A DNA stretch of 64,000 bases from Planctomycetaceae bacterium (GTDB lineage: Bacteria; Planctomycetota; Planctomycetia; Pirellulales; Pirellulaceae), in contig JAHEBQ010000018.1 of the NCBI GenBank assembly GCA_024642205.1, positions 1 to 64,000 of the forward strand, given 5' to 3'. Made by a program: the position numbers and the translations under genes. Under the pieces are notes generated by a model. The model was not told the DNA's origin and did no database searches. It saw only the letters and a program-made list of their open reading frames with translations. Shown here piece by piece: positions 1 to 64,000 of the stretch. The first letter of the stretch is position 1. Every line of letters begins with the position of its first letter.

Positions 1-295
1 CGGCCCATCCGATTTCACGCCCATTATTCTGGTTGGCGGGACGCGGAAGCACAGGAAGGCCCCGCGAGTTGGCAGCATTGTGATTGATACCGGGAGGAAA
101 TTCCTGAAACGTGCTTTCGTAGTTGAGCATCGCCAAAGCAGCCTGACGACTGTTGTTCATACAAGCCGTTCGGCGAGCGGCTTCTCGAACCTGTTGGACC
201 GCTGGCAACAGCATTCCGATCAGAATTCCAATAATTGCAATCACCACCAGCAATTCGACCAGCGTGAATGCAGAACGAGAACGAAACGTTTTCAT
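1..295 (-). CDS. DUF1559 prepilin-like protein (N-terminal part only)
   Basis: The gene starts at the ATG whose complement is at 293-295 and runs off the left edge, so only about 98 residues are visible. The N-terminus is a type IV pilin/type II secretion class III signal: a short basic leader (KTFRSRS) then [19 protein letters not shown], with the Glu at +5 needed by prepilin peptidase. It continues with [17 protein letters not shown], the usual planctomycete continuation into the DUF1559 (SBP_bac_10-like) domain. These proteins are exported pseudopilins present in many copies in planctomycetes; their individual roles are unknown. The C-terminal domain lies outside the window. Confidence 0.9.
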
Positions 296-844
296 GTTTG
301 AGACCTCAAAAAATTGGATAGGTAAGAATTCTTGTTTACAGCCTCATCGTTCTTCAAAGGGGAAATCGGCAATTCTGCAATGTCCTTCGATTGAACCATT
401 TTGCGATTGCCTTCCAACTTCGGATTTGCCAAATCAGGTTTCTTGCGGCATATTCAAAAACTCCAAGAAAAATTTCACCAAGTTGCATTAGATGTCAATA
501 ATTCAAGGTGCGATCGAGCCGGAGGATCATATCTTCAACTTGGCCAATCCGGTAGATCTTGATTCTCAAAAAAGACAAAGATTTTGAGGAGTCAAAAACA
601 AGTTCGATTGGCCACAATGCGGACGTCCGGGGCCTCTGTTTTGTATTTAAAACGACATTGAGCTCCAAGGAGATCAAGTTATTTCTGGGTAAGCAATTGG
701 TTTGTCAGGTTTGCACGATTCGGATGGTGTGGGAAGGTATTTAGATTGTGTTTGCGGCAACGCAAATTGGTTCACACGGACGCCAGGTCCCGCGAATCCT
801 GGCAGGAAAAAATCTTCGTGTTTCAAATTCCAAGGACATGAACA
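296..844. other. Intergenic, no gene recognised
   Basis: This stretch separates the minus-strand prepilin from the plus-strand sulfatase and should hold both promoters. Short open frames exist on both strands, but none shows a ribosome binding site, signal peptide or recognisable motif. No clear hairpin terminator or repeat was seen. Confidence 0.5.
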
Positions 845-2470
845 ATGCCAAACTCCTGCTTTCGATTCGTTTCCCGGAATTTCGTGTTCGCGACGTTGTT
901 AGTACTTTTCGCTTTTCGATTCACTGACTCGGCCATTGCAGACACACCGGATGCAGACACGCCGGATATCGTTGTCATCATCGCCGACGACATGGGGTAT
1001 TCGGACCTTGGGTGTTATGGTGGTGAAATCAAGACCCCCAATCTGGATCGATTAGCCAAAGGCGGACTTCGGTTCGCTAATTTTTACAGCGAGAACATGT
1101 GCTGGGTGTCGCGAGCGGCAATGCTGACGGGTGTGTATCACAAAGCGTCGATGTTCAAAAACAGCATCCATCCGCGGTGTGTCACCATGGCCGAAGCGTT
1201 ACATCAAAACGGATTCCAGACTCGGATGGCGGGAAAATGGCACTTGGCAGGCAAGCCCTACCAAGTCTATCCGGTTGACCGGGGGTTCGACGAATTTTAT
1301 GGAATGCTTGGCGGGGCAGCCAGTTACTTTGCACCCGCATCCCTATGTCGCAACAAGACGAATGTTGAAACGGAAGCCCAGGATGACCCGGATTATTACT
1401 TCACCGACGCGATCAGCGATGAAGCGGGCCGGATGGTTCGAGAATCCGATCCTCAGAAACCGGTTTTTCTCTACGTAGCCTACACGGCGGCCCACTGGCC
1501 TCTTCACGCGCCCGAAAAGGACATCGCGGACTACGGCGGCAAGTACGCGATGGGCTGGGACAACATGCGGGCGCAACGACTTGCTAGAATGAAAACGCTG
1601 GGCATCGTTTCGGATACCCTGCGACTATCGCCGCGACATCCCGACGTTCCTCAATGGAAGGAAGAAGCCAATCAGGAATGGCAACAACGCCGGATGGAAG
1701 TTTACGCGGCACAGGTCACGGTGATGGATCGCGGAATTGGTCGCATCATCGATGCCTTGAAAGAAACCGGAAGATACGAGAACACCTTGGTTTTGTTTTT
1801 GGTTGATAATGGTGGTTGCCACGTGGAATACACACCCGATCGAAAAGGCGACTATCTTCCGGAAAAGACTCGCACTGGCCAATCGATGCGACCAGGCAAC
1901 TTGGCGGAAATCATGCCTGGACCAGAGGATACCTACCAGAGTTATGGTCATGGATGGGCCAACGCCTCCAATACGCCCTACCGGTTGTTCAAACAATACG
2001 ACCATGAAGGGGGAATTCGCACCCCGATGATCGCACACTGGCCCAATGGGATTTCAACCAAAGGAGTCGTCGTTCCAACCGTATCCCATTTGATCGACAT
2101 CCTGCCCACAGTCCTGGAGGTCACCCGTACGGCCGTTCCGGACAAGCTTGCCGATAAACGGTTTGCCAACCAAGCACCCATGAAGATGGATGGAATTTCG
2201 CTGGCACCGATTTTCAATGGCCAGAAAATTGATGGTCATCCAACCCTGTTCTTTGCCCACGCCAACGGAATGGCACTTCGGCATGGCGATTGGAAACTGG
2301 TTGCGATCAAGCAAAAAACCAGCCCTTCCACCTGGGAGTTGTACAATTTGAAACAGGATCCAGTCGAATTGCTGAATGTCGCCGCCGATTATCCTGCCAA
2401 GGTCAAGGAACTCGCAGCCATCTGGGACGCTGAATCCGCACGTTTGGCTCAACAGTCAAGACTGGATTAG
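845..2470 (+). CDS. Sulfatase (alkaline phosphatase superfamily), atypical CWVSR active-site motif
   Basis: A 541-residue exported sulfatase. An N-terminal hydrophobic stretch (about residues 12-32) is a probable signal peptide. Metal-site residues are recognisable: D48-D49 in IADDMGYSDLGCYGG, the GKWHLAGKP Lys/His pair, VDNGG, and a C-terminal YDHEGGIRTP segment. The catalytic formylglycine motif, normally C/S-x-P-x-R, reads C86-W-V-S-R90, so the proline is a valine while Cys and Arg remain. The start is preceded by AAGGA about 9 nt upstream. It is the first gene of a plus-strand run with a propeller protein and a second sulfatase, suggesting breakdown of a sulfated polysaccharide. Family assignment is firm; substrate, and whether maturation works with this motif, are unknown. 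Confidence 0.93.
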   Translation: MPNSCFRFVSRNFVFATLLVLFAFRFTDSAIADTPDADTPDIVVIIADDMGYSDLGCYGGEIKTPNLDRLAKGGLRFANFYSENMCWVSRAAMLTGVYHKASMFKNSIHPRCVTMAEALHQNGFQTRMAGKWHLAGKPYQVYPVDRGFDEFYGMLGGAASYFAPASLCRNKTNVETEAQDDPDYYFTDAISDEAGRMVRESDPQKPVFLYVAYTAAHWPLHAPEKDIADYGGKYAMGWDNMRAQRLARMKTLGIVSDTLRLSPRHPDVPQWKEEANQEWQQRRMEVYAAQVTVMDRGIGRIIDALKETGRYENTLVLFLVDNGGCHVEYTPDRKGDYLPEKTRTGQSMRPGNLAEIMPGPEDTYQSYGHGWANASNTPYRLFKQYDHEGGIRTPMIAHWPNGISTKGVVVPTVSHLIDILPTVLEVTRTAVPDKLADKRFANQAPMKMDGISLAPIFNGQKIDGHPTLFFAHANGMALRHGDWKLVAIKQKTSPSTWELYNLKQDPVELLNVAADYPAKVKELAAIWDAESARLAQQSRLD

Positions 2471-2554
2471 CCTCTCGCATGGTACTACGAACTGCGAGCG
2501 ACCAAGGCTAGAATCTGTTTGAGATCCATCCATCTGACTCACTTGGAACTTGCG

Positions 2555-4009
2555 ATGATTCACAGGCAGACTTTTCGTGGCGTGGCGATTGCGGGGTTGT
2601 GTTTGTTGCTGTTCCTGCCACGGCAGGGGATGGCACAGCAGGGCAATTCCAACTGGAATCGGTTCCGGGGTCCTAATGGAGATGGCCATGTTGCCGAGGC
2701 CGTCATTCCAACGAGTTTTGGACCGGATGAAAACGTCGTTTGGAAATCGACGTTGCCAAAAGGTTTTTCGTCTCCTGTCCTCGGGGAGGGGCGAATCTTT
2801 TTGACTGCCGAAGAAGACAAGCAACTGTACACGATTTGCCTGGATCGATCCGACGGCCATGAGCTCTGGCGCAAGCAGGCGCCTCGTGATCGAAACGAAA
2901 AAATTGATTTTCGAAACCATCCTGCCTCGCCCTCTCCCGCCGTTAGCGGCGATCACGTTTTTGTCTTCTTTCCGGACTATGGGGTCATCGGTTATCAATC
3001 TTCCGATGGAACCGAACTCTGGCGTCAACCATTGGGACCGTTTACGAATTTGTACGGAATGGGGGCCTCGCCGATTGTCGTCGACGGACTGGTTGTCCTG
3101 GTTTGCGATCAGAACCTTGACTCATTTGTGGTTGCCCTGGATGAAGACAATGGAAAAGTCATTTGGAAAACACCGCGCGAGGAAGCGACCAGTGGACATT
3201 GTTCTCCGATTGTGTATCAGCCCGGCGAGGGCAAACCAGCCCAGATCATTGTCGCGGGCTCATTCAATTTGACCGCCTATGAATCGACGACTGGCAAAAA
3301 ACTCTGGTGGGTCGGAGGACTGTGCTTTGAAATGAAATCGACCCCCGTGATGACACGCGACACGGTTTATATCAACGGATTTGGTTCGCCGCAAAATGAA
3401 TTAGAGCAGGATTTTGAGATTGCCTCGTTCCAAACCGTGGTTGCGGACAAGGACGCAAATTCGGATGGCACCCTTTCGTCGGAAGAAATGCCGGACGAAC
3501 TGGCCAGAAGTTTTTTCCCCGCTGTTGACCTCGACAACGACAAACAACTCGACGAAAAGGAATGGAATTATTACCGGATGTCGATTGCCAGCAAAAACAG
3601 CATGATGGCGATTCGGTTAGGTGGCGAGGGCAATATGACTCGACAAAATACCCGTTGGAAATATCACAAGCACATCCCGCAGCTGCCATCTCCCATCCTG
3701 ATCGGCAAACAACTCGTGATGGTCAGTGATCGAGGAGTGGTGACCAGCCTCGATCCCGAAACCGGGGCCGAGCAGTATTCGGGGCGGATTCCGGGCGCAG
3801 GTGGCAGCTACTACGCATCACCGGTCGCAGCAGGAGACAAGATCCTGTTTGCTACGACGTCCGGCAAAGTTGCAGTGGTCCAGGCCGGAGACCAACTCAA
3901 TGTGTTGGCCGTCAATGACCTTGGGGAAGGCATCTACGCGACCCCGGCGATTGCTGAAAATCGAATCTACTTACGAACCAACGAAACACTTTACTGCTTC
4001 GGGCTTTGA
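2555..4009 (+). CDS. Exported PQQ-like beta-propeller protein with paired EF-hands
   Basis: A 484-residue protein starting at the ATG at 2555; a longer frame from TTG 2519 would put extra residues before a good signal peptide (HRQTFRGVAIAGLCLLLFLP, ending near GMAQ). After NWNRFRGPNGDG come repeated propeller blades of the PQQ_2/BamB type, such as LDRSDGHELWRKQ, LDEDNGKVIWKT and LDPETGAEQYSGR. Two calcium-type EF-hand loops interrupt the propeller near residues 298-309 (DKDANSDGTLSSEE) and 325-336 (DLDNDKQLDEKE). It lies between two sulfatases with only 15 bp to the downstream start, so co-transcription is likely. Nothing shows that PQQ is bound; a scaffold or binding function is equally possible. 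Confidence 0.88.
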   Translation: MIHRQTFRGVAIAGLCLLLFLPRQGMAQQGNSNWNRFRGPNGDGHVAEAVIPTSFGPDENVVWKSTLPKGFSSPVLGEGRIFLTAEEDKQLYTICLDRSDGHELWRKQAPRDRNEKIDFRNHPASPSPAVSGDHVFVFFPDYGVIGYQSSDGTELWRQPLGPFTNLYGMGASPIVVDGLVVLVCDQNLDSFVVALDEDNGKVIWKTPREEATSGHCSPIVYQPGEGKPAQIIVAGSFNLTAYESTTGKKLWWVGGLCFEMKSTPVMTRDTVYINGFGSPQNELEQDFEIASFQTVVADKDANSDGTLSSEEMPDELARSFFPAVDLDNDKQLDEKEWNYYRMSIASKNSMMAIRLGGEGNMTRQNTRWKYHKHIPQLPSPILIGKQLVMVSDRGVVTSLDPETGAEQYSGRIPGAGGSYYASPVAAGDKILFATTSGKVAVVQAGDQLNVLAVNDLGEGIYATPAIAENRIYLRTNETLYCFGL

Positions 4010-4024
4010 TGATTGGGACCTCAC

Positions 4025-5392
4025 ATGTTAACAAAGATGGATCATGACAAGGTGGCTGGTTTATCTCTTAACTTCTGTTTGGCAGGCCTGTTTGCCTTGA
4101 CCGTGCTGAACCCCCGGGTCTTGCATGCTCAATCAGACGCCGACCAGCCAAATATCCTCATCATTTTCACCGACGATCAAGGCTATCGTGACCTGGGTTG
4201 TTTTGGTTCAGCCTTGAATCAGACGCCAGTCATGGATCAGTTGGCGAAAGACGGAACCAGGTTTACAAACTTCTACGCCCAACATGTCTGCGGCCCTTCA
4301 CGCTCGGCACTGTTAACCGGACGTTATCCGCATCGCAGCAAAGGCTGGTCGATGCCTTCCGATGAAATTACATTTGCCGAGTTAATCAGGACCGCGGGCT
4401 ACCAGACCGCTTGCATCGGAAAATGGGATGTTTCCAACCGCAAACCTATTATCGATCGGATGCCCAACGCGCAGGGGTTTGACTATTACTTTGGCACGCT
4501 GGGGGCCAATGACGGGGGCCAGGTCAGGTTTCATGAGAACAACAGGGCGGCCGGAGAAACCAATGACATGGGGAGCCTCACCAAGCTCTATACCGATAAA
4601 GCCATTGATTATCTGAAAAAACGGCGTGACCCCAAAAAACCATTTTTGCTCTATGTTGCGCATACCATGATGCACACCATTATTGACGCATCGCCCCAAT
4701 TCAAGGGAAGTTCTCAAGGCGGTCTCTATGGTGATGTCGTGGAAGAGTTCGATTTTCAAACCGGGCGATTGCTGGACACGGTTGACGAGCTTGGCCTTCG
4801 AGGAAATACGCTGGTCATTTATACGACCGACAATGGTCCCTGGAATCAGCCGGCCTATACCAGCAAAAAGAAAGGGCATCCGGAGGGTTCGATCTTCTGG
4901 GGGGACGCCGGTCCGCTGCGCGACGGTAAAGGATCCTGCTACGAAGCAGGTTCTCGCGCGCCATGCATCGTTCGTTGGCCAGGCAACGTCCCCGCGAACC
5001 ACGTTTCATCCGCAATCATGGCGACCATTGATTTCATGCCGACCTTCGCACACCTGGCCGGTTTCAAGGTTCCCGACGATCGCATCATTGACGGCGTCGA
5101 TCAAACCGAGTTACTGCTTGGAAAAAGTAGCACCGGTGCCCGCCAAACGTACTTCTATCAAGGCAACGGGGTTCGCCAAGGCAAATGGAAGTACCTCATT
5201 GCCAAACACCAGGTTCCCGGATATGCCAAAGACAACGACCGCGCGGAATTGGAAGAACTCTATGACCTGGAATCGGATATGGGCGAAACAACCAACCTGG
5301 CCGACAAGAACCCCGAGAAAGTGAATGAACTGCGGGCGCTGACCAGAAAAATCCAGGGACTCGAACCACTCCAACATGGCGGAATCCATTAA
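4025..5392 (+). CDS. Sulfatase (arylsulfatase-like), canonical CGPSR motif
   Basis: A 455-residue exported sulfatase. The start is set at ATG 4025 (GGGA about 8 nt upstream); ATG 4037 is an alternative. The signal peptide spans about residues 8-36, ending at LHAQ. D50-D51 (FTDDQGYRDLGCFG) and the formylglycine motif C89-G-P-S-R93 followed by SALLTGRYP are canonical, as are TTDNGP and the C-terminal EAGSRAP block. One oddity is that the usual GKWH Lys/His pair reads GKWD (D135), so a conserved active-site histidine is replaced by aspartate. The gene follows the propeller protein by 15 bp and precedes the rhodanese by 53 bp. It should hydrolyse a sulfate ester in the periplasm; the substrate is unknown. 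Confidence 0.92.
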   Translation: MLTKMDHDKVAGLSLNFCLAGLFALTVLNPRVLHAQSDADQPNILIIFTDDQGYRDLGCFGSALNQTPVMDQLAKDGTRFTNFYAQHVCGPSRSALLTGRYPHRSKGWSMPSDEITFAELIRTAGYQTACIGKWDVSNRKPIIDRMPNAQGFDYYFGTLGANDGGQVRFHENNRAAGETNDMGSLTKLYTDKAIDYLKKRRDPKKPFLLYVAHTMMHTIIDASPQFKGSSQGGLYGDVVEEFDFQTGRLLDTVDELGLRGNTLVIYTTDNGPWNQPAYTSKKKGHPEGSIFWGDAGPLRDGKGSCYEAGSRAPCIVRWPGNVPANHVSSAIMATIDFMPTFAHLAGFKVPDDRIIDGVDQTELLLGKSSTGARQTYFYQGNGVRQGKWKYLIAKHQVPGYAKDNDRAELEELYDLESDMGETTNLADKNPEKVNELRALTRKIQGLEPLQHGGIH

Positions 5393-5445
5393 CCTCCTCG
5401 ACTTACTTCAGAAACCCACTCCATCCAACCAAGAAAAGGCAGCGA

Positions 5446-5808
5446 ATGTCACTTTGGTCAAAGTTGTTCGGCGATCAACGAAAATTTACCGCTGACACGC
5501 CGAAACTGATTCAACAAAACATTGCCGACGGGAAAGCCATCATGCTTGATGTCCGGAGTCAAATCGAATGGGAAAACGGCCATTTGAAAGACGCCATCTT
5601 CATCCCGATCACCACGTTGAAAATGCTCACTCCCGAATCAATCGAAGTCTCGGAGCTGGACTCCGAAAAAATCATTTACTGCCACTGAAAAGCCGGTGGA
5701 CGCGCCGCAGTTGCGGCGGAAATACTGCGCCCGTTGGGCTATGAGGTCCGAGTCATCAAAGACAGTTTCGAACAGCTGGTCGCCTGGGGAATTGAAGCTG
5801 AACTGTAA
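5446..5808 (+). CDS. Rhodanese-like protein, probable selenoprotein (in-frame UGA at active-site position)
   Basis: A single-domain rhodanese read through a TGA at 5686-5688, giving 120 residues with the UGA as residue 81. Upstream is a standard rhodanese N-half with AIMLDVRSQIEWENGHLKDA. The active-site loop reads I-I-Y-C-H-(UGA)-K-A-G-G-R-A, where close relatives have Cys at the UGA position. After the UGA the same frame continues as AAVAAEILRPLGYEV and EQLVAWGIEAEL, ending at TAA 5806. A SECIS-like hairpin lies at 5703-5718. ATG 5446 has AAAAGG about 8 nt upstream. Rhodanese-type sulfurtransferases are among families for which Sec forms have been reported. Alternatives are a TGC/TGT-to-TGA nonsense mutation or an error in the sequence; intact flanking codons and the hairpin favour Sec. 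No frameshift is needed. Confidence 0.75.
5703..5718 (+). promoter_or_regulatory. SECIS-like hairpin downstream of the UGA
   Basis: Perfect 6-bp stem CGCCGC (5703-5708) / GCGGCG (5713-5718) closing the loop AGTT (5709-5712). The stem begins 14 nt and the loop 20 nt after the TGA, within the spacing known for bacterial SECIS elements, and a G is among the first two loop bases (AGUU), as SelB-binding loops usually require. The same bases encode Arg-Ala-Ala-Val-Ala-Ala in the rhodanese, so part of the GC-rich symmetry could be coincidental. Confidence 0.55.
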
Positions 5809-5836
5809 TCCGAATTGCAATCAGAGCACGCGGGGA

Positions 5837-6529
5837 TCATCTTCTGCGACGTACACCCGCCAAACCCAACAGGATGCCCAATACCGCAATCGATGAAGGT
5901 TCAGGAACCGCAGAAGTGACTTCGAGCGTGAAATCATCGAGCCGCGCGAATCCCGCACCATCATCGGAAATGGTGTCGATTTCAACAAAAAGTACCTTGT
6001 TGGCATCCCCGGCAACTGCTGTGTACACTGCGTTTTGATCTACTGTTTCATACGTCGCGTCCGTTGCTGAAAGCCCGGATAACATCTGGACGAGATTCAT
6101 ACGGGTACCGCCGATCATGTTGTCGGCGGTGACAAACAGACTGATCTGAACTTGATCTGCGGCATCGTTCCAACCGCTTGCATCACGCCAATCATATCCA
6201 ATATCAAAGACATCCCCTTCCGAAATGCTGTATCCAGTGTTCAATCCAAAGATACGCGATGTCGCGTGAGATAGAACGGCATTTCGAGAACCGTCCGTAT
6301 TTGACAAGTTGGAACGCGTCGCCTGCTGGGATTGATCTCCGGTACCGATGTTTTCCCAATCCGGGGTATCCGCAAATGACCTTTGATCGGTCGTGCTGGT
6401 GTCGGCATTGAAGTTGCCATTAAGTATCGATCCTCCGACCAGAACGTCGGCACCGGCTGATGCGCAGGTGGTGACCGTCAATACGATTAACGTGCAAAAT
6501 GTTGTGATTCGAAAGGATTGCGTGTTCAT
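5837..6529 (-). CDS. PEP-CTERM sorting-domain exported protein
   Basis: A 230-residue protein starting at the ATG complementary to 6527-6529. The N-terminal signal peptide (about residues 8-26, TFCTLIVLTVTTCASAGA) is followed by a beta-rich extracellular domain containing NGNFNADTSTTDQ, and a C-terminal PEP-CTERM tripartite tail: VPEPSS, a hydrophobic stretch IAVLGILLGLAG, then VRRRR. PEP-CTERM proteins are exported and processed by an exosortase; many are linked to exopolysaccharide. The body looks like a lectin or choice-of-anchor type domain, but no specific family is recognised. It converges on the rhodanese gene with 28 bp between the stops. Confidence 0.88.
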   Translation of the reverse strand: MNTQSFRITTFCTLIVLTVTTCASAGADVLVGGSILNGNFNADTSTTDQRSFADTPDWENIGTGDQSQQATRSNLSNTDGSRNAVLSHATSRIFGLNTGYSISEGDVFDIGYDWRDASGWNDAADQVQISLFVTADNMIGGTRMNLVQMLSGLSATDATYETVDQNAVYTAVAGDANKVLFVEIDTISDDGAGFARLDDFTLEVTSAVPEPSSIAVLGILLGLAGVRRRR

Positions 6530-7002
6530 GCTGATTCTTAGGGGGAGTGACAAATGGCCCGGCGAATACCGCCGAATCGGCGTATCTTACCCATTTAGAA
6601 ATCGGCGTCAACAAAAAAAACGCTTAATTTGAATACATGGCGTCTCGATCTTCCGTTTTGAATGCAACCCAAATCCTCCAACAAGGGAACGTCTGCCAGT
6701 TGAAAAGCAACTTGGTTTCGCTTGAGAATTCATGCAAACCCATCTGCCAAGGCATGAGTACCTCGCTGAGGCCAGTGGTCGTCGATGAAAATTGATCCAT
6801 GGCAGACCTGCGGATTCCGTCAAGATTGCAACCATTGAAAACGAACCGGAGATCTGCGGTTGGTTCGCGTCTACCGACCGAATTTCAACCGCGTTTCCCG
6901 ACAGGGAATTTCCAGACGGCAGACCTGATCCACCTCGCCGTTCTTATTCACCTGGTTTTGCATCGGTAATGTAGCACGACAAAAAAATGAACAAGGAACT
7001 CG
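6530..7002. other. Intergenic, no gene recognised
   Basis: Lies between the PEP-CTERM gene and the lipoprotein gene, both on the minus strand, and should contain the PEP-CTERM promoter. Open frames here are short and show no motif or ribosome binding site. No repeat or terminator was identified. Confidence 0.45.
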
Positions 7003-7404
7003 CTATTCACCCTTCGCGATGGTAGCCAGAGTTTTATCTCGAAGAGAGTTGCCTGATATTAGGTTTGCGATCCTCGATGCGTCTGCTGATTTGCTGGCCC
7101 TGGCAAGGACGATTGCGGCTTCCGCAGCAGCATTGTCGCGAATATTGGTGGAGCTGATCGCGTTGATCGCAGAAAGGGACGCCGTTGAGTCACCAGTAGC
7201 CGCGGCAACTTTGGCGAGTTTGACCAAGGCACTGTCGCGATCGCCGACGTTTTGAATCCCATGGGCAGCCTCAAGCCTTGCAGCAAGTTCCGTCGACGTG
7301 GGTGGGGGTACAGATTCGCCGACAGAACTGCTTGAGTTTTGATTGGCACAACCGGTCACCGCACATATCATCAACGATAACACCAGGATGCAAAAACGGT
7401 GCAT
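7003..7404 (-). CDS. Small predicted lipoprotein
   Basis: A 133-residue protein starting at the ATG complementary to 7402-7404; an upstream TTG (7428) is less likely because it would bury the signal. The N-terminus is MHRFCILVLSLMICAVTGC, a lipoprotein signal with lipobox V-T-G-C19. The mature part is low-complexity, then Ala-rich and helical (ELAARLEAAHGI, LVKLAKVAAATGD, AAAEAAIVLARASKSADA), resembling short helical repeats spaced about 30-35 residues, perhaps TPR- or HEAT-like. No named family recognised; membrane anchoring is the only supported inference. Confidence 0.72.
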   Translation of the reverse strand: MHRFCILVLSLMICAVTGCANQNSSSSVGESVPPPTSTELAARLEAAHGIQNVGDRDSALVKLAKVAAATGDSTASLSAINAISSTNIRDNAAAEAAIVLARASKSADASRIANLISGNSLRDKTLATIAKGE

Positions 7405-7904
7405 AGGAGTTTCCCTTATCAGAGTCAATCAATTATCGCGATGCGGCATCACCACCGCGACCAGCAAGCCGCAAGAATTGATTCGCCATTCAAAACCCAA
7501 CCGATTCATTACCAGGTAAACAGCAGATGTCTGCCTAATCGAAACCAGCACGACCTCATCATTCGGCTTTGATTCAGACTCCAAAAAAACTGCTCTTGCG
7601 TGGGTCAGCTCCTTTTTTGTCAGAATCCCTTTGAACGCCCAAGGGATGCATCGCGGCAGCATCCCGGTCGATTTGACTTATTATCACACCAATGTGAAAA
7701 CGGTACAGCGAAAATCAATCTCGGTCAGAAACGCTTTTGCCAACCTGAATGGCAAGCGAGCGGTTCGCTCCGATCCAACCAAACGGGCCGCAGTTCAAAT
7801 CCCAACGGTTTCGAGACACGGTAAACAACGATAAATGGAACCGTACCATCGACAATCTTGGCTGTTGATGATGGACGCTTCGGGCGAGGGCTTTCAATGC
7901 ATGG
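7405..7904. other. Intergenic; one unsupported small frame
   Basis: About 500 bp between the lipoprotein gene and the PhnD-like gene. A minus-strand frame at 7429-7662 (77 codons, ATG start with a weak GGG upstream) could encode a small protein, but it has no recognisable motif or signal sequence and I do not call it. No terminator, repeat or RNA was identified. Confidence 0.35.
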
Positions 7905-8735
7905 TCAAACACCACCGGGAATCTCATGATAATCACGATTGTGTGCCATCGATGCCAATGATTCGATCGGAACATACGCGTCATCGGTCAAAACCTCGAC
8001 GCCCGAGATCATCAGCGTTGCTTTCGCGGCAGTGGTAGACGGTTGATTCATCGCACAAAACATCGCGTGGCGCATCGCTGCTATTTTCTCCGGAGTCGAA
8101 TTGAACGCAGTCACGTAGGGTGGAGCAGGGACCGAATCGGTGACATGGATTACTCGCGTTCCTGCCAATTCACCGGGACGATATTCAGCCAGCAGCGCAT
8201 GGGTCACGCAATCGATCGCGGCAACATCGACATGGCCATTGCGGATCATTCGCAAGCTACGTTCGTGTGCGCCGCTCGTCGACACGGCTGAGAAAAACCG
8301 CCCGTTACAATGAAGTGGCGCAACCAACGCCCGTAACACGTTCATCCCGGAATGCGATGTCGGTGTATTGATCACGCAGCGAGTGTTCCGCAAGTCTTCC
8401 ACGGTTTCATATTTTGACTCATCCCGCACCACAACAAAGCTGCGATAGTTGCTCCCCTCGCAGCCCGCCACATCGTAACAGGGCGTCGCCACGGATTGGA
8501 GGTGATTCGCGTACGCGAGGCGGACATCGTAACCACAAGCCTGTCCAAACAGGAATTCCGACGACGTCCATTGCCGCTCATAGGCAATGTCGCGATTCAG
8601 TTGATCCGGAACGTTGGCAAGACCGGCCAAGCGAAACTGCCTCACCAGTTCGCGCCAAAGCGCATCGGTCGCCGGACGAATCTCTTCAAGATCGTACCAT
8701 GGCAAACTCACCAGCAAGTTGGTTTCGGTGTTCAA
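7905..8735 (-). CDS. PhnD-like phosphate/phosphonate-binding family protein without signal peptide
   Basis: A 276-residue protein of the PhnD/phosphonate-binding superfamily (PF12974 type). It begins with a TTG at 8735: an in-frame stop lies ten codons upstream and no ATG fits before the first conserved strand (LLVSLPWYDLEE). Family features are the Gly/Ser-rich region FLFGQACGYDVR, VVVRDESKYETVEDLRNTR, CVINTPTSHSGMNVLR and GHVDVAAIDCVTHALL, giving two alpha/beta lobes. Family members are usually periplasmic components of ABC importers, but this one has no signal peptide and no ABC genes beside it, so it is probably cytoplasmic, or a sensor or domain-derived protein. It lies 103 bp downstream of the DUF1501 gene on the same strand. 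Confidence 0.82.
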   Translation of the reverse strand: MNTETNLLVSLPWYDLEEIRPATDALWRELVRQFRLAGLANVPDQLNRDIAYERQWTSSEFLFGQACGYDVRLAYANHLQSVATPCYDVAGCEGSNYRSFVVVRDESKYETVEDLRNTRCVINTPTSHSGMNVLRALVAPLHCNGRFFSAVSTSGAHERSLRMIRNGHVDVAAIDCVTHALLAEYRPGELAGTRVIHVTDSVPAPPYVTAFNSTPEKIAAMRHAMFCAMNQPSTTAAKATLMISGVEVLTDDAYVPIESLASMAHNRDYHEIPGGV

Positions 8736-8838
8736 TGGGGTGCGATAATTGATGGAAACCGATCAATGACAACGTCTTTCAATCATGTCAATGTAAACCG
8801 GGCCAAGCAAGACTCAATCGAGAAATGCCGCCATTTTT

Positions 8839-10311
8839 TTAACCGGTAAACAACTTCTTTACGACCTCGCCGGTGTTGATGGTCGGTCGCTCAAGCCGCC
8901 CACCGGTCTGAAACTCGAGGTTCATGTGATCCAAACCGATGGCGTGCAGGATGGAAGCGTGAAGATCATGTACGTGGACCTTTTCTCGGACGGCCCACAA
9001 CCCCAATTCATCGGTCGCTCCTATGACCTGGCCGCCCTCGACACCGCCGCCGGCCATCCACATCGTAAAGCCAAACGGGTTGTGGTCTCGCCCATCCCCT
9101 TTCTCACTCATCGGCGTCCGACCAAATTCCCCACCCCACACCACGAGTGTCTCATCCAGCAAGCCCCGTCGTTCCAGATCGGTAAGCAAGGCGGCCACCG
9201 GCACGTCCATCGACTCGCACAACTGTCGTCCTTTTTTCTCGTGGTTCTGATGCGTATCCCACTTGTTTCCGGCGCCGCTGTAAACCTGGACAAACCTCAC
9301 TCCACGCTCCACCAACCGGCGCGCCATCAGGCATTGCCGTCCCAACGGCTCGGTGATCTCACGATCCATCCCGTACATTGACTTGGTTGCTTCAGTTTCT
9401 CGCCCAAGATCAACCGACTCGGGTGCATGGGCTTGCATGCGATAGGCCAATTCATAGGACTTGATTCTCGCTTCCAGCTCGTCATCGTTTCCGTGCGCCT
9501 CGGCATGTCGCCGATTCATGCCTGCCAGAAGATCAAGCTTCATCGTCTGACGGTTATCCGATACCCCCGCCGGTGGATTCAGGTTGGGAATCGGGACCGG
9601 CCCGTTTTCAAACAACATGCCCTGGTATGTCGCTGGCATGAATCCCGTGCCCCAGTTTCGCACGCCCCCATGCGGCATCTGTTGACGATCAAGCAACACG
9701 ACAAAAGCGGGCAGGTTTTCATTGAGAGATCCAAGGCCGTAAACAGCCCATGCGCCCAACGACGGTCGGCCACCGAGGATCGAGCCGGTATTCATCTGGC
9801 ACATCGAGCCCACATGATTCAAACCATCAGCCCAACACGAACGAATCACTGCCAGGCGGTCGGCATGTTGGCCAATATTCGGGCACCAGTCCGAAACCCA
9901 AAGTCCACTTTCACCATACCGTTTCCATTTTCTTGGTGACCCCAGGAGTGGCGATCCTTGTTCCCCCATGGCTGTGACCGGCGTTTGAAAACTCGCCGGC
10001 AGATTTTGACCCGCCAATTCGTTCAACAAGGGTTTTCGGTCGAACATATCAATGTGGCTTGGTCCCCCCTGCAAAAACAGAAAGATCACACGCTTGGCCG
10101 TCGGGCGATGATGGCTGACTTTCGGGCTCAGCGAATTCTTATCCATCGCGCATCCAGGCGCGCTTCCCATACAGGCCCTTTCGGTCCCCAGCAATCCCGC
10201 CAAGGCTACGCCAGCAAAACCGCCGCCAGAGCGCATCAGAAAATCACGGCGCGGAATAGAATCCCTGCTTGGTCCCCTTGTATCCCGCAGGCCTCGAGGA
10301 TTTCCATTCAT
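8839..10311 (-). CDS. DUF1501 (sulfatase-fold) Tat-exported protein
   Basis: A 490-residue DUF1501 protein. The start is the ATG complementary to 10309-10311, with AGGAAG about 5 nt upstream. A twin-arginine signal (PRRDFLMRSGGGFAGVALAG) near residues 21-40 predicts folded export. The body has the planctomycete signatures VIFLFLQGGPSHIDMFDRKP, LGAWAVYGLGSLNENLPAFV, VVWGGEFGRTPMSEKGDGRD and HVHDLHASILHAIGLDH; the fold is related to alkaline phosphatases/sulfatases. It lies 24 bp after the DUF1549/DUF1553 gene, its usual partner, so the two are almost certainly co-transcribed. The molecular function of this pair is undetermined. Confidence 0.93.
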   Translation of the reverse strand: MNGNPRGLRDTRGPSRDSIPRRDFLMRSGGGFAGVALAGLLGTERACMGSAPGCAMDKNSLSPKVSHHRPTAKRVIFLFLQGGPSHIDMFDRKPLLNELAGQNLPASFQTPVTAMGEQGSPLLGSPRKWKRYGESGLWVSDWCPNIGQHADRLAVIRSCWADGLNHVGSMCQMNTGSILGGRPSLGAWAVYGLGSLNENLPAFVVLLDRQQMPHGGVRNWGTGFMPATYQGMLFENGPVPIPNLNPPAGVSDNRQTMKLDLLAGMNRRHAEAHGNDDELEARIKSYELAYRMQAHAPESVDLGRETEATKSMYGMDREITEPLGRQCLMARRLVERGVRFVQVYSGAGNKWDTHQNHEKKGRQLCESMDVPVAALLTDLERRGLLDETLVVWGGEFGRTPMSEKGDGRDHNPFGFTMWMAGGGVEGGQVIGATDELGLWAVREKVHVHDLHASILHAIGLDHMNLEFQTGGRLERPTINTGEVVKKLFTG

Positions 10312-10335
10312 TGTGACTTCCTGACTGAATCCAAG

Positions 10336-12474
10336 TTAATGAATGTAGATAAACTCGTTGGTGTTCATTAAAACATGACAGAAATCTATCCACGCAATAC
10401 GAACCGTTTCGCTTGTCGAGCCGGATGATTCCAGGAACACAAGGGCTTCCAGGACCTCCTGTTCCGTGGGCGTCCGCCCCAGGGCCAGACGATAGGCCAT
10501 CTTGATCCGCTGCTCGAAGGATTGACCATTGCCACGGAGCACTCGATCGGCAAATCGTTCAGCACGTGAAACCGCCCAACTTCCGTTAAGTAACGTCAAT
10601 GCCTGGATCGGCGTCGTTGTGTTGTCGCGCACGGCGCAACTGTTGTGCAAATCTGGAGTGTCAAAACTGTTCATCATCGTCGAGGGCTTGTTGCGTTTTC
10701 TCAATACATACACCGAGCGACGGACCGTTTTTTCTTCCGCCGATGCTGGTCCACCCATCTTTCTATCGATCTCACCACTGACCACCAACATTGAATCACG
10801 GAGTTGCTCCGCATCCATCCGCCGCGATCGCATTGACCAAAGCAGTTTGTTTTCTTCATCTTCCGATCTGGCCTGCACGTTTTTACGCGCCGAAGATTGA
10901 CGATACGTTGCCGATTTCATCATCAAACGATGCATTGTTTTCATACTCCATCCCTCATCCATGAATTTTCGCGCCAACCAGTCCAGCAACCTCGGATGTG
11001 TCGGCCGCCCTCCCAATTCGCCGAAATCATTTCCGGCGGCAACAATCCCGATACCAAAATGCCATTGCCATAGCCGATTGACCATCAGACGCGCACTCAA
11101 GGGGTTTTCTCGATCTGTCAGCCATTTCGCTAGTGCTGCTCGTCGTCCTGTCGATTCGGGGACATTCTCGACCGGCCCGATATACGCGTCGCCAGTTGCC
11201 AGAATCGAAAGGTACCCCGGATTCAAAAACTGCCTTTCAGGATCTCCACCCAAAAAGGTCGCTGGCGCGACGGGCCCCAAGTCTCGAATCGCGACAATGC
11301 GATCCAGCTCCCTGGGTTTGTGCACGTCAAATGACGACAGCTGCCTGGCAAGTTCGTCCCACCGTTCCTTATTTCTCCCCTTGATGCCTTTCTCATAAGC
11401 GGCCTCGGTCCGGTTGGTCAGTAACTTGTTTGCAAACCGCGCCAGTTGCTCCTGGTACGGCGTGCGATCGGTCGTTTGCAAAATCTCCTGCATGTAAAGG
11501 GGTAGCTTGCTTTGGGCCAGTGCCCATTGCCGGTCCCATGGCTCGGATCGGATCGCATCCATTTCAGTGCGAATCTCTGCCGTCATTTCCTCCCATGTTG
11601 CCAACGCCTTCCGGTAACCCAGCTTCGTTTTTTCGTTTCCCAATCGGATATCATCCCAAGGCGAAACTGCTGCGAAAAACGCGCGAAAACGATAGTAGTC
11701 TTCCTGGGTTATCGCGTCGAACTTGTGGTCGTGGCACCGAGCGCATTTCATACTCAGTCCCAGGAACACATCCCCTGACACATCAGCGATATCATCCAGA
11801 GTCGCCTCCCAGTGGCGGCGGATATCGGGCTGGTTATCCTCGTACGGCCACAATCTCAGATACCCGGTTGCTGTCATGGCAGCATCATCGCCAGGATACA
11901 GCTCGTCACCCGCTAACTGTTCCTGCACGAATCGTGAATACGGCTTGTCGTTATTGAACGACTCAATCACATAGTCCCGATACCGCCACATGTCAGGCCT
12001 CAGCACATCTGATTTGAAACCGTCCGAATCAGCATACCGGACCAGGTCCAACCAATGACGGGCGTGTCGCTCACCGTACCCAGGTGAATCCAGCAGTCGG
12101 TCGATCAGATTTTCATAGGCGTCTGGAGCCGGGTCGTTGACGAATAATTCGATGGCCTGTGTCGTCGGCGGCAAGCCAAGCAGGTCAAGTGTGGCGCGTC
12201 GGATAAGCGTTCGGCGGTCAGCTTCCGGTGAAGGAGCGATCTTGCGGGCCTCGAGCTGGGCGAGAACAAAAGCATCGATCGGATTGCGAACCCACGCCTC
12301 GTCCAGCACATCGGGAACCTCTGGCTGGGAAACCGGCTGAAAAAACCAGTAGACCTCGTTGTCAACCGGCAATTGCCGTGCGGACGCAGGTTTCAAGAAG
12401 CCAACGGGTATTGCCAGGATCAAGAAAACCAAAGTCCGCTCGATCAACGTTCGCGTCGTATCCCAACTTATCAT
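10336..12474 (-). CDS. DUF1549/DUF1553 (PSCyt2/PSD1) exported protein
   Basis: A 712-residue protein starting at the ATG complementary to 12472-12474, after a hydrophobic signal (LVFLILAIPVGFLKPASA). The DUF1549 (PSCyt2) half is clear: NPIDAFVLAQLEARKIAPSP, LIRRATLDLLGLPPT, DSPGYGERHARHWLDLVRYA, and a CARCHDHKFD motif with a c-type-like CxxCH. The DUF1553 (PSD1) half follows with RRAALAKWLTDRENPLSAR, MVNRLWQWHFGIGIV, PTHPRLLDWLA and QALTLLNGSW. Many relatives have an extra N-terminal cytochrome c domain (PSCyt1), which is absent here. It is the first gene of the DUF1553 > DUF1501 > PhnD-like run. Exported location is supported; enzymatic role is unknown. Confidence 0.93.
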   Translation of the reverse strand: MISWDTTRTLIERTLVFLILAIPVGFLKPASARQLPVDNEVYWFFQPVSQPEVPDVLDEAWVRNPIDAFVLAQLEARKIAPSPEADRRTLIRRATLDLLGLPPTTQAIELFVNDPAPDAYENLIDRLLDSPGYGERHARHWLDLVRYADSDGFKSDVLRPDMWRYRDYVIESFNNDKPYSRFVQEQLAGDELYPGDDAAMTATGYLRLWPYEDNQPDIRRHWEATLDDIADVSGDVFLGLSMKCARCHDHKFDAITQEDYYRFRAFFAAVSPWDDIRLGNEKTKLGYRKALATWEEMTAEIRTEMDAIRSEPWDRQWALAQSKLPLYMQEILQTTDRTPYQEQLARFANKLLTNRTEAAYEKGIKGRNKERWDELARQLSSFDVHKPRELDRIVAIRDLGPVAPATFLGGDPERQFLNPGYLSILATGDAYIGPVENVPESTGRRAALAKWLTDRENPLSARLMVNRLWQWHFGIGIVAAGNDFGELGGRPTHPRLLDWLARKFMDEGWSMKTMHRLMMKSATYRQSSARKNVQARSEDEENKLLWSMRSRRMDAEQLRDSMLVVSGEIDRKMGGPASAEEKTVRRSVYVLRKRNKPSTMMNSFDTPDLHNSCAVRDNTTTPIQALTLLNGSWAVSRAERFADRVLRGNGQSFEQRIKMAYRLALGRTPTEQEVLEALVFLESSGSTSETVRIAWIDFCHVLMNTNEFIYIH

Positions 12475-12571
12475 CAATGATTCTCCGCGATCAGTCGCTC
12501 TCGATACAATACTGTCGCCCTGAATGAATCTTACCTGAGTATTCGATTCAAGTCATCAATCAATGGCTCCT

Positions 12572-13927
12572 TCACGTTCGCAGCGCACAGGTGCGAAATC
12601 CTGCGAACACATCCCGACGGTCAGGCTGGTAGTAGTTTCGCCAGGTATTGCGGATCAGTCGTGATCGTGTTGCCCAGCAGCCACCACGCAGCACCTGGCA
12701 GTTTCCGAAACAGGGTCGGGAATACTCTTCGTACGGATCAACCGAAAAACCCGGATATGGCTCAAACGTCGTCGCGGTCCACTCCCAAACGTTTCCGATC
12801 AACTGGCGGCACCCGGATGGACTTTCACCGGCAACGTGTGCCGTCGTGTCCACGGGACCCATGGCTTGCCAATCCAGGTTGGCACGCATCGAGTCGGGCG
12901 GCATCGTTCCCCAGGGGTAATGCCGCTTGCCAGCCTGACTTTCACCGAGTTCATCCGAGCCACCGGCGGCAGCAAATTCCCATTCCGATTCGGTTGGCAG
13001 ACGCCGTTGGGCCCAACGGCAAAACGCATCCGCTTCAAACCAGTTTACGTGTATCATCGGAAGTCTGGAATCCAACGGCCGCCATTGATCGAAGTGTCGC
13101 CAAACCCAACCATCCCGATTTCGTTGCCAGTAGACCGGATGCCGGGCCCGTGACGTCAACCGCCATTGCCATCCTGCTTCGGTCCAGAGTTCGCTGCGGT
13201 CATAGCCATCGGCATCTACGAATTCCGCAAATTGCTGCTGAGTCACCGCAGTTCGGGAAATCGCAAACGGCTCGATCGAAACCGGGTGAGCCCACTTTTC
13301 ATTGTCAAACACAAAAGCGGCATCTCGCGAGGCCCCCAACTGAAGGACGCCTCCAGGCTGTTCGACATCTCCAGAAACTCCATCACCAACCCACGCCACA
13401 TTCGGTTTGACGTCCCCTTCCGAGAATGTTGGTTCGGGATAAGCGAGAGTCTGCCGCGTGTACGTAAATGCTTCGGTGTGCATATCCTCATGGAATACCG
13501 ACAGTTTGACGAAGTACATCAATTCGTCGTTCAGCTTTCCTCCATTCAACACGTTCAGGACGGCCTCCCGAACCCGGTTCACGTAGTCAAAAACATGCTC
13601 CCGTGGAGGCAGCGGCAGGTCCCAACGCAAATCGTGTTCAATTCCAATCGAATCATACAGACTCTCCCCATTTGCTTGAATCGGTTTTTGGCCGGCCGCA
13701 TGCTGCAGGATCCAGTAATCCTGAAACCAGGCTGCATGCCCGATTTCCCAAAGCAGCGGATTGATTATCGGCAACCTCGGTACAATCAACTGCTCGTCAT
13801 CGAGATCCATGACCAGCTGTAACGAACGCGTTCTTGCATCGCTGACCCAGGCCGACAGGACGTCCACAGATGTTGCCTGGTCCGAGGTTGATTCCCGATC
13901 CCTCGTGCGATGAGAATGGTCTGCCAT
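12572..13927 (-). CDS. EgtB/SenA-like non-heme iron enzyme (DinB_2 + FGE-sulfatase domains)
   Basis: A 451-residue protein starting at the ATG complementary to 13925-13927; the longer frame to 14149 would overlap the upstream sulfatase. The N-terminal DinB_2 domain (about residues 20-170) carries iron ligands in the EgtB arrangement: H64 in GHAAWFQDYW and the H146-E-D-M-H150 motif. The C-terminal FGE-sulfatase (SUMF1) domain (about 215-450) has FAISRTAVTQQQFAEFVDA, RLPTESEWEFAAAGG, GNVWEWTATTFEPYPGF and RVLRGGCWATR. EgtB-type enzymes form a C-S or C-Se bond on the imidazole of hercynine, giving ergothioneine or, for SenA, selenoneine precursors. The sequence alone does not separate EgtB from SenA-type; no egtD, senB or selD lies in the window. 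Confidence 0.85.
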   Translation of the reverse strand: MADHSHRTRDRESTSDQATSVDVLSAWVSDARTRSLQLVMDLDDEQLIVPRLPIINPLLWEIGHAAWFQDYWILQHAAGQKPIQANGESLYDSIGIEHDLRWDLPLPPREHVFDYVNRVREAVLNVLNGGKLNDELMYFVKLSVFHEDMHTEAFTYTRQTLAYPEPTFSEGDVKPNVAWVGDGVSGDVEQPGGVLQLGASRDAAFVFDNEKWAHPVSIEPFAISRTAVTQQQFAEFVDADGYDRSELWTEAGWQWRLTSRARHPVYWQRNRDGWVWRHFDQWRPLDSRLPMIHVNWFEADAFCRWAQRRLPTESEWEFAAAGGSDELGESQAGKRHYPWGTMPPDSMRANLDWQAMGPVDTTAHVAGESPSGCRQLIGNVWEWTATTFEPYPGFSVDPYEEYSRPCFGNCQVLRGGCWATRSRLIRNTWRNYYQPDRRDVFAGFRTCALRT

Positions 13928-14099
13928 GGTTCTTATTCGATTCTCATTCGACGTCAGCAAACTTGGGATTCGATCTGCTCGATCATGCTGCGACCCGTTC
14001 ACCAACGACCTACGTCCAACGATCCTGCGTACATCATTCCCGGTGATCAAATATTGACGTGCCGGCCAGCACGGTGGGTCAGGCGCCTTGCTTTTCCGG

Positions 14100-15800
14100 T
14101 TATTTTTTTTTCGCTTGAGAATTTCCAGGCCAGGGAATCGCCTGGACATTCCCGGCTTTGCTCCTCCAAAGCGTTTTCATCTTTTCCAATCGATCGGGCT
14201 CCTGCAGCGACAGGTCATGGAGCTCGCTACGATCAGCTTTGACGTCGTAAAGTTCCCAGTTAACATCGTCTTGGCCAGCTCGTCCTTTGGCGACAAGTTT
14301 CCAGTTGCCCATTCGCAAGGCGCGATTCCCTTCGTGTTCAAAGAAAATCATTTCCCGATCAAGCGAGTTGCCCAGAAAAACAGGGAACAGACTTTTCCCT
14401 TCCGCCGGTGTGATCGGATGTCCCTTGTACAGGTCCGGGTAATGGGCATCGGCAACGTCGACGCAGGTCGCCATCATGTCGACCAAATGCGATGGCTCGG
14501 AGCGCAATTCATTTCTTGCTTTGAATCCGGCTGGCCAATGTACGACCAGTGGCGTTGAAATCCCGCCTTCGTGAACAAAATGTTTGTATTCACGAAACGG
14601 AGTATTGGAAACATTCGCCCAGTTCCGGCCATACCCAATGAACGTATCCGCGGGACCCGGCATTGCATGTCCTCTTCGAACCGGATACCCGTCTCTGGTT
14701 TGCTTTGGCTCCGAGCCGCGATAGTGCTGCAGGTCGTTCGGAATCGGTGGCAGGGTTGGTTTGGCCGCACGTTCGACCCGCGGCCCCTGTTCCTTGCGCC
14801 CCCCCGCCTCGGCACATCCACCATTATCCTGCATGAACATGATCAGCGTGTTTTCGAGCTCTCCCCGGGATTCAAGTGTGCTTACGATTCGACCGATGCC
14901 CTGATCCATTTGATCCACCATCGCGGCATAGACTTCCATGCAAGCCGATTCCCATTCCTTGTCTTCCACGCTATCCCAATCGCCAATCAGCGGCGACATC
15001 TCGGCGTCAGGTGCAACCACTCCCAGTTGTTTCTGTTTTTGCAACCGTGATTTGCGAATGGAATCATAGCCCTGGTCGTACTTGCCTTGATATTTCGCAA
15101 TGTCGCGAGGACGCGCGTGCATTGGCCAATGGGCTGCCGTGTAAGCCACATACATGAAAAACGGTTTTTCTGCATTGTGCTCTTTGATGAATTTGACCGC
15201 ATTGTCGCTGATGGCGTCGGTGAAATGGTACGGCTCATCCGGCTGGTAGTCCGGATCGTTCCTGATCGTGATCGGCTGGTTGTCGCGAGTCAGTGAGTTC
15301 GGATCCCAAAGGCTCGATGCCCCATTGATAATCCCGTAGTAGCGATCGAATCCGCGCTGAAGCGGCCAATTGTGCTTTCCGGCTTCCGAATCGGGAAATG
15401 TCTCTTTCGTAACATGCCATTTGCCAACACAGTACGTTGAATAACCGGTCGGCTTGAGGGCCTCCGCGATCGTAACGCAAGAACGATTCAGGTCGCCACG
15501 ATAACCGTCGACTCCTCTGTCATTCATCATATGACCGACCCCGGCTTGATGCGGATACAGACCCGTCAACAACGAGGCTCGCGTCGGGCAACACCGCCCC
15601 GTGTTGTAATACTGCGTAAAGCGCAAACCATTACCGGCCAATCGGTCCAGTACCGGCGTCTGAATTTCCCCGCCGTAGCATCCAATATCAGAATAACCCA
15701 TATCGTCCGAGAGAATGATGATGATGTTTGGCTTATCTGCGAATGCACCAACGGTCGCCAATAAAACAAACAGGGTTGCTTCAAACAGTATTTTTTTCAC
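14100..15800 (-). CDS. Sulfatase (arylsulfatase A-like), canonical CCPTR motif
   Basis: A 566-residue exported sulfatase with signal peptide (about residues 3-21, FEATLFVLLATVGAFA) and AGGTGG about 6 nt before the start. D32-D33 (SDDMGYSDIGCYGGEI), the formylglycine motif C70-C-P-T-R74 followed by ASLLTGLYPHQAGVGHMM, GKWHVTKE, MQDNGGCAE and HFVHEGGISTP are all canonical. The layout (ADDMGYSDLG, YTAAHWPMHA, ERAAKPTLPP) resembles the sulfatase at 845-2470, so the two are probably paralogues, this one with a normal catalytic motif. It overlaps no gene; the EgtB-like gene starts 172 bp downstream of its stop. Confidence 0.95.
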   Translation of the reverse strand: MKKILFEATLFVLLATVGAFADKPNIIIILSDDMGYSDIGCYGGEIQTPVLDRLAGNGLRFTQYYNTGRCCPTRASLLTGLYPHQAGVGHMMNDRGVDGYRGDLNRSCVTIAEALKPTGYSTYCVGKWHVTKETFPDSEAGKHNWPLQRGFDRYYGIINGASSLWDPNSLTRDNQPITIRNDPDYQPDEPYHFTDAISDNAVKFIKEHNAEKPFFMYVAYTAAHWPMHARPRDIAKYQGKYDQGYDSIRKSRLQKQKQLGVVAPDAEMSPLIGDWDSVEDKEWESACMEVYAAMVDQMDQGIGRIVSTLESRGELENTLIMFMQDNGGCAEAGGRKEQGPRVERAAKPTLPPIPNDLQHYRGSEPKQTRDGYPVRRGHAMPGPADTFIGYGRNWANVSNTPFREYKHFVHEGGISTPLVVHWPAGFKARNELRSEPSHLVDMMATCVDVADAHYPDLYKGHPITPAEGKSLFPVFLGNSLDREMIFFEHEGNRALRMGNWKLVAKGRAGQDDVNWELYDVKADRSELHDLSLQEPDRLEKMKTLWRSKAGNVQAIPWPGNSQAKKK

Positions 15801-15997
15801 GTTCCACCTAAATCAATTGTCAAACACCCAGAACGAGTAATTGAGCCGTTCCTGATGAAAATTGGACTTTGCGATCAGCTTTAGCTTATCCTATCGGGGC
15901 CGTTGAAACAGCACAAAGACATTGGCGGGCGGAAAAAGTATTTCTTGCGCTCGAATTGGTCAAACATCCGAAAATCAGCACAGCGAGGTTGGCTCAG

Positions 15998-16543
15998 TTA
16001 GCCCCGCGCGTCATCTCCTTCTGGATCGAACCAGGATGAGGCCGTGAACCCGGAGGATGGAGCTCTGCTGGTTGCTCCCAGATCGTACCGACCAGGCGCT
16101 GAGTTACGATTTGACCAGTTTTCATTTTCCAGTTCGAACAGCAATTTTAAGGCCGTTACTCAAAAACAAAGTTCGTGGGGTCGGCTCGTCAACAACCCGG
16201 CGCGTGAAGGACTGCAGGATCCCGCCGTCACATTGGCGTTGGTGAACCGAGCACCGGCGCGACCCAGAGCCACATTGTGCAGGATCGGAATCGTCGTTGA
16301 ACCACACAGGCTGGTGTCACGGTAAGTCACGGCAACCGGAATCGTCCGACAGAATCAGGACAACACCAGGCGGTGGATCCGAGCGGTTCGACCGACACCA
16401 TGCTTGTCGATTGACTTGGATCGAATCGCGAAAGAAATCGGCTTGGCCAGATCAGATCACTTCGCCGGATCGTCCTGCGCCAGAGCAATCGCAGACTGCG
16501 AGAACACGACCGCACTGACAATGAGCAACCGGTTGGTTTTCAA
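15998..16543 (-). pseudogene. Decayed sulfatase, internal deletion and stops
   Basis: On the minus strand, pieces of a sulfatase lie in order but out of frame. A start mutated to TTG (16543) leads LKTNRLLIVSAVVFSQSAIA, a signal peptide, to a stop near 16450. Then comes GVVLILSDDSGCRDLP, another stop, TSLCGSTTIPILHNVALGRA, and GARFTNANVTAG with the active-site motif SCSPSRAGLLTSRP, then a stop near 16175. The remaining tail (LFELENENWSNRN, ending at 15998) looks like a sulfatase C-terminus, which implies that most of the middle is deleted. This is inferred by reading frames by eye. It lies just downstream of the divergent DUF1592 gene. Confidence 0.7.
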
Positions 16544-16665
16544 AATTCGCGGTTTCCGGAATGGGCGTCAAAACGAGAGTCGTCGTAGCTTTTTCGTCCC
16601 CCGATTCAACAATTTTCGTTTTCGAACCGCCCGGTTTGGAGCAGATTTCTTGTACAATAGCCGGA

Positions 16666-18738
16666 ATGAAATTCGCCTTGATACTTCTGGTCAACATGGT
16701 GTTTGCGGTTGCATCAGCGCCCGCGGATGAGGATTCGTTTTCCGAATTCCTGCAACCCGCGTTTCAACAGTCCTGCCACAAATGCCATGGCGTCGATGGC
16801 CAAGCAGAAGCCGATCTCAATTTGTTCGAACTGAAATCAGTCTCGGAACTGACCAACAATCCGGAACTGGTCGAAAAACTCATCGATGTTCTTGATTCGC
16901 AGACGATGCCACCGGAGGGCCAACCGCAACCTGGTTCCGAACAGCGAGCGCAAATGGTCAGTGAATTGCGGAAACTGCTTCACGCTTCGATTTCGTCGCA
17001 TCGTCAATTTCCGCGATCACCAATTCGGAGGATGAATCGGTTCCAATACAACAATGCCGTGCAGGATTTGTTCAAACTTGAACCGGTGGTTTTTACGTTG
17101 CCGGAGCGGATGCTTCGTGACTACGGGTATTTCGATCCATCGTCCGGACAAATGCCGGATAAGCTGAACGCCGGCTCTCGACCATTGGGTAAATCCCAGT
17201 TGATTGAATCGCGTTTGGCGGGCGTCGGCCCGTTTCCGCAGGATCTGCGAGCCGAACACGGATTTGACAATCGGGGAGACCACCTGTCACTTTCGCCGCT
17301 GCTGCTGGAATCCTTTCTGAAACTCAGTCGTTCCATCGTGGAAAGCCCCGATTTCCATGAGAAAAGCTGCGGGACCTGGTCCTCGTTTTTCTCCCGGCCG
17401 AAGGAAACAGAGCACCTCAAAATGGATGTCGAAAAAAGGTTGCGTATCTTCCTGACACGTGCATTTCGTCGGCCAGTTCCGGAAGACGTGCTCGACCGGT
17501 ACTGTAAGCACGTGATTGCGCGAATCGAATCGGGCGAGTCATTTTCCGATGCCATGAAAATGGCAGCCTCCGCAGCATTGGCTTCGCCACGTTTTTTGTA
17601 CATTTACGATCGTGTGAACGAAGGCGAACAAGCTGAACCTCTGGATGACTTTGACCTGGCCTCCCGGCTTTCGTATTTCCTGTGGGGCAGCATTCCCGAT
17701 GAAACACTGCTTGAACTTGCGAAGGCTGGAAAACTTCACGAACCGGGGATGCTTGACCAACAGGTCGACCGGATGCTGAACGACAAAAAACTGAAACGGT
17801 TTTGTGACAGTTTTCCTTCGCAGTGGTTACAGTTGGAACGAATCATTTCCTCGACCCCAGACCCGAATCTGTACCCGGAATTCTATTTTGCCAAATACCG
17901 TGTCAGCATGCACATGATGCTGGAACCCTTGCTGGTGTTCGAAACCGTGTTGATTGAAAACCGACCGATTCTGGACCTGGTTGATTCAGATTTCAGTTAC
18001 CGCAGTGAACTGTTGATTTCGTGGTACAAAGATGGAACTCAATCCAGAAAGACGACGCCAACCAGGATTCCCTTTACTCGTGTCAAAGTCACGGATCGAC
18101 GACAGGGTGGAGTGATTACCAATGCGGCGGTCATGACAATGACTTCAAATCCGACCCGAACTCAACCAATCACGCGCGGAGCCTGGATATCGTCGGTGAT
18201 TTTCAACAGCCCTCCGGAACCCCCACCGGCCGACGTTCCGCCACTGCCTGAAGACAATGGGGCCGCTTCCCAGGATATGACGTTGCGCGAACGTTTTGCC
18301 GCGCATCGCAACCGAACCGAATGCGCAGGATGTCATGTAAAGATTGATCCGCTTGGATTCGCGTTGGAAAATTACGGCCCCACCGGAATCTGGCGTGACA
18401 AGTACGAAAATGGGCGTGAAATCGATCCGACGGGAGTGCTTTTTCGACAACATGAATTCCGGGATATCGTCGAATTCAAAGACGCAATTCTCCACGAAAA
18501 AAAACGTTTTACCAGGGCGTTTGCCAAGCATTTAATGTCGTTCGCGCTCGGACGGGAAGTGGTCGCCGCGGACTCGTTGGCTTTGGATACGATCGTTGAA
18601 CAGTCAGCGGATTCCGGATACAGAATTCGTCCGCTGATCAAACAAATCGTACTCAGCCAGCCATTTCGGCAAAAGTATAACCCCAGACAGGAAAAATCAA
18701 GTATTTCCGTCGTCGACCCGCCGGCCCTGCCGCGCTGA
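16666..18738 (+). CDS. DUF1587/1595/1592/1588/1585 exported protein with CxxCH motifs
   Basis: A 690-residue protein starting at ATG 16666, where a signal peptide begins (KFALILLVNMVFAVASAPA). Domains in order: a cytochrome-c-like segment with CHKCHG (PSCyt1 type) near residue 35, DUF1587 (RRMNRFQYNNAVQDLF), DUF1595 (RIFLTRAFRRPVPEDVLDRY), DUF1592 (DLASRLSYFLWGSIPDETLL), DUF1588 (RGAWISSVIFNSPPEP and RTECAGCHVKIDPLGFALEN, a second CxxCH) and DUF1585 (AKHLMSFALGREV). It is followed after 11 bp by the DUF1552 gene, its normal partner. Probably periplasmic and possibly heme-binding; no function is established for this pair. Confidence 0.93.
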   Translation: MKFALILLVNMVFAVASAPADEDSFSEFLQPAFQQSCHKCHGVDGQAEADLNLFELKSVSELTNNPELVEKLIDVLDSQTMPPEGQPQPGSEQRAQMVSELRKLLHASISSHRQFPRSPIRRMNRFQYNNAVQDLFKLEPVVFTLPERMLRDYGYFDPSSGQMPDKLNAGSRPLGKSQLIESRLAGVGPFPQDLRAEHGFDNRGDHLSLSPLLLESFLKLSRSIVESPDFHEKSCGTWSSFFSRPKETEHLKMDVEKRLRIFLTRAFRRPVPEDVLDRYCKHVIARIESGESFSDAMKMAASAALASPRFLYIYDRVNEGEQAEPLDDFDLASRLSYFLWGSIPDETLLELAKAGKLHEPGMLDQQVDRMLNDKKLKRFCDSFPSQWLQLERIISSTPDPNLYPEFYFAKYRVSMHMMLEPLLVFETVLIENRPILDLVDSDFSYRSELLISWYKDGTQSRKTTPTRIPFTRVKVTDRRQGGVITNAAVMTMTSNPTRTQPITRGAWISSVIFNSPPEPPPADVPPLPEDNGAASQDMTLRERFAAHRNRTECAGCHVKIDPLGFALENYGPTGIWRDKYENGREIDPTGVLFRQHEFRDIVEFKDAILHEKKRFTRAFAKHLMSFALGREVVAADSLALDTIVEQSADSGYRIRPLIKQIVLSQPFRQKYNPRQEKSSISVVDPPALPR

Positions 18739-18749
18739 AAGAGGATTCC

Positions 18750-20096
18750 ATGCCGATAATCTCTCGACGGTCTTTCCTCCGTGGAACCGGTGGTGCAGTG
18801 CTCTCACTGCCGTTTTTTGAAAGCTTGTCCGTTGCCGCTGCCTTTCCGCCCCGTCCACCACAACGATTGGCCGTCTATTACGTCCCGATCGGAGTTGTAC
18901 GGCGAGGCTTCTTTCCAGGAGAACAAAAAGCTGAGATTCCGGAATTCAATGGCGGCAACATGAAAGAAGTATTTCGCCCGGACGCCAAGCCAGGAATACG
19001 GGATCTAAAACTGGCGCCGACCCAACAACCACTGGAAGGACTAAAACAGAAACTCTCCCTCATCACCGGTCTGGATCGAACATTTCAAAACGGTACCGAC
19101 GTCCATGCGCAGTGTGCATCCTGTTTTCTGAGCAGCGCCGCACCATTTTCGATCAAATCATCGGCATGGCCGCTCGATCGAACGCTCGACCACTTGGTAG
19201 CAGACAAGATCGGACTACAGACTCCGTTTCGAACGTTGGAATTCAGTTGCAACAGCCACAAAGACAACCTTGAATCGATTTACTTTGACAATTTATCGTG
19301 GTACGGAACCGGACATGTTGCGCCGTCGATTCGCGATCCACGAAAAGCCTACCGGCGGCTGTTCGGAACCAGGGAAATTCAGGAAATCCGTAACGTTACC
19401 GATCTGGTAATGGACGATGCGCGGTCGCTGGAGAAGGAACTGGGCTATCACGATCGGCAAAAGTTTTCTGAGTATTTCGATTCCATTCGCACGATTGAAC
19501 AACAAATCGATCGAATGGAAAAAATGAAAAGCGAACTGGACCAGGTGCCGTTTGAGGAACCACCAGAAGCCCACATGCCCCGCGGCGAGTATATCCGGCT
19601 GATGGGCGATTTGATGGTGTCCGCTTTACAAACCGGACTTACCAATGTCGCTACTTTCATGGTCGGTCCTGAGCGATGGAATACGCCCTTCATGTTTGAA
19701 GGATTGTTCGATAAACCCGTCAGCCATCACCAGATTTCGCACAATCAGAAAAAATTCGTCGACCAACTGTTGCAAATCGACAGGTTTTACATGGAGCAAT
19801 TTGCTTACCTGGTCAGGAAAATGGACGGGATCACGGAATTCGACGGATCAACATTATTGGACAATACGCTGTTTACCTACGGATCCGGGCTCGGCGACGG
19901 GTCAACTCATCAATACAACGATCTGCCCATCCTGGTGGCTGGAAGTGGCGGCGGAACACTCCAAACGGGCAAACACATCAACTGCGCTGACGGGACGCCA
20001 CTGGCCAATCTCTGGTTGACTCAAGCCTCATCCCTGGGGCTGGAGCTGATTCGATTCGCCGACAGTACAGGAGTGATTCAGGAATTACTCCTGTAA
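18750..20096 (+). CDS. DUF1552 Tat-exported protein
   Basis: A 448-residue DUF1552 protein. The start at ATG 18750 has AGAGGA about 5 nt upstream. A twin-arginine signal (SRRSFLRGTGGAVLSLPFF) occupies about residues 5-25. The body shows the family pattern RLAVYYVPIGVVRRGFFPG, LKQKLSLITGLDRTFQNGTD, HAQCASCFLSS, SLEKELGYHDRQKFSEYFDS, VSHHQISHNQ and a C-terminal SGLGDGSTHQYNDLPILVAG, related to DUF1501 and the sulfatase fold. It lies 11 bp after the DUF1592 gene and so forms an operon with it. Its stop is 14 bp from that of the convergent cupin gene. Confidence 0.93.
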   Translation: MPIISRRSFLRGTGGAVLSLPFFESLSVAAAFPPRPPQRLAVYYVPIGVVRRGFFPGEQKAEIPEFNGGNMKEVFRPDAKPGIRDLKLAPTQQPLEGLKQKLSLITGLDRTFQNGTDVHAQCASCFLSSAAPFSIKSSAWPLDRTLDHLVADKIGLQTPFRTLEFSCNSHKDNLESIYFDNLSWYGTGHVAPSIRDPRKAYRRLFGTREIQEIRNVTDLVMDDARSLEKELGYHDRQKFSEYFDSIRTIEQQIDRMEKMKSELDQVPFEEPPEAHMPRGEYIRLMGDLMVSALQTGLTNVATFMVGPERWNTPFMFEGLFDKPVSHHQISHNQKKFVDQLLQIDRFYMEQFAYLVRKMDGITEFDGSTLLDNTLFTYGSGLGDGSTHQYNDLPILVAGSGGGTLQTGKHINCADGTPLANLWLTQASSLGLELIRFADSTGVIQELLL

Positions 20097-20110
20097 TCCC
20101 GGAATCAAGG

Positions 20111-20863
20111 CTACCCAAACTTGTCGTAAGCCTGTTTCTTGCTGAGTGTTTTTGCCTTGACCAGGCCGTGCGCAAGTTTTTCGCCAAACGGATCGACGTA
20201 CACACGCCCCCCTTGGGTGATTTCGGCGTTCACATTGAGTACGTGAATATTGAAAATGAATGCCGTTTTCGATTTCGCCTGAAACCAGTGGATGTTGTCT
20301 TTGTAATCGGAAATCGTCGAGTACTGTCCGACTGTGAATTGATCGTCAATTGTCGGTTTGATGATCATGAAATCCTCACCATCCTCGACCCGATCGTAAT
20401 GTCGGCCATGGCAGTCGCCCTGCAGCATCAGGAATGCGGTCGCCATGTTGTTATGCCCGTGCGGAGCGACCGAACGATCTTTCTTCAATGCAAATATCTG
20501 GTGACCAAATACGAGTTTTGTCGGTAAGCCTTCGACCTCCGGAAACTTTCTGCTGACCGCAAGCTCACCCCGGTCGCTCAGTGGCAGGCCTTTTGTCAAC
20601 TTTTCAAAGTCGACAAATTTCATCAGATCCGCCAAATTGGCTTGTGCCATCAATCGTTCGACCTGTTCCTGCCATTCGACTTGCGTCAACTTGCGATGCT
20701 TGACATCCTGCCCAATGGCGTTGAGGTCCGCCAGCCATTTCGCCGCCAAGGGTTTGAGCTCCTGGGCAAATGCGTCTTTGACAAACAACGATTCCAGCAA
20801 CGAAAAAGTCAGCAGCGAACCCAGTGCACCCTGGTTAAACATACGACGTGAGATGTTCGGCAT
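20111..20863 (-). CDS. Tat-exported cupin-like protein
   Basis: A 250-residue protein. The start is taken at the ATG complementary to 20861-20863, because AAGGAG is 7 nt upstream of it but only 1 nt upstream of the alternative ATG at 20869. A twin-arginine signal ISRRMFNQGALGSLLTFSLL covers about residues 4-25. The C-terminal half has a cupin-like metal-site pattern: APHGHNNMATAFLMLQGDCH with closely spaced histidines, then HYDRVEDGEDFMI, and later DNIHWFQAKSKTAFIFNIHV. This suggests a secreted metal-dependent beta-barrel enzyme or binding protein. I do not recognise a named family. Confidence 0.75.
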   Translation of the reverse strand: MPNISRRMFNQGALGSLLTFSLLESLFVKDAFAQELKPLAAKWLADLNAIGQDVKHRKLTQVEWQEQVERLMAQANLADLMKFVDFEKLTKGLPLSDRGELAVSRKFPEVEGLPTKLVFGHQIFALKKDRSVAPHGHNNMATAFLMLQGDCHGRHYDRVEDGEDFMIIKPTIDDQFTVGQYSTISDYKDNIHWFQAKSKTAFIFNIHVLNVNAEITQGGRVYVDPFGEKLAHGLVKAKTLSKKQAYDKFG

Positions 20864-21252
20864 GGTCATGCTCCTTCGATCAATACACGGTAGTCCCGAT
20901 CAGTCTAGTCGCTGTCATGACTCACCGCCATCAACCAGATGACAAATTCAGTTCGTTGTTTAATTGAGGGAACCGCTTTCCGGCCGTAACGCGTCGCTCG
21001 ATCCACCGACATTGATTACCCACAGGAAAGAAAATTCACGATTTCCTGTCAGGCGATCAAACCCAGCTATCGGTATCGAACGAAAAGTCAATCTATTCCG
21101 GATTTGATTGATGGTGTTCCACAGGCATGTAGCCCCGCGTTGCCAGCTATCATTCCTGTTGAGTCAAGCCTGCCTTGCCGGAGAACCGTTTCTCATCTAT
21201 TTATGCTCCTCGAATGTACCTTTAAATGGCCCGCAAACAAATGGAGTTGGAC
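20864..21252. other. Divergent intergenic region
   Basis: Lies between the minus-strand cupin gene and the plus-strand Cys-rich gene, so it should carry both promoters. It contains the AAGGAG site of the cupin (near 20871-20876) and GGAG about 8 nt before 21253. No other structure or coding frame is supported. Confidence 0.45.
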
Positions 21253-22311
21253 ATGCCGCGATTATTTGCTGTCGTATTGATCGTGATGGTTTCTACGATG
21301 TGCCTTTCTAACGATTGGACCGCCGCTCAGGAGTCAAAACAAAAATGCAAGGAATGCCCCGTCGCTAAGACCGCGAACACCCACGAATTCGAATTTGAGT
21401 TTCCGGGAATTGACTTTCCTCTGGGAATTCGGGTTGCGGTCGGACACCAGGAAAACGTCGGGAATCCTTCAAAAGTCGATGGATGCATCGAAATCGAATG
21501 TGAATGCTCTCATGCCGCGGCAATCCCGTTTCTTTCCAACCTGCCGGTAATGGGAGAGTTGTTTACCAATGTCAAATCATCTGCTCACCCTTCCTTCTTT
21601 GCCGCGGCCGATACCGACTCATGCAACGGACACGCATGTTCCACCCCCATCGAAAAGGGGACTTCAAAACCAGCTTCGCCATGTACTGGCGAACCAGAGG
21701 CGTTCGCCTCGTGCCAGGACTGCCAACAAAATTCTCTGTCATGTAACGCCAGCCAGAAGCAATGTTCTTCGGCTCAGGTGTTGAAATGCGCGCCAGGTGG
21801 TTCAAGTTCATGTGCGGCCTGTCAACAAGAATCAAAGTCTGAAAAGTGTGATTGCTGTCCGTCAGTCCAAAACGGCGTTCCAATCAAAGGCTCAAATCGA
21901 CTTTTCACCAACATCAGCGCGTCGAACTCATGCCCAGTATGTGAGCAGAAAACGAAATGTCAGACTTGTGAAGGTTGCCCATCGGCTTGCGCAACGAATG
22001 CCAATCAGGAAAAGAGGCCTCTTGGTTGTCAGGGTACCGCCCGGGGAGTTCAATTGGTTAGCTATGTCGCGGCGAGCGACAACGCGGTCAACCACCCACG
22101 AATCGAGGCAGCCGAAACCGTAATCGAACTTCGCCTTCAAAATGAACGTTTGAAAATGGAAGTTGAGGCCGCCGAAATCAGGCTTGCAATGATGGAAGCC
22201 ATGATGGAGATACGCGAAGAAAACGCCATTTTGCGCACTCAGGTCGAGTTCCTTCGAGCTCATCATGGCCACCCGGCAACACCAACCAACCCGACACCGG
22301 ACACCAAATAA
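21253..22311 (+). CDS. Cys-rich exported protein with C-terminal coiled coil
   Basis: A 352-residue protein. The start is placed at ATG 21253 (GGAG about 8 nt upstream, signal PRLFAVVLIVMVSTMCLS); ATG 21226 is an alternative. After a beta-rich segment (FEFEFPGIDFPLGIRVAVG) and PFLSNLPVMGELFTN there is a long stretch of irregular Cys pairs, such as CKECP, CQDCQQ, SSCAACQQ, CDCCPS, CPVCEQ and CQTCEGCPSAC. The last about 85 residues are a charged heptad-like helix (ETVIELRLQNERLKMEVEAA), a probable coiled coil. Cys spacing resembles other exported planctomycete proteins and could serve disulfide cross-linking or metal binding. No family recognised. Confidence 0.78.
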   Translation: MPRLFAVVLIVMVSTMCLSNDWTAAQESKQKCKECPVAKTANTHEFEFEFPGIDFPLGIRVAVGHQENVGNPSKVDGCIEIECECSHAAAIPFLSNLPVMGELFTNVKSSAHPSFFAAADTDSCNGHACSTPIEKGTSKPASPCTGEPEAFASCQDCQQNSLSCNASQKQCSSAQVLKCAPGGSSSCAACQQESKSEKCDCCPSVQNGVPIKGSNRLFTNISASNSCPVCEQKTKCQTCEGCPSACATNANQEKRPLGCQGTARGVQLVSYVAASDNAVNHPRIEAAETVIELRLQNERLKMEVEAAEIRLAMMEAMMEIREENAILRTQVEFLRAHHGHPATPTNPTPDTK

Positions 22312-22312
22312 G

Positions 22313-22516
22313 CTACGTCATTTCGGGGATCAACTTTGCCTGCGACGAAGACGACGTTGCGATCGGTGGCGTCGTCTTTGCGTTGGCAGTCTCGGGTACC
22401 AGAACACCTGATGTGAAATCACCATGAAGGATCTGCCTGGCAATCGTCCATTGGTCGAATTCCAAGCGAGTGCCGAACCCAATTCCGGTTGATCTGCCTG
22501 GCGGCCAACTGACCAT
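22313..22516 (-). CDS. Small ORF coupled to mqnC (TAATG), function unknown
   Basis: A 67-codon frame whose ATG (22514-22516) shares a base with the mqnC stop codon (TAATG), the usual signature of translational coupling. The product begins MVSWPPGRSTGIGFGTRLEF and ends in a Ser/Thr-rich tail. No motif, signal sequence or family is recognised, and the overlap could be fortuitous because the frame continues the mqnC region. The stop is only 1 bp from that of the converging Cys-rich gene. Confidence 0.35.
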   Translation of the reverse strand: MVSWPPGRSTGIGFGTRLEFDQWTIARQILHGDFTSGVLVPETANAKTTPPIATSSSSQAKLIPEMT

Positions 22517-23667
22517 TACGCCAATTGATAGACTTCTCCCCTGGCGGCGGCCTGCTGTTGTTTGGCCCATTCCTGGTTTGCCAGTACAGCCTTCTGCTCA
22601 TGCGCCGCGTCGAACAGCTCGTAATGCACATTCCGTTGCCGTGGAGTAAATCCCTGTGAAGAAATCGCTTCGCGCATTTGCTCGAGCGTCAGGTAATGAA
22701 CCGTTCCGGCTTCGGCAACGACGTTTTCCTCGATCATCAAACTACCCATGTCATTGGCACCGAAGACCAACGAGAGCTGGCCGATCTTCAAGCCCTGTGT
22801 TACCCAGCTGGACTGAATGTTGGAAATATTATCGAGGTACAGCCTTGAGATGGCTTGCATCTTCAAATATTCAAATGCTCCAGCCGGCGCAATATCGGAC
22901 ATGTCGGTGTTATCAGGCTGAAACGTCCAGCAGATGAACGCAGTAAAGCCACCGGTTTCATCCTGAAGAAGGCGTAACCGCTCGAGGTGCTCGATTCGCT
23001 CCGACATCGTCTCGACGTGTCCAAACATCATGGTCGCGCTGCTTCTCCCACCCAGCTTGTGCCAAACGCGCATCACGTCAAGCCAATCATCCGTCATGAC
23101 TTTACCACGAGTGATTTCACTACGTACACGATCGACCAGGATCTCCGCACCGCCGCCCGGCAGACTCCCCAAACCGGCCGCCTTCAACCGAGAAAGCACT
23201 TCTTCCAGGGAGCAATGGTTGACTTTGCTGAAATGGAAGATTTCCGGTGGACTAAAGCCGTGAATGTTCAGCCCTGGGAAATGCGATTTGATGTCCGTCA
23301 ACATCTCCTCATACCAGTCAAGTTTGAATTTGGGATGCAGACCGCCCTGAAGCAGGATTTGATCGCCCCCAAGAGCGATCGTCTCCTCAATTTTCCTCAG
23401 CAGTTCTGCCCGCTCCAGGACGTAGCCCTCTTCGTGTTTGGGACTTCGGTAGAAAGCGCAGAAATCACAAACTGCGGTGCAAATATTGGTGTAATTGATG
23501 TTCCGATCAATGTTGTATGTCCGGTAGGACTCAGGATGCATCCTTTGCGTCACCGCATTGGCGGCTGCGCCAAGCATCGCCAAATCGTTGCAGTCGGTCA
23601 GTTCGAGTCCCTCTTCGGGCGACAGTCGCTCGCCGGCGACGGCTTTATCCAGCAGTTTGGCAATCAT
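22516..23667 (-). CDS. mqnC: Dehypoxanthine futalosine cyclase MqnC
   Basis: A 383-residue radical SAM enzyme of the futalosine menaquinone pathway. It cyclises dehypoxanthine futalosine (DHFL) to cyclic DHFL. The cluster motif CxxxCxxC is C63-TAV-C67-DF-C70, preceded by RNINYTNICT. Other typical segments are LLRKIEETIALGGDQILLQG, GLGSLPGGGAEILVDRVR, MTDDWLDVMRVWHKLGGRSS, MFGHVETMSERIEH and FTAFICWTFQPDNT. Length fits the family. The start lies inside the mqnA coding sequence (23-bp overlap), so the two genes are translated from one message. No mqnB, mqnD or mqnE is in the window. Confidence 0.96.
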   Translation of the reverse strand: MIAKLLDKAVAGERLSPEEGLELTDCNDLAMLGAAANAVTQRMHPESYRTYNIDRNINYTNICTAVCDFCAFYRSPKHEEGYVLERAELLRKIEETIALGGDQILLQGGLHPKFKLDWYEEMLTDIKSHFPGLNIHGFSPPEIFHFSKVNHCSLEEVLSRLKAAGLGSLPGGGAEILVDRVRSEITRGKVMTDDWLDVMRVWHKLGGRSSATMMFGHVETMSERIEHLERLRLLQDETGGFTAFICWTFQPDNTDMSDIAPAGAFEYLKMQAISRLYLDNISNIQSSWVTQGLKIGQLSLVFGANDMGSLMIEENVVAEAGTVHYLTLEQMREAISSQGFTPRQRNVHYELFDAAHEQKAVLANQEWAKQQQAAARGEVYQLA

Positions 23668-24451
23668 GGAATTGAAGTTGGAAAGAATTTGGAATCAGTA
23701 ATAATTCGGCAGCGTTTCGAAGAAACAAGTCCATTCCGACTTTTTCGTCGACTCCCAAATTGAAGTATAAATTATCCTGCAAGTAATTTAAGCATTCGTC
23801 CTGGCTGAGGTCGTATCGGGGAGCCTGCTGGACAGATATCTCCTTGATTTCGCGAAGACCGCGATCGCGAGACAGCGAGAGAATTCGATCCAGACGATTC
23901 ACATCGCTGGTGGAATGGGCCGCCCAAACCGCGAACACAAATGGCTTTCCCGTCCAATCGCACCAAGTCTCACCCAGATCCCAGACAAAGGGAAATTCCG
24001 GATCACACGCCTTCATCGCGCGATCACCAATAATTAACACGGCATCTGATTGCACGTTTCGCCAATCGTCATGGATCAAAAGCGGACGACAATCAGGCTG
24101 AATGCCGAACTTGCGATTCAACAGAATCCGCGTTAGGGCGCAGCTGGTCCGCGATCCTTCGTCGAGAGCAAGCGTCTTAATTTCGTGTCCAGCCACCCGG
24201 CTCATCAGTTTCACGCTCCAAACCGGACCTCGACAGGCGATGCAGGCGTCCGAAACAATCGTGTAATCGGGATTCGTGACCGCTTCGACGACAGGGATCA
24301 AAGCAACATCCAGCTCGCCGGTCGACAGTCGATCCGCCAATCGACTCGGCAAATCAAAGACAAGCTCAAAGTCAGCTGCCGCTTCTTCCAGACCGGCCAC
24401 GAGCGGTTTGGTGTTCAGGTAGGAAACAGCTCCAATCTTCGGTCGACCCAT
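23645..24451 (-). CDS. mqnA: Chorismate dehydratase MqnA
   Basis: A 268-residue MqnA, the first futalosine-pathway enzyme, converting chorismate to 3-[(1-carboxyvinyl)oxy]benzoate. The hallmark N-terminus is GAVSYLNTKPLVAGLEE, then LPSRLADRLSTGELDVALIP, VWSVKLMSRVAG, TLALDEGSRTSCALTRILL and GDRAMKACD. It has the periplasmic-binding-protein fold but no signal peptide, as expected for this cytosolic enzyme. GGGAGGG lies about 4 nt before the ATG, giving a strong ribosome binding site. It overlaps mqnC by 23 bp. The family assignment also fits the mqnC neighbour. Confidence 0.96.
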   Translation of the reverse strand: MGRPKIGAVSYLNTKPLVAGLEEAAADFELVFDLPSRLADRLSTGELDVALIPVVEAVTNPDYTIVSDACIACRGPVWSVKLMSRVAGHEIKTLALDEGSRTSCALTRILLNRKFGIQPDCRPLLIHDDWRNVQSDAVLIIGDRAMKACDPEFPFVWDLGETWCDWTGKPFVFAVWAAHSTSDVNRLDRILSLSRDRGLREIKEISVQQAPRYDLSQDECLNYLQDNLYFNLGVDEKVGMDLFLRNAAELLLIPNSFQLQFHDCQTAG

Positions 24452-24970
24452 GAGGCCCTCCCAAATCGTGACAAATGTTTGAATCTGCCAGTGTAAACCG
24501 CCTTCCCCAATCGTCCAAGGCAGTTGGAGTGATTCATCCTCGGCAGTTCACTAACACAATGGTCACTCCAGGAGATCAAACCGAAATCGTGGTACGTCAA
24601 TAACCCTCCATGACCAACTACCACCCCACTGAATCGCCGCGGACAGGAGGAGGTCCGTTTTTCGCAAAGAATTCGCGAAGTGCCTCGACTTCCGTCTACC
24701 TGCAAGTCGCCGCCCGGCATCGAAGTCGCCACGACCATGAGAGAGGATAGAAAAAGCAGGAAAAATCGCAATCGAAAAAAACGCCGCCTTTGAAATGAAG
24801 CTGGCCGGATGTTCCGGAAAACACCACGCCAATCTGCCGGGCAGGTATGGCAGGGACAAGTGAAGTCGGAGCGCGTCTCGGCGGTCAGCAACTTGCATCG
24901 ATTTCCCCCTTTTTATTGTGTTCGGAAGTCGGGTCGCACCAGCCGCAGCTTTCGCTTCCATCACCGGCAT
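24452..24970. other. Intergenic, no gene recognised
   Basis: About 520 bp between mqnA and the TPR-like gene, all upstream of mqnA on the minus strand. Overlapping open frames exist on the minus strand (one encodes a hydrophobic stretch near RFFLLFLSSLMVVATS) but none has a convincing start and they contradict each other. Likely holds the mqnA promoter. Confidence 0.4.
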
Positions 24971-26383
24971 TCACTCGATCCGGTCCAACGTCGCCTTTTG
25001 GAATATACCCATCCATTTCTGCTGCGTTTCCTGGGAAGGATCGTCCTCCGAAACAGCGGTATAAGTCAAACGAAAGAGATCCTTGGGGCCTTTCCATAAT
25101 CGAATCAGTTGATGGCGGGTCTGCGATTTTGGATTTCCCGGAATTTTTGCCGCCAGGATCATCGAGTCCTCGCCGGGTTGCAGCACTCGGTGCATGGAAC
25201 CGGGGACCAGTTTCTCTTCGTCCTCGATCAACTTCCTACCAATCGCTTCCATCGTGCCCGGCACGTCAAGCAAGCGCTCAACGGTGATCAACTGAGTGTA
25301 GTTGGAAATCGTTTCGCCGGGGACAAAGTAGTAGGCGACGGATTTTCCCTTTTCTTTGCGACGGAAGCCCGTGTTCCAGGTTTGCCCTCCCAAATCCGTC
25401 GATATTTTTTCGGTTGGTTCGAACAGCGCTTTGTCTGCGCCGCGAAGATCAATGATTTCACCAACACGACCGTCCGAAAAATCGATCCCCCAGTGTGCGT
25501 AACGCCAACGCGTCCGGGCTTTGAGGTCCAGTACATCCGAGGGCTCTCCGAGAAGAGCCTGGACAGTTTCGGTGGGAACTCCCACCGTAAAAACTCCCTG
25601 CCTGGTAAATTCGTTGATCATCGCATCGAGTCCCCGTGTGACGCCGACGTGATTCGGCTCGACCTGGTTTGCCGCCATCAACTGGGTCCAGGCAGCCGGA
25701 TAGTTTCCGATTTGGTACAACGCCATGGCCAGTTTTGCCCGCGATGCAACATCGTTGGGGTTTTGTTCGACGGCGGCTTGAAATTCCTGGATCGCCAACG
25801 CGGCTCGTTTCAATACGGCGTCCGAATCTTCGTTTTCGGCTCCGGTCTCCGGCTTTGGATCGGCCGCCGATTTCGAATTCATGTCCGCCTCAACCCCTGC
25901 CAGTTTCCCAACGTCGTCGATTCGAACCAGTTTGAATTTCGACCCGTCCCACTGAGCAATGATTTCAGCCGTCGCCAGTTTGGTTTCGTGGTTAAAGCCA
26001 TAACATTGATTGACGTCGGCTCCCATTTTGTTCGCCAAAATCGCCGCCCGCTCGGCGCCAAACAATTCTGTCGCCTTGCCGAATTTCGCGTCCCTCGCCA
26101 GCCGCTTGATTCCCGGCAATGAAAGCTCGTTGGCTTTCAATATGCCGCTCAACATATTCGCGTTCATGGTTGGTGGCATCATGACATATTCGGCTGCAGC
26201 GGTGTAATTTTCGGCTTCCAGCAACGGCAGTAAGGTTTCCAGTGTCTTGACAAGATCCGCCTTGGTTGGCTCGGTTGCTTGCGTTTCTTGCCCCTGCGTT
26301 CGCACGCCGGGAGCGACCCAGAATATGAAAACAGCCAGCAAAACCGACGCACTACCCTTACGAAATCCGATACGCTTGCTCAT
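24971..26383 (-). CDS. Exported protein with TPR-like repeats, function unknown
   Basis: A 470-residue protein starting at the ATG complementary to 26381-26383 with AGGTG about 5 nt upstream. A signal peptide (RKGSASVLLAVFIFWVAPG) covers about residues 9-28. Residues about 190-250 contain TPR-like helices (AALAIQEFQAAVEQNPNDVA, RAKLAMALYQIGNYPAAWTQ, ANQVEPNHVGV). Before it is a helical domain with TLETLLPLLEAENYTAAAEY; after it a beta-rich region (ARTRWRYAHWGIDFSDGRVG) similar in style to SmpA/BamE-like folds. The C-terminus (RKLIEDEEKLVPGSMHRVL) is less clear. No named family is recognised; an exported scaffold is the most I can infer. Confidence 0.75.
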   Translation of the reverse strand: MSKRIGFRKGSASVLLAVFIFWVAPGVRTQGQETQATEPTKADLVKTLETLLPLLEAENYTAAAEYVMMPPTMNANMLSGILKANELSLPGIKRLARDAKFGKATELFGAERAAILANKMGADVNQCYGFNHETKLATAEIIAQWDGSKFKLVRIDDVGKLAGVEADMNSKSAADPKPETGAENEDSDAVLKRAALAIQEFQAAVEQNPNDVASRAKLAMALYQIGNYPAAWTQLMAANQVEPNHVGVTRGLDAMINEFTRQGVFTVGVPTETVQALLGEPSDVLDLKARTRWRYAHWGIDFSDGRVGEIIDLRGADKALFEPTEKISTDLGGQTWNTGFRRKEKGKSVAYYFVPGETISNYTQLITVERLLDVPGTMEAIGRKLIEDEEKLVPGSMHRVLQPGEDSMILAAKIPGNPKSQTRHQLIRLWKGPKDLFRLTYTAVSEDDPSQETQQKWMGIFQKATLDRIE

Positions 26384-26777
26384 CTGGCACCTATTCTGTG
26401 TGTTTCAATTCCGACCCATGCATGACATCGTCACTGGCATCGTCCACCAGCCTTCCAGCCAGTATGGTGCAATTGGAAGCCAAGATCCTCCGGGACTCAA
26501 CGAAATTAGCGCCGAATTCGGTTTTCAACCCGGATTTTCATTTCGCCGCCCCCGGAGCTAACCCCTGAATGGGCCCGCAAACGGCTGTCATTATCTTGGC
26601 CAGCTGAAATCCTGTTTCAGGCCAAGCTCCATGCAAATCTGTAGCGATTGCCCGGTTTGGGTATCTAAGGCAAGAAAATCTTAAAGAAGCGATTTTCCCA
26701 ACGCTAACAAGAACACGGCAATCATCGGTTGTAATGGTCGAAACTAAGACTGATCCAACCTCTATTGGGAGAGCCCC
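26384..26777. other. Divergent intergenic region
   Basis: Separates the minus-strand TPR-like gene from the plus-strand Cys-rich gene and should hold two promoters. A short perfect hairpin CTGAAA/TTTCAG near 26604-26620 has no T tract. No coding frame or repeat is supported. Confidence 0.4.
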
Positions 26778-27443
26778 GTGCGTTTGTTGACCATTGCCGC
26801 ATTTTTCAGCGGCCTGTTTTGTTTTCAAACCTGTAATTGCGACCAGGCCGCTGCGCAGCATTTCCAAAAATCCGGCGGTGACACAGTCGTGAACTACCAA
26901 CCAAGCGACCCGTGGACGCGTGGTCGTTGGTTCAACACCCAGACCGGCAACTCGGGATGGTTCTACAACTGCGACGGAGAACAGGCCAAACGCAACTCGC
27001 CATATATTTGCTGGAAACCGGATGACGAGCCAATGTTGCCACCACTAGTCGCACCCTGGACGACGTGGAGACAGCAACTGGGCGACGTTCGCCAACGGAT
27101 TTATGACGGATCCTGTGGTGACCAGTGCTGCACATGTGCCGATTGCAGGCAAGCAAGACGTAACGGTCAACAAGGTGGCTGCGCTGCCTGTGCACAGGCG
27201 GCTGCAAACCGATCGAGACAGTCCAGTCCGGGTCAATTTCGATACGAAGCCGCCCATTCGATGTCCGTAGAATTCCCGGTTGTCGATTCCGATCATGGAG
27301 TCAAATACGGTTTGGTACAGGGGAATATGATAAATCCGGAAACCACTCGGCGACTGGAAGCACCTGTGTCGCCGCCAGTCAAGGAAAGTTCGGTCGCGAA
27401 AAAGTCGCTGCTGGACCAACTTCGCGCAACTACCCGGCGGTAG
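26778..27443 (+). CDS. Cys-rich exported protein (second copy of this style)
   Basis: A 221-residue protein starting with GTG at 26778, with GGGAGAG about 5 nt upstream. A signal peptide (RLLTIAAFFSGLFCFQTCNC) precedes a Trp/Tyr-rich segment (PWTRGRWFNTQTGNSGWFYN). Cys pairs then follow: SCGDQCCTCADCRQ and CAACAQ. The C-terminus is basic. It has the general composition of the proteins at 21253 and 60645, but I see no clear sequence homology between them. A GC hairpin of 7 bp (27428-27445) overlaps its stop codon and ends in TTTT, at best a weak terminator. Function unknown. Confidence 0.72.
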   Translation: MRLLTIAAFFSGLFCFQTCNCDQAAAQHFQKSGGDTVVNYQPSDPWTRGRWFNTQTGNSGWFYNCDGEQAKRNSPYICWKPDDEPMLPPLVAPWTTWRQQLGDVRQRIYDGSCGDQCCTCADCRQARRNGQQGGCAACAQAAANRSRQSSPGQFRYEAAHSMSVEFPVVDSDHGVKYGLVQGNMINPETTRRLEAPVSPPVKESSVAKKSLLDQLRATTRR

Positions 27444-27539
27444 TTTTCCAGTACGCCCGGGTGCAGGTTAATTCCGGCATGTGTTCGCCAGGCAGGCTGG
27501 ATGCGTAAATAATTGACAATGCGATTGGCAATTCCAGGT

Positions 27540-28799
27540 TCAAACCGACAATGCCTGCTGCAGATCAGCGATAATGTCTTCGCTGTTTTCGATGCCGCAC
27601 GCCAGCCGAATCATGTTGTCGGTAATTCCGAACGTTGCCCGCTCGGCAGGGGTGTATCCCCAATAACTCATTACCAGCGGTTGCTCGATCAGTGTTTCGA
27701 CGCCGCCGAGGCTTGGCGCGATTCGCGCAAGTCGAGTCGCATCAACGACACGGGAAGTCGCCGTCCAATCAGCGTCTGCAACTTCGAACGTGATCAGGCC
27801 GCCGAAGCCTGGCATCGTCTGGCGGGCAATCTCGAAGTACGGGTGTGATTCAAGACCTGGATAAAGTACGCGTGAGACACGGGGATGTGATTCCAGGTAC
27901 TCGGCAACGCGTTGCCCGTTTTCGTTGTGTCGCTGCATACGCAGCTCAAACGTCTTGAGGCCCCGCTCGAGTAGATAACAATTGTGTGGCGAGTTCACCG
28001 ATCCCATCACGCCGCGAAGTGCCCGAACTTCAGCAAGTTTTTCGCTGCTTCCGAGAACGACGCCCGCCAACAAATCATTGTGACCGCCAAAATATTTGGT
28101 CGCCGAGTGCATCACGTAATCAACACCGTATCCGAGCGGTTGAATGTTAAACGGTGTCGCCAAAGTCGCATCGATCAGTGTTTCGACGTTGTTCTTCTTG
28201 CCAATCGTGGCAAATCGATCCATATCGAGAATACTCAAATGTGGATTGGTCGGCGATTCACTGACCAGCAACCTGGTTTTCCCGGTAATTGCACCTTCCA
28301 TCGCGTCGTAGTCACCGGTCTTGACTTGGCGCGTCACGATCCCAAACCGGGACAGATGCCGGCGACAGTACTCCCGTGAACGGTGATAACACTCGTCAAA
28401 GAAGATGATTTCGTCCCCTGCACTGAGTTTGGCATTAAACAAACCAACCAACGCCGCCATGCCACTGGAAAACAGAATTCCCTCTTCGGCACCTTCCAAC
28501 GCGGCCAGTTTTCGCTCAACGACCTTTTCACCTGGGACTCCATACCGACCGTATTCGCCACGGTCCTCATCGTTCTCGATAAAGTCAATGATCGCTTGAG
28601 TATTTTCAAACGTAAACGTCGAAGCCATCGCCACCGGGTCGGTGATCGAGTTGGTCGGCTTCTGGCGTGCTTCACCCGCGTGAACGGAAATCGTCGAGAT
28701 CCCCGCTTTGCGAGCGGCAGTCAGCGCTGGAAGGTCGCCGGATGGCGGTTTGTTTTTGGACAATCGAATACGATCCTGGTTTATCGTGGACATGAACAT
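27540..28799 (-). CDS. Cystathionine gamma-synthase/beta-lyase family PLP enzyme
   Basis: A 419-residue trans-sulfuration (Cys/Met metabolism, MetB/MetC) PLP enzyme. The PLP lysine is K235 in MHSATKYFGGHND. Supporting motifs are SVHAGEARQKPTN, GEYGRYGVPGEKVVERKLAA, EEGILFSSGMAA, VSESPTNPHLSI, LGGVETLIEQPLVMSY and IRLACGIENSEDIIADLQQA. The start at the ATG complementary to 28797-28799 has CCGGAGC about 5 nt upstream. The family transfers or eliminates sulfur groups at C-gamma or C-beta of amino acids. The exact reaction (CGS, CBL, CGL or O-acetylhomoserine sulfhydrylase) cannot be fixed from motifs, so no gene symbol is given. Confidence 0.93.
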   Translation of the reverse strand: MFMSTINQDRIRLSKNKPPSGDLPALTAARKAGISTISVHAGEARQKPTNSITDPVAMASTFTFENTQAIIDFIENDEDRGEYGRYGVPGEKVVERKLAALEGAEEGILFSSGMAALVGLFNAKLSAGDEIIFFDECYHRSREYCRRHLSRFGIVTRQVKTGDYDAMEGAITGKTRLLVSESPTNPHLSILDMDRFATIGKKNNVETLIDATLATPFNIQPLGYGVDYVMHSATKYFGGHNDLLAGVVLGSSEKLAEVRALRGVMGSVNSPHNCYLLERGLKTFELRMQRHNENGQRVAEYLESHPRVSRVLYPGLESHPYFEIARQTMPGFGGLITFEVADADWTATSRVVDATRLARIAPSLGGVETLIEQPLVMSYWGYTPAERATFGITDNMIRLACGIENSEDIIADLQQALSV

Positions 28800-29117
28800 G
28801 TTGCTCCGGTTACGAATGGCTGATTGGCCAAACCGTCGAAGATATCCCTCGTTTCAGGACACACCGGCAACGGTCTGGTCAATTCCAAGAGATGGCTGGA
28901 CACTGCAACGGCCTGCGAAAGAGCGACTGCCGAGACGGCAACAAGATTCACGCGGCGTATCTTCCAACATGGCGCGATCTTCGGAAGGCTCTTTAGCAGA
29001 TAAAGGCTGCAAGCGGCTAACAAATCCCTGTTTCGTAAGTATAGCGAACGACCAATTCAATCTGCAAGAATAAATCTCAAAATACTCCAATTGGCCTGGC
29101 CCAACGCCACGCGGACA
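28800..29117. other. Intergenic, no gene recognised
   Basis: 318 bp between the PLP enzyme and the propeller gene, both on the minus strand. It carries the ribosome binding site of the PLP enzyme at its left end. No open frame with a signal or motif, and no terminator, was identified. Confidence 0.4.
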
Positions 29118-30431
29118 TCATTCCTGGCCATCTGCGATGCAATAAAGGAACTTTTCGCCGCGCAGGAACAGCTCACGGTCGACCAGCGCGATCGATGAAC
29201 TAAAGCTATCGTCCAACTGATTGGCCGAAATCAGTCTCGGCATCTCCGGTTGGCTGATGACTAATGTGACCCCGTCTCGATCGGTAATAAAGATTTTCCC
29301 GTCAGCCGCGACAGGCGAAGCATACACATCCCGGATACCGTTAAGCCGAAACGGGCCAATCGTCTCGTCACCCGTTCTGGCGTCGGCAATCGTCAGGATG
29401 CCCTGATAGTGTCGCAGGAAATACAGCGAGCCTCGATAGAGCAGGGGAGACGGCACGTAGGGCGTTCGGCTGGCTCGTTGCCATACGACATTCTCCGTTC
29501 CCGTGATATCGCCACGCGCACCGTCCAGCTTGATCGCAAACATTGACTTGATCTCGTAGCTGCTCCCCACATAAACCATCCCGTCCTGCGCAATCGGAGT
29601 AGCGACAATATTGTTCGAGAGGCCGGAACATTCCCAGATAACGGCTCCCGTCTTGAGATCGTATCCACGGACCGCTCCAGTTCCGGCAACAATCACTTGC
29701 GCCCGACCGCGATGGGAATAGACGATCGGCGACGACCACGACGTTACTTCCTGGCGTGCGGCTCGCCAGATTTCCGCGCCGGTGTTCTTGTCGAGTGCAA
29801 CGAGGAACGAATCGCCTTCGTGGTCCCAGTTAACCACCATCGTATCCTCATATAAGGCCGGAGATGCACCCTCGCCGTGGGCGTGCTTTGTGTTCATTTT
29901 GCCCAGTGATTTTTCCCAGACGAGTTTCCCCTCCATATCGAGGCAATAAATGCCGTATGTCCCAAAGTACGCGAACACATGTTGGCCATCGGTCATCGGC
30001 GACCCCGATGCCAGCGAGCCCGAAACATGAGCACCTTCGTGCGGAACGGCCTGGTGTACGTCACGTTGCCAGATTATTTTTCCGTTGACACGATTGACCG
30101 CAATCACCGAAAACTTGAACTGCTGACTGACAGGAAGATTGTCATGTGAGCCAGGTGCGTTGTCGTGGATCGGGGCGAATTTCTCACCCACAGGAATTGC
30201 AGTGGTCAGAAAAACCGTCGGCCCCCAAACCACCGGTGACGAATGCCCCAACCCAGGGAGGGGCGTTTTCCAGCGAACGTTTTCCGTTTCGCTCCAACGC
30301 GTCGGCGGCCTGGCAGTCGGTGATTCGCCGGAACCCAGCGGCCCCCGCCATTGGGCCCATTGTGTTTGTTCGGTTTGGGCGACACACGGACCCGTCGAAA
30401 CAACGAACGCGACAATCATGGCGACGGTCAT
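29118..30431 (-). CDS. Exported PQQ-like beta-propeller protein
   Basis: A 437-residue protein. The start is placed at the ATG complementary to 30429-30431, directly before the signal peptide MTVAMIVAFVVSTGPCVAQ; the open frame extends to 30647 but adds an implausible prefix, and ATG 30503 is an alternative. Propeller blades of the PQQ_2/BamB type recur: WAQWRGPLGSGESP, NRVNGKIIWQRD, LDKNTGAEIWRAA, YDLKTGAVIWECSGL, IADARTGDETIG. Unlike the propeller protein at 2555, it has no EF-hands. It is not adjacent to a sulfatase. PQQ binding is not shown by the sequence. Confidence 0.88.
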   Translation of the reverse strand: MTVAMIVAFVVSTGPCVAQTEQTQWAQWRGPLGSGESPTARPPTRWSETENVRWKTPLPGLGHSSPVVWGPTVFLTTAIPVGEKFAPIHDNAPGSHDNLPVSQQFKFSVIAVNRVNGKIIWQRDVHQAVPHEGAHVSGSLASGSPMTDGQHVFAYFGTYGIYCLDMEGKLVWEKSLGKMNTKHAHGEGASPALYEDTMVVNWDHEGDSFLVALDKNTGAEIWRAARQEVTSWSSPIVYSHRGRAQVIVAGTGAVRGYDLKTGAVIWECSGLSNNIVATPIAQDGMVYVGSSYEIKSMFAIKLDGARGDITGTENVVWQRASRTPYVPSPLLYRGSLYFLRHYQGILTIADARTGDETIGPFRLNGIRDVYASPVAADGKIFITDRDGVTLVISQPEMPRLISANQLDDSFSSSIALVDRELFLRGEKFLYCIADGQE

Positions 30432-30634
30432 TTTCCTGATGGAATTCGCTTGGCCGAAAGGACCCAATGCCAGTTGCTCGACATTCGCCAATAACGTGAT
30501 CATTTCAATCTCAATTCTCTTGATCCAAAATCTGCAACCGATCATTCCCTGCTTTACGTTGGTCGATCGATTTTGGTTCTTTCCGCCTGACATCTTCCCG
30601 GTCCATAGGCAATCGGAGGAAAGAACCCTATCCT

Positions 30635-30886
30635 GTGAACATGGCAAGACTAACCCGCGCAGAACTCATTCGATTGGTTCAACATATCATGACAACCAGT
30701 GGTTGCGTTGTCGATGTAGATGCATTGTTAGGCAAATTGGAATCAAATCTGCCGAATTCGAATGTCAGCGAATTGATCTTCAATCCGCCTTGTGGCAAAG
30801 CAATGAGCGCAGAGCAAATCGTCGACCAGGCCCTCCAGCAGGGTGGGGGCAATTCAAATCCAGACAGTGCGACAAGTCACGGTTAG
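30635..30886 (+). CDS. Small hypothetical protein (83 aa)
   Basis: A small frame starting GTG at 30635, or ATG 30641. The ribosome-site candidate GGAGGA at 30615-30620 is 14 nt from the GTG, longer than ideal. The product is mostly helical and charged (MARLTRAELIRLVQHIMTTSG, VDALLGKLESNLPNSNVSEL) and ends in PPCGKAMSAEQIVDQALQQG. No signal peptide or domain recognised. Its composition looks more coding-like than neighbouring frames, so I call it with moderate confidence. Confidence 0.5.
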   Translation: MNMARLTRAELIRLVQHIMTTSGCVVDVDALLGKLESNLPNSNVSELIFNPPCGKAMSAEQIVDQALQQGGGNSNPDSATSHG

Positions 30887-31089
30887 GACTTTCTTGCCAG
30901 TCGATCGTTGAACGGCAAACAAACCTTCACGTCGACCTCGACCAGGTTTTGGCCCGGGCCGGCCAAATTGTCGGTCCATTCGCGCGTACTAGAATTCCTC
31001 GGAGAGATGTTTCGAAAACCAGCCATCTCTCAACACTATTTCACCAGGGCCTCGCCCCTCGGTTCCGCTGTGTCTCGCGACGGCAACAA

Positions 31090-32538
31090 TCAGTCTGGAC
31101 TGGGGACTGTCTGATGTTCGATAAAGTCATGAAGTCCCTCGATTCCACCTTCACGCCCAAATCCGGAATGTTTCATTCCTCCAAACGGCGCTTCGGCGGT
31201 TGGCCCGGAACCGGTGTTATGTCCGACATGGCCGAACATCAAACGTGAAATTACGCGTCGCGCGCGGTCGGTGTCGGCAGTAAACACATACGCCGCCAGT
31301 CCATATTCCGTTCGGTTCGCGGCCTGGACAACTTCTTCCTCGTCCTTGAATTCAATAATCGGAGCGAGTGGGCCAAAGATCTCGTCGTTGACGCATTCCA
31401 TTTCCGCCGTGACGCCACGCAACACCGTTGGCGGATAGAAAGTTCCCCCCTTGTCGGTGATTTCGACCGAAGGATCACCAGCGATCCGCTTTGCCCCCTT
31501 CGCAATCGCATCCTTCACATGTCGATCCACTTTCTCATACGCGTTACGGTCAATCAGCGGTCCCATTTCGATTCCCTCGTTCATACCGTTTCCGACCTTC
31601 AACTCGTTCGCCCGTTGCGCCAGCTTGTCGGCTGCCTCGTCCACGATTCCGGTTTGCACGTACAGTCGGTTCGCACAAACACATGTCTGCCCCGAACCGC
31701 GAAACTTGTTTGACATGATGCTGCTGATAGCCAGGTCGATATCTGCATCATCAAACACGATGAACGGAGCGTTGCCACCTAATTCCAGGGCCAATCGTTT
31801 CAAATTCGGTGCTGTTGCGGCCATCAATTTTTTGCCGACTCCCGTCGAGCCGGTGAAGCTGATGATTCGAACCGCCTCGTGTGCGCACAATACGTCGCTG
31901 ATTTCGCCCGCCGGGCCCAGCAACAAATTGGCTTTACCTGAGGGCAGTCCAACCTGCTCCATTAAAGAAAACAAGGCGACTACCGACAACGGCGTTTTGG
32001 ACGATGGCTTGATTACGCTGCAACAATCCGCAGCCAGAGCGGCAGAGAACTTTTTGGCAAGCATTGCCAGTGGAAAATTCCAGGGTGTAATCAATGCCGC
32101 CACACCGGCCGGTCGACTATAAACCGTCCAGTTCAGATCGCGCGGACGTTCGCTAAGAACCCGAGGCCTCAGATGATCCACCTTGCCAGCGTAGTAACGA
32201 AAAAAACTGGCGGCGTATTCGGCTTCGCCCTGGGCTTCCTTCCAAGGCTTCCCATGTTCGTGCGTGATAATCCGACCCAGCTCTTTCGAATGGCCGCTAA
32301 TCAAATCGGCCAGGTGATTGAGCCATTCCTGACGCTGTTCAACGGTAACTGGAGTCGATAAGGCCTGCGATGCGGATTCGATCGCCCGAACCGTTTCCGA
32401 TTCTCCCATCACGGGAACCATGGCAATCGTTTCCCCCGTGGCCGGATTGATCACGGGCATTGTTTTCCCTGAGTCTGCGACACACCATTGTCCCGCAATA
32501 TGGCCAGCTACGTTGTTAAGCAAGGGTGATTCAAGCAT
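31090..32538 (-). CDS. gabD: NAD(P)-dependent succinate-semialdehyde dehydrogenase
   Basis: A 482-residue aldehyde dehydrogenase superfamily enzyme, best matching succinate-semialdehyde dehydrogenase. The start is placed at the ATG complementary to 32536-32538, with AAGGA about 9 nt upstream; ATG 32556 has no such site. Catalytic residues are E252 (LALELGGNAPFIVFDDAD) and C286 (FRGSGQTCVCANR). Other landmarks are ITPWNFPLAML, SFTGSTGVGKKLMA and HNTGSGPTAEAPFGGMKHSG. It oxidises succinate semialdehyde to succinate, as in GABA breakdown. Substrate specificity within this superfamily is inferred from overall similarity, so confidence is lower for the substrate than the family. Confidence 0.85.
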   Translation of the reverse strand: MLESPLLNNVAGHIAGQWCVADSGKTMPVINPATGETIAMVPVMGESETVRAIESASQALSTPVTVEQRQEWLNHLADLISGHSKELGRIITHEHGKPWKEAQGEAEYAASFFRYYAGKVDHLRPRVLSERPRDLNWTVYSRPAGVAALITPWNFPLAMLAKKFSAALAADCCSVIKPSSKTPLSVVALFSLMEQVGLPSGKANLLLGPAGEISDVLCAHEAVRIISFTGSTGVGKKLMAATAPNLKRLALELGGNAPFIVFDDADIDLAISSIMSNKFRGSGQTCVCANRLYVQTGIVDEAADKLAQRANELKVGNGMNEGIEMGPLIDRNAYEKVDRHVKDAIAKGAKRIAGDPSVEITDKGGTFYPPTVLRGVTAEMECVNDEIFGPLAPIIEFKDEEEVVQAANRTEYGLAAYVFTADTDRARRVISRLMFGHVGHNTGSGPTAEAPFGGMKHSGFGREGGIEGLHDFIEHQTVPSPD

Positions 32539-32622
32539 CAGGGTATGTCCTTCCATGTTAGGATGATTTGAGGGTTCGACCTGTTACGAAACGAATTGTC
32601 GCATTTTAGCCGTTTGAAAAAT

Positions 32623-33481
32623 TCACGTTTTGAGGGGCCGGTTCTGTGCAGTTTCGCGCAAATCGTTTCTTACCTCCGCCCATGCGGTCATTCCCCTGGA
32701 ATCCAGCATGTTGACAGTTATCGTCACGAAGGCGGAAACGACAAACACGGGAGGTAATTCTGACCTTGCACCAACGCTCCCGCCAATCACCGGAAATTGT
32801 GGCGACACATTTAAGGAAAGGAATACTCAAGAAGCCGGCAAGCATCGCACAGATTGTACTTCGCGCCGGCAGCTTCGACCAAAACAGCGACAGAATCATC
32901 GCCGGGCAAAGGGTAGCTGAAATTCCCGGCCATCCGAAAATCGTAAACCAGTAAACGGTTCGACCAGGCACAACAGCAGCAACCGAAAACTCGATGACCA
33001 ATGCGCAGGCAGCCAACGAGAATGTAAACATGCGGCTGCGCCCCAAAAGTTGATCGTCTGGCAGGTGTGGATCACGGACGTCACGATAGCCGTCTCTTGC
33101 AAAAGCGCTTGATGCCAGAACAGACAACGATTCAACCGTCGACAAAATGGCCGCCAGGACGATCGCGATTTACCATCCCGATGCGCAATCCGGAACGGAT
33201 GCCGCAACCAGCAACGACAACACGCTTTCGCCGCTCTCGGTCAGTTTCTCGGCCAGTTTCTCGGCCAGACAATGGCCCGGCTCCAACAATACCACACGAC
33301 CAACCACTCCAATCAGTAACCATGCCGATTCGCAGGTCGCCCGTGAAGAGAACGCCGACACCCAAAAACCAAATTGCTTGCTTCCCGCATCGTCGTCTCG
33401 CAAATCTTTCATTCGCCGGGAAGTGTCCGCATCGATCGTCAGAAGAATAACGAGGTACAGAAAAATACCGATTCGTTTCAC
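32623..33481 (-). pseudogene. Decayed sodium:solute symporter (SSS/PutP family)
   Basis: The minus strand encodes pieces of a PutP-like symporter. From ATG 33481: MKRIGIFLYLVILLTIDADT, then FGFWVSAFSSRATCESAWLL, as at the start of family members. Most of the middle (about 270 residues) is missing; the reading joins directly to GESVLSLLVAASVPDCASG. An in-frame TAA at 33170-33172 interrupts this; the same frame resumes as IAIVLAAILSTVESLSVLAS, then RTVYWFTIFGWPGISATLCP. A frameshift near 32800 moves the C-terminus to another frame (ISGDWRERWCKV versus MSPQFPVIGGSVGAR), ending at 32623. A 12-bp tandem duplication occurs at 33242-33265. Several independent lesions make a functional product unlikely. 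Confidence 0.8.
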
Positions 33482-33650
33482 GCGGTAGCAATTCTGGGGT
33501 CAAAAGTGGGCGGCGCGCAAACGCTGATAATCTCACATGCGTCCGGCCCCGGAATTCGAAACCGGTAGGTCAGGCGACTGCTGAATTAATAGCTGTCGCC
33601 CAGACCCAGAACCTCAGTCTGGCTTCGGACCGTAACCTCGATTTTGCCGC

Positions 33651-34014
33651 TCACAATTCCGCCAGATTCTTCGCCTCATGAGAGAGCATCGTCAAACCCG
33701 TATCGCCATTGGCTTGATCGGTTTCGTGTAATCCTTGCAGTTTTCAACTCGACATGCTGCGGCCAACCTGGTGGATCGCGACAAGCCCGTCGGAAATCCG
33801 CGGCATCTCATGGGCGCGGTAGAACATTCTCGCCGTTGGTTCGAACTCGTCGGCAAAAAAAATCGGCCATCGACCGCCCGAATTCCTCCCGCAGCTTTTC
33901 GAGTGAAGCCTCCCAAGAGCTGACGCAATCCTGTTCGATCGTCGAGATCGTTCCGTTGGAATTGCCGGCCAAGCCTGTCACCTTCCGTTGAGGCGTTACA
34001 TCGGCAAGTCGCAT
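33651..34014 (-). pseudogene. Frameshifted gene of unknown family (homopolymer frameshift)
   Basis: A minus-strand frame from ATG 34014 (MRLADVTPQRKVTGLAGNSN) reads well through GTISTIEQDCVSSWEASLEK and LREEFGRSMADFF to a run of eight T (complement of about 33857-33864), after which it ends at a premature stop. Removing one T restores a good frame: ADEFEPTARMFYRAHEMPRI, SDGLVAIHQVGRSMSS. A TGA then interrupts it, and it continues as LQGLHETDQANGDTGLTMLS to a stop at 33651. Two lesions suggest a pseudogene, although a sequencing slip in the homopolymer could explain the first. Family not recognised. Confidence 0.6.
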
Positions 34015-34535
34015 TTACATCAATCTCGCTCGCACGCTGGCAGGATCAGCTTCCGTCGTCGTTTTTTCGGGCCCGATAGACTTGAGCGATTTGTTTATGA
34101 TTTTTGAAATCGAAATCTTAAACAAGAGCACAAAGAGGTTCAGGCAACGCGGTTTTATCCAAACTTGTTTAATGGATCAATCGAACTTTTCGATGTTCGT
34201 CAGGCGACGTGTTTGGAGCATGACAGCTTCAACAGCGATAACCGTTGGCATGAGAATGGCAGATGATTTGATCGCCCGACGAGTGAGAACAGAGCCAGGC
34301 ATCATGAAACAGAACTCAGCTACCAACAGCTGGTTGCTGACATTTCGAACTGGTCTGGCGAACGAAAGACAATGTAGTCTTCAAATGTTGAATTTCCGTA
34401 AGTCTCTGGATTCGTCTCACTGGAGGCCACTCTCCAATTATTCGGTAACGTCGCTGTTGATCCTTCTTACTGCTCGTTGTCACTGTTGTTTACAAGCCGT
34501 GGCAGAAGCCTAAAGCTGTCGGCCAAGTTCTTGAT
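34015..34535. other. Non-coding or fully decayed stretch
   Basis: A plus-strand frame covers 34082-34513 (143 codons), but it has no ribosome site or recognisable motif, and fragments in other frames look equally coding-like. I treat the region as decayed sequence inside the pseudogene zone rather than a gene. Confidence 0.4.
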
Positions 34536-34936
34536 ATGTCATCAGACGACACGCACGGAAACTGTAATGCGAATTCACCGGATGGCCGGTGCTTGCCTAC
34601 CCCCAGTGGAGGTAACAAGTTTATGGCCAGCTTTATCCCGGCGATGATCATACGATTCAGCTTGGGCCAAATGCAAGCGGCAAGGGAATCAGATGTTTCG
34701 CGGGCGAAAAGGAGCCAGTGGTGTGCATCGACATCTCCGCCAATGAGCAGCACATGGTCTCTGGAAGCGCCGAGCCGACGGTTCGAGTTTGGAATACTGA
34801 GACAGTTGAAGAAGCATCACGTTTTGAATTCGACAACAGATTTCCCTGTGTTGTGAAATTTGCCCACGATGTAAAGCTTGCTTCTGTTGCCAGTGCGGCC
34901 AGCGTAGTTCGATTCCTTGATTTTCAAGGCAGTTGA
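34536..34936 (+). pseudogene. Decayed WD40-repeat protein
   Basis: Fragments of a WD40 protein in two plus-strand frames. The first (around 34560-34615) gives NANSPDGRCLPTPSGGNK, like a FSPDGR...SGGxDxTV repeat. A shift to a second frame follows, with a stop at 34613. From there DDHTIQLGPNASGKGIRCFA, VVCIDISANEQHMVSGSAEP and TVRVWNTETVEEASRFEFDN, like LWD...GKEIRCFAGH and VRVWDTETGKE..., end at 34936. Key WD positions are mutated (QLGPNAS for RLWDxxS). No N-terminal kinase or other domain is visible. WD40 repeats often accompany planctomycete kinases. Confidence 0.65.
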
Positions 34937-35219
34937 ATGATTGGGCAAATGGACGCACATGAAGGACGGAAACAGTCGAATGCAGTTTCAACAAACAAGC
35001 GGTTATTCGTAAAGGTACGAATGGTGGCTCGGTCGATCATGACCCGCCGTTATCCAGAAGAACAGATTCGCGTCTCGGAGACGTAAGGGTTGCTTTCGCC
35101 TGTCGAAGCGCAGCGAAATAAACTGCCCAGCAAAAATCTGCGGGGCTATTGCGGATGTCAGGTACGAACGGCAGTCAACGGAGTACGATGAACAGCAGAG
35201 GCTTCTCGGTCGTCAACTT

Positions 35220-35675
35220 GTGGACGGCCAACGCCTCGACCAGGAAACAGGCGATGCCGCAGACCAGGCCCGCCAGGTGTTCAGTTTTCTCGCCAACGAC
35301 TGGTTGAAGATGGAACAGCGAGCCAGGCAGACTTCGCTTTCTGCCTTTTTGGTGGTTTTTGACTGGAAGGACGAGACCTCGTCGAAAGTTGAGGTCAGTT
35401 TCCTTTCCGGGACGGCCGTTTTGGTGAAACTGGAGAAACGATGCGTTGTACTGGCTCGGGTCAGCAACAGAGAACAAGAGCATGAGGGACTCTCCCTCGA
35501 CGATCAGGTCGGTGTGCTGAGCCCTTATGGCGAGTACAACAACGGCGAGACTGTCCGGTTATTTCGGATCGCTGAGACTGCTTCCGCTCACGACGAGTGG
35601 CAGACATTTAAGGAGTTGAGGGCGTTTGAGGCTGATTACGCCGCCAAACTTCGATTACTCGAATCATCTGTTTGA
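35220..35675 (+). CDS. Hypothetical protein, possibly a 5'-truncated gene
   Basis: A 151-codon frame starting at GTG 35220, without a clear ribosome binding site. The sequence looks coding: ADQARQVFSFLANDWLKMEQ, ARQTSLSAFLVVFDWKDETS, KVEVSFLSGTAVLVKLEKRC, GLSLDDQVGVLSPYGEYNNG and FKELRAFEADYAAKLRLLES. The same frame stays open upstream to a stop at 35040, and that part also looks coding in its second half (RYERQSTEYDEQQRLLGRQL), so the true N-terminus is probably lost. It lies next to the WD40 remnant. I do not recognise the family; it may be a partial or decayed gene. Confidence 0.42.
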   Translation: MDGQRLDQETGDAADQARQVFSFLANDWLKMEQRARQTSLSAFLVVFDWKDETSSKVEVSFLSGTAVLVKLEKRCVVLARVSNREQEHEGLSLDDQVGVLSPYGEYNNGETVRLFRIAETASAHDEWQTFKELRAFEADYAAKLRLLESSV

Positions 35676-35932
35676 CCTGTTCACTCGACGTCGTAAACTT
35701 TGGCGTCACAACGAGAAAACCGTTTGACCTGTTGGCCAAAGGGCTTGTTCGGAAAGATCGTCGGGGAAGTTGGTTTGAACGTTGAGCTTGGCCGATTTCG
35801 AGGGCACGCAACACAAACTACAATGGCTAGGTGCTCGCGGTCGGAGTGACCCTCGCCAGGCCAGTTTATCGGTTATGACTTGCAACTTTCTGTCGCATTT
35901 TTTTCGAAACAGATTCTTTGACCGAAGCAACG

Positions 35933-37168
35933 ATGGATCAACGACTGAGAAGAATCACGCGGGTCTGGGCGGGATTTGCGTTATTGCTTTTTGCCTCGAC
36001 CTGGAAACTCTGGACACCGCAGACTGAATTTCCGCAGATCCCGTTTTTCGAAATCCTGATCGATGTACCCGGCTGGGTGGATTGGGCCGCGCTGGCGATT
36101 GGCGGCTTGAGTTTGACGATCGGGCTGTTTTCGAGCTCTCGATCTCGCGTTTTGGGATCGTTGTGGATGTTTGCAATCGTTGTATCGTTGCTCGTTTTGC
36201 TGAACCAGCACCGATTGCAGCCATGGGTTTATCAATTGCTGGCATTTGCGATCATCATGGCGGCCGCGAGACCTTGCAACGCGATCACCTGGATGAGATG
36301 GATCGTGATCAGTATTTACATATTTTCGGCGATCAGCAAATTCGACTACCAGTTCATCCATACCGTCGGCGAGGAGGTGCTCTGGTGGTTGGCGGATAAA
36401 TTTGGTGTGGATACTTCCGCCTGGTCACCCTGGATTCGAAGCCGGATTGTGTTCAGTTTTCCGTTAGCCGAACTGCTCATCGGTCTCGGCTTGATGATTC
36501 CCGGAATTCGGCGAATCGCCGTGTTTGCTGCCGTCATGATGCACATGACTTTGCTTGCCGCGCTTTTGGGAAATGTCGATGGCCTGAGCGTAATTTTTTG
36601 GAACTTGTATTTTGTGGTTCAAGCGGTCTTGCTTTTTGGAAATCCCCCGAATCTCGATGCTTGGCAAAAAACAGAAGCAACCGGGACGAAGACCGGCGAG
36701 CCGCGCCAGTTGCGCAGCGACGCAGATCGAACAGGTTACCTTACGGAACCCATCGCGGCGGTGACTGCCATGTTTGTCCTACTTTTTCCATTGACTCAAC
36801 CGTTCGGAATCTGCGACCACTGGCCAGCGTGGCAGGTTTATGCGCCGCGCAGCAGTCGTGCCCGAATTGTGCGGATTGATCCAACGGACGGTCTTTGGGC
36901 TGACCCTTCAGGCTGGTCTGAGAAGACACTTCGGGCACCCGTTTATCCACAAGCGCGTTTTCAATTGGCGATTTCGATCGCGGCACAAGTCAGATTTCCC
37001 GAGGCGAACGGACTCCCGATCGAAGTATCCGGAGAATCAGACCGCTGGACAGGAGCTCGTCCGACTGAACTGCTGACGGGCGACCAGATAAGAATGCAAG
37101 TTGAGCGTTATTGGTTAAACTTGAAGCCCAGAGGGTTTTGGCGGGAGGAGAGGACCGCTCTGCAATGA
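35933..37168 (+). CDS. HTTM/DoxX-like integral membrane protein
   Basis: A 411-residue membrane protein; ATG 35933 is chosen over an upstream TTG (35918). About six to eight hydrophobic segments are visible, including WAGFALLLFASTWKLW, WAALAIGGLSLTIGLF, SLWMFAIVVSLLVLL, LLAFAIIMAAARP, IVISIYIFSAISKFD and VFAAVMMHMTLLAALL. The motif FSAISKFDYQFIHTVGEE resembles HTTM and DoxX-like families. A hydrophilic C-terminal tail follows (APRSSRARIVRIDPTDGLW). Function unknown. The gene stands apart from the decayed region to its left and starts a block of intact genes. Confidence 0.78.
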   Translation: MDQRLRRITRVWAGFALLLFASTWKLWTPQTEFPQIPFFEILIDVPGWVDWAALAIGGLSLTIGLFSSSRSRVLGSLWMFAIVVSLLVLLNQHRLQPWVYQLLAFAIIMAAARPCNAITWMRWIVISIYIFSAISKFDYQFIHTVGEEVLWWLADKFGVDTSAWSPWIRSRIVFSFPLAELLIGLGLMIPGIRRIAVFAAVMMHMTLLAALLGNVDGLSVIFWNLYFVVQAVLLFGNPPNLDAWQKTEATGTKTGEPRQLRSDADRTGYLTEPIAAVTAMFVLLFPLTQPFGICDHWPAWQVYAPRSSRARIVRIDPTDGLWADPSGWSEKTLRAPVYPQARFQLAISIAAQVRFPEANGLPIEVSGESDRWTGARPTELLTGDQIRMQVERYWLNLKPRGFWREERTALQ

Positions 37169-37476
37169 TTCCTCTGTACGAAAAGTACTCTGGTCATGTA
37201 AACGAAGCTAAGGACAGCCGGTTTGATTCGAGGGCCTTTCTCCGGCCAGAACTTATCCCGCTCCAGGATTCGGGTGGGTGATCCGCCGGAATTTGACCCC
37301 CAGTTTGCAAGCCTTTCGACAAGGGTGTCCCGCGTCCAGAATCCGCTCGCGAACGTAATGTGCGAAATGATATATCCGCTTGATTCCGGCCGAAGCAACC
37401 GAGGAACACGAATTTCTGTTGTCCCGTGTGTCACCGGGGAGGAATCGCCGGTGGCTCAGTTTGCCGACAACCCCGG
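37169..37476. other. Convergent intergenic region
   Basis: Lies between the convergent stops of the membrane protein and the acyltransferase gene. Only short conflicting frames are present. No clear hairpin with a T tract was identified. Confidence 0.4.
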
Positions 37477-38286
37477 TCAGCCAACGCGTCGGTTGGACGG
37501 GTTTGGTTCGTCCTGGCCAACCAATTCAAACTTGAGATTCGTCGACGGCTTATTTTCGAATACCAATCGATTCGTTCGACGGCAGCGGACGAAACGCTGC
37601 TGGCCAGCCATCTTTTTCTTCGAATCCGCCCAGTGCTGGGCTTCGACCGTCAAATCGTTCATCAACACCTGAACTCCGGAGCGGCATATCTCGAGTTTGT
37701 CACGCTTGGATTTTCGAGGAACACGAATTTTCGGTCCAAAGATCATGCGAACGCGCGACGTCGGACGCGGAATCGCGAACTGGTCCCAGGTTTTCAACCG
37801 ATGGGGGTTGCTAATCCCAATACCAACAGGAACCAGTGGGATTCCCAGCAACGAAGCCAGGTAGACCGGCCCCATGGCCATCTCTCGTCTGGGTCCGCGC
37901 GGGCCATCCGGTGTCATTGCGATGCTGGAGAATTGAGAGTTCGTTTTCATTTGGCGAATCGCAGAGGACCCACCACGTGTCGAACTGCCGCGGACGATAC
38001 TCAGGCCAAGCGATTCGGCGGTCTGGTTGACCCATTCACCATCCCGGTGCTGCGAACAAAGCACCGTTAGTGGAGTGTGTCCCCAGCGAGGCAGAACAAC
38101 GACAATGTACTCATGCCAAAACGAAAAAATCACGTGCTCATTGTATTCAGGCCTGGCCGGATCAACCGAGCGGTCATAATGGCGAATACGGAAATTCAAA
38201 AGATCAAGTGCGCGTGGCATGACCAGCGCGTTGAGTTGACCCATGATCTTTTGTTTTAGCGTTGCTTCTGACACTCGCTTCAGCAT
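37477..38286 (-). CDS. DUF374 lysophospholipid acyltransferase family protein
   Basis: A 269-residue protein of the DUF374 branch of the lysophospholipid acyltransferase (LPLAT) superfamily. The start is the ATG complementary to 38284-38286, preceded by AGGCAAGG. Characteristic segments are FSFWHEYIVVVLP, CSQHRDGEWVNQTAESLGLS, RGSSTRGGSSAIRQM, AMTPDGPRGPRREMAMGPVY and LGIPLVPVGIGIS. The usual LPLAT catalytic H(x)4D is represented here by the HRDGE segment. It probably acylates a lipid A precursor or lysophospholipid; the exact acceptor is not clear. There is no obvious signal peptide. The gene lies 208 bp downstream of dapF on the same strand. Confidence 0.85.
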   Translation of the reverse strand: MLKRVSEATLKQKIMGQLNALVMPRALDLLNFRIRHYDRSVDPARPEYNEHVIFSFWHEYIVVVLPRWGHTPLTVLCSQHRDGEWVNQTAESLGLSIVRGSSTRGGSSAIRQMKTNSQFSSIAMTPDGPRGPRREMAMGPVYLASLLGIPLVPVGIGISNPHRLKTWDQFAIPRPTSRVRMIFGPKIRVPRKSKRDKLEICRSGVQVLMNDLTVEAQHWADSKKKMAGQQRFVRCRRTNRLVFENKPSTNLKFELVGQDEPNPSNRRVG

Positions 38287-38494
38287 CCTTGCCTGATGGC
38301 GTTTTCCGATTCCGATGTTCGCAAATTCCCAAAATTGATCATCAGTCGAAACAAGCAGACACCCGCTCGTTCAAACCGTTCGCCAATTCTCAACTCCCAA
38401 ACAATTCAACACGCACGCCGGGGTACCTCCCAATCAATTTGGCCTTTGATTCGCACCGCGCGAGTGTGTTCGGATTTCGAATTTTGCTTCTGGT

Positions 38495-39355
38495 TCAATT
38501 TTGGTTTTCATCCCACGTTCCGCTGAAAACCTCCGTGGCCGGACCGGTCATGAAAACGTGGTTTGATTTCTCGTCCCACTCGAGAAACAGGGTTCCTCCA
38601 AGCAGGTGATTCGTTAATTTTCTTTCTGTCCGCCCCGCCAGTACACCCGCGACACAAACAGCACTTGCACCCGTTCCACACGCCAACGTCTCGCCGGACC
38701 CACGCTCCCAAGTTCGTTGCCGGACCTCGGTGCGAGAAACGATTTCGACAAACTCAACATTGATCCGGGCGGGAAAGCGTGCGTCTTTTTCAATTCTCGG
38801 ACCCAACCCAAGTACCCAATCGTCGGTTGCCTCGTCGACAAAAATTACACAATGCGGATTGCCCATTGACACACAAGTCACTTGAAATTCCTGGCCGCCG
38901 ACCGACATCGGCACGTTGACGACATGGTTGTTCGCCTTCGGATTTCCAGCAATCGTCGTCGGAATCCCGGACGCTAGCAAAATCGGTTCCCCCATGTCGA
39001 CACGGACCTGACGAACTTTACCGTTTTCCGTCTCAACGTCCAATGCCAAGATACCCGCACCTGTTTCAATTTTCAGCTGGTTTTTCTGACATATCCCGTG
39101 ATCGTAAACGTATTTCGCGACGCACCGAATTCCATTGCCACACATTTCGGCTTCGCTTCCATCGGCGTTAAACATTCGCATCCGGGCATCCGCCACGCTG
39201 GATGGACAGATCAGGATTAGGCCATCGCCACCGATCCCTTTGTGTCGATCCGCGACAGCAATCGAAAGTGAAGCCGGGTCGGCAGGAATCTCATTGGCAA
39301 AGCAATCTATATAGACGTAATCATTGCCGGCACCGTGCATTTTAGTGAATTGCAT
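38495..39355 (-). CDS. dapF: Diaminopimelate epimerase DapF
   Basis: A 286-residue DapF, converting LL- to meso-diaminopimelate for lysine and peptidoglycan synthesis. N-terminus [17 protein letters not shown] is typical. The two catalytic cysteines are C72 in [13 protein letters not shown] and C226 in [38 protein letters not shown] and [12 protein letters not shown] also fit. Length matches the family. Its presence shows the meso-DAP route. Confidence 0.97.
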
Positions 39356-39554
39356 TTTGTAAATCAGTTTCGAATGGATTCTCGTCCAGGAACTGGATCC
39401 TGGAATTAACGCGCATTTTGTTCATCCGGGCGCTGTATCCGCAAGGGATGGACCTTAAGTCGCCTGCATACCGATACCGTTTGGCAGCCGCATGCGACGT
39501 TCAGGAGGACCTTTGAATTTCGTGGAATCGAACGCGCGATCCGATCAACGGGGT

Positions 39555-39857
39555 TCAGAGCGGATCGCCAGAAGGTTGATCGAGCGGTTTCGCGGCGAGA
39601 ATAGCCTGCGTGCTGGCCAGCTCTTCCTTGAGTAAGGCGCGAGCGAGCTGATGGTCCTGCCATGCTACACGCGCGGCTTTGAGCTGTTGACGATAGCGAA
39701 AAACATACAAGAACAAGAATACGCCGAAGTAAAGAAGAAGATACAGGAAAACAACCAGATACAACGGTGACTTGGCCAGCCAGAGTCCGAACGTCAGGAG
39801 AATTGCAAGAATCGTCGTCAGCAGGAACAACCCGCGAATCGTGAATCGTATTTTCAT
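39555..39857 (-). CDS. Small two-helix membrane protein
   Basis: A 100-residue protein; the ATG complementary to 39855-39857 is chosen because it begins 7 bp after the upstream gene's stop, and a longer frame to 39923 overlaps that gene. Two hydrophobic helices: GLFLLTTILAILLTFGLWLA and LYLVVFLYLLLYFGVFLFLY. A basic, helical C-terminus (FRYRQQLKAARVAWQDHQLA) follows. Position suggests translational coupling to the heme-motif gene before it. No family recognised. Confidence 0.7.
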   Translation of the reverse strand: MKIRFTIRGLFLLTTILAILLTFGLWLAKSPLYLVVFLYLLLYFGVFLFLYVFRYRQQLKAARVAWQDHQLARALLKEELASTQAILAAKPLDQPSGDPL

Positions 39858-39864
39858 GCGGACG

Positions 39865-41202
39865 TCACTCCAGGACACCAGTCTCTTCCAGAATTTCCTT
39901 GATCGCCAACCGATCCGCTGCACTCAGATGGGCGAATTTTTTTGAAACTTCTTCGCTGGACAAAACATCCTTCAATCGTTTGACGACTCGAGAATGCACG
40001 CTCTCCGGTAGTTGGCGAAAACTATCCGAGTAGATCAAAAAGCTACACGGGTACTTGAACATGCGCTTTTCCAAATCAAACTCGCGAAGACTCCGTTCGC
40101 TGGAATCGAACGGACCACGCTTTTGAAACTCGGTGGCGAACTCGCTGGTGCCCAGGATTGGACCGTTCAATTCCGCTTCGCCACAAAACAACAAAGCTTC
40201 AACCACTTTATCGGCCGCGGAATCGTACCGACGTCGGGTTGATTCGGATTCGAAATCAGGCTTGCGTTCAAACACTTTGTTCATCACTTGCAGGTCATAG
40301 GCTGCTTGCTGGCCGGCAAAACTCGCTTCCGTAATGACGTTGTGCATGTAAACCTGATGTTGGAGCACCAACAACGCCACAATATCGCTATGCGAAGTCA
40401 AATAGGGGGAGGTGTCAAAAAAACCTTTCAAATCGATGGTATTGGCTCCAGCTTCAGTATCCAATTCGGACTGTTCTCGCTGAAGTCGGCGAACCGAACT
40501 TGCTTCCGACACTGGCAGCCATGAGTTTCCGCGATGGCGCAACTGACCATGGGTTCCCGTGACATACCATCCGCCAAATCGCTCATGAAAATCGGACTGG
40601 TGACTGATCAGACTCGTCCCCAGTGAATATTCCGGCATGCCTGTCTCGTTGGGGAAAACACTACGAACGATATGTCCGGGTCGACCTCTCGTATGCGTTG
40701 CCCCATGACACTGCAGGCATCGAGCCGTTTCACGCAGGAGCATCGGCGAATCGGCCTTTTCCTGTTTGACTGAATAAAACGTTGCGCCCAAGTGTGGGTC
40801 GGCGGCAGAAATCTCGATCACGTTGCCATGGGGGACCCAGCCAACATAGGTTTCGTCATTGAAATAAACGGCGCGCGGTGTCTGGGGCGTAATCCGGCTG
40901 ACTTGCAGGCTGGTCTTGGAGAAAACCAGGCTTTGAGAAGAAACCGGGATTTGCAGGTTGGCAAGGATCGCTTCGAGATAACCGTGCTCGTCGTTCCACT
41001 CAAGCGAAGCCGACCCGGTTGCCAGCCTCTCGGCAAGTTGCTGAACCGGGTCTGTCGGCTTGGTTGTGCTGTAGAGGATCGGTGGCTGTTCGAATTTGTC
41101 CTGAGCCCAAGTATTGTGGTTGAACAGAAGCGCAACCATCAATCCAAACGGGATCTGCCATCTCAATTTTTGAAAGGAAGTCGGCAAGAGTCGGGCTTTC
41201 AC
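39865..41202 (-). CDS. Exported protein with one CxxCH heme motif
   Basis: A 445-residue protein starting with GTG at 41202 (no ATG before the signal region). The signal peptide covers about residues 15-33 (IPFGLMVALLFNHNTWAQ). One c-type cytochrome motif, C162-L-Q-C165-H166, lies in ARCLQCHGATHTRGRPGH, and a second-half pattern (DIVALLVLQHQVYMHN) may be helical. The region VYFNDETYVGWVPHGNVIEI suggests a beta-rich domain. It resembles planctomycete exported proteins of unknown function with a single heme site. The following small membrane protein (39555) starts 7 bp after its stop. Confidence 0.75.
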   Translation of the reverse strand: MKARLLPTSFQKLRWQIPFGLMVALLFNHNTWAQDKFEQPPILYSTTKPTDPVQQLAERLATGSASLEWNDEHGYLEAILANLQIPVSSQSLVFSKTSLQVSRITPQTPRAVYFNDETYVGWVPHGNVIEISAADPHLGATFYSVKQEKADSPMLLRETARCLQCHGATHTRGRPGHIVRSVFPNETGMPEYSLGTSLISHQSDFHERFGGWYVTGTHGQLRHRGNSWLPVSEASSVRRLQREQSELDTEAGANTIDLKGFFDTSPYLTSHSDIVALLVLQHQVYMHNVITEASFAGQQAAYDLQVMNKVFERKPDFESESTRRRYDSAADKVVEALLFCGEAELNGPILGTSEFATEFQKRGPFDSSERSLREFDLEKRMFKYPCSFLIYSDSFRQLPESVHSRVVKRLKDVLSSEEVSKKFAHLSAADRLAIKEILEETGVLE

Positions 41203-41487
41203 TGAATTGAGGTTGCTGGCCCTTTAATGATCATAAACTATGGTGTGCTCGAGAACTTGGACTCGGGCACCAACAAATCGCGCCATGGACCGTCGCAAAC
41301 GCGTTCGACCCGCATTGCCAGAAGCCGACATCAGGAGTTCTCAACCCGCGAACAATTTTTGGGTCACCACGATACTTGGTCAAGCCAATATTATGACGCG
41401 CGAAGCCGGTGTTTGATTGTCCTAATATCACTCTGCGCCAATATGTCGCAGACGGAAGTCAGCGGACCCATTCCCTGGAAAGTCGAG
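41203..41487. other. Intergenic with no recognised gene
   Basis: Together with the terminator, the 340 bp between the heme-motif gene and ndk. Both neighbouring genes lie on the minus strand, so this should contain the promoter for the heme-motif gene. No coding frame is supported. Confidence 0.4.
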
Positions 41488-41520
41488 AAAAAGCCCCAGC
41501 CGACCTGAAGGTTCGGCTGG
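41488..41520 (-). terminator. Rho-independent terminator downstream of ndk
   Basis: On the minus strand, just past the ndk stop (41543), a hairpin pairs CCAGCCGA (41496-41503) with TCGGCTGG (41513-41520), with CC/GG (504-505/510-511) closing a TGAA loop and one bulged T at 41512. On the minus strand it is followed by GGGGCTTTTTC, giving a run of five T. Stem and T tract fit an intrinsic terminator for ndk. Confidence 0.6.
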
Positions 41521-41542
41521 CGCAATTTCGAGAAAACTCCAT

Positions 41543-42001
41543 TTATTCGTCGCCTGCTTTGAACCACGGCGTCAAAGTCGGGCTGTAAGGGCAGATCTCG
41601 GATGGCGAAAAATACAAGTTGATTTCGCGTTGTGAGGCTTCGGGCCCATCAGAAGCATGAACCAGATTCATTTGACGGCTGCTGCTGTAATCGCCTCGGA
41701 TCGTACCGGCGGCCGCCTTCAGCCCATTGGTTGCCCCCAGCATATCCCGGACGACACGGATGACTTCGAGGCCTTCGACGACCATTGCGACCACTGGTGC
41801 ACCGGTAATAAACTCTTCGAGGCCGGGGTAAAACGGTTTTTCGACGTGTTCGGCGTAATGTTGTTTCGCAAGTTCCGGGGTAACTTGAATCAGTTTCATC
41901 GCGATAATATTGATCGCCTTTTCCTCGAAACGGGAAATGATGTTGCCGACCAGGCGTCGCTGGACGCAGTCAGGTTTGAGTAGAACGAGTGATCTTTCCA
42001 T
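41543..42001 (-). CDS. ndk: Nucleoside diphosphate kinase
   Basis: A 152-residue NDK; the start is the ATG complementary to 41999-42001, giving the typical N-terminus MERSLVLLKPDCVQRRLVGN. The open frame to 42139 would add an unusual prefix. The phosphohistidine is H115 in NLVHASDGPE. VVAMVVEGLEVIRVVRDMLG and GTIRGDYSSSRQ are typical. It transfers the gamma phosphate from ATP to NDPs. Length matches the family. A terminator follows it. Confidence 0.96.
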   Translation of the reverse strand: MERSLVLLKPDCVQRRLVGNIISRFEEKAINIIAMKLIQVTPELAKQHYAEHVEKPFYPGLEEFITGAPVVAMVVEGLEVIRVVRDMLGATNGLKAAAGTIRGDYSSSRQMNLVHASDGPEASQREINLYFSPSEICPYSPTLTPWFKAGDE

Positions 42002-42396
42002 CGCGGTGAATAAACCTCTGTTGAAGGGGGGTGAAATTTGGCCAAAATCGGCATGGGATTCGGATTCTAACAGAGTTTTCCCCCTTTCGAAAACCGGAGA
42101 TATTTGGGAAACTTCCTCTTTGGTCGCGACAGAATTCACCCTTTGGAATCGAGATCTTCGAATTCAAAAAGCTCAACCCGGGCATGAATTACTTTTAGAT
42201 CAGCCGCGTTGTTTTTTTCAGCGCTTATATTTTCCAACTCTCAATTCATCTAAAATAGTCGTCGAATCTTCAAACAGAATTCATCTTGGTTAGCGTTCGA
42301 CGTATCTTCCCGACGAACTTTGATTCTTAGCTCGAATTCTTGTACCTGTTGATTCTGATTCCAGCTTTGATCGAGTCTGTCTCCAACGAGCTTAGA
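42002..42396. other. Divergent promoter region of ndk and korA
   Basis: 395 bp between divergent ndk and korA starts. It is more AT-rich near 42190-42300. A perfect 10-bp palindrome TTTGGCCAAA lies at 42037-42046, about 36 bp from the ndk start; it may be an operator but no regulator is identifiable. No coding frame is supported. Confidence 0.4.
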
Positions 42397-44274
42397 ATGA
42401 TTAGTGCCAACGATCAGTTTCCTCCTACCCAGAAACCATCTGAATCTGTTTCCGGAGTTACCGTGCGACTTGCCGGCGACTCCGGTGATGGTATGCAGTT
42501 GCTGGGAACCCAGCTAACCAATACATCTGCACTTTCCGGCAACGATGTCGCGACATTCCCGGACTTTCCGGCGGAGATTCGGGCTCCCCGCGGAACCACT
42601 GCCGGTGTCAGCGGATTTCAGGTCCAATTCTCGGCCCAGGAGATTTTTACGCCTGGCGATGGCCTGGATGCGTTGGTGTGCATGAATCCCGCGGCGCTGG
42701 TGACGAATCTGGCCGATCTTAAAAGCACAGGAATTCTGATCGTCAATTCGGACAGCTTTGAAGCCAAGGATTTGAAACTGGCCAAGCTCGCGACAAACCC
42801 GCTCGAAGACGGAACGATCGACAAATTCCGAACGATCAAGGTTCCGATGACATCGCTGACGCGGGGAGCGGTTGAGCCGACTGGGCTTTCGGTCAAATTG
42901 GCCGATCGCTGCAAGAACTTTTTCGCGATGGGGTTGGTGTTCTGGCTTTATGGTCGTGACGTCGATCCCACGTTGAGGTTTATCGACAACAAGTTTTCTT
43001 CCAAGCCGGAAATCGCCGAAGCAAACCGGCTGGCACTGAAAGCGGGCTGGCATTACGGGGAAACAACCGAAGACTTTGTTTCGACGTACCAGGTACCCGC
43101 TGCGGAGCTGGAACCTGGCACTTACAAAAACATCATGGGTAACCAGGCTTTGGCTTGGGGGCTGATCGCTGCGGCGAAACTCAGTGGCAAGGAGCTGTTT
43201 CTTGGCTCGTACCCGATCACACCGGCCAGCGATATTTTGCATGAGTTGAGCAAGCACAAGCACTTTGGTGTGCGGACATTCCAGGCCGAAGACGAAATCG
43301 CCGCCGTTTGCTCGGCAGTCGGCGCGGCGTTTGGTGGAAGCATGTCCGTTACGACCAGCAGCGGCCCCGGAATCGCGCTCAAAGGAGAGGGCATGGGATT
43401 GGGCCTGATTCTCGAACTTCCCATGATCATTATCGACGTCCAACGAGGTGGTCCCAGCACAGGACTGCCAACAAAGACCGAACAGTCTGACTTGATGATG
43501 ACGATGTACGGGCGAAATGGTGAGTCGCCTCTGCCCGTGATTGCGGCCCGCAGTCCAAGCGACTGTTTCAACGTCGCCATTGAGGCGTGGCATGTTGCCA
43601 CACGGTACATGACTCCGGTCATCATTCTTTCCGACGGATACATCGCCAATGGCGCCGAACCGTGGAGAATCCCGAATGTCAGCGACCTTCCCGAGATCAA
43701 GGTCAATCACCCGACCGAGCCAAACGACGGTGAGAGGTTTTTGCCTTACCAACGAGACGAAAATTTGGCACGCCCCTGGGCTTTGCCAGGTACACCGAAC
43801 CTGATGCACCGCGTCGGCGGACTGGAAAAACAGGATGGTACCGGAAACGTGAGTTACGATCCGCACAATCACCAACACATGGTCCAAACGCGGGCAAGGA
43901 AAGTCGAGAAGGTCGCGGAATTCATCGACGAAGCCAAGATCGAAGGATCAATGGAAGGAACGTTGGTTCTAAGTTGGGGCGGAACATACGGTGCGTGTCA
44001 CACGGCAGTCGAATCCTGCATCGCCGAGGGAATGGACGTCGGACACGTGCACCTTCGTTGGATCAATCCATTCCCGAGGAACCTCGGTCAAATCATCGAG
44101 CAATTCGATCGCGTGGTTGTGCCGGAGCTAAATACTGGTCAGCTTTCAGCATTGATCAGGCAGCGATTCCTCGTTGATGCTCGAGGGATTAACAAGATCC
44201 AGGGTAAACCGTTCCATGTCAATGAAATCGTGGATGGGATCAGGGCATTTGCCGAATGTGCGGTTTCCAAATAG
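42397..44274 (+). CDS. korA: 2-oxoacid:ferredoxin oxidoreductase, alpha subunit with fused gamma domain
   Basis: A 625-residue subunit with a gamma domain (about residues 20-205) and alpha domain (about 235-610) fused. The start is ATG 42397; a longer frame begins at 42340. The gamma part has VRLAGDSGDGMQLLGTQLTN and ATFPDFPAEIRAPRGTTAG. The alpha part has GNQALAWGLIAAAKL, FLGSYPITPASDILHEL, TFQAEDEIAAVCSAVGAAFG, VTTSSGPGIALKGEG and IDVQRGGPSTGLPTKTEQSD. This fusion type is usual for 2-oxoglutarate (or similar) oxidoreductases that make acyl-CoA and reduced ferredoxin. Substrate is inferred from architecture and partner korB, 62 bp downstream; a pyruvate or branched-chain acid cannot be excluded. 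Confidence 0.9.
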   Translation: MISANDQFPPTQKPSESVSGVTVRLAGDSGDGMQLLGTQLTNTSALSGNDVATFPDFPAEIRAPRGTTAGVSGFQVQFSAQEIFTPGDGLDALVCMNPAALVTNLADLKSTGILIVNSDSFEAKDLKLAKLATNPLEDGTIDKFRTIKVPMTSLTRGAVEPTGLSVKLADRCKNFFAMGLVFWLYGRDVDPTLRFIDNKFSSKPEIAEANRLALKAGWHYGETTEDFVSTYQVPAAELEPGTYKNIMGNQALAWGLIAAAKLSGKELFLGSYPITPASDILHELSKHKHFGVRTFQAEDEIAAVCSAVGAAFGGSMSVTTSSGPGIALKGEGMGLGLILELPMIIIDVQRGGPSTGLPTKTEQSDLMMTMYGRNGESPLPVIAARSPSDCFNVAIEAWHVATRYMTPVIILSDGYIANGAEPWRIPNVSDLPEIKVNHPTEPNDGERFLPYQRDENLARPWALPGTPNLMHRVGGLEKQDGTGNVSYDPHNHQHMVQTRARKVEKVAEFIDEAKIEGSMEGTLVLSWGGTYGACHTAVESCIAEGMDVGHVHLRWINPFPRNLGQIIEQFDRVVVPELNTGQLSALIRQRFLVDARGINKIQGKPFHVNEIVDGIRAFAECAVSK

Positions 44275-44336
44275 CCCGCGCGGCCGCCCGTTTTCCCATT
44301 ACCACTCAAAACCATCAACTCCCATAAGCCCGATCA

Positions 44337-45347
44337 ATGACCACCGAACTTCCTGTCCTCAAACCTGCCGATTTTGCATCCGATCAAGACGTGCGCTGGT
44401 GTCCCGGCTGTGGCGACTATTCGATTTTGGCTCAGATGAAAAAAGTCCTTCCGGAAATCGGGGCGACTCGCGAGAACACCGTGTTTATTTCCGGGATTGG
44501 TTGTTCCAGCCGTTTTCCGTACTACATGAATACGTATGGGATGCACAGCATTCACGGTCGGGCACCCGCGTTTGCGACAGGATTGAAATCAACTCGCCCG
44601 GATCTCGATATTTGGGTCATTACCGGTGATGGCGACGCGTTGAGTATCGGTGGAAATCATTTCATGCACATTGTTCGCCGCAATGTTGATGTGAATATTG
44701 TTTTGTTCAACAACGCAATTTACGGATTGACAAAAGGTCAATATTCGCCAACGTCGAAAGTTGGCTCGGTCACCAAAAGTACACCACGTGGCTCGATCGA
44801 CTATCCGCTCAACCCCATCTCCATCGCAGTTGCAGCGGAAGCAAGTTTCGTTGCCCGGACGATCGATACCAATATTCAACACCTCGTGGCGATGCTGAAA
44901 CGGGCCGCCGGCCACAAAGGGACTTCCTTCATTGAAGTCTACCAAAACTGCAACGTCTTTAATGACGGAACTTGGGACTACGCCAAGGACAAAGAAACCA
45001 AGGAACAAACGACACTTGTTCTGGAACATGGCAAACCCCTTGTGTTTGCGGGAGGGACCAAGGGGATCCGACTGAACGGTTTCGTGCCGGAAATTGTCGA
45101 TCTTGCCAACGTCGCACAAGACGACCTGTTGTTTCACGACGAAAAAGCGGTCAATTCGCAACTCGCATTCCTGCTTAGCCGGTTACGTTATCCGGATTTT
45201 CCCGAACCCATCGGTGTGTTCCGTGACATTGATCGACCGACCTACGATGAGATGATTAATTCCCAGATCGAGGATGCAATTGCCGAAAAAGGAAAGGGCG
45301 AATTGGCCAAGCTTTTCCATGCCGGTGATACCTGGACCGTGAGTTGA
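44337..45347 (+). CDS. korB: 2-oxoacid:ferredoxin oxidoreductase, beta subunit
   Basis: A 336-residue TPP-binding beta subunit. The N-terminus RWCPGCGDYSILAQMKK carries cluster or TPP-site cysteines, with SGIGCSSRFPYYMNTYG next. The TPP motif is GDGDALSIGGNHFMHIVRRN with VDVNIVLFNNAIYGLTKGQY. Together with korA it oxidises a 2-oxoacid with CoA and ferredoxin. No ferredoxin-type delta subunit gene is adjacent. The stop is followed 2 bp later by a 12-bp palindrome without a T tract (45350-45361). Confidence 0.93.
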   Translation: MTTELPVLKPADFASDQDVRWCPGCGDYSILAQMKKVLPEIGATRENTVFISGIGCSSRFPYYMNTYGMHSIHGRAPAFATGLKSTRPDLDIWVITGDGDALSIGGNHFMHIVRRNVDVNIVLFNNAIYGLTKGQYSPTSKVGSVTKSTPRGSIDYPLNPISIAVAAEASFVARTIDTNIQHLVAMLKRAAGHKGTSFIEVYQNCNVFNDGTWDYAKDKETKEQTTLVLEHGKPLVFAGGTKGIRLNGFVPEIVDLANVAQDDLLFHDEKAVNSQLAFLLSRLRYPDFPEPIGVFRDIDRPTYDEMINSQIEDAIAEKGKGELAKLFHAGDTWTVS

Positions 45348-45599
45348 ATTTTCCCGGGAAACGGCGAAAGCCATTGCGACCCGACGCCGTTGAGTGATTG
45401 GCCGGTGCGGCCCGAATGGAAGAGAGGCGCCTTGTCGTTGGCGACGACTTCGCGACTGGTAAAACCAAACTGTCAGTCCTGGTGACACCCAGCAGGAATT
45501 GAACAAAGATTCCATTGAGTTGAGCCGAATCTAGTCCCTGGTGGCGATCGGCAACGGTTCATTTGAAAGTTCCTGCTCCAGGAAGCCCCTCGAGTTGAC

Positions 45600-46745
45600 A
45601 TGCCCCACCGAGTCCTTGTTGTCGGAGAATATGGGACGCGCAATGGCGGTGAGAATTCGTTCCTGGCCGTTGCACCGGCGCTGATGAAACTCGGTTGGGA
45701 ATTCCATGCCGCCGTTCCCGCCCATTCGGAATTCGCCAACGCGCTCCACGCTGCAGATATCGTTGTCCACGACTTCTCTCTCAAGACACTTGACGGTCAG
45801 AGAAAATCGCAGGTTGAAATCCGGTCTGACATTGCCAATCTCATTGGCTTCGTGCAGCCAAAGTTGATCCACTGCAACAGCCTTTCGACCAGCCGGATAT
45901 GCGGTCCGGTCGCCCGTTCACTGAGGCAACCAAGCCTCGGGTACCTGCGCGACATCTTGAAGCTCAGCAAGCAAGCGGTTGCTGACATTAACATGCTTGA
46001 TCGAATTATCGCCGTATCGGCTGCGACACGCACCTGGCATGGCAACCAGGGAGTTGACCTGAGTAAGACGTTGGTAGTTTACAACGGAGTCGACACTGAT
46101 CTGTTCTTCCCGATGGCTGGCTCGGATCAGGCTGGGGTGGCTTGTCCGATCAGAACAGAACTCGGAATCCCTGTTGACTCGCCGGTATTGCTGTTTGCAG
46201 GACAAATCGGGATTCGAAAAGGAGTCGACACGCTCATTGACGCTTTCCTGAAGGTCGCCGAACTCATTCCGCAAATCCAGCTTCTGATCGCAGGCAGCAG
46301 GCACTCGCAAAAGCAGGAAGCGGTGGAGTTCGAAAATCAGCTCAAGTGCATGATCGAATTGTCAAAGTACAAGAACAATGTTCATTGGCTGGGAACGAGA
46401 ACTGATATCACTTTGCTGATGCGGACTGCAACGATCCTCGTTCACCCTGCTCGCCAGGAACCTCTTGGCCGCGTGCTGCTCGAGGCTGCGGCGAGCGGAC
46501 TTCCGATCATCACAACTCGTGTCGGTGGTTCGCCGGAAATTCTTTCTCGTGATGGATTTGACGCGTTTCTGATCGAACCCGATGATCCGATTGAACTGGC
46601 CGAACGAATCCTGAACCTGATCAATGACCCACAGCGACTCGAAGAATTGAAAGTGAATCTTCGAGAAACAGCCAACTTGATTTTCTCGATCCAAAACTGT
46701 TCCCGGGGTCTGGACGCTCAGTACCGCTGGTTATTGGAGCAATGA
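45600..46745 (+). CDS. Glycosyltransferase family 4 protein
   Basis: A 381-residue GT-B glycosyltransferase. The N-terminal half begins VLVVGEYGTRNGGENSFLAV. The linker and C-terminal Rossmann domain have KTLVVYNGVDTDLFFP, PVLLFAGQIGIRKGVDTLID, LLIAGSRHSQKQEAVEF, VHWLGTRTDITLLMRTATI and the GT4 motif LVHPARQEPLGRVLLEAAAS with ITTRVGGSPEIL. The E-x7-E pattern of the donor-binding region is present (EPLGRVLLE). No signal peptide. There are no other surface-sugar genes next to it, so acceptor and donor are unknown. Confidence 0.9.
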   Translation: MPHRVLVVGEYGTRNGGENSFLAVAPALMKLGWEFHAAVPAHSEFANALHAADIVVHDFSLKTLDGQRKSQVEIRSDIANLIGFVQPKLIHCNSLSTSRICGPVARSLRQPSLGYLRDILKLSKQAVADINMLDRIIAVSAATRTWHGNQGVDLSKTLVVYNGVDTDLFFPMAGSDQAGVACPIRTELGIPVDSPVLLFAGQIGIRKGVDTLIDAFLKVAELIPQIQLLIAGSRHSQKQEAVEFENQLKCMIELSKYKNNVHWLGTRTDITLLMRTATILVHPARQEPLGRVLLEAAASGLPIITTRVGGSPEILSRDGFDAFLIEPDDPIELAERILNLINDPQRLEELKVNLRETANLIFSIQNCSRGLDAQYRWLLEQ

Positions 46746-46977
46746 AATTTGTGAGCTTTGGTGCGACGCCAACAACCCGTTCCTGGACGACTTATTTGGG
46801 ATTCAATTTGCTGCCTCGAAATCAGTGACGTCTCCAGAGTTTGATGCGACGGTCAGACGTCGAAATTCAAAGAATATGCTTGGGATTGTCTGATAAACGG
46901 GAAACCGATGGTTGAAGTTTCGACGGTCCAGTGCGAGAATAAAGTCGTCGGGTGAGCGAACTATCAATGGTAGCGTC

Positions 46978-49860
46978 ATGGCGAATATCTCCAGAAGTGA
47001 CTTCCTCGAAGGAATCAGGAAAAGCGGTATTGTCGCCCCGGAGCGACTTGCCGATTTGCTTGAAAACGTCACCGAGGAGTCGCCCGAAGCGATTGCAGTA
47101 CTACTGGTTCGCGAAGCCCTGGCGACGAAATGGCAAGCTAAATACCTGATGTCTGGCCGCAGCCGATTGGACATTGGAAGCTACCGGTTACTGGACCGAA
47201 TCAACCGAGACGAATTCGGCGATCGCTTCTTGGCCATTCATACGTCGCTGGCTCGCAAAGTCGACATCCAGGTGTTGCCGTTCACGCTAACCAAAGATCA
47301 AGCCAGCCGCGATCGATTTATTCAAAAGGCCAGTCTCGCCGCACAGCTGGATCATCCCAATCTGACTCATGTCTACGATATTGATCAGGAAGGCGGACGG
47401 TATTACCTTGTCACCGAACATGTTGAGGGGAAATCGCTTGAGGATATCGACGTTTCGACGCTTTCCGACACGATGATTGCCCGCATCATCAGTCAAGCCG
47501 TCGATGGTATCTGCTACGCTCATCAACATGAAGTGATTCACGGTTGCATCGGTCCGGCAGACCTGATGCTGGACAGTCATCAGCAAGTCAAAATTCAGCA
47601 CCTTCCCCTCTCGCCATTGCGGCATCAGATATCCGGGAACAAAGACCAGCCAAGAACGGAACAGGATTTCTCGGCGATCGCCAGAATCGGATCCTTCCTG
47701 CTGAAAAAAGCCAACATTTCCAATCCTGAGCGACGAAACCAGCTGGCAATTGCGTTTGAAAAACTCAGTGATGCCACTGCCGAATCGGTCGCTGAAACTA
47801 CCAAAACTCTTGAACAATTCCTGGCCGTTGGATCGAAGCAAACGGGATTCGATCCTGGTGGCTTTGAGCAGCCAATCGAAACCACGTCGACCCCACGCAA
47901 AAAAAAACAGCGTGCTCCGGAGAATATGCCGCTACCGCCGGAATCGATCAATCCAGGGTACCTGAAACGTTTGTGGAAGGATAACCCCATCGCCGTCATC
48001 GGGACGTCGCTGGTAATTGCACTGATGCTTGTGGGAGGTTCCGTGTATGGCGGAATCGCATGGCTGGGCAAGCTCTCTCCGCCGGTCGCCGATCCGGTGG
48101 AAATCGAAGATTCAGATTCGAGTACCGTCCAGGAACCCAGGATCGCAATTACGAATCCTCCGAGCGTAGAAGCAACGCTCAATCCATCGCCCCGACCTTC
48201 AAGGCCAAACCAGATTTCGCCCGCGATTCCGACAGACGAGGAAATGAGCGAGTTCCTGGCGGAAATGGAAAATGGCACCGGCCAACGCGAATTGGACAAA
48301 TCGAAAAACAGGAGAGTGAAGCTGGATCAAGCGACTGACAGAGAAAAACCAGCTTCGCCGGCGATGAAAAACGAGCTTGACGTCCCGTCGTCAGATGACC
48401 AGTTTGCCGGCAAAAATGCGGCGGAACCAGGGTCATCGGGTGAACCATCCGCCCATCCTGAATCCTTGCCAAAGTCCACCGACTCGACAGCGGCAATCGA
48501 GACGAAGAACGAGGCCGAGCCCGACAAATCAACTCAACTTTCGCCGACGGATAACGCGGCGATGGCGGACGGGGAAGTGACTGACATGAAACCGGTGCAC
48601 AATGACCTGACCGTCATCCGAGGCATTGCGGGAAAAACTCAGGCGACGCTTCAAAACGGGGAAGTCACGTCGCTGGAACAAATTGCAGCCATGAGTCCGG
48701 AAGAAATTCAAACGGCGCTTCGAAAGGGTGGCTGGGGAACTGCCAACAAGATCGCCGAATACAAAGACTGGATTTCCCAAGCCAAAGTCATGGTCGGCGA
48801 CGAAAGTCCGATGAAAACTTCGCCGGCTGACAACCATACCGACGCTGCGGTTCCCGATTCCAACGGCGTGTTCGCCAATTTCCCTCGCGTTACCGATCTG
48901 CCGCCGCTGGAATCGACGGCCGAGATAAAAATCGCGGACTTGATCATCAAGAAACAATACCTTTTGGGAGCAGAGCTGATCTGTGAACCAGGCGCGGTTG
49001 AGGGAAGAACAACGTTTGAACTGGAACGCTCCATGGATGACAACCAGACGTGGATTGTCGGAGTCAGGAAAAGCCCTAACCAGGATGCGACTCCGATTGC
49101 GTTATTCCGCAAGTCGGAAACGGCTTTCCATTTTCAGTGGCTCCCGGAAGCCGTTTCGGACAAGAATGCGAGCAAGCTGGCACCCTACCTCTGCAACTGT
49201 TTCGTCAAGTTGATTCTTCCAGAAGACGAATCGACTGTTTTGACGCTGAGAACTCCCTTGAAGATTGCCGATCTTCGCTTGACGACCGAAGCACTTTGGA
49301 ACGAAGTTGAAGTACTGATTCCGGCGATGCCAGAGCCGGAAAATATTGTCGTCGAAGTGCTTCCGCTGCAGATCCCAAATGTTGACACCAGAATTCCAAA
49401 CAGTCGAGTCGAGCGGGGAAACCCCGCCCGAATCTGGCTGAAAAGGGACGACAAGACTGGGTTCCTGTGGATTCAAGTCTCCGGTGAACTCCGATCCCGA
49501 TTAAAGCTTCGATCAAATTTGATGCTGTTGGTACAAGGACAGGCCAAACCAGTGCCAAGAATGCAAACGCTCCAGGAGTTAGCTCTTACGCTTGACGCGG
49601 CCGCAGTCCGGGCTCAACTGACGTATGAACAATTCTCCAAACCTGTTTCCATGAAAAAGGACGACTTCGACCGACAGAAATCCCAGTTCTTGCGGGATGC
49701 AAAAACAAAGCAAGCGATGAAAGATCAACTCATTAACTATGGTGAAATCCTGCCAAAAATAATGAACCAGCCGATCTCGGTTCGGGTCTATTCCAAACTC
49801 GGCAACTTCCAGACGGTCCTGGCGGTCACCGATCCGACGCTCGAGCAGGAACCGAAATAG
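46978..49860 (+). CDS. Membrane-anchored pseudokinase with HHH-like C-terminal domain
   Basis: A 960-residue protein starting at ATG 46978. Residues about 1-65 match the N-terminal box of planctomycete Ser/Thr kinases (REALATKWQAKYLMSGRSRL). The kinase fold (about 68-300) lacks all catalytic motifs: the glycine loop reads INRDEFGDRFLA, the VAIK lysine is Q98 (VDIQVLP), HRD is H188-G-C190, and DFG is Q207-H-L. A transmembrane helix follows near 336-360 (VIGTSLVIALMLVGGSVYGG), then a long low-complexity linker, and a helix-hairpin-helix-like segment near 543-600 (DLTVIRGIAGKTQATLQNGE). The C-terminal 300 residues are beta-rich and unrecognised. Likely a structural or regulatory pseudokinase. 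Confidence 0.88.
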   Translation: MANISRSDFLEGIRKSGIVAPERLADLLENVTEESPEAIAVLLVREALATKWQAKYLMSGRSRLDIGSYRLLDRINRDEFGDRFLAIHTSLARKVDIQVLPFTLTKDQASRDRFIQKASLAAQLDHPNLTHVYDIDQEGGRYYLVTEHVEGKSLEDIDVSTLSDTMIARIISQAVDGICYAHQHEVIHGCIGPADLMLDSHQQVKIQHLPLSPLRHQISGNKDQPRTEQDFSAIARIGSFLLKKANISNPERRNQLAIAFEKLSDATAESVAETTKTLEQFLAVGSKQTGFDPGGFEQPIETTSTPRKKKQRAPENMPLPPESINPGYLKRLWKDNPIAVIGTSLVIALMLVGGSVYGGIAWLGKLSPPVADPVEIEDSDSSTVQEPRIAITNPPSVEATLNPSPRPSRPNQISPAIPTDEEMSEFLAEMENGTGQRELDKSKNRRVKLDQATDREKPASPAMKNELDVPSSDDQFAGKNAAEPGSSGEPSAHPESLPKSTDSTAAIETKNEAEPDKSTQLSPTDNAAMADGEVTDMKPVHNDLTVIRGIAGKTQATLQNGEVTSLEQIAAMSPEEIQTALRKGGWGTANKIAEYKDWISQAKVMVGDESPMKTSPADNHTDAAVPDSNGVFANFPRVTDLPPLESTAEIKIADLIIKKQYLLGAELICEPGAVEGRTTFELERSMDDNQTWIVGVRKSPNQDATPIALFRKSETAFHFQWLPEAVSDKNASKLAPYLCNCFVKLILPEDESTVLTLRTPLKIADLRLTTEALWNEVEVLIPAMPEPENIVVEVLPLQIPNVDTRIPNSRVERGNPARIWLKRDDKTGFLWIQVSGELRSRLKLRSNLMLLVQGQAKPVPRMQTLQELALTLDAAAVRAQLTYEQFSKPVSMKKDDFDRQKSQFLRDAKTKQAMKDQLINYGEILPKIMNQPISVRVYSKLGNFQTVLAVTDPTLEQEPK

Positions 49861-49952
49861 CCGCCGGGTTTGCCGAATGAACCTGGATCAGCATCGCACT
49901 CGGCACAATTCACGTCATTTTATTACCTCTGCCCCAATTGAAATTACAAACG

Positions 49953-50963
49953 ATGATCCGAGTTGGTATTGTTGGGGCAACCGGTTACACCGCCCTGGAA
50001 CTCTTGAACATTCTACTGCGGCATCCGGAAGTCAAGGTTACGCAGCTGACTTCGCGGGATGAATCCTGCCCCCCGCTATCAGCAGTCCATCCCGGTTTGC
50101 GGGAACGGCTGGACCTTAACTTTTCTCCGCTTGAGATCGATACATTCTCAGCGCAGGTTGACTGTGCGTTTTGTTGCTTGCCCCACGCGGCGTCGGCCGA
50201 AATCGTGTCGCAATTGCTGGCGAAAGGCATGAAGATCGTTGACTTTAGCGCTGACTACAGGCTCAACGATGTTGAAACATTTGAAACCTGGTATCAAGTC
50301 AGGCATCCCGACGCGCAACGAGTTGGGAAAATTGCCTATGGCATTCCCGAGTTGTTTCGTGACCAGATCAAGATCGCTCAGTTGGTTGCCAACCCGGGCT
50401 GTTTTCCGAGCTCAGCGCTGATCCCCCTGGCTCCTTTGCTGAAAAAATCCTTGATCAAGGCGTCACCTATCATCGTCGATTCCAAAACCGGTGTTTCCGG
50501 TGCAGGACGCACACCCAACCTCAAATTTCATTTTCCCGAATGCAACGAATCAGTGACCGCGTACGGAATGGGGACCCATCGACATATGCCGGAAATCGAC
50601 CAGATTGTCAGGCGTTTCTCCGGAGTCAATATTTCAACGACCTTCACGCCTCACTTGATTCCGATGGATCGCGGGATCCTTTCCACCATTTATCTGCAAC
50701 CACAGTCCGGAATCACGACCGAACACCTGTTCGCAGAGCTTTCCGAATTCTACTCCGATGAGCCATTTGTTCGGGTCACGGGTCAAATACCGACTACCAA
50801 AGATGTCGCTCACACTAATTTCTGTGACATATCGGTGGGACAATGCAGAGACATGACCGTCATCGTGAGTGTCTTGGACAACCTGATCAAAGGCGCTTCG
50901 GGAGCGGCCGTTCAAAACTTCAATGTGATGTTTGGATTGCCTGAAACGCTGGGGCTACTGTAA
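49953..50963 (+). CDS. argC: N-acetyl-gamma-glutamyl-phosphate reductase ArgC
   Basis: A 336-residue ArgC starting at ATG 49953 (a TTG frame begins at 49938). N-terminal NADP site IRVGIVGATGYTALELLNIL, catalytic cysteine in VANPGCFPSSALIPL, and HRHMPEIDQIVRRF with TFTPHLIPMDRGILSTIYLQ are typical. It reduces N-acetylglutamyl phosphate to the semialdehyde in arginine synthesis. The next gene, argJ, acts later in the same pathway; 108 bp separate them. Confidence 0.96.
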   Translation: MIRVGIVGATGYTALELLNILLRHPEVKVTQLTSRDESCPPLSAVHPGLRERLDLNFSPLEIDTFSAQVDCAFCCLPHAASAEIVSQLLAKGMKIVDFSADYRLNDVETFETWYQVRHPDAQRVGKIAYGIPELFRDQIKIAQLVANPGCFPSSALIPLAPLLKKSLIKASPIIVDSKTGVSGAGRTPNLKFHFPECNESVTAYGMGTHRHMPEIDQIVRRFSGVNISTTFTPHLIPMDRGILSTIYLQPQSGITTEHLFAELSEFYSDEPFVRVTGQIPTTKDVAHTNFCDISVGQCRDMTVIVSVLDNLIKGASGAAVQNFNVMFGLPETLGLL

Positions 50964-51071
50964 ATCCGGCCGATTCGTACAATTTTTCGTTCTGGTGAAC
51001 GGGCTCGCCGATAACGCCTGACGGACTCAACCGAACTCAAAACAATTTTTCTTCATTTCAGGTGGCAATCG

Positions 51072-52256
51072 ATGGGGCTTCCAAAAGGGTTTCAGTTCAG
51101 CGGCACCTCCTGCGGGATCAAACCATCTGGATCGTTGGATGTGGCCATCATTTCAACGCGTTCCGCTGGTACCGCGGCGGGCGTTTACACGCAAAACGTG
51201 GTGCGTGCTGCGAGCATTGACTGGAATCGTCAACTGACACCTACAAATTGTTTTCGCGCTGTCGTAATCAATTCTGGAAACTCGAATGCCTGTACCGGGA
51301 GTCAGGGGACCGAAGACAACCGGCAGATGGCGATTGAAGTCGCCGGACTCCTGAATGCTTCGGATGACCAGGTCTTGGTCCTTTCAACCGGTGTCATCGG
51401 ACACCCTTTGCCCATGGAAAAGGTCCGAACCGGAATTCGAAATGCCGTCTCATTGCAGTCGGATTCGCAGGACAGTTTTGATACCGCGTCAACGGCGATC
51501 CTGACAACCGACAATGGACCAAAGACCGTTGCCAAGACAATTCGTTTCGGTGACGCTGAAGTTAACATTGCCGGAATGGCCAAGGGGGCTGGCATGATTG
51601 GTCCCAATATGGCGACGATGTTGGCGGTGATGATGACAGACGCAAAAATCAGTGCGTCCGATGCACAACGGATATTGACCCGAGCTGCCGAACAGTCGTT
51701 CAATCGAATCAGCGTGGAGGGTCATACCAGTACTAATGATGCATTGCTGTTGGTTTGCAGCGGTGGCTCCGGAATCGTTTTGCAATCGGAAACCGAACTG
51801 GCTCATTTTTCGGACGAACTGACATCAAGTTGTATCGAACTGGCGAAACGCATTCCCTCCGACGGTGAGGGAGCAAGTCATCTGGTGACGATTCACGTTC
51901 GAGGCGCCCAGTCCGAGCAGGACGCTGATCGAGTCGCGCGTACCATCGCGGCCAGCGCATTGGTCAAAACTGCGATCACAGGATCGGATCCAAACTGGGG
52001 GCGAATCGTCTCGGCGGCCGGTTATGCGGGAGTTCCCATGACTGTCGAAGAAACGGATCTCACGCTCAACGGGCTTATCGTGTTCAGAAACGGCCAACCC
52101 GTCGGTTTTGATCCGCCAACGGTTAGTCAGTCAATTTCCAGTCAGTTTGAAACGTTGATCGATTTGAAAATCGGTTCAGGTCCGGGAGCGGCCACGCATT
52201 GGACCAGTGACCTGACTGTGGATTACGTTCGGTTCAACTCAGAATACACGACCTAG
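51072..52256 (+). CDS. argJ: Bifunctional glutamate N-acetyltransferase/ornithine acetyltransferase ArgJ
   Basis: A 394-residue ArgJ. The autoprocessing site is MAKGAGMIGPNMATMLAVMM, where the Thr of NMATML is expected to become the N-terminal nucleophile of the beta chain. Other family segments are VVINSGNSNACTGSQG, VLSTGVIGHPLPMEKV, RISVEGHTSTNDALLLVCSG and TAITGSDPNWGRIVSAAGYA. ArgJ recycles the acetyl group from N-acetylornithine to glutamate, and can make acetylglutamate from acetyl-CoA if bifunctional. Length is normal. Confidence 0.96.
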   Translation: MGLPKGFQFSGTSCGIKPSGSLDVAIISTRSAGTAAGVYTQNVVRAASIDWNRQLTPTNCFRAVVINSGNSNACTGSQGTEDNRQMAIEVAGLLNASDDQVLVLSTGVIGHPLPMEKVRTGIRNAVSLQSDSQDSFDTASTAILTTDNGPKTVAKTIRFGDAEVNIAGMAKGAGMIGPNMATMLAVMMTDAKISASDAQRILTRAAEQSFNRISVEGHTSTNDALLLVCSGGSGIVLQSETELAHFSDELTSSCIELAKRIPSDGEGASHLVTIHVRGAQSEQDADRVARTIAASALVKTAITGSDPNWGRIVSAAGYAGVPMTVEETDLTLNGLIVFRNGQPVGFDPPTVSQSISSQFETLIDLKIGSGPGAATHWTSDLTVDYVRFNSEYTT

Positions 52257-52452
52257 CACCGAGTTGTGGAAAACGAAACATCCTCTGCGAAACGCAGGTT
52301 CATCCGAATAGAACTCATAACCGGTTTATCCGTTCAAGCTTTTGGGCAGGTTGCATCAAAAGCCGGCAGGCCTTATGAATGGCCACGATTTGGAGACTAT
52401 TTTTCGTTGTGGCCTCAAGCCATATCAACAAGGCTTTCTCACCCCGTGTTGA

Positions 52453-52489
52453 GCAGGGTCGGCATTCATTTGCTGGCCCTGCTTTTTTT
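52453..52489 (+). terminator. Rho-independent terminator downstream of argJ
   Basis: An 11-bp stem (52453-52463 with 52472-52482, two G-U pairs) closes an 8-nt loop and is followed directly by seven T (52483-52489). It lies 195 bp past the argJ stop and probably ends the argC-argJ message. Its presence inside the plus-strand frame 52266-52535 argues that this frame is not a gene. Confidence 0.75.
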
Positions 52490-52871
52490 GTGCCCTGAAC
52501 CTGTCTGCTCCGACAAGGGCCTCTGCCGTGGTTGAACGCCCGCAGAAGATGGTCCGCCTCGGAGACCGGCTTGGCGAAATTTATCGTGACGCGGGATTGA
52601 CGAATCTGATCGCCTCGCGACGATAGAAACAGGAGTCTGGGCGTTTGACCACCCAATCGGTCCGGAATCGGAATCGCCGGATGGGGCGTGATCTTCCATG
52701 GAACACATTTTTTTGCAACATTTGACCTCCTCGGTTGACATCCGCCGATGTCCACATACTCTTTACCATTGCTCGATTTCAGCAGCACGCAGCAATTTGA
52801 CGATTTGGGTTGGAATTAACAATCAAAGTCGACTCATGGTCGACTTTGATGGACATTGACGCGGAGAAAAA
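52490..52871. other. Intergenic, no gene recognised
   Basis: Separates the argJ terminator from the acidic protein gene and should carry that gene's promoter. Minus-strand frames here overlap and are not supported. The segment 52257-52452 before the terminator also shows no supported gene. Confidence 0.4.
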
Positions 52872-53201
52872 ATGGACGACGACGATCTTTTGGATCCACT
52901 GGACGAACCTGGCGATGACGACGATGTAAGCCAGGATGACGAGAGCAGCGATTCGCTGCTGGACGTGACTGCTGCTCCGATCGACAAACTCGATGTTGAG
53001 ATTGTCGACGAGTTTGATGAAGACGACTTCGACGAGGACTTCGACGATGACTTCGAGGAAGAAATCGTAGGGGAATACGATCTGGAAGACGATCGGTACG
53101 GAAGTGATTTCGACAAAGAGTTTGGACATCTGACGGACCCGGCCAAGACCGGTCCCAAGAAATCCGCTGATTCGAAGAAAGCCGAAAAGAAGAAAAAGTA
53201 G
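52872..53201 (+). CDS. Very acidic low-complexity small protein
   Basis: A 109-residue protein at ATG 52872 with GGAG about 6 nt upstream. The first 90 residues are dominated by Asp and Glu (DDDDLLDPLDEPGDDDD, DEFDEDDFDEDFDDDF) with a central LDVTAAPIDKLDVEIV, and the tail is Lys-rich (KKSADSKKAEKKKK). Such polarity resembles disordered, RNA- or protein-binding proteins such as RNA polymerase delta-like tails, but no homology is claimed. It lies upstream of ileS on the same strand. Confidence 0.65.
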   Translation: MDDDDLLDPLDEPGDDDDVSQDDESSDSLLDVTAAPIDKLDVEIVDEFDEDDFDEDFDDDFEEEIVGEYDLEDDRYGSDFDKEFGHLTDPAKTGPKKSADSKKAEKKKK

Positions 53202-53619
53202 CCAGGTCATCAAGGGAAAAACGTCGAGCCGTGGGTCGACGTATTGCTCGCGTGACTCCCTTGCTCTCAGACCGTACTTGGTGAGCCTTTTTGCTGGAGT
53301 AAGTTCGATGCCGGTGCTTGGATCAAGCGGATTTACCCCTCATGCTGACAATGCCATCGAGGCAGTTGGTTCCCTCTCGTCTACCCTTGAAACCCCGTAA
53401 GGGGGACCTCGACGACATGTCCCGGTGAAATAAGGGATTCGCTGGCGTCATTTACACGTTGCGGCAGTTTAGAGATAATTTGCCGTTTCTTGACGCACGA
53501 AATCATCAACTGGCTGAAGCATCGTCCTGGTCGGTACGTTTTCCAATTCCGACGCACGGGATGATCGTTCGCCAGTCGCCCGAATACGAGCCGAACTAAC
53601 CGCGTAAGAGCCCAAAGAT
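53202..53619. other. ileS 5' region with several hairpins, no gene
   Basis: A 418-bp non-coding stretch. A perfect 7-bp hairpin ACGTCGA/TCGACGT lies at 53221-53242 without a T tract. A weak GCTC/GAGC hairpin with a bulge at 53263-53284 is followed by TTTTT, possibly ending the acidic-protein message. CCCC-GTAA-GGGG (53393-53404) forms a GNRA-type hairpin that competes with GGGAC/GTCCC (53403-53422). These could form an RNA leader, but no known riboswitch or T-box motif was recognised. Confidence 0.35.
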
Positions 53620-56600
53620 ATGTCTACACCGCTGAAGGCATCCAGCATGTTCCGACCTTTTGAAAACAATCCGAGTTTTCCCAAGCAGGAAGAAGCCATC
53701 CTTGAGTTTTGGCGCGATCAGTCGATCTACGATCAGTCGCTCGCGCAACGTTCCGGCGGCCCACGATATGTCTTTTTCGAAGGCCCGCCGACCGCCAACG
53801 GCAAGCCGCACCCCGGACATTGCCTGACCCGGGCGATCAAGGACCTATTCCCGCGCTACAAGACAATGCGGGGTTATTACTGCGAACGTAAAGCGGGCTG
53901 GGATACCCATGGACTGCCCGTCGAAGTCGAAGTCTGCAAAGAGCTGGGAATTCACTCGAAGGAAGAAATCGAGGAATTCGGCGTCGAGCCGTTCATTCAA
54001 AAGTGTCAGCAGTCCGTCTGGCAATACATGCAGGAATGGGAACGGCTGACCGAGCGGCTTGGTTTCTGGGTCAAACTGGACGAAGCGTACGTAACTTATC
54101 ACCAGACTTACGTCGAATCTGTCTGGTGGTCGCTGAAGAATCTCTTTGACCGTGGGCTGCTTTACCAGGGCCACAAGATCATCTGGTGGTGGGCGCAGGG
54201 TGGGACGGCCCTGAGCAGCGGCGAGGTTGGCCAAGGTTACAAGACCGTGATGGACCCCTCGGTCTACGTGTTGTTTCCTTTGCTTGACCGTGAAAATACC
54301 AGTCTGCTGGTTTGGACCACGACACCCTGGACATTGCCCAGCAACCAGTTTGCCGCCGTCAATGAGAACATTGAGTACGTCACGGTTCACGATCCGGAGC
54401 TGGATCAGAATATTATTTTCGCCAGGGATTTGGTGGAAACGATCAGCCACAAGGTCAAACGCGAACTCGAAATCATTTCGACCGAGATGGGTTCGGAACT
54501 CGTTGGTCAAAGATATCAGCCTCCGTTTGACTATTACTACAAGTCACAAGGCAACCAGACGGGTGAATTGGTCGATGGTGGATCCCAGCACGTTGCCTGG
54601 CGTGTCACGTCGGCAAATTTCGTGACGACCGAAAGTGGCAGTGGCGCGGTTCACGAAGCGCCCGCCTTTGGCGAAGTCGACTACGAACTGTTGGTCACCG
54701 AACAGGCCCGTTTCAAAAACGGACAAGGGCCGCAGATGATTTGCGCCGTTGGACCCAACGGAAAATTTACGTCGGAAGCATCGGACTACGAGGGCCAATG
54801 GGTCAAAGATGCCGACAAACCGATTGCACGGCGGCTGAAGGAAGAAGGCAAGCTGTACCATCAAGAGCAATATCAGCACGAATACCCGTTCTGCTGGCGT
54901 GCGGACGATGATCCGTTAATCCAGTATCCGCGCGAAAGCTGGTTTGTCCGGACCACTCAATTCAAAGACCAGATGCTGGCCAATAACCAAAAAATCAATT
55001 GGCTTCCGGAACACATCAAAGACGGTCGGTTCGGGAACTTCCTGGAATCCAACGTCGATTGGGCACTCTCTCGCGAACGGTATTGGGGAACACCCTTGCC
55101 GATCTGGGTTTGCGAAAGTACCGGCCGAGCGGAAGCAATCGACTCCTGGGACAAACTGGTTTCCAAGCCCGGTGCCCGCGGAATGGACGTCTGGGAGGCC
55201 GCCAAAGCCGACAACCCGAATCTGCCGGACGACCTCAAAGTCCACAAGCCCTACATCGATCACGTCACTTACGATTCGCCATTCGAAACGGGAGCAAGAA
55301 TGCGACGTGTCCCCGAAGTGATCGATTGCTGGTATGACAGTGGAGCGATGCCGTTCGCACAATGGGGGTATCCGCATCGGGGCCAAGAGCAATTCAAGGC
55401 CCAGTTCCCGGCCGATTTCATCAGTGAAGCCCTGGATCAGACGCGTGGCTGGTTTTACAGCCAACTGGCCATCAGCACTTTGTTGTTTGGGGAGGACGCG
55501 GCCGAAGGTCATGAAACGGTTCCCTACCCACACCCATTCCGGAATTGCATCGTGCTTGGTTTGATGTTATCGGAGTGGTGGGAAGACAAGGACAAGAACA
55601 TCTATCTGACGCCGGAAGAAGCAAAAGCGGCTCCTTCGAGCACCACTCAGACGGTTGGCAAAATGTCCAAGAGTCTTCGCAACTACCGCGCGCCGCAGGA
55701 AATTTTCGACCACTATGGTGCCGATGCGCTGCGTTGGTATTTCTTTGCCAAGCAACCGCCCTGGACCTCGATCCAATACAGCGAACGCCAAATCAAGGAG
55801 AGCATCCCGGAATTTTTGCTTCGACTTTGGAATGTTTACAATGGATTTTTTGTTCAGTACGCAAACTTGGACGGATTTTCTCCGTCGTCGTTGACTGATC
55901 CGGGTCAACTCGCCGAGGGCGACTTTGTGGGCGGCGAAGGCTATCGACCGCTGGATCGACGCAGCGAACTTGATCGCTGGATTCTCAGTGAATTGCACCA
56001 GACGCTCGACATCGTGATCCGGGCAATGGATCAGTACGACAACTATTCCGCATGCACGCGGATCTCCAGCTTCGTTGACGCATTGAGCAATTGGTACGTT
56101 CGCCGCAGTCGTGATCGTTTCTGGTCCAAGGACAAACGTTCGCCCGACAAACTGGACGCGTATTGGACGCTTTATGAATGCCTGACGACAACCGCCAAAA
56201 TGGTTGCGCCATTTGTCCCGTTCATGGCCGAAACAATCTGGCAAAACCTGACCAGCGTTTTTGACGGTCGGGCAACCGCGAGTGTTCACCTTTGCGATTA
56301 CCCCACCCCGAATCCGGACAAAATCGATGAGGCACTTTCGCGGCGGATGGGGTTATTGAGGGAAATCGCGTCGTCCGGACTTTCGGCTCGCATGAACGCA
56401 AAACTGAAAGTCCGTCAGCCACTGTCAGGCGTAACCGTTGTGCTCAACGACCCTGTTGACCAGGACTGGCTGGAAGCACATGGCGAGTTGTTGAAAACCG
56501 AACTGAACGTACAGAGCGTGACGTACACTACCGATGCCGGCGAATTTGTGACTTACCAGATTGTGCCGAATTTCAAGCGTCTGGGTCCGCGCGTCGGCAG

Positions 56601-57099
56601 ATTGATGCCGAAACTCAAGCAGGCGTTTCAGCAAGCCAATGGGGCCGCGATCCTTTCCGAGTTGACGCAGAACAACCAGGTGAGCCTGGTCGTCGACGGC
56701 GAGGCCATCGAACTGGATCAGGACGATGTCGAAGTCCGCTTGCAGGCGAACGAAGGCTGGGCGGCAGCTCAAGGCCCACAAGCGGTAATCGTACTGGCCA
56801 CCGAATTAACGCCCGAGTTGATTCGCTCTGGTCTCGCACGCGATGTCAACCGGCTGGTCCAGGAACGACGTAAAGGCCTGGATTTGGAACGCTCGGATCG
56901 AATCGATCTTTACCTTGTGGCTGACTCCGATGAGCTCCACCAGGCGATCACCGAAAATGCCGAGTATCTGAAACGCGAGACACTGGCAAGAATACTTGTT
57001 CAGGAAACCCCAGACTTTTCGGTGGAAAGCGAAGATTGCAAAGTCGGAGAAGGCAGCCTGAAAATCTACATGCAGGTGACAGGTGGCACCGATGCCTGA
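53620..57099 (+). CDS. ileS: Isoleucyl-tRNA synthetase
   Basis: A 1159-residue class I IleRS. The start is ATG 53620; ATG 53647, with GAAGG 8 nt upstream, is an equally plausible start. The HIGH motif is H64-P-G-H67 in [18 protein letters not shown], followed by [20 protein letters not shown], and KMSKS is at residues 681-685 ([13 protein letters not shown]). The CP1 editing region has [20 protein letters not shown]. Long length and [18 protein letters not shown] wording fit the eukaryote-like (type 2) branch. It is followed by purN, whose start overlaps its stop. Confidence 0.96.
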
Positions 57100-57712
57100 T
57101 CGATTTAGGATCTCGGTGCTCATTTCCGGTGGCGGAACGACGCTCAAGAACCTGGTCCAATGTCGCGACCGTGGCAAATTGAATGTCGATATCGTCCAGG
57201 TTCTCTCCAACAATCCCACCGCCGGTGGATTGGAAATTGCGGCCGATGCCAAAATTCGCACGACAGTGATCAACCATAAAGACGTTAGCGGAATCGAGCC
57301 GTTCAGCAGCGAGATCTTTGAATCGATACGGAAATGCAAAGCCGATCTCGTAGTGATGGGGGGATTCCTGCGTCGCGTCAAGATTCCGTGCGATTTTGAG
57401 AATCGTGTGATCAACATCCACCCGAGCCTGATCCCCTCGTTTTGTGGCAAGGGCCATTACGGGTTTCGCGTCCATCGCGGCGTCATCGAGTACGGATGCA
57501 AGATCAGTGGATGTACCGTTCATTTTGTCGACGACCAATACGACCATGGCCCCATCATCGCGCAGACTGCGGTTCCGGTCCTCAACGATGATACTCCCGA
57601 GGATCTGGCGAGGCGCGTGTTTGAGAAAGAATGTGAACTGTATCCGCAGGTAATCAACTCGATTGCCGCGGGCCACGTGACGATATCCAATCGCCGGGTG
57701 AAGATAATGTAA
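57092..57712 (+). CDS. purN: Phosphoribosylglycinamide formyltransferase PurN
   Basis: A 206-residue PurN (GAR transformylase). The start is ATG 57092, overlapping the ileS stop, with AGGTGG about 5 nt upstream. N-terminus [17 protein letters not shown] is typical. Catalytic-site residues are Asn and His in [20 protein letters not shown] and Asp in [16 protein letters not shown]. It formylates GAR with 10-formyltetrahydrofolate in purine synthesis. The tight overlap suggests translation coupled to ileS. Confidence 0.94.
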
Positions 57713-57838
57713 GCCAAGGATCGTCTCATTTTGGTCCGCAAAAAAGCTCACGCACCCCAACGGGAGCGTCTGATTCGGAATCAAAACCCGCAAACAAATA
57801 CGATGTTGACCCATCCTCCGATCTACAGGGATACGACC

Positions 57839-58726
57839 ATGTCCGATATGAAAATACAGAAACAGGACATCTGCGATATCGGCAAACGAATTTATTCCAA
57901 AGGTTTTGCGGCCGCCAACGAAGGCAACCTCTCGATTCGCGTCGACGACAATACCGTTTTGTGTACGCCGACAAGGCATTGCAAAGGATTCATGACGCCA
58001 GACGACATTTGCACGGTTGACATGACCGGCAAACAAGTGGCAGGGAAACTGAAACGGACCAGTGAGGTTTTGCTTCACATCGAGATCTATCGACAGCGGC
58101 CCGAAATCACGAGCGTGGTCCACTGCCATCCACCCTATGCCACTGCATTTGCGGTCGCCCATGAGCCGATTCCCAATTGCGTCCTGCCTGAGCCCGATAT
58201 CTTTTTGGGAGAGGTCCCGATCGCGGCCTATGCGACGCCCGGTAATCAGAATTTTGCCGAGACGATCTTGCCATTTGTGGACCGAACGAACATTATCGTG
58301 CTCGCCAACCATGGCACTGTCAGTTACGAATCGGATATCGAAACCGCATATTGGTTGACAGAAATCCTGGATGCTTACTGTCGAATCTTGATTCTGGCTC
58401 GTCAATTGGGGGGGATTCGGTACTTGCCGATTGAAAAAGGCCGTGAGTTGTTGGCCATGCGGAAGGACTGGGGGTTTTCTGACCCCCGTTCCGAAGCCGC
58501 GGACTGGTCGAAAAACATCGCCGATTTCGCGTCTTTCAAATCCAGCTGGCCGAACTCGGAACTCGAGCAATTGGCCTTTCCGGCCCATCCGAGCGTTCGT
58601 CCGGTATCGAGTCATGACCCCGAAAAGCTTGCCTCGCGAACACGCCGTGCAGGCGATGTTTCCATGGAACAGCTCGTCGAGTTGATTGCCGAACGGGTTG
58701 TAAAGAAACTCCGTGAGGGAAACTAA
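57839..58726 (+). CDS. Class II aldolase/adducin family protein with C-terminal encapsulation-peptide-like helix
   Basis: A 295-residue protein starting at ATG 57839 (AGGGATACGACC upstream); the longer frame begins at 57731 without support. The class II aldolase site is intact: NEGNLSIRVDDNT, catalytic E76 (KRTSEVLLHIEIY), and zinc ligands H95, H97 (VVHCHPPYATAFA) and H158 (VLANHGTVSYES). The catalytic domain ends about residue 235. A linker then leads to the amphipathic helix SMEQLVELIAERVVKKLRE near 275-293, typical of bacterial microcompartment encapsulation peptides. In planctomycetes a fuculose/rhamnulose-phosphate aldolase of this kind is a core cargo of the saccharide-degrading microcompartment. 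No shell genes lie in the window. Confidence 0.85.
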   Translation: MSDMKIQKQDICDIGKRIYSKGFAAANEGNLSIRVDDNTVLCTPTRHCKGFMTPDDICTVDMTGKQVAGKLKRTSEVLLHIEIYRQRPEITSVVHCHPPYATAFAVAHEPIPNCVLPEPDIFLGEVPIAAYATPGNQNFAETILPFVDRTNIIVLANHGTVSYESDIETAYWLTEILDAYCRILILARQLGGIRYLPIEKGRELLAMRKDWGFSDPRSEAADWSKNIADFASFKSSWPNSELEQLAFPAHPSVRPVSSHDPEKLASRTRRAGDVSMEQLVELIAERVVKKLREGN

Positions 58727-58937
58727 CTCCCAAAGATTCGATCCCAATACCAATGACGAACATCCGGTTGCCGCAATCCTCGCCGTGATTCCCGTCTAGA
58801 TCGGTAGCCTCGCATTTGTGAGTTGAGGTAATTGAACGGGCTTGACGCTGACGATCGGGCAAACTTGAGTGGATCAAGAATGTCAAGATTTGACGTTTAT
58901 TCGGTTCTTGCGATTGGGTCCGGTCATTTCCGGGAAA

Positions 58938-58954
58938 ATGATTAGCATAATCAT
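58938..58954 (+). promoter_or_regulatory. Fur-like inverted repeat upstream of the porin
   Basis: Perfect inverted repeat ATGATTA-GCA-TAATCAT about 72 bp before the porin ATG. Its core matches 11 of 14 positions of the 7-1-7 Fur consensus (TGATAAT-n-ATTATCA). Position in a promoter region of an outer-membrane porin makes a metalloregulator operator plausible, but other regulators cannot be excluded. Confidence 0.4.
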
Positions 58955-59025
58955 GTGGTTCCGATGGCCACCTTTCCGAATCTTCCGGTATTCAGAGATC
59001 ACACTCTTATTACGGAAGTAGTGCC

Positions 59026-60576
59026 ATGCTAGCGAAGTTTGCTGCCTCAGCGGTAATTGTCCTCGGAATTATCTGCTCGGACGCGCTTGGTCAACAGCCA
59101 TACTACCAACCCGATGTTCGCTCGAATGTTGGTCCGGCTTCCTACACGGGCCCTCACGACAACCAGGACGACGCTGCGGCACAAGAGCTGAAGGATACCG
59201 TTCGCAAGTTGGAATTGCGGTTGGCCGAGTTGGAAAACGACGTGATGAATAAGCTCGATTCCAAGCCCGCGGAGGAAACGGTCGACGCGAGCGAGGATGT
59301 GAACGAACGGCTTTCCAAGCTGGAAAAGGACCTGGAGACGCAAGACAAAGCCGTCGACAAACTCGAGAGTGCCGTTCCGGAATTTGTCGTCAGCGGTCAC
59401 AAGAACCCAAAAATGAAGTTCTTTGGTCGACTCCACCTCGATTACTGGGCATTTCCAAGTGTCGACGACACCATCATTCCGGTGGAAGGCATCAATCCAC
59501 AGGATCGGGTAGAGTTTCGCCGAATGCGACTGGGTGTCTCGGGTGATCTTACCGACAACATGCTCTACAAGATCGAATTGGAATTCGCCGGTGGTAACAA
59601 CCCATCGTACCGCGATGCATTTCTTGGTTTCAAAGATCTGCCATTGCTCAGAACGGTACTGATCGGAAATCAGAAACGACCGTACGGATTGGACCACCTT
59701 AACAGTAGTCGATACAACGTCTTCTTGGAGCGACCGTTTATTGTCGAGGCGTTCAATCAGGACTCTCGACGGCTTGGCATCGCCAGTTATGGTGTTTCCG
59801 AAGACGAAGGCTGGAACTGGCGGTATGGAGTATACAATCAGGAATTGACACAAAACCAGGCAGGGTACGTTGGTGACCACTACCAGGCTGAATTTGCCGC
59901 TCGAATTGCCCGCACCGCCTGGTACGACGAATCTTCCGGCGGCCGGGGCTATGCTCACTTTGCGTTGAGCGGAATGGTTGGCACGCCCGATGGTCGCACT
60001 GGAAGCCTCAACAATCAGGCTCGCTACCGGACGCGTCCTGAAGCACGCACAACCGCCCGCTGGTTGGACACGGGACGAATCGATGGAGCCAATTCCAATT
60101 CACTGATCGGATTGGAATCGGTTATCAATATTGGTGCATTCAACTGGACGTCGGAGTACATGCGAACCAATGTCGATCGTAATGACGCCGTTGGAGAGGA
60201 TGTTGCGTTCGACGGGGGCTATACTCAAGTCTCGTACATGTTGACCGGTGAGCATCATCCGTGGGACCGGGAGTCCGGAACACTGGGCCGACTAAAACCT
60301 CATGAGAACTTCTTCCGGGTCAGAGATTGCGATTGCAACACCCAACTTGGCAAGGGTGCCTGGGAAGTTGCCTTTCGATACTCCTACGCTGACCTGAACG
60401 ATTTTGACATCCAGGGAGGTGAGGCGAACTCCTACACATTCGGCGTAAACTGGTATTGGAATCCTTATGCTCGAATGCAATTCAACTACATCTTGGGCGA
60501 CCTCTCGTCGGGCCGCAATGGATTGGGACAGGGTGACTACCAGATCGCAGGCGTTCGATGGATGGTGGACTTTTAG
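59026..60576 (+). CDS. Phosphate-selective porin O/P-like outer membrane protein
   Basis: A 516-residue outer membrane protein with ATG 59026 and GGAAG about 9 nt upstream. The signal peptide is MLAKFAASAVIVLGIICSDA (cleavage about residue 22). Residues about 45-120 form a coiled coil (LKDTVRKLELRLAELENDVM), often used for trimerisation or peptidoglycan contact. The porin barrel (OprO/OprP family) follows, with FFGRLHLDYWAFPSVDDTII, FRRMRLGVSGDLTDNMLYKI, RTVLIGNQKRPYGLDHLNSS and a C-terminal GDYQIAGVRWMVDF ending in aromatic residue F. It should form a channel for small anions; phosphate specificity is a family-level inference. A Fur-like inverted repeat lies upstream. Confidence 0.9.
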   Translation: MLAKFAASAVIVLGIICSDALGQQPYYQPDVRSNVGPASYTGPHDNQDDAAAQELKDTVRKLELRLAELENDVMNKLDSKPAEETVDASEDVNERLSKLEKDLETQDKAVDKLESAVPEFVVSGHKNPKMKFFGRLHLDYWAFPSVDDTIIPVEGINPQDRVEFRRMRLGVSGDLTDNMLYKIELEFAGGNNPSYRDAFLGFKDLPLLRTVLIGNQKRPYGLDHLNSSRYNVFLERPFIVEAFNQDSRRLGIASYGVSEDEGWNWRYGVYNQELTQNQAGYVGDHYQAEFAARIARTAWYDESSGGRGYAHFALSGMVGTPDGRTGSLNNQARYRTRPEARTTARWLDTGRIDGANSNSLIGLESVINIGAFNWTSEYMRTNVDRNDAVGEDVAFDGGYTQVSYMLTGEHHPWDRESGTLGRLKPHENFFRVRDCDCNTQLGKGAWEVAFRYSYADLNDFDIQGGEANSYTFGVNWYWNPYARMQFNYILGDLSSGRNGLGQGDYQIAGVRWMVDF

Positions 60577-60644
60577 TCTCGCCAGCATCGTGTTGTTTCA
60601 ATCAAACCAGAGCCCGATACGAATCTATTCACAGAGTGATCATT

Positions 60645-61244
60645 ATGAAAAACGGAATGAAAATTATTGCCGCCCTGTCGATGGCGTTTGCAGGAATGCT
60701 GGGTACGAGTGCAATGGTCAACCACGTAGCTGCCACCACGGCCATCGAGTGCGGATGTGGAAAACGGCTTTGCGATGGACGCTGCCGGTTGCTTCATCGG
60801 AAATCGACATGTCAAACCTGTGACACCCAATGCGGTTGTGTTGAGTGTCCTCAGTGCGCATGCGAGGTCTGCAAGCTTGAAGTCGACAACAGCAAGATCA
60901 AGAAAACCTGCTTTCAAGTCGAGCAGAAAACGATTTGTGTACCGCCAGTTCGCCTGCCCTGGAAAAAAGACTGCCCTCCGGTAACGTCAAAAACGAAAAC
61001 CGTCAACGTATTGAAAACGCATTCCTACGAATGCCCAAACTGTACCTACAAGTGGACCCTGCAAAAGCCTGTGGTAATGGAAACTTCCGATCAGGGGGCT
61101 GCGCCAACCAAGGAGGTGGTAACTGCACCACCAGCCGATTCCAGCTTTCTGGTAACATCTCCAGGCGTGGCAACTCAAAATGTATCATCGCCGGCTCCGC
61201 TGCCTGGTCTGATTTACGGTTCATCAACATCCAATCGTCGATGA
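60645..61244 (+). CDS. Cys-rich exported protein (third copy of this style)
   Basis: A 199-residue protein at ATG 60645, with AGAGTGA about 7 nt upstream; the longer frame from 60558 overlaps the porin end. A signal peptide MKIIAALSMAFAGMLGTSAM spans about residues 5-25. The Cys-rich core is CGCGKRLCDGRCRLL, CQTCDTQCGCVECPQCACEV and later CPNCTYKW, then a Pro/Ser-rich tail. It follows the porin in the same direction and has a terminator after it, so the two may share a message. No family recognised; metal binding or disulfide cross-linking is possible. Confidence 0.75.
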   Translation: MKNGMKIIAALSMAFAGMLGTSAMVNHVAATTAIECGCGKRLCDGRCRLLHRKSTCQTCDTQCGCVECPQCACEVCKLEVDNSKIKKTCFQVEQKTICVPPVRLPWKKDCPPVTSKTKTVNVLKTHSYECPNCTYKWTLQKPVVMETSDQGAAPTKEVVTAPPADSSFLVTSPGVATQNVSSPAPLPGLIYGSSTSNRR

Positions 61245-61313
61245 CGAACTGATTCAACCGATCAGCCGATTCATTTCTCCGTCAGCAACCCATCCTGCGT
61301 GGCGATCAAGAGG

Positions 61314-61345
61314 GGCTTTCCGTGAATTTCCGGAAAGCCTTTTTT
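61314..61345 (+). terminator. Rho-independent terminator
   Basis: A perfect 9-bp stem GGCTTTCCG (61314-61322) / CGGAAAGCC (61331-61339), 8-nt loop, then six T (61340-61345). It lies 70 bp after the Cys-rich gene stop and ends the porin/Cys-rich transcript. No T tract on the other strand, so it is not bidirectional. Confidence 0.85.
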
Positions 61346-61468
61346 CTTTCGACTGACTGGTCCGTCATGTTGGAATCTGCCTGACCGCATGACGGCCTGC
61401 ACACGTCAACGGTCGAGTTGCTGCAGGCAGTTGGAGATTGAGCAGTCATTCTGCAGACGCGATGACTT

Positions 61469-62860
61469 TCAGAAAAGTCGATTCATACCGTTGAGTGCAG
61501 CGACGCGGTAAGCTTCCGCCATCGTCGGATAGTTGAATGTTGTCTCCGTAAAGTACTTGATCGTATTGGCGGAACCTTGTTGAGCCATGATCGCCTGGCC
61601 AATGTGGATGATTTCTGAGGCACTGGAACCAAAACAGTGAATTCCGAGAATCTCCAGCGTTTCCCGGTGAAACAGGATTTTGAGCATGCCGACACGCTGC
61701 CCAATGATCTGGGCCCGAGCCAGGCTTTTGAAGTTGGCCACCCCAACTTCGTAGGGAATTTTCTCGGAAGTCAACTCTTTTTCCGTTTTGCCGATGCAGC
61801 TGATTTCGGGACTGGTATAGATGCCAGATGGAATTTCGCCGACCAGTTTACAATGATCCTCGTGCGTGCCCAAGATTCGCATCGCGGCCGCGCGGCCCTG
61901 AGTATACGCGGCGCTGGCAAGTGAAGGAAAGCCGATCACATCTCCCACGGCAAACACGTTTTCGACCGTAGTTTGAAAACATTCGTTGACACTCAGATAT
62001 CCACGACTGTCTGGTACCAGACCCAGGTTCGCCAGCCCAAGGTCATTGGTGTTCCCCGTCCGCCCGATCGCCCACAGCAAAACGTCGGTTTTGAAGTGCT
62101 TTCCGCTTTTCATGTGAGCAATCACGCCATCGTCCAATGGCTCAATTTTCTCGTAACTCTCATGGTGGCGGATAACCACTCCTCGTTCTCGCATGTGATA
62201 CCCCAGTGCATCGCTGATTTCGTCGTCCAGGAAATCCAACAATTCACCGCGTCCGTTGACCAGATTGATTTTGATCGCCAGGTTGCGAAACATTGACGCA
62301 TACTCGCAACCGATAACGCCCGCCCCCAGGACCGTCATGGAATGAGGCTTGCGATCCAGGCTCAAAATCGTGTCGCTGTCGAAAATGCGGGGGTGATCAA
62401 AATCAACGTCTTCTGGATGATACGGCCGAGAACCGACGGCGATGATCACGTGGTCGGCTGTAATGGTTTCTCCTTCATTGATCGATATCGTGTTCGCATC
62501 GACAAACCTCGCGTGCCCGAATTTGACTTCCACATCATTGCGATTGTAAAAATTCCGACGCATCGTCTCCTGGCTCGCGATGACTTGCTGGGCAGATTTG
62601 GTCAACTCGGCAACACTGGGTTTGGCGTTGATTCCGCAATTCTGCAAAAGCGGATTGTTGAGGGCTTCCGTCAAACGATAGATGGCAAAACGTAAAGCCT
62701 TGCTCGGAATCGTTCCCCAGTGGGTGCATCCACCGCCAATCCTTCCGAACCGCTCGATCAAAACCACGCGCTTGCCAGCCTTGGACAGTTGCATCGCCGC
62801 CCCTTCGCCCCCGGGGCCCGATCCGATAACCACTACATCTGTCGTACGTTCCGTCGTCAC
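61469..62860 (-). CDS. sthA: Soluble pyridine nucleotide transhydrogenase (SthA-like)
   Basis: A 463-residue flavoprotein of the dihydrolipoamide dehydrogenase superfamily. The start is the GTG complementary to 62858-62860, with GAGG about 5 nt upstream and the expected family length; the open frame to 62983 adds a weak prefix. The FAD site is [17 protein letters not shown], and the redox region reads GGGC45-T-H-W-G-T50-IPSKALR, where the second redox cysteine is replaced by Thr as in SthA. The NAD site [17 protein letters not shown] and C-terminal interface [20 protein letters not shown] also fit. SthA exchanges reducing equivalents between NADH and NADPH. The missing cysteine pair argues against dihydrolipoamide dehydrogenase. 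Confidence 0.92.
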
Positions 62861-63182
62861 TGGATCCTCTATTCTGTTGTTGCAAGGCGACTGGACGTAT
62901 GGGAATCGAGGCTCAGTCCGATCCGCCGGTTCCTGGATACGTCGCGAATCAACGATTGTGACATTACGAACCGAGTTTCGCAATCGTCATCATCCCTGAC
63001 GGTCTCACTCCGCATCTTTCGTGATCGAAGAAAATCGACCGTCGAACCGGCGAGGCACATCGTTGAGAAAAAACCGCCATGCGAGGTTTAGTTACAAGAC
63101 GCGACGGCGAGGACATGCAGAAACCGGGTACCGAACACTGGATGCCGCGTACTGCGTTTTGAATTTTCGACCCGGGCAATCG
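62861..63182. other. Intergenic, no gene recognised
   Basis: 322 bp between the flavoenzyme gene and sthA, both on the minus strand. It carries the sthA ribosome binding site. Short frames on both strands lack motifs. No terminator was identified. Confidence 0.4.
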
Positions 63183-64000
63183 TCATTGCCTGGAATCCGC
63201 CAACCGATTCGCAACGCCCAGAAATTCCAACTCTGGTGCGCATACGCCTTCCAGCAATTCGATCAAGTGCTGGCCCAGCACCGGTGCAAATTTGAAGCCG
63301 TGCCCGGACAATCCGGCCGCGAAAACCACGTTGGAAAACCCCGGATACCGGTCGACCCAAAAATGCCCGTCGGGAGACATCGTATACATGCAGGCGCTGT
63401 GATGAACCAGCCGCTGGCGACCAAAGTTCAGGTGCGATTTCATGAACGCAGTGGTGCGATCGAGTTCCGCCTGATTCAGACTACGATCCATCGTCCCAGG
63501 GCCCACAATTGGCGTTCCCCGGCTATGCTCGCAAATTTTCATCCCCAGGTAATCAATTTCCGGAAAACCATAAAAACAATCGCCGTTGTCCTGTTCCAGA
63601 AGAAAACAGGGAAATCCGTTCTCGATCCGCTGGTCAACGCGATCCAGTTGAAACCAATGCTGCTGTTTGCGCAACACCTGAAGTCCGAGAGGCAGATCGG
63701 GCAGCATTTCAGCACTCCATGCTCCAGTCGCAATGACCAGCCGCTTGCTCCTGAAATTACCCTGGTCCGTCAGAACCCGAACCACACCACTGTCTTCGAC
63801 AAACCAGCGTTCAACGATCGCGTCGGAACAGATCTCGGCACCGCGTTTGACGGCTTGATTGACCATGGCCGCAACGCACAACTCGACTCGTAAGAACGCC
63901 GCATCGGGTTCAAACAAGCCAATGTGGTTTTCCGAGATCTTGAATAGTGGCAGGCGAAGCTGAATTTCACGGGGTGTGAATTGCTCGATCCTGAGATCGT
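63183..64000 (-). CDS. Sarcosine oxidase-like FAD enzyme (C-terminal part)
   Basis: The frame stays open to the right edge, so the N-terminal FAD-binding Rossmann part is outside the window; about 272 residues are visible. Features of the MSOX/MTOX (DAO) family are HIGLFEPDAAFLRVELCVAA, VRVLTDQGNFRSKRLVIATG with AWSAEMLP, DCFYGFPEIDYLGMKICEHS, and the region ACMYTMSPDGHFWVDRYPGF followed by FAAGLSGHGFKFAPVLG. The Cys of CMYT is the covalent FAD attachment residue in monomeric sarcosine oxidase. It probably oxidises an N-methyl or secondary amino acid; the substrate is not determined. Confidence 0.88.
   Translation of the reverse strand, partial: DLRIEQFTPREIQLRLPLFKISENHIGLFEPDAAFLRVELCVAAMVNQAVKRGAEICSDAIVERWFVEDSGVVRVLTDQGNFRSKRLVIATGAWSAEMLPDLPLGLQVLRKQQHWFQLDRVDQRIENGFPCFLLEQDNGDCFYGFPEIDYLGMKICEHSRGTPIVGPGTMDRSLNQAELDRTTAFMKSHLNFGRQRLVHHSACMYTMSPDGHFWVDRYPGFSNVVFAAGLSGHGFKFAPVLGQHLIELLEGVCAPELEFLGVANRLADSRQ

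Follow-up and report, generated by a model that had tools for sequence, protein, structure and literature searches.

A probable selenocysteine-containing rhodanese read through an in-frame TGA in a Planctomycetaceae bacterium

The window, a stretch of 64,000 nucleotides from a Planctomycetaceae bacterium, very probably carries a selenoprotein gene at positions 5446-5808. With high confidence, its product is read as a single-domain rhodanese (sulfurtransferase), probably cytoplasmic, in which selenocysteine (Sec) would replace the catalytic cysteine. The reading frame, the conserved UGA, the Sec machinery of the genome and the selection acting on the codons can be read directly from the sequence, and the rhodanese fold is predicted from a structural model.

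Reading frame and rhodanese domain

The frame opened with an ATG at 5446, contained an internal TGA at 5686-5688 and was closed by a TAA at 5806-5808. The initial annotation had placed the start, the TGA and the TAA at these positions within a single unshifted frame, and all were found as described. Two features are defined by this frame:

5446..5808, + strand: rhodanese coding sequence, very probably of a selenoprotein, 120 residues, with Sec as position 81 and a TAA stop at 5806-5808 (from the reading frame and Pfam)
5686..5688, + strand: in-frame TGA at the catalytic position, where the UKAGGR active-site loop begins (from the homologue alignment; the same codon is TGA in the G027 and G180 orthologues)

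The read-through translation around the TGA was ...EKIIYCH-U-KAGGRAAVAAE..., which includes the His before the loop and the KAGGRA after the TGA that had been pointed out earlier; the His is itself preceded by an ordinary Cys (Cys79). Pfam Rhodanese (PF00581) covered residues 18-110 (E 7.7e-14, 52.4 bits against a gathering score of 22.2), so the rhodanese domain spans the TGA, and the rest of the domain is intact beyond it, as had been claimed. Residues 81-84 (U-K-A-G) correspond to the UxxG Sec motif in PF00581. The mechanical ORF list gave an 80-aa ORF here, ending at the UGA; standard ORF calling stops at this codon and would miss the enzyme. Across the window, a mechanical scan listed 49 frames interrupted by TGA, and when the 48 besides 5686 were judged by eye, only 5686 appeared to lie at a catalytic Cys.

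Conservation of the TGA and cysteine at the aligned position

Homologues were searched in 147 relatives and then in 241 genomes of the family, with the bacterium's own genome counted in each set. The closest match among those listed came from the same genus (G027; 67% identical, one TGA), and the next, in the 241 genomes, from another genus (G180; 54% identical, one TGA). In both orthologues, the TGA occupied the codon aligned with residue 81, and thus the comparison with relatives that the initial annotation had proposed found the TGA at the same site within the genus and outside it. A sequencing or assembly error at 5686-5688 could be suspected in a genome that is a draft of 158 contigs, but the presence of TGA at the same orthologue codon in two other genomes, one of them of another genus, makes this explanation highly improbable.

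The residue at position 81 was counted without a motif filter, with the query position masked, using phmmer's own alignment and the best-scoring frame per locus. Among the 70 loci, including that of the window, 14 had TGA at this position, 51 had Cys, three lay outside the local alignment and two were gapped beside a Cys; a residue other than Cys or TGA was found in none of the 70 in this alignment. Cys was therefore present in 51 of the 56 homologues without TGA, the other five being unreadable from the alignment, and the assertion that the TGA sits exactly at the catalytic Cys was borne out by this count. The match list from the 241 genomes contained 14 interrupted rhodanese genes at E <= 1e-8, and the TGA stood at the Cys codon in all of them (14/14), with no interruption by TAA or TAG among the 14. 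The placement of TGA at the Cys codon in interrupted genes is more than chance. A dead rhodanese, in which a nonsense substitution struck the catalytic codon and the remainder has not yet decayed, would look the same locally, as one substitution would be enough, but it does not account for the absence of TAA and TAG from the interrupted genes, all of which have TGA at the Cys codon. An ordinary Cys rhodanese in G015 has a TGA ahead of its probable start, away from the Cys, and this one was not counted.

Within this bacterial family, ordinary Cys rhodaneses share the domain and the catalytic position with the window protein at 30-45% identity. They have a KIIYCHC-like strand and a CxxGxR loop, with Cys where the window has Sec. 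The closest ordinary relative, from G056 (L024), has KIIYCHCESGVRA; ahead of its domain, a VDWSSF stretch resembles the LWSK of the window protein. An alignment of 35 rows included 32 ordinary rows picked by motif (Cys81, G84, R86 and the D/E-x-R stretch). Besides position 81, the invariant positions were A31, D35, R37, E41, Y78, G84, R86, L94, G98, R102 and L111, six of which come after the TGA. Invariance at the motif positions proves nothing by itself because the 32 rows were chosen by that motif; L94, G98, R102 and L111 were invariant without having been selected for. Eleven of the 70 loci came from a scan of genome contigs; of these, none had TGA at the position, seven had Cys (L064, L065, L066, L067, L070, L072 and L073) and four were unreadable at position 81 from the alignment (L068, L069, L071 and L074). 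A protein search of plasmids found Cys-type rhodaneses in 42 records, all below 60% identity, and a search of plasmids for a DNA match to the window gene found none.

Selection on both sides of the TGA

Between the window gene and its same-genus orthologue, pN was 0.22 before the TGA and 0.14 after it, and the corresponding pS values were 0.73 and 0.79. The dN/dS ratio before the TGA was 0.10; after the TGA, dS was saturated and a ratio is therefore given only for the upstream part. Comparison with the orthologue from the other genus gave a pN of 0.29 and a pS of 0.83 after the TGA. The initial annotation had suggested that selection be measured on the codons after the TGA, and these proportions indicate that amino acids are kept there although silent sites are near saturation (pN far below pS); judged from these sequences, the codons after the TGA are under purifying selection. 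The TGA shared by orthologues of 67% and 54% identity, together with the near-saturated silent sites, indicates that the sequence before and after the TGA has long been kept by purifying selection, which argues strongly against a recently inactivated gene.

These data also bear on the proposal that the UGA is simply a stop and that the 80-residue truncated protein is the functional product. UGA does serve as an ordinary stop elsewhere in the window, but residues 82-120 contain positions invariant in the 35 rows and pN falls far below pS after the TGA. Furthermore, ending at residue 80 would cost the protein its catalytic residue and active-site loop, together with the last strand and two helices seen in the predicted model. 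A functional truncated protein is therefore extremely unlikely, and read-through with Sec is the preferred interpretation.

Selenocysteine machinery and use of UGA in the genome

The initial annotation had named selA, selB, selC and selD as the genes to search for, and all four were found in the same genome, each above its family cut-off: selA (E 2e-172), selB (380 bits), the tRNA-Sec (66.7 bits against a gathering score of 47, anticodon TCA) and selD (E 1.1e-105). The selD gene (L019, G000:C148:34050-34976) itself contained one in-frame TGA, the U of CAGUAGK, and a clear stem-loop, UCGCAC-AGGUC-GUGCGA, follows it. A gene for the alpha subunit of formate dehydrogenase (L094, G000:C28:15475-17487) scored above the cut-off and contained one in-frame TGA somewhere in its frame. 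Both selD and formate dehydrogenase are among the experimentally verified selenoprotein families in the available part of a 2026 inventory (PMC13188914). Selenoproteins in planctomycetes were described for the Porphyra-associated strains P1 and P2, which, according to the accessible text, have Sec machinery and selenoproteins including formate dehydrogenase, as in the genome studied here; the word "rhodanese" is absent from the main text of that paper, whose candidate table is supplementary (PMC4807772).

In the window, 32 mechanical ORFs have a length of 300 aa or more, and 17 of them end in TGA; overlaps between the two strands mean that some of the 32 are not genes. UGA thus also ends other genes and is not simply reassigned. 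The identity of the inserted residue is not distinguishable from sequence alone, so that insertion of a different amino acid, such as Trp or Cys, is conceivable, whether through near-cognate suppression or an altered genetic code; the dedicated Sec machinery, the in-frame TGA also present in the selD and formate dehydrogenase genes, and the termination of other genes at UGA render this reading most improbable. The full machinery likewise counts against a dead gene, and taken with the shared TGA, the interruptions confined to the Cys codon and the selection across the site, it leaves that explanation very unlikely. The original proposal that this gene uses Sec is thus supported by the machinery, the Cys homologues, the conserved TGA and the selection.

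Stem-loop downstream of the TGA

A hairpin was located shortly after the TGA:

5703..5718, + strand: putative apical stem-loop of a bacterial SECIS, with a 6-bp stem and AGUU in the loop (5709-5712)

In the window, 5703-5708 pairs with 5713-5718, and the loop begins 20 nt past the UGA. The same-genus orthologue had a stem-loop of 5 bp with the loop AGUU unchanged, in which five of the six window pairs were kept and one was broken. The orthologue from the other genus had a 6-bp stem-loop at the same place with the loop GGUC; all six pairs were kept (6/6), two of them changed on both sides. Over the three orthologues, 94.4% of cells were paired, and sliding the partner by 1-3 columns lowered this to at most 72.2%. 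The observed pair values were met by 110 of 500 shuffles, and with only three sequences the covariation support is weak. In selD of this genome the loop that follows the TGA is AGGUC, unlike the AGUU of the window gene, and a comparison of the window with Rfam gave no family at gathering scores.

The fold of the 61-nt stretch had a z-score of -1.40. Synonymous recodings were scored for a stem of at least 5 bp, a loop 16-37 nt from the UGA and a G in the first two loop bases, and such a hairpin appeared in 657 of 2000 recodings for the window, 679 of 2000 for G027 and 551 of 2000 for G180; the window stem-loop is therefore not unusual for this peptide. All three orthologues would qualify by chance in about 3% of cases if they were taken as independent, which they are not. 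Under a looser criterion (3 bp, 14-37 nt), a hairpin was present in 13 of 14 TGA genes versus 14 of 42 Cys homologues, the latter being those of the 55 Cys loci that passed the motif filter (Fisher p 1e-4). This difference lies in the direction expected for Sec genes, but the rows are related, and 9 of the 14 TGA genes form one close group. The hairpin as stand-alone proof of Sec was accordingly rejected, in view of the z-score, the 657 recodings and the 110 shuffles. The SECIS-like hairpin invoked by the initial annotation does exist, at 5703-5718, but the further argument that a dead gene would not be expected to preserve one is weaker than it was put: since about a third of synonymous recodings form such a hairpin, it cannot by itself exclude a dead gene. 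To that extent a decaying rhodanese draws some support from a hairpin that, taken alone, is not above chance.

Predicted structure and proposed mechanism

The AlphaFold2 model of the protein had a mean pLDDT of 90.7 and a pTM of 0.82. In the model, a strand (76-80), residue 81 and a helix (85-97) stand at the place of the rhodanese active-site loop, so that the predicted fold is that of a rhodanese with the catalytic residue between strand and helix. The top structural match was 3gk5, a rhodanese-related protein (E 4.9e-07), and the 50 structural matches listed included YgaP and the rhodanese domains of CoA-disulfide reductases and of a persulfide dioxygenase fusion. By sequence, the top PDB match was 6mxv, a rhodanese-like protein. 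The UKAGGR loop has six residues, a length that we take to be associated with sulfur substrates and not with phosphate or arsenate.

In vivo, the ribosome would decode the UGA at 5686 as Sec by means of SelB and Sec-tRNA(UCA), probably using the stem-loop just downstream. As regards the chemistry and the physiological role that we infer, the enzyme probably accepts sulfane sulfur on selenium, forming an Se-S intermediate on the UKAGGR loop, and the sulfur would then be passed to a thiol acceptor. Alternatively, the protein may act as a persulfide or thiol reductase. Inspection by eye showed nothing resembling a signal peptide in the three Sec orthologues, which suggests that the window rhodanese is probably cytoplasmic; many of the ordinary Cys rhodaneses, in contrast, have a signal-peptide-like N-terminus by eye.

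Other TGA-containing rhodaneses and changes between Cys and Sec

In eleven more genomes, rhodaneses of two other groups (loci L053-L062 and L091) had TGA in place of the catalytic Cys codon. A lipoprotein-like group with LYURAGGRAG or a close variant was present in nine genomes (G003, G007, G008, G017, G018, G019, G023, G039 and G259), and an HURxGGRAG group in two (G004 and G006). The G259 gene has a second TGA, which falls after the domain and appears by eye to be its ordinary end. All nine lipoprotein-like genes had a 6-bp stem with a loop AGGUC or AGGUA, 17 nt past the UGA, nearly identical to the selD stem-loop of the window's genome. Of the HURxGGRAG genes, L061 had no hairpin even by the loose definition, and L060 had none by the stricter one.

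Sec genes were detected unevenly in the genomes with a TGA rhodanese, which counts against the Sec reading. G004 (80% complete) had no over-threshold selB or tRNA-Sec and no selA at E <= 1e-60; G259 (77% complete) had no over-threshold selB, and its best tRNA-Sec reached 46.4 bits against the required 47; G027 (88% complete) was without an over-threshold tRNA-Sec. Among the matches listed, at least 12 of the 147 genomes had a TGA rhodanese, and nine of these 12 had selA, the exceptions being G003, G004 and G019; G003 and G019 had selB and tRNA-Sec above the cut-offs, though no selA at E <= 1e-60. Co-occurrence with selA was rejected as support because it does not discriminate: selA was present at E <= 1e-60 in 93 of the 147 relatives, compared with 9 of the 12 genomes with a listed TGA rhodanese.

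A tree was built from 68 rhodanese domains (14 Sec and 54 Cys; the 70 loci minus L074, removed by hand, and one more below the 25-bit limit), with the Sec position coded as X, and its 119 columns left many forks open. The tree requires four changes between Cys and Sec, the well-supported branches also force four, and all lie within this genus and family. The three Sec orthologues clustered with the Cys gene of G056 (support 100/98), and the fork that unites these three alone had a support of 99/20. In the lipoprotein-like Sec group, a Cys-bearing rhodanese was nested (L093, G022:C245), which by its position is likely to represent a return from Sec to Cys. In our reading, the four changes comprise three Cys-to-Sec switches and this one return in G022; their direction depends on the root, which is a midpoint used for drawing only. 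The occurrence of four Cys/Sec changes within genus and family is mildly new, and repeated changes of this kind in one family offer a natural comparison. A more speculative and rather doubtful extension would be that the three switches (CHUKAGGRA in the window, YURAGGRAG in the lipoprotein-like group and HURxGGRAG) and the single return reflect a lineage-wide advantage of selenium-based sulfane-sulfur chemistry, and that the window form might be a perselenide or selenium carrier feeding SelD.

Relation to known selenoproteins

Five rhodanese-like selenoprotein forms appear in the accessible part of the 2026 inventory, where they stand under "Predicted with high confidence" and not among the experimentally verified families; forms 2 and 4 (PF00581) have UxxG (PMC13188914). 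Forms 2 and 4 (representatives MBM9537886.1 and MCY3690685.1) resemble the window gene in the rhodanese domain and in Sec within UxxG (here U-K-A-G), a likeness of domain and motif alone. As UxxG rhodanese-like selenoproteins are already listed there, the window gene belongs to a recognised kind, to which it adds a member. Since rhodanese-like selenoproteins have so far only been predicted in that source, this case is a useful subject: a 13-kDa single-domain Sec rhodanese with Cys counterparts in related species would be a compact object for assessing the contribution of selenium to sulfur transfer.

The earlier statement that rhodanese-type sulfurtransferases had been reported among selenoproteins agrees with these predicted entries and with other descriptions. 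Three sulfurtransferase selenoprotein sequences with a predicted SECIS (COG2897) were described from the Sargasso Sea (PMC1088965), and six were listed in a COG0607 sulfurtransferase group in the GOS data (PMC2398784). As far as their descriptions in these papers go, on which the comparison is based, they are, like the window protein, Sec forms of rhodanese-related proteins with widespread Cys homologues, but they come from marine metagenomes, unlike the window. Three rhodanese-type selenoprotein families are given as predicted in the consulted part of PMC9312934. The NF041203 model (rhodanese_LYCAU, rhodanese-related (seleno)protein) matched the window protein with E 8.3e-6 and 25.5 bits, far below its cut-off of 115; the two share rhodanese homology, whereas the Sec motif of that family is CxU in the available text of PMC13188914 and that of the window UxxG. 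In the full-text literature, two papers contained the words selenoprotein, rhodanese and planctomycet, PMC1794560, in which they stand in separate places, and PMC10340089; the phrase "selenocysteine-containing rhodanese" was not found in the full-text literature. The rhodanese-like Geobacter protein ExtH was set aside, as the selenoprotein of that cluster is given as ExtKL in the portion consulted (PMC5877670).

Genomic context

In the window, the rhodanese gene lies between an upstream sulfatase and a downstream PEP-CTERM protein. By eye, the gene upstream of the same-genus orthologue was sensor-kinase-like, and in the other genus an RtcA-like gene on the opposite strand overlapped the orthologue, with a sulfatase-like gene about 2 kb upstream; neighbour genes hinting at a role were shared by none of the three orthologue loci. 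The gene content included several sulfatases and PEP-CTERM, and Kuenenia was among the nearest named homologues, all of which points to a planctomycete host. On the - strand, a 64-codon frame at 16163-16354 runs into a TGA at 16162 and contains a sulfatase-like CSPSRAGLLTSR stretch. Its similarity to the first part of Pfam Sulfatase was weak, at E 1.4e-4 and 21.7 bits where the gathering score is 25, and it looks like the remnant of a broken sulfatase gene.
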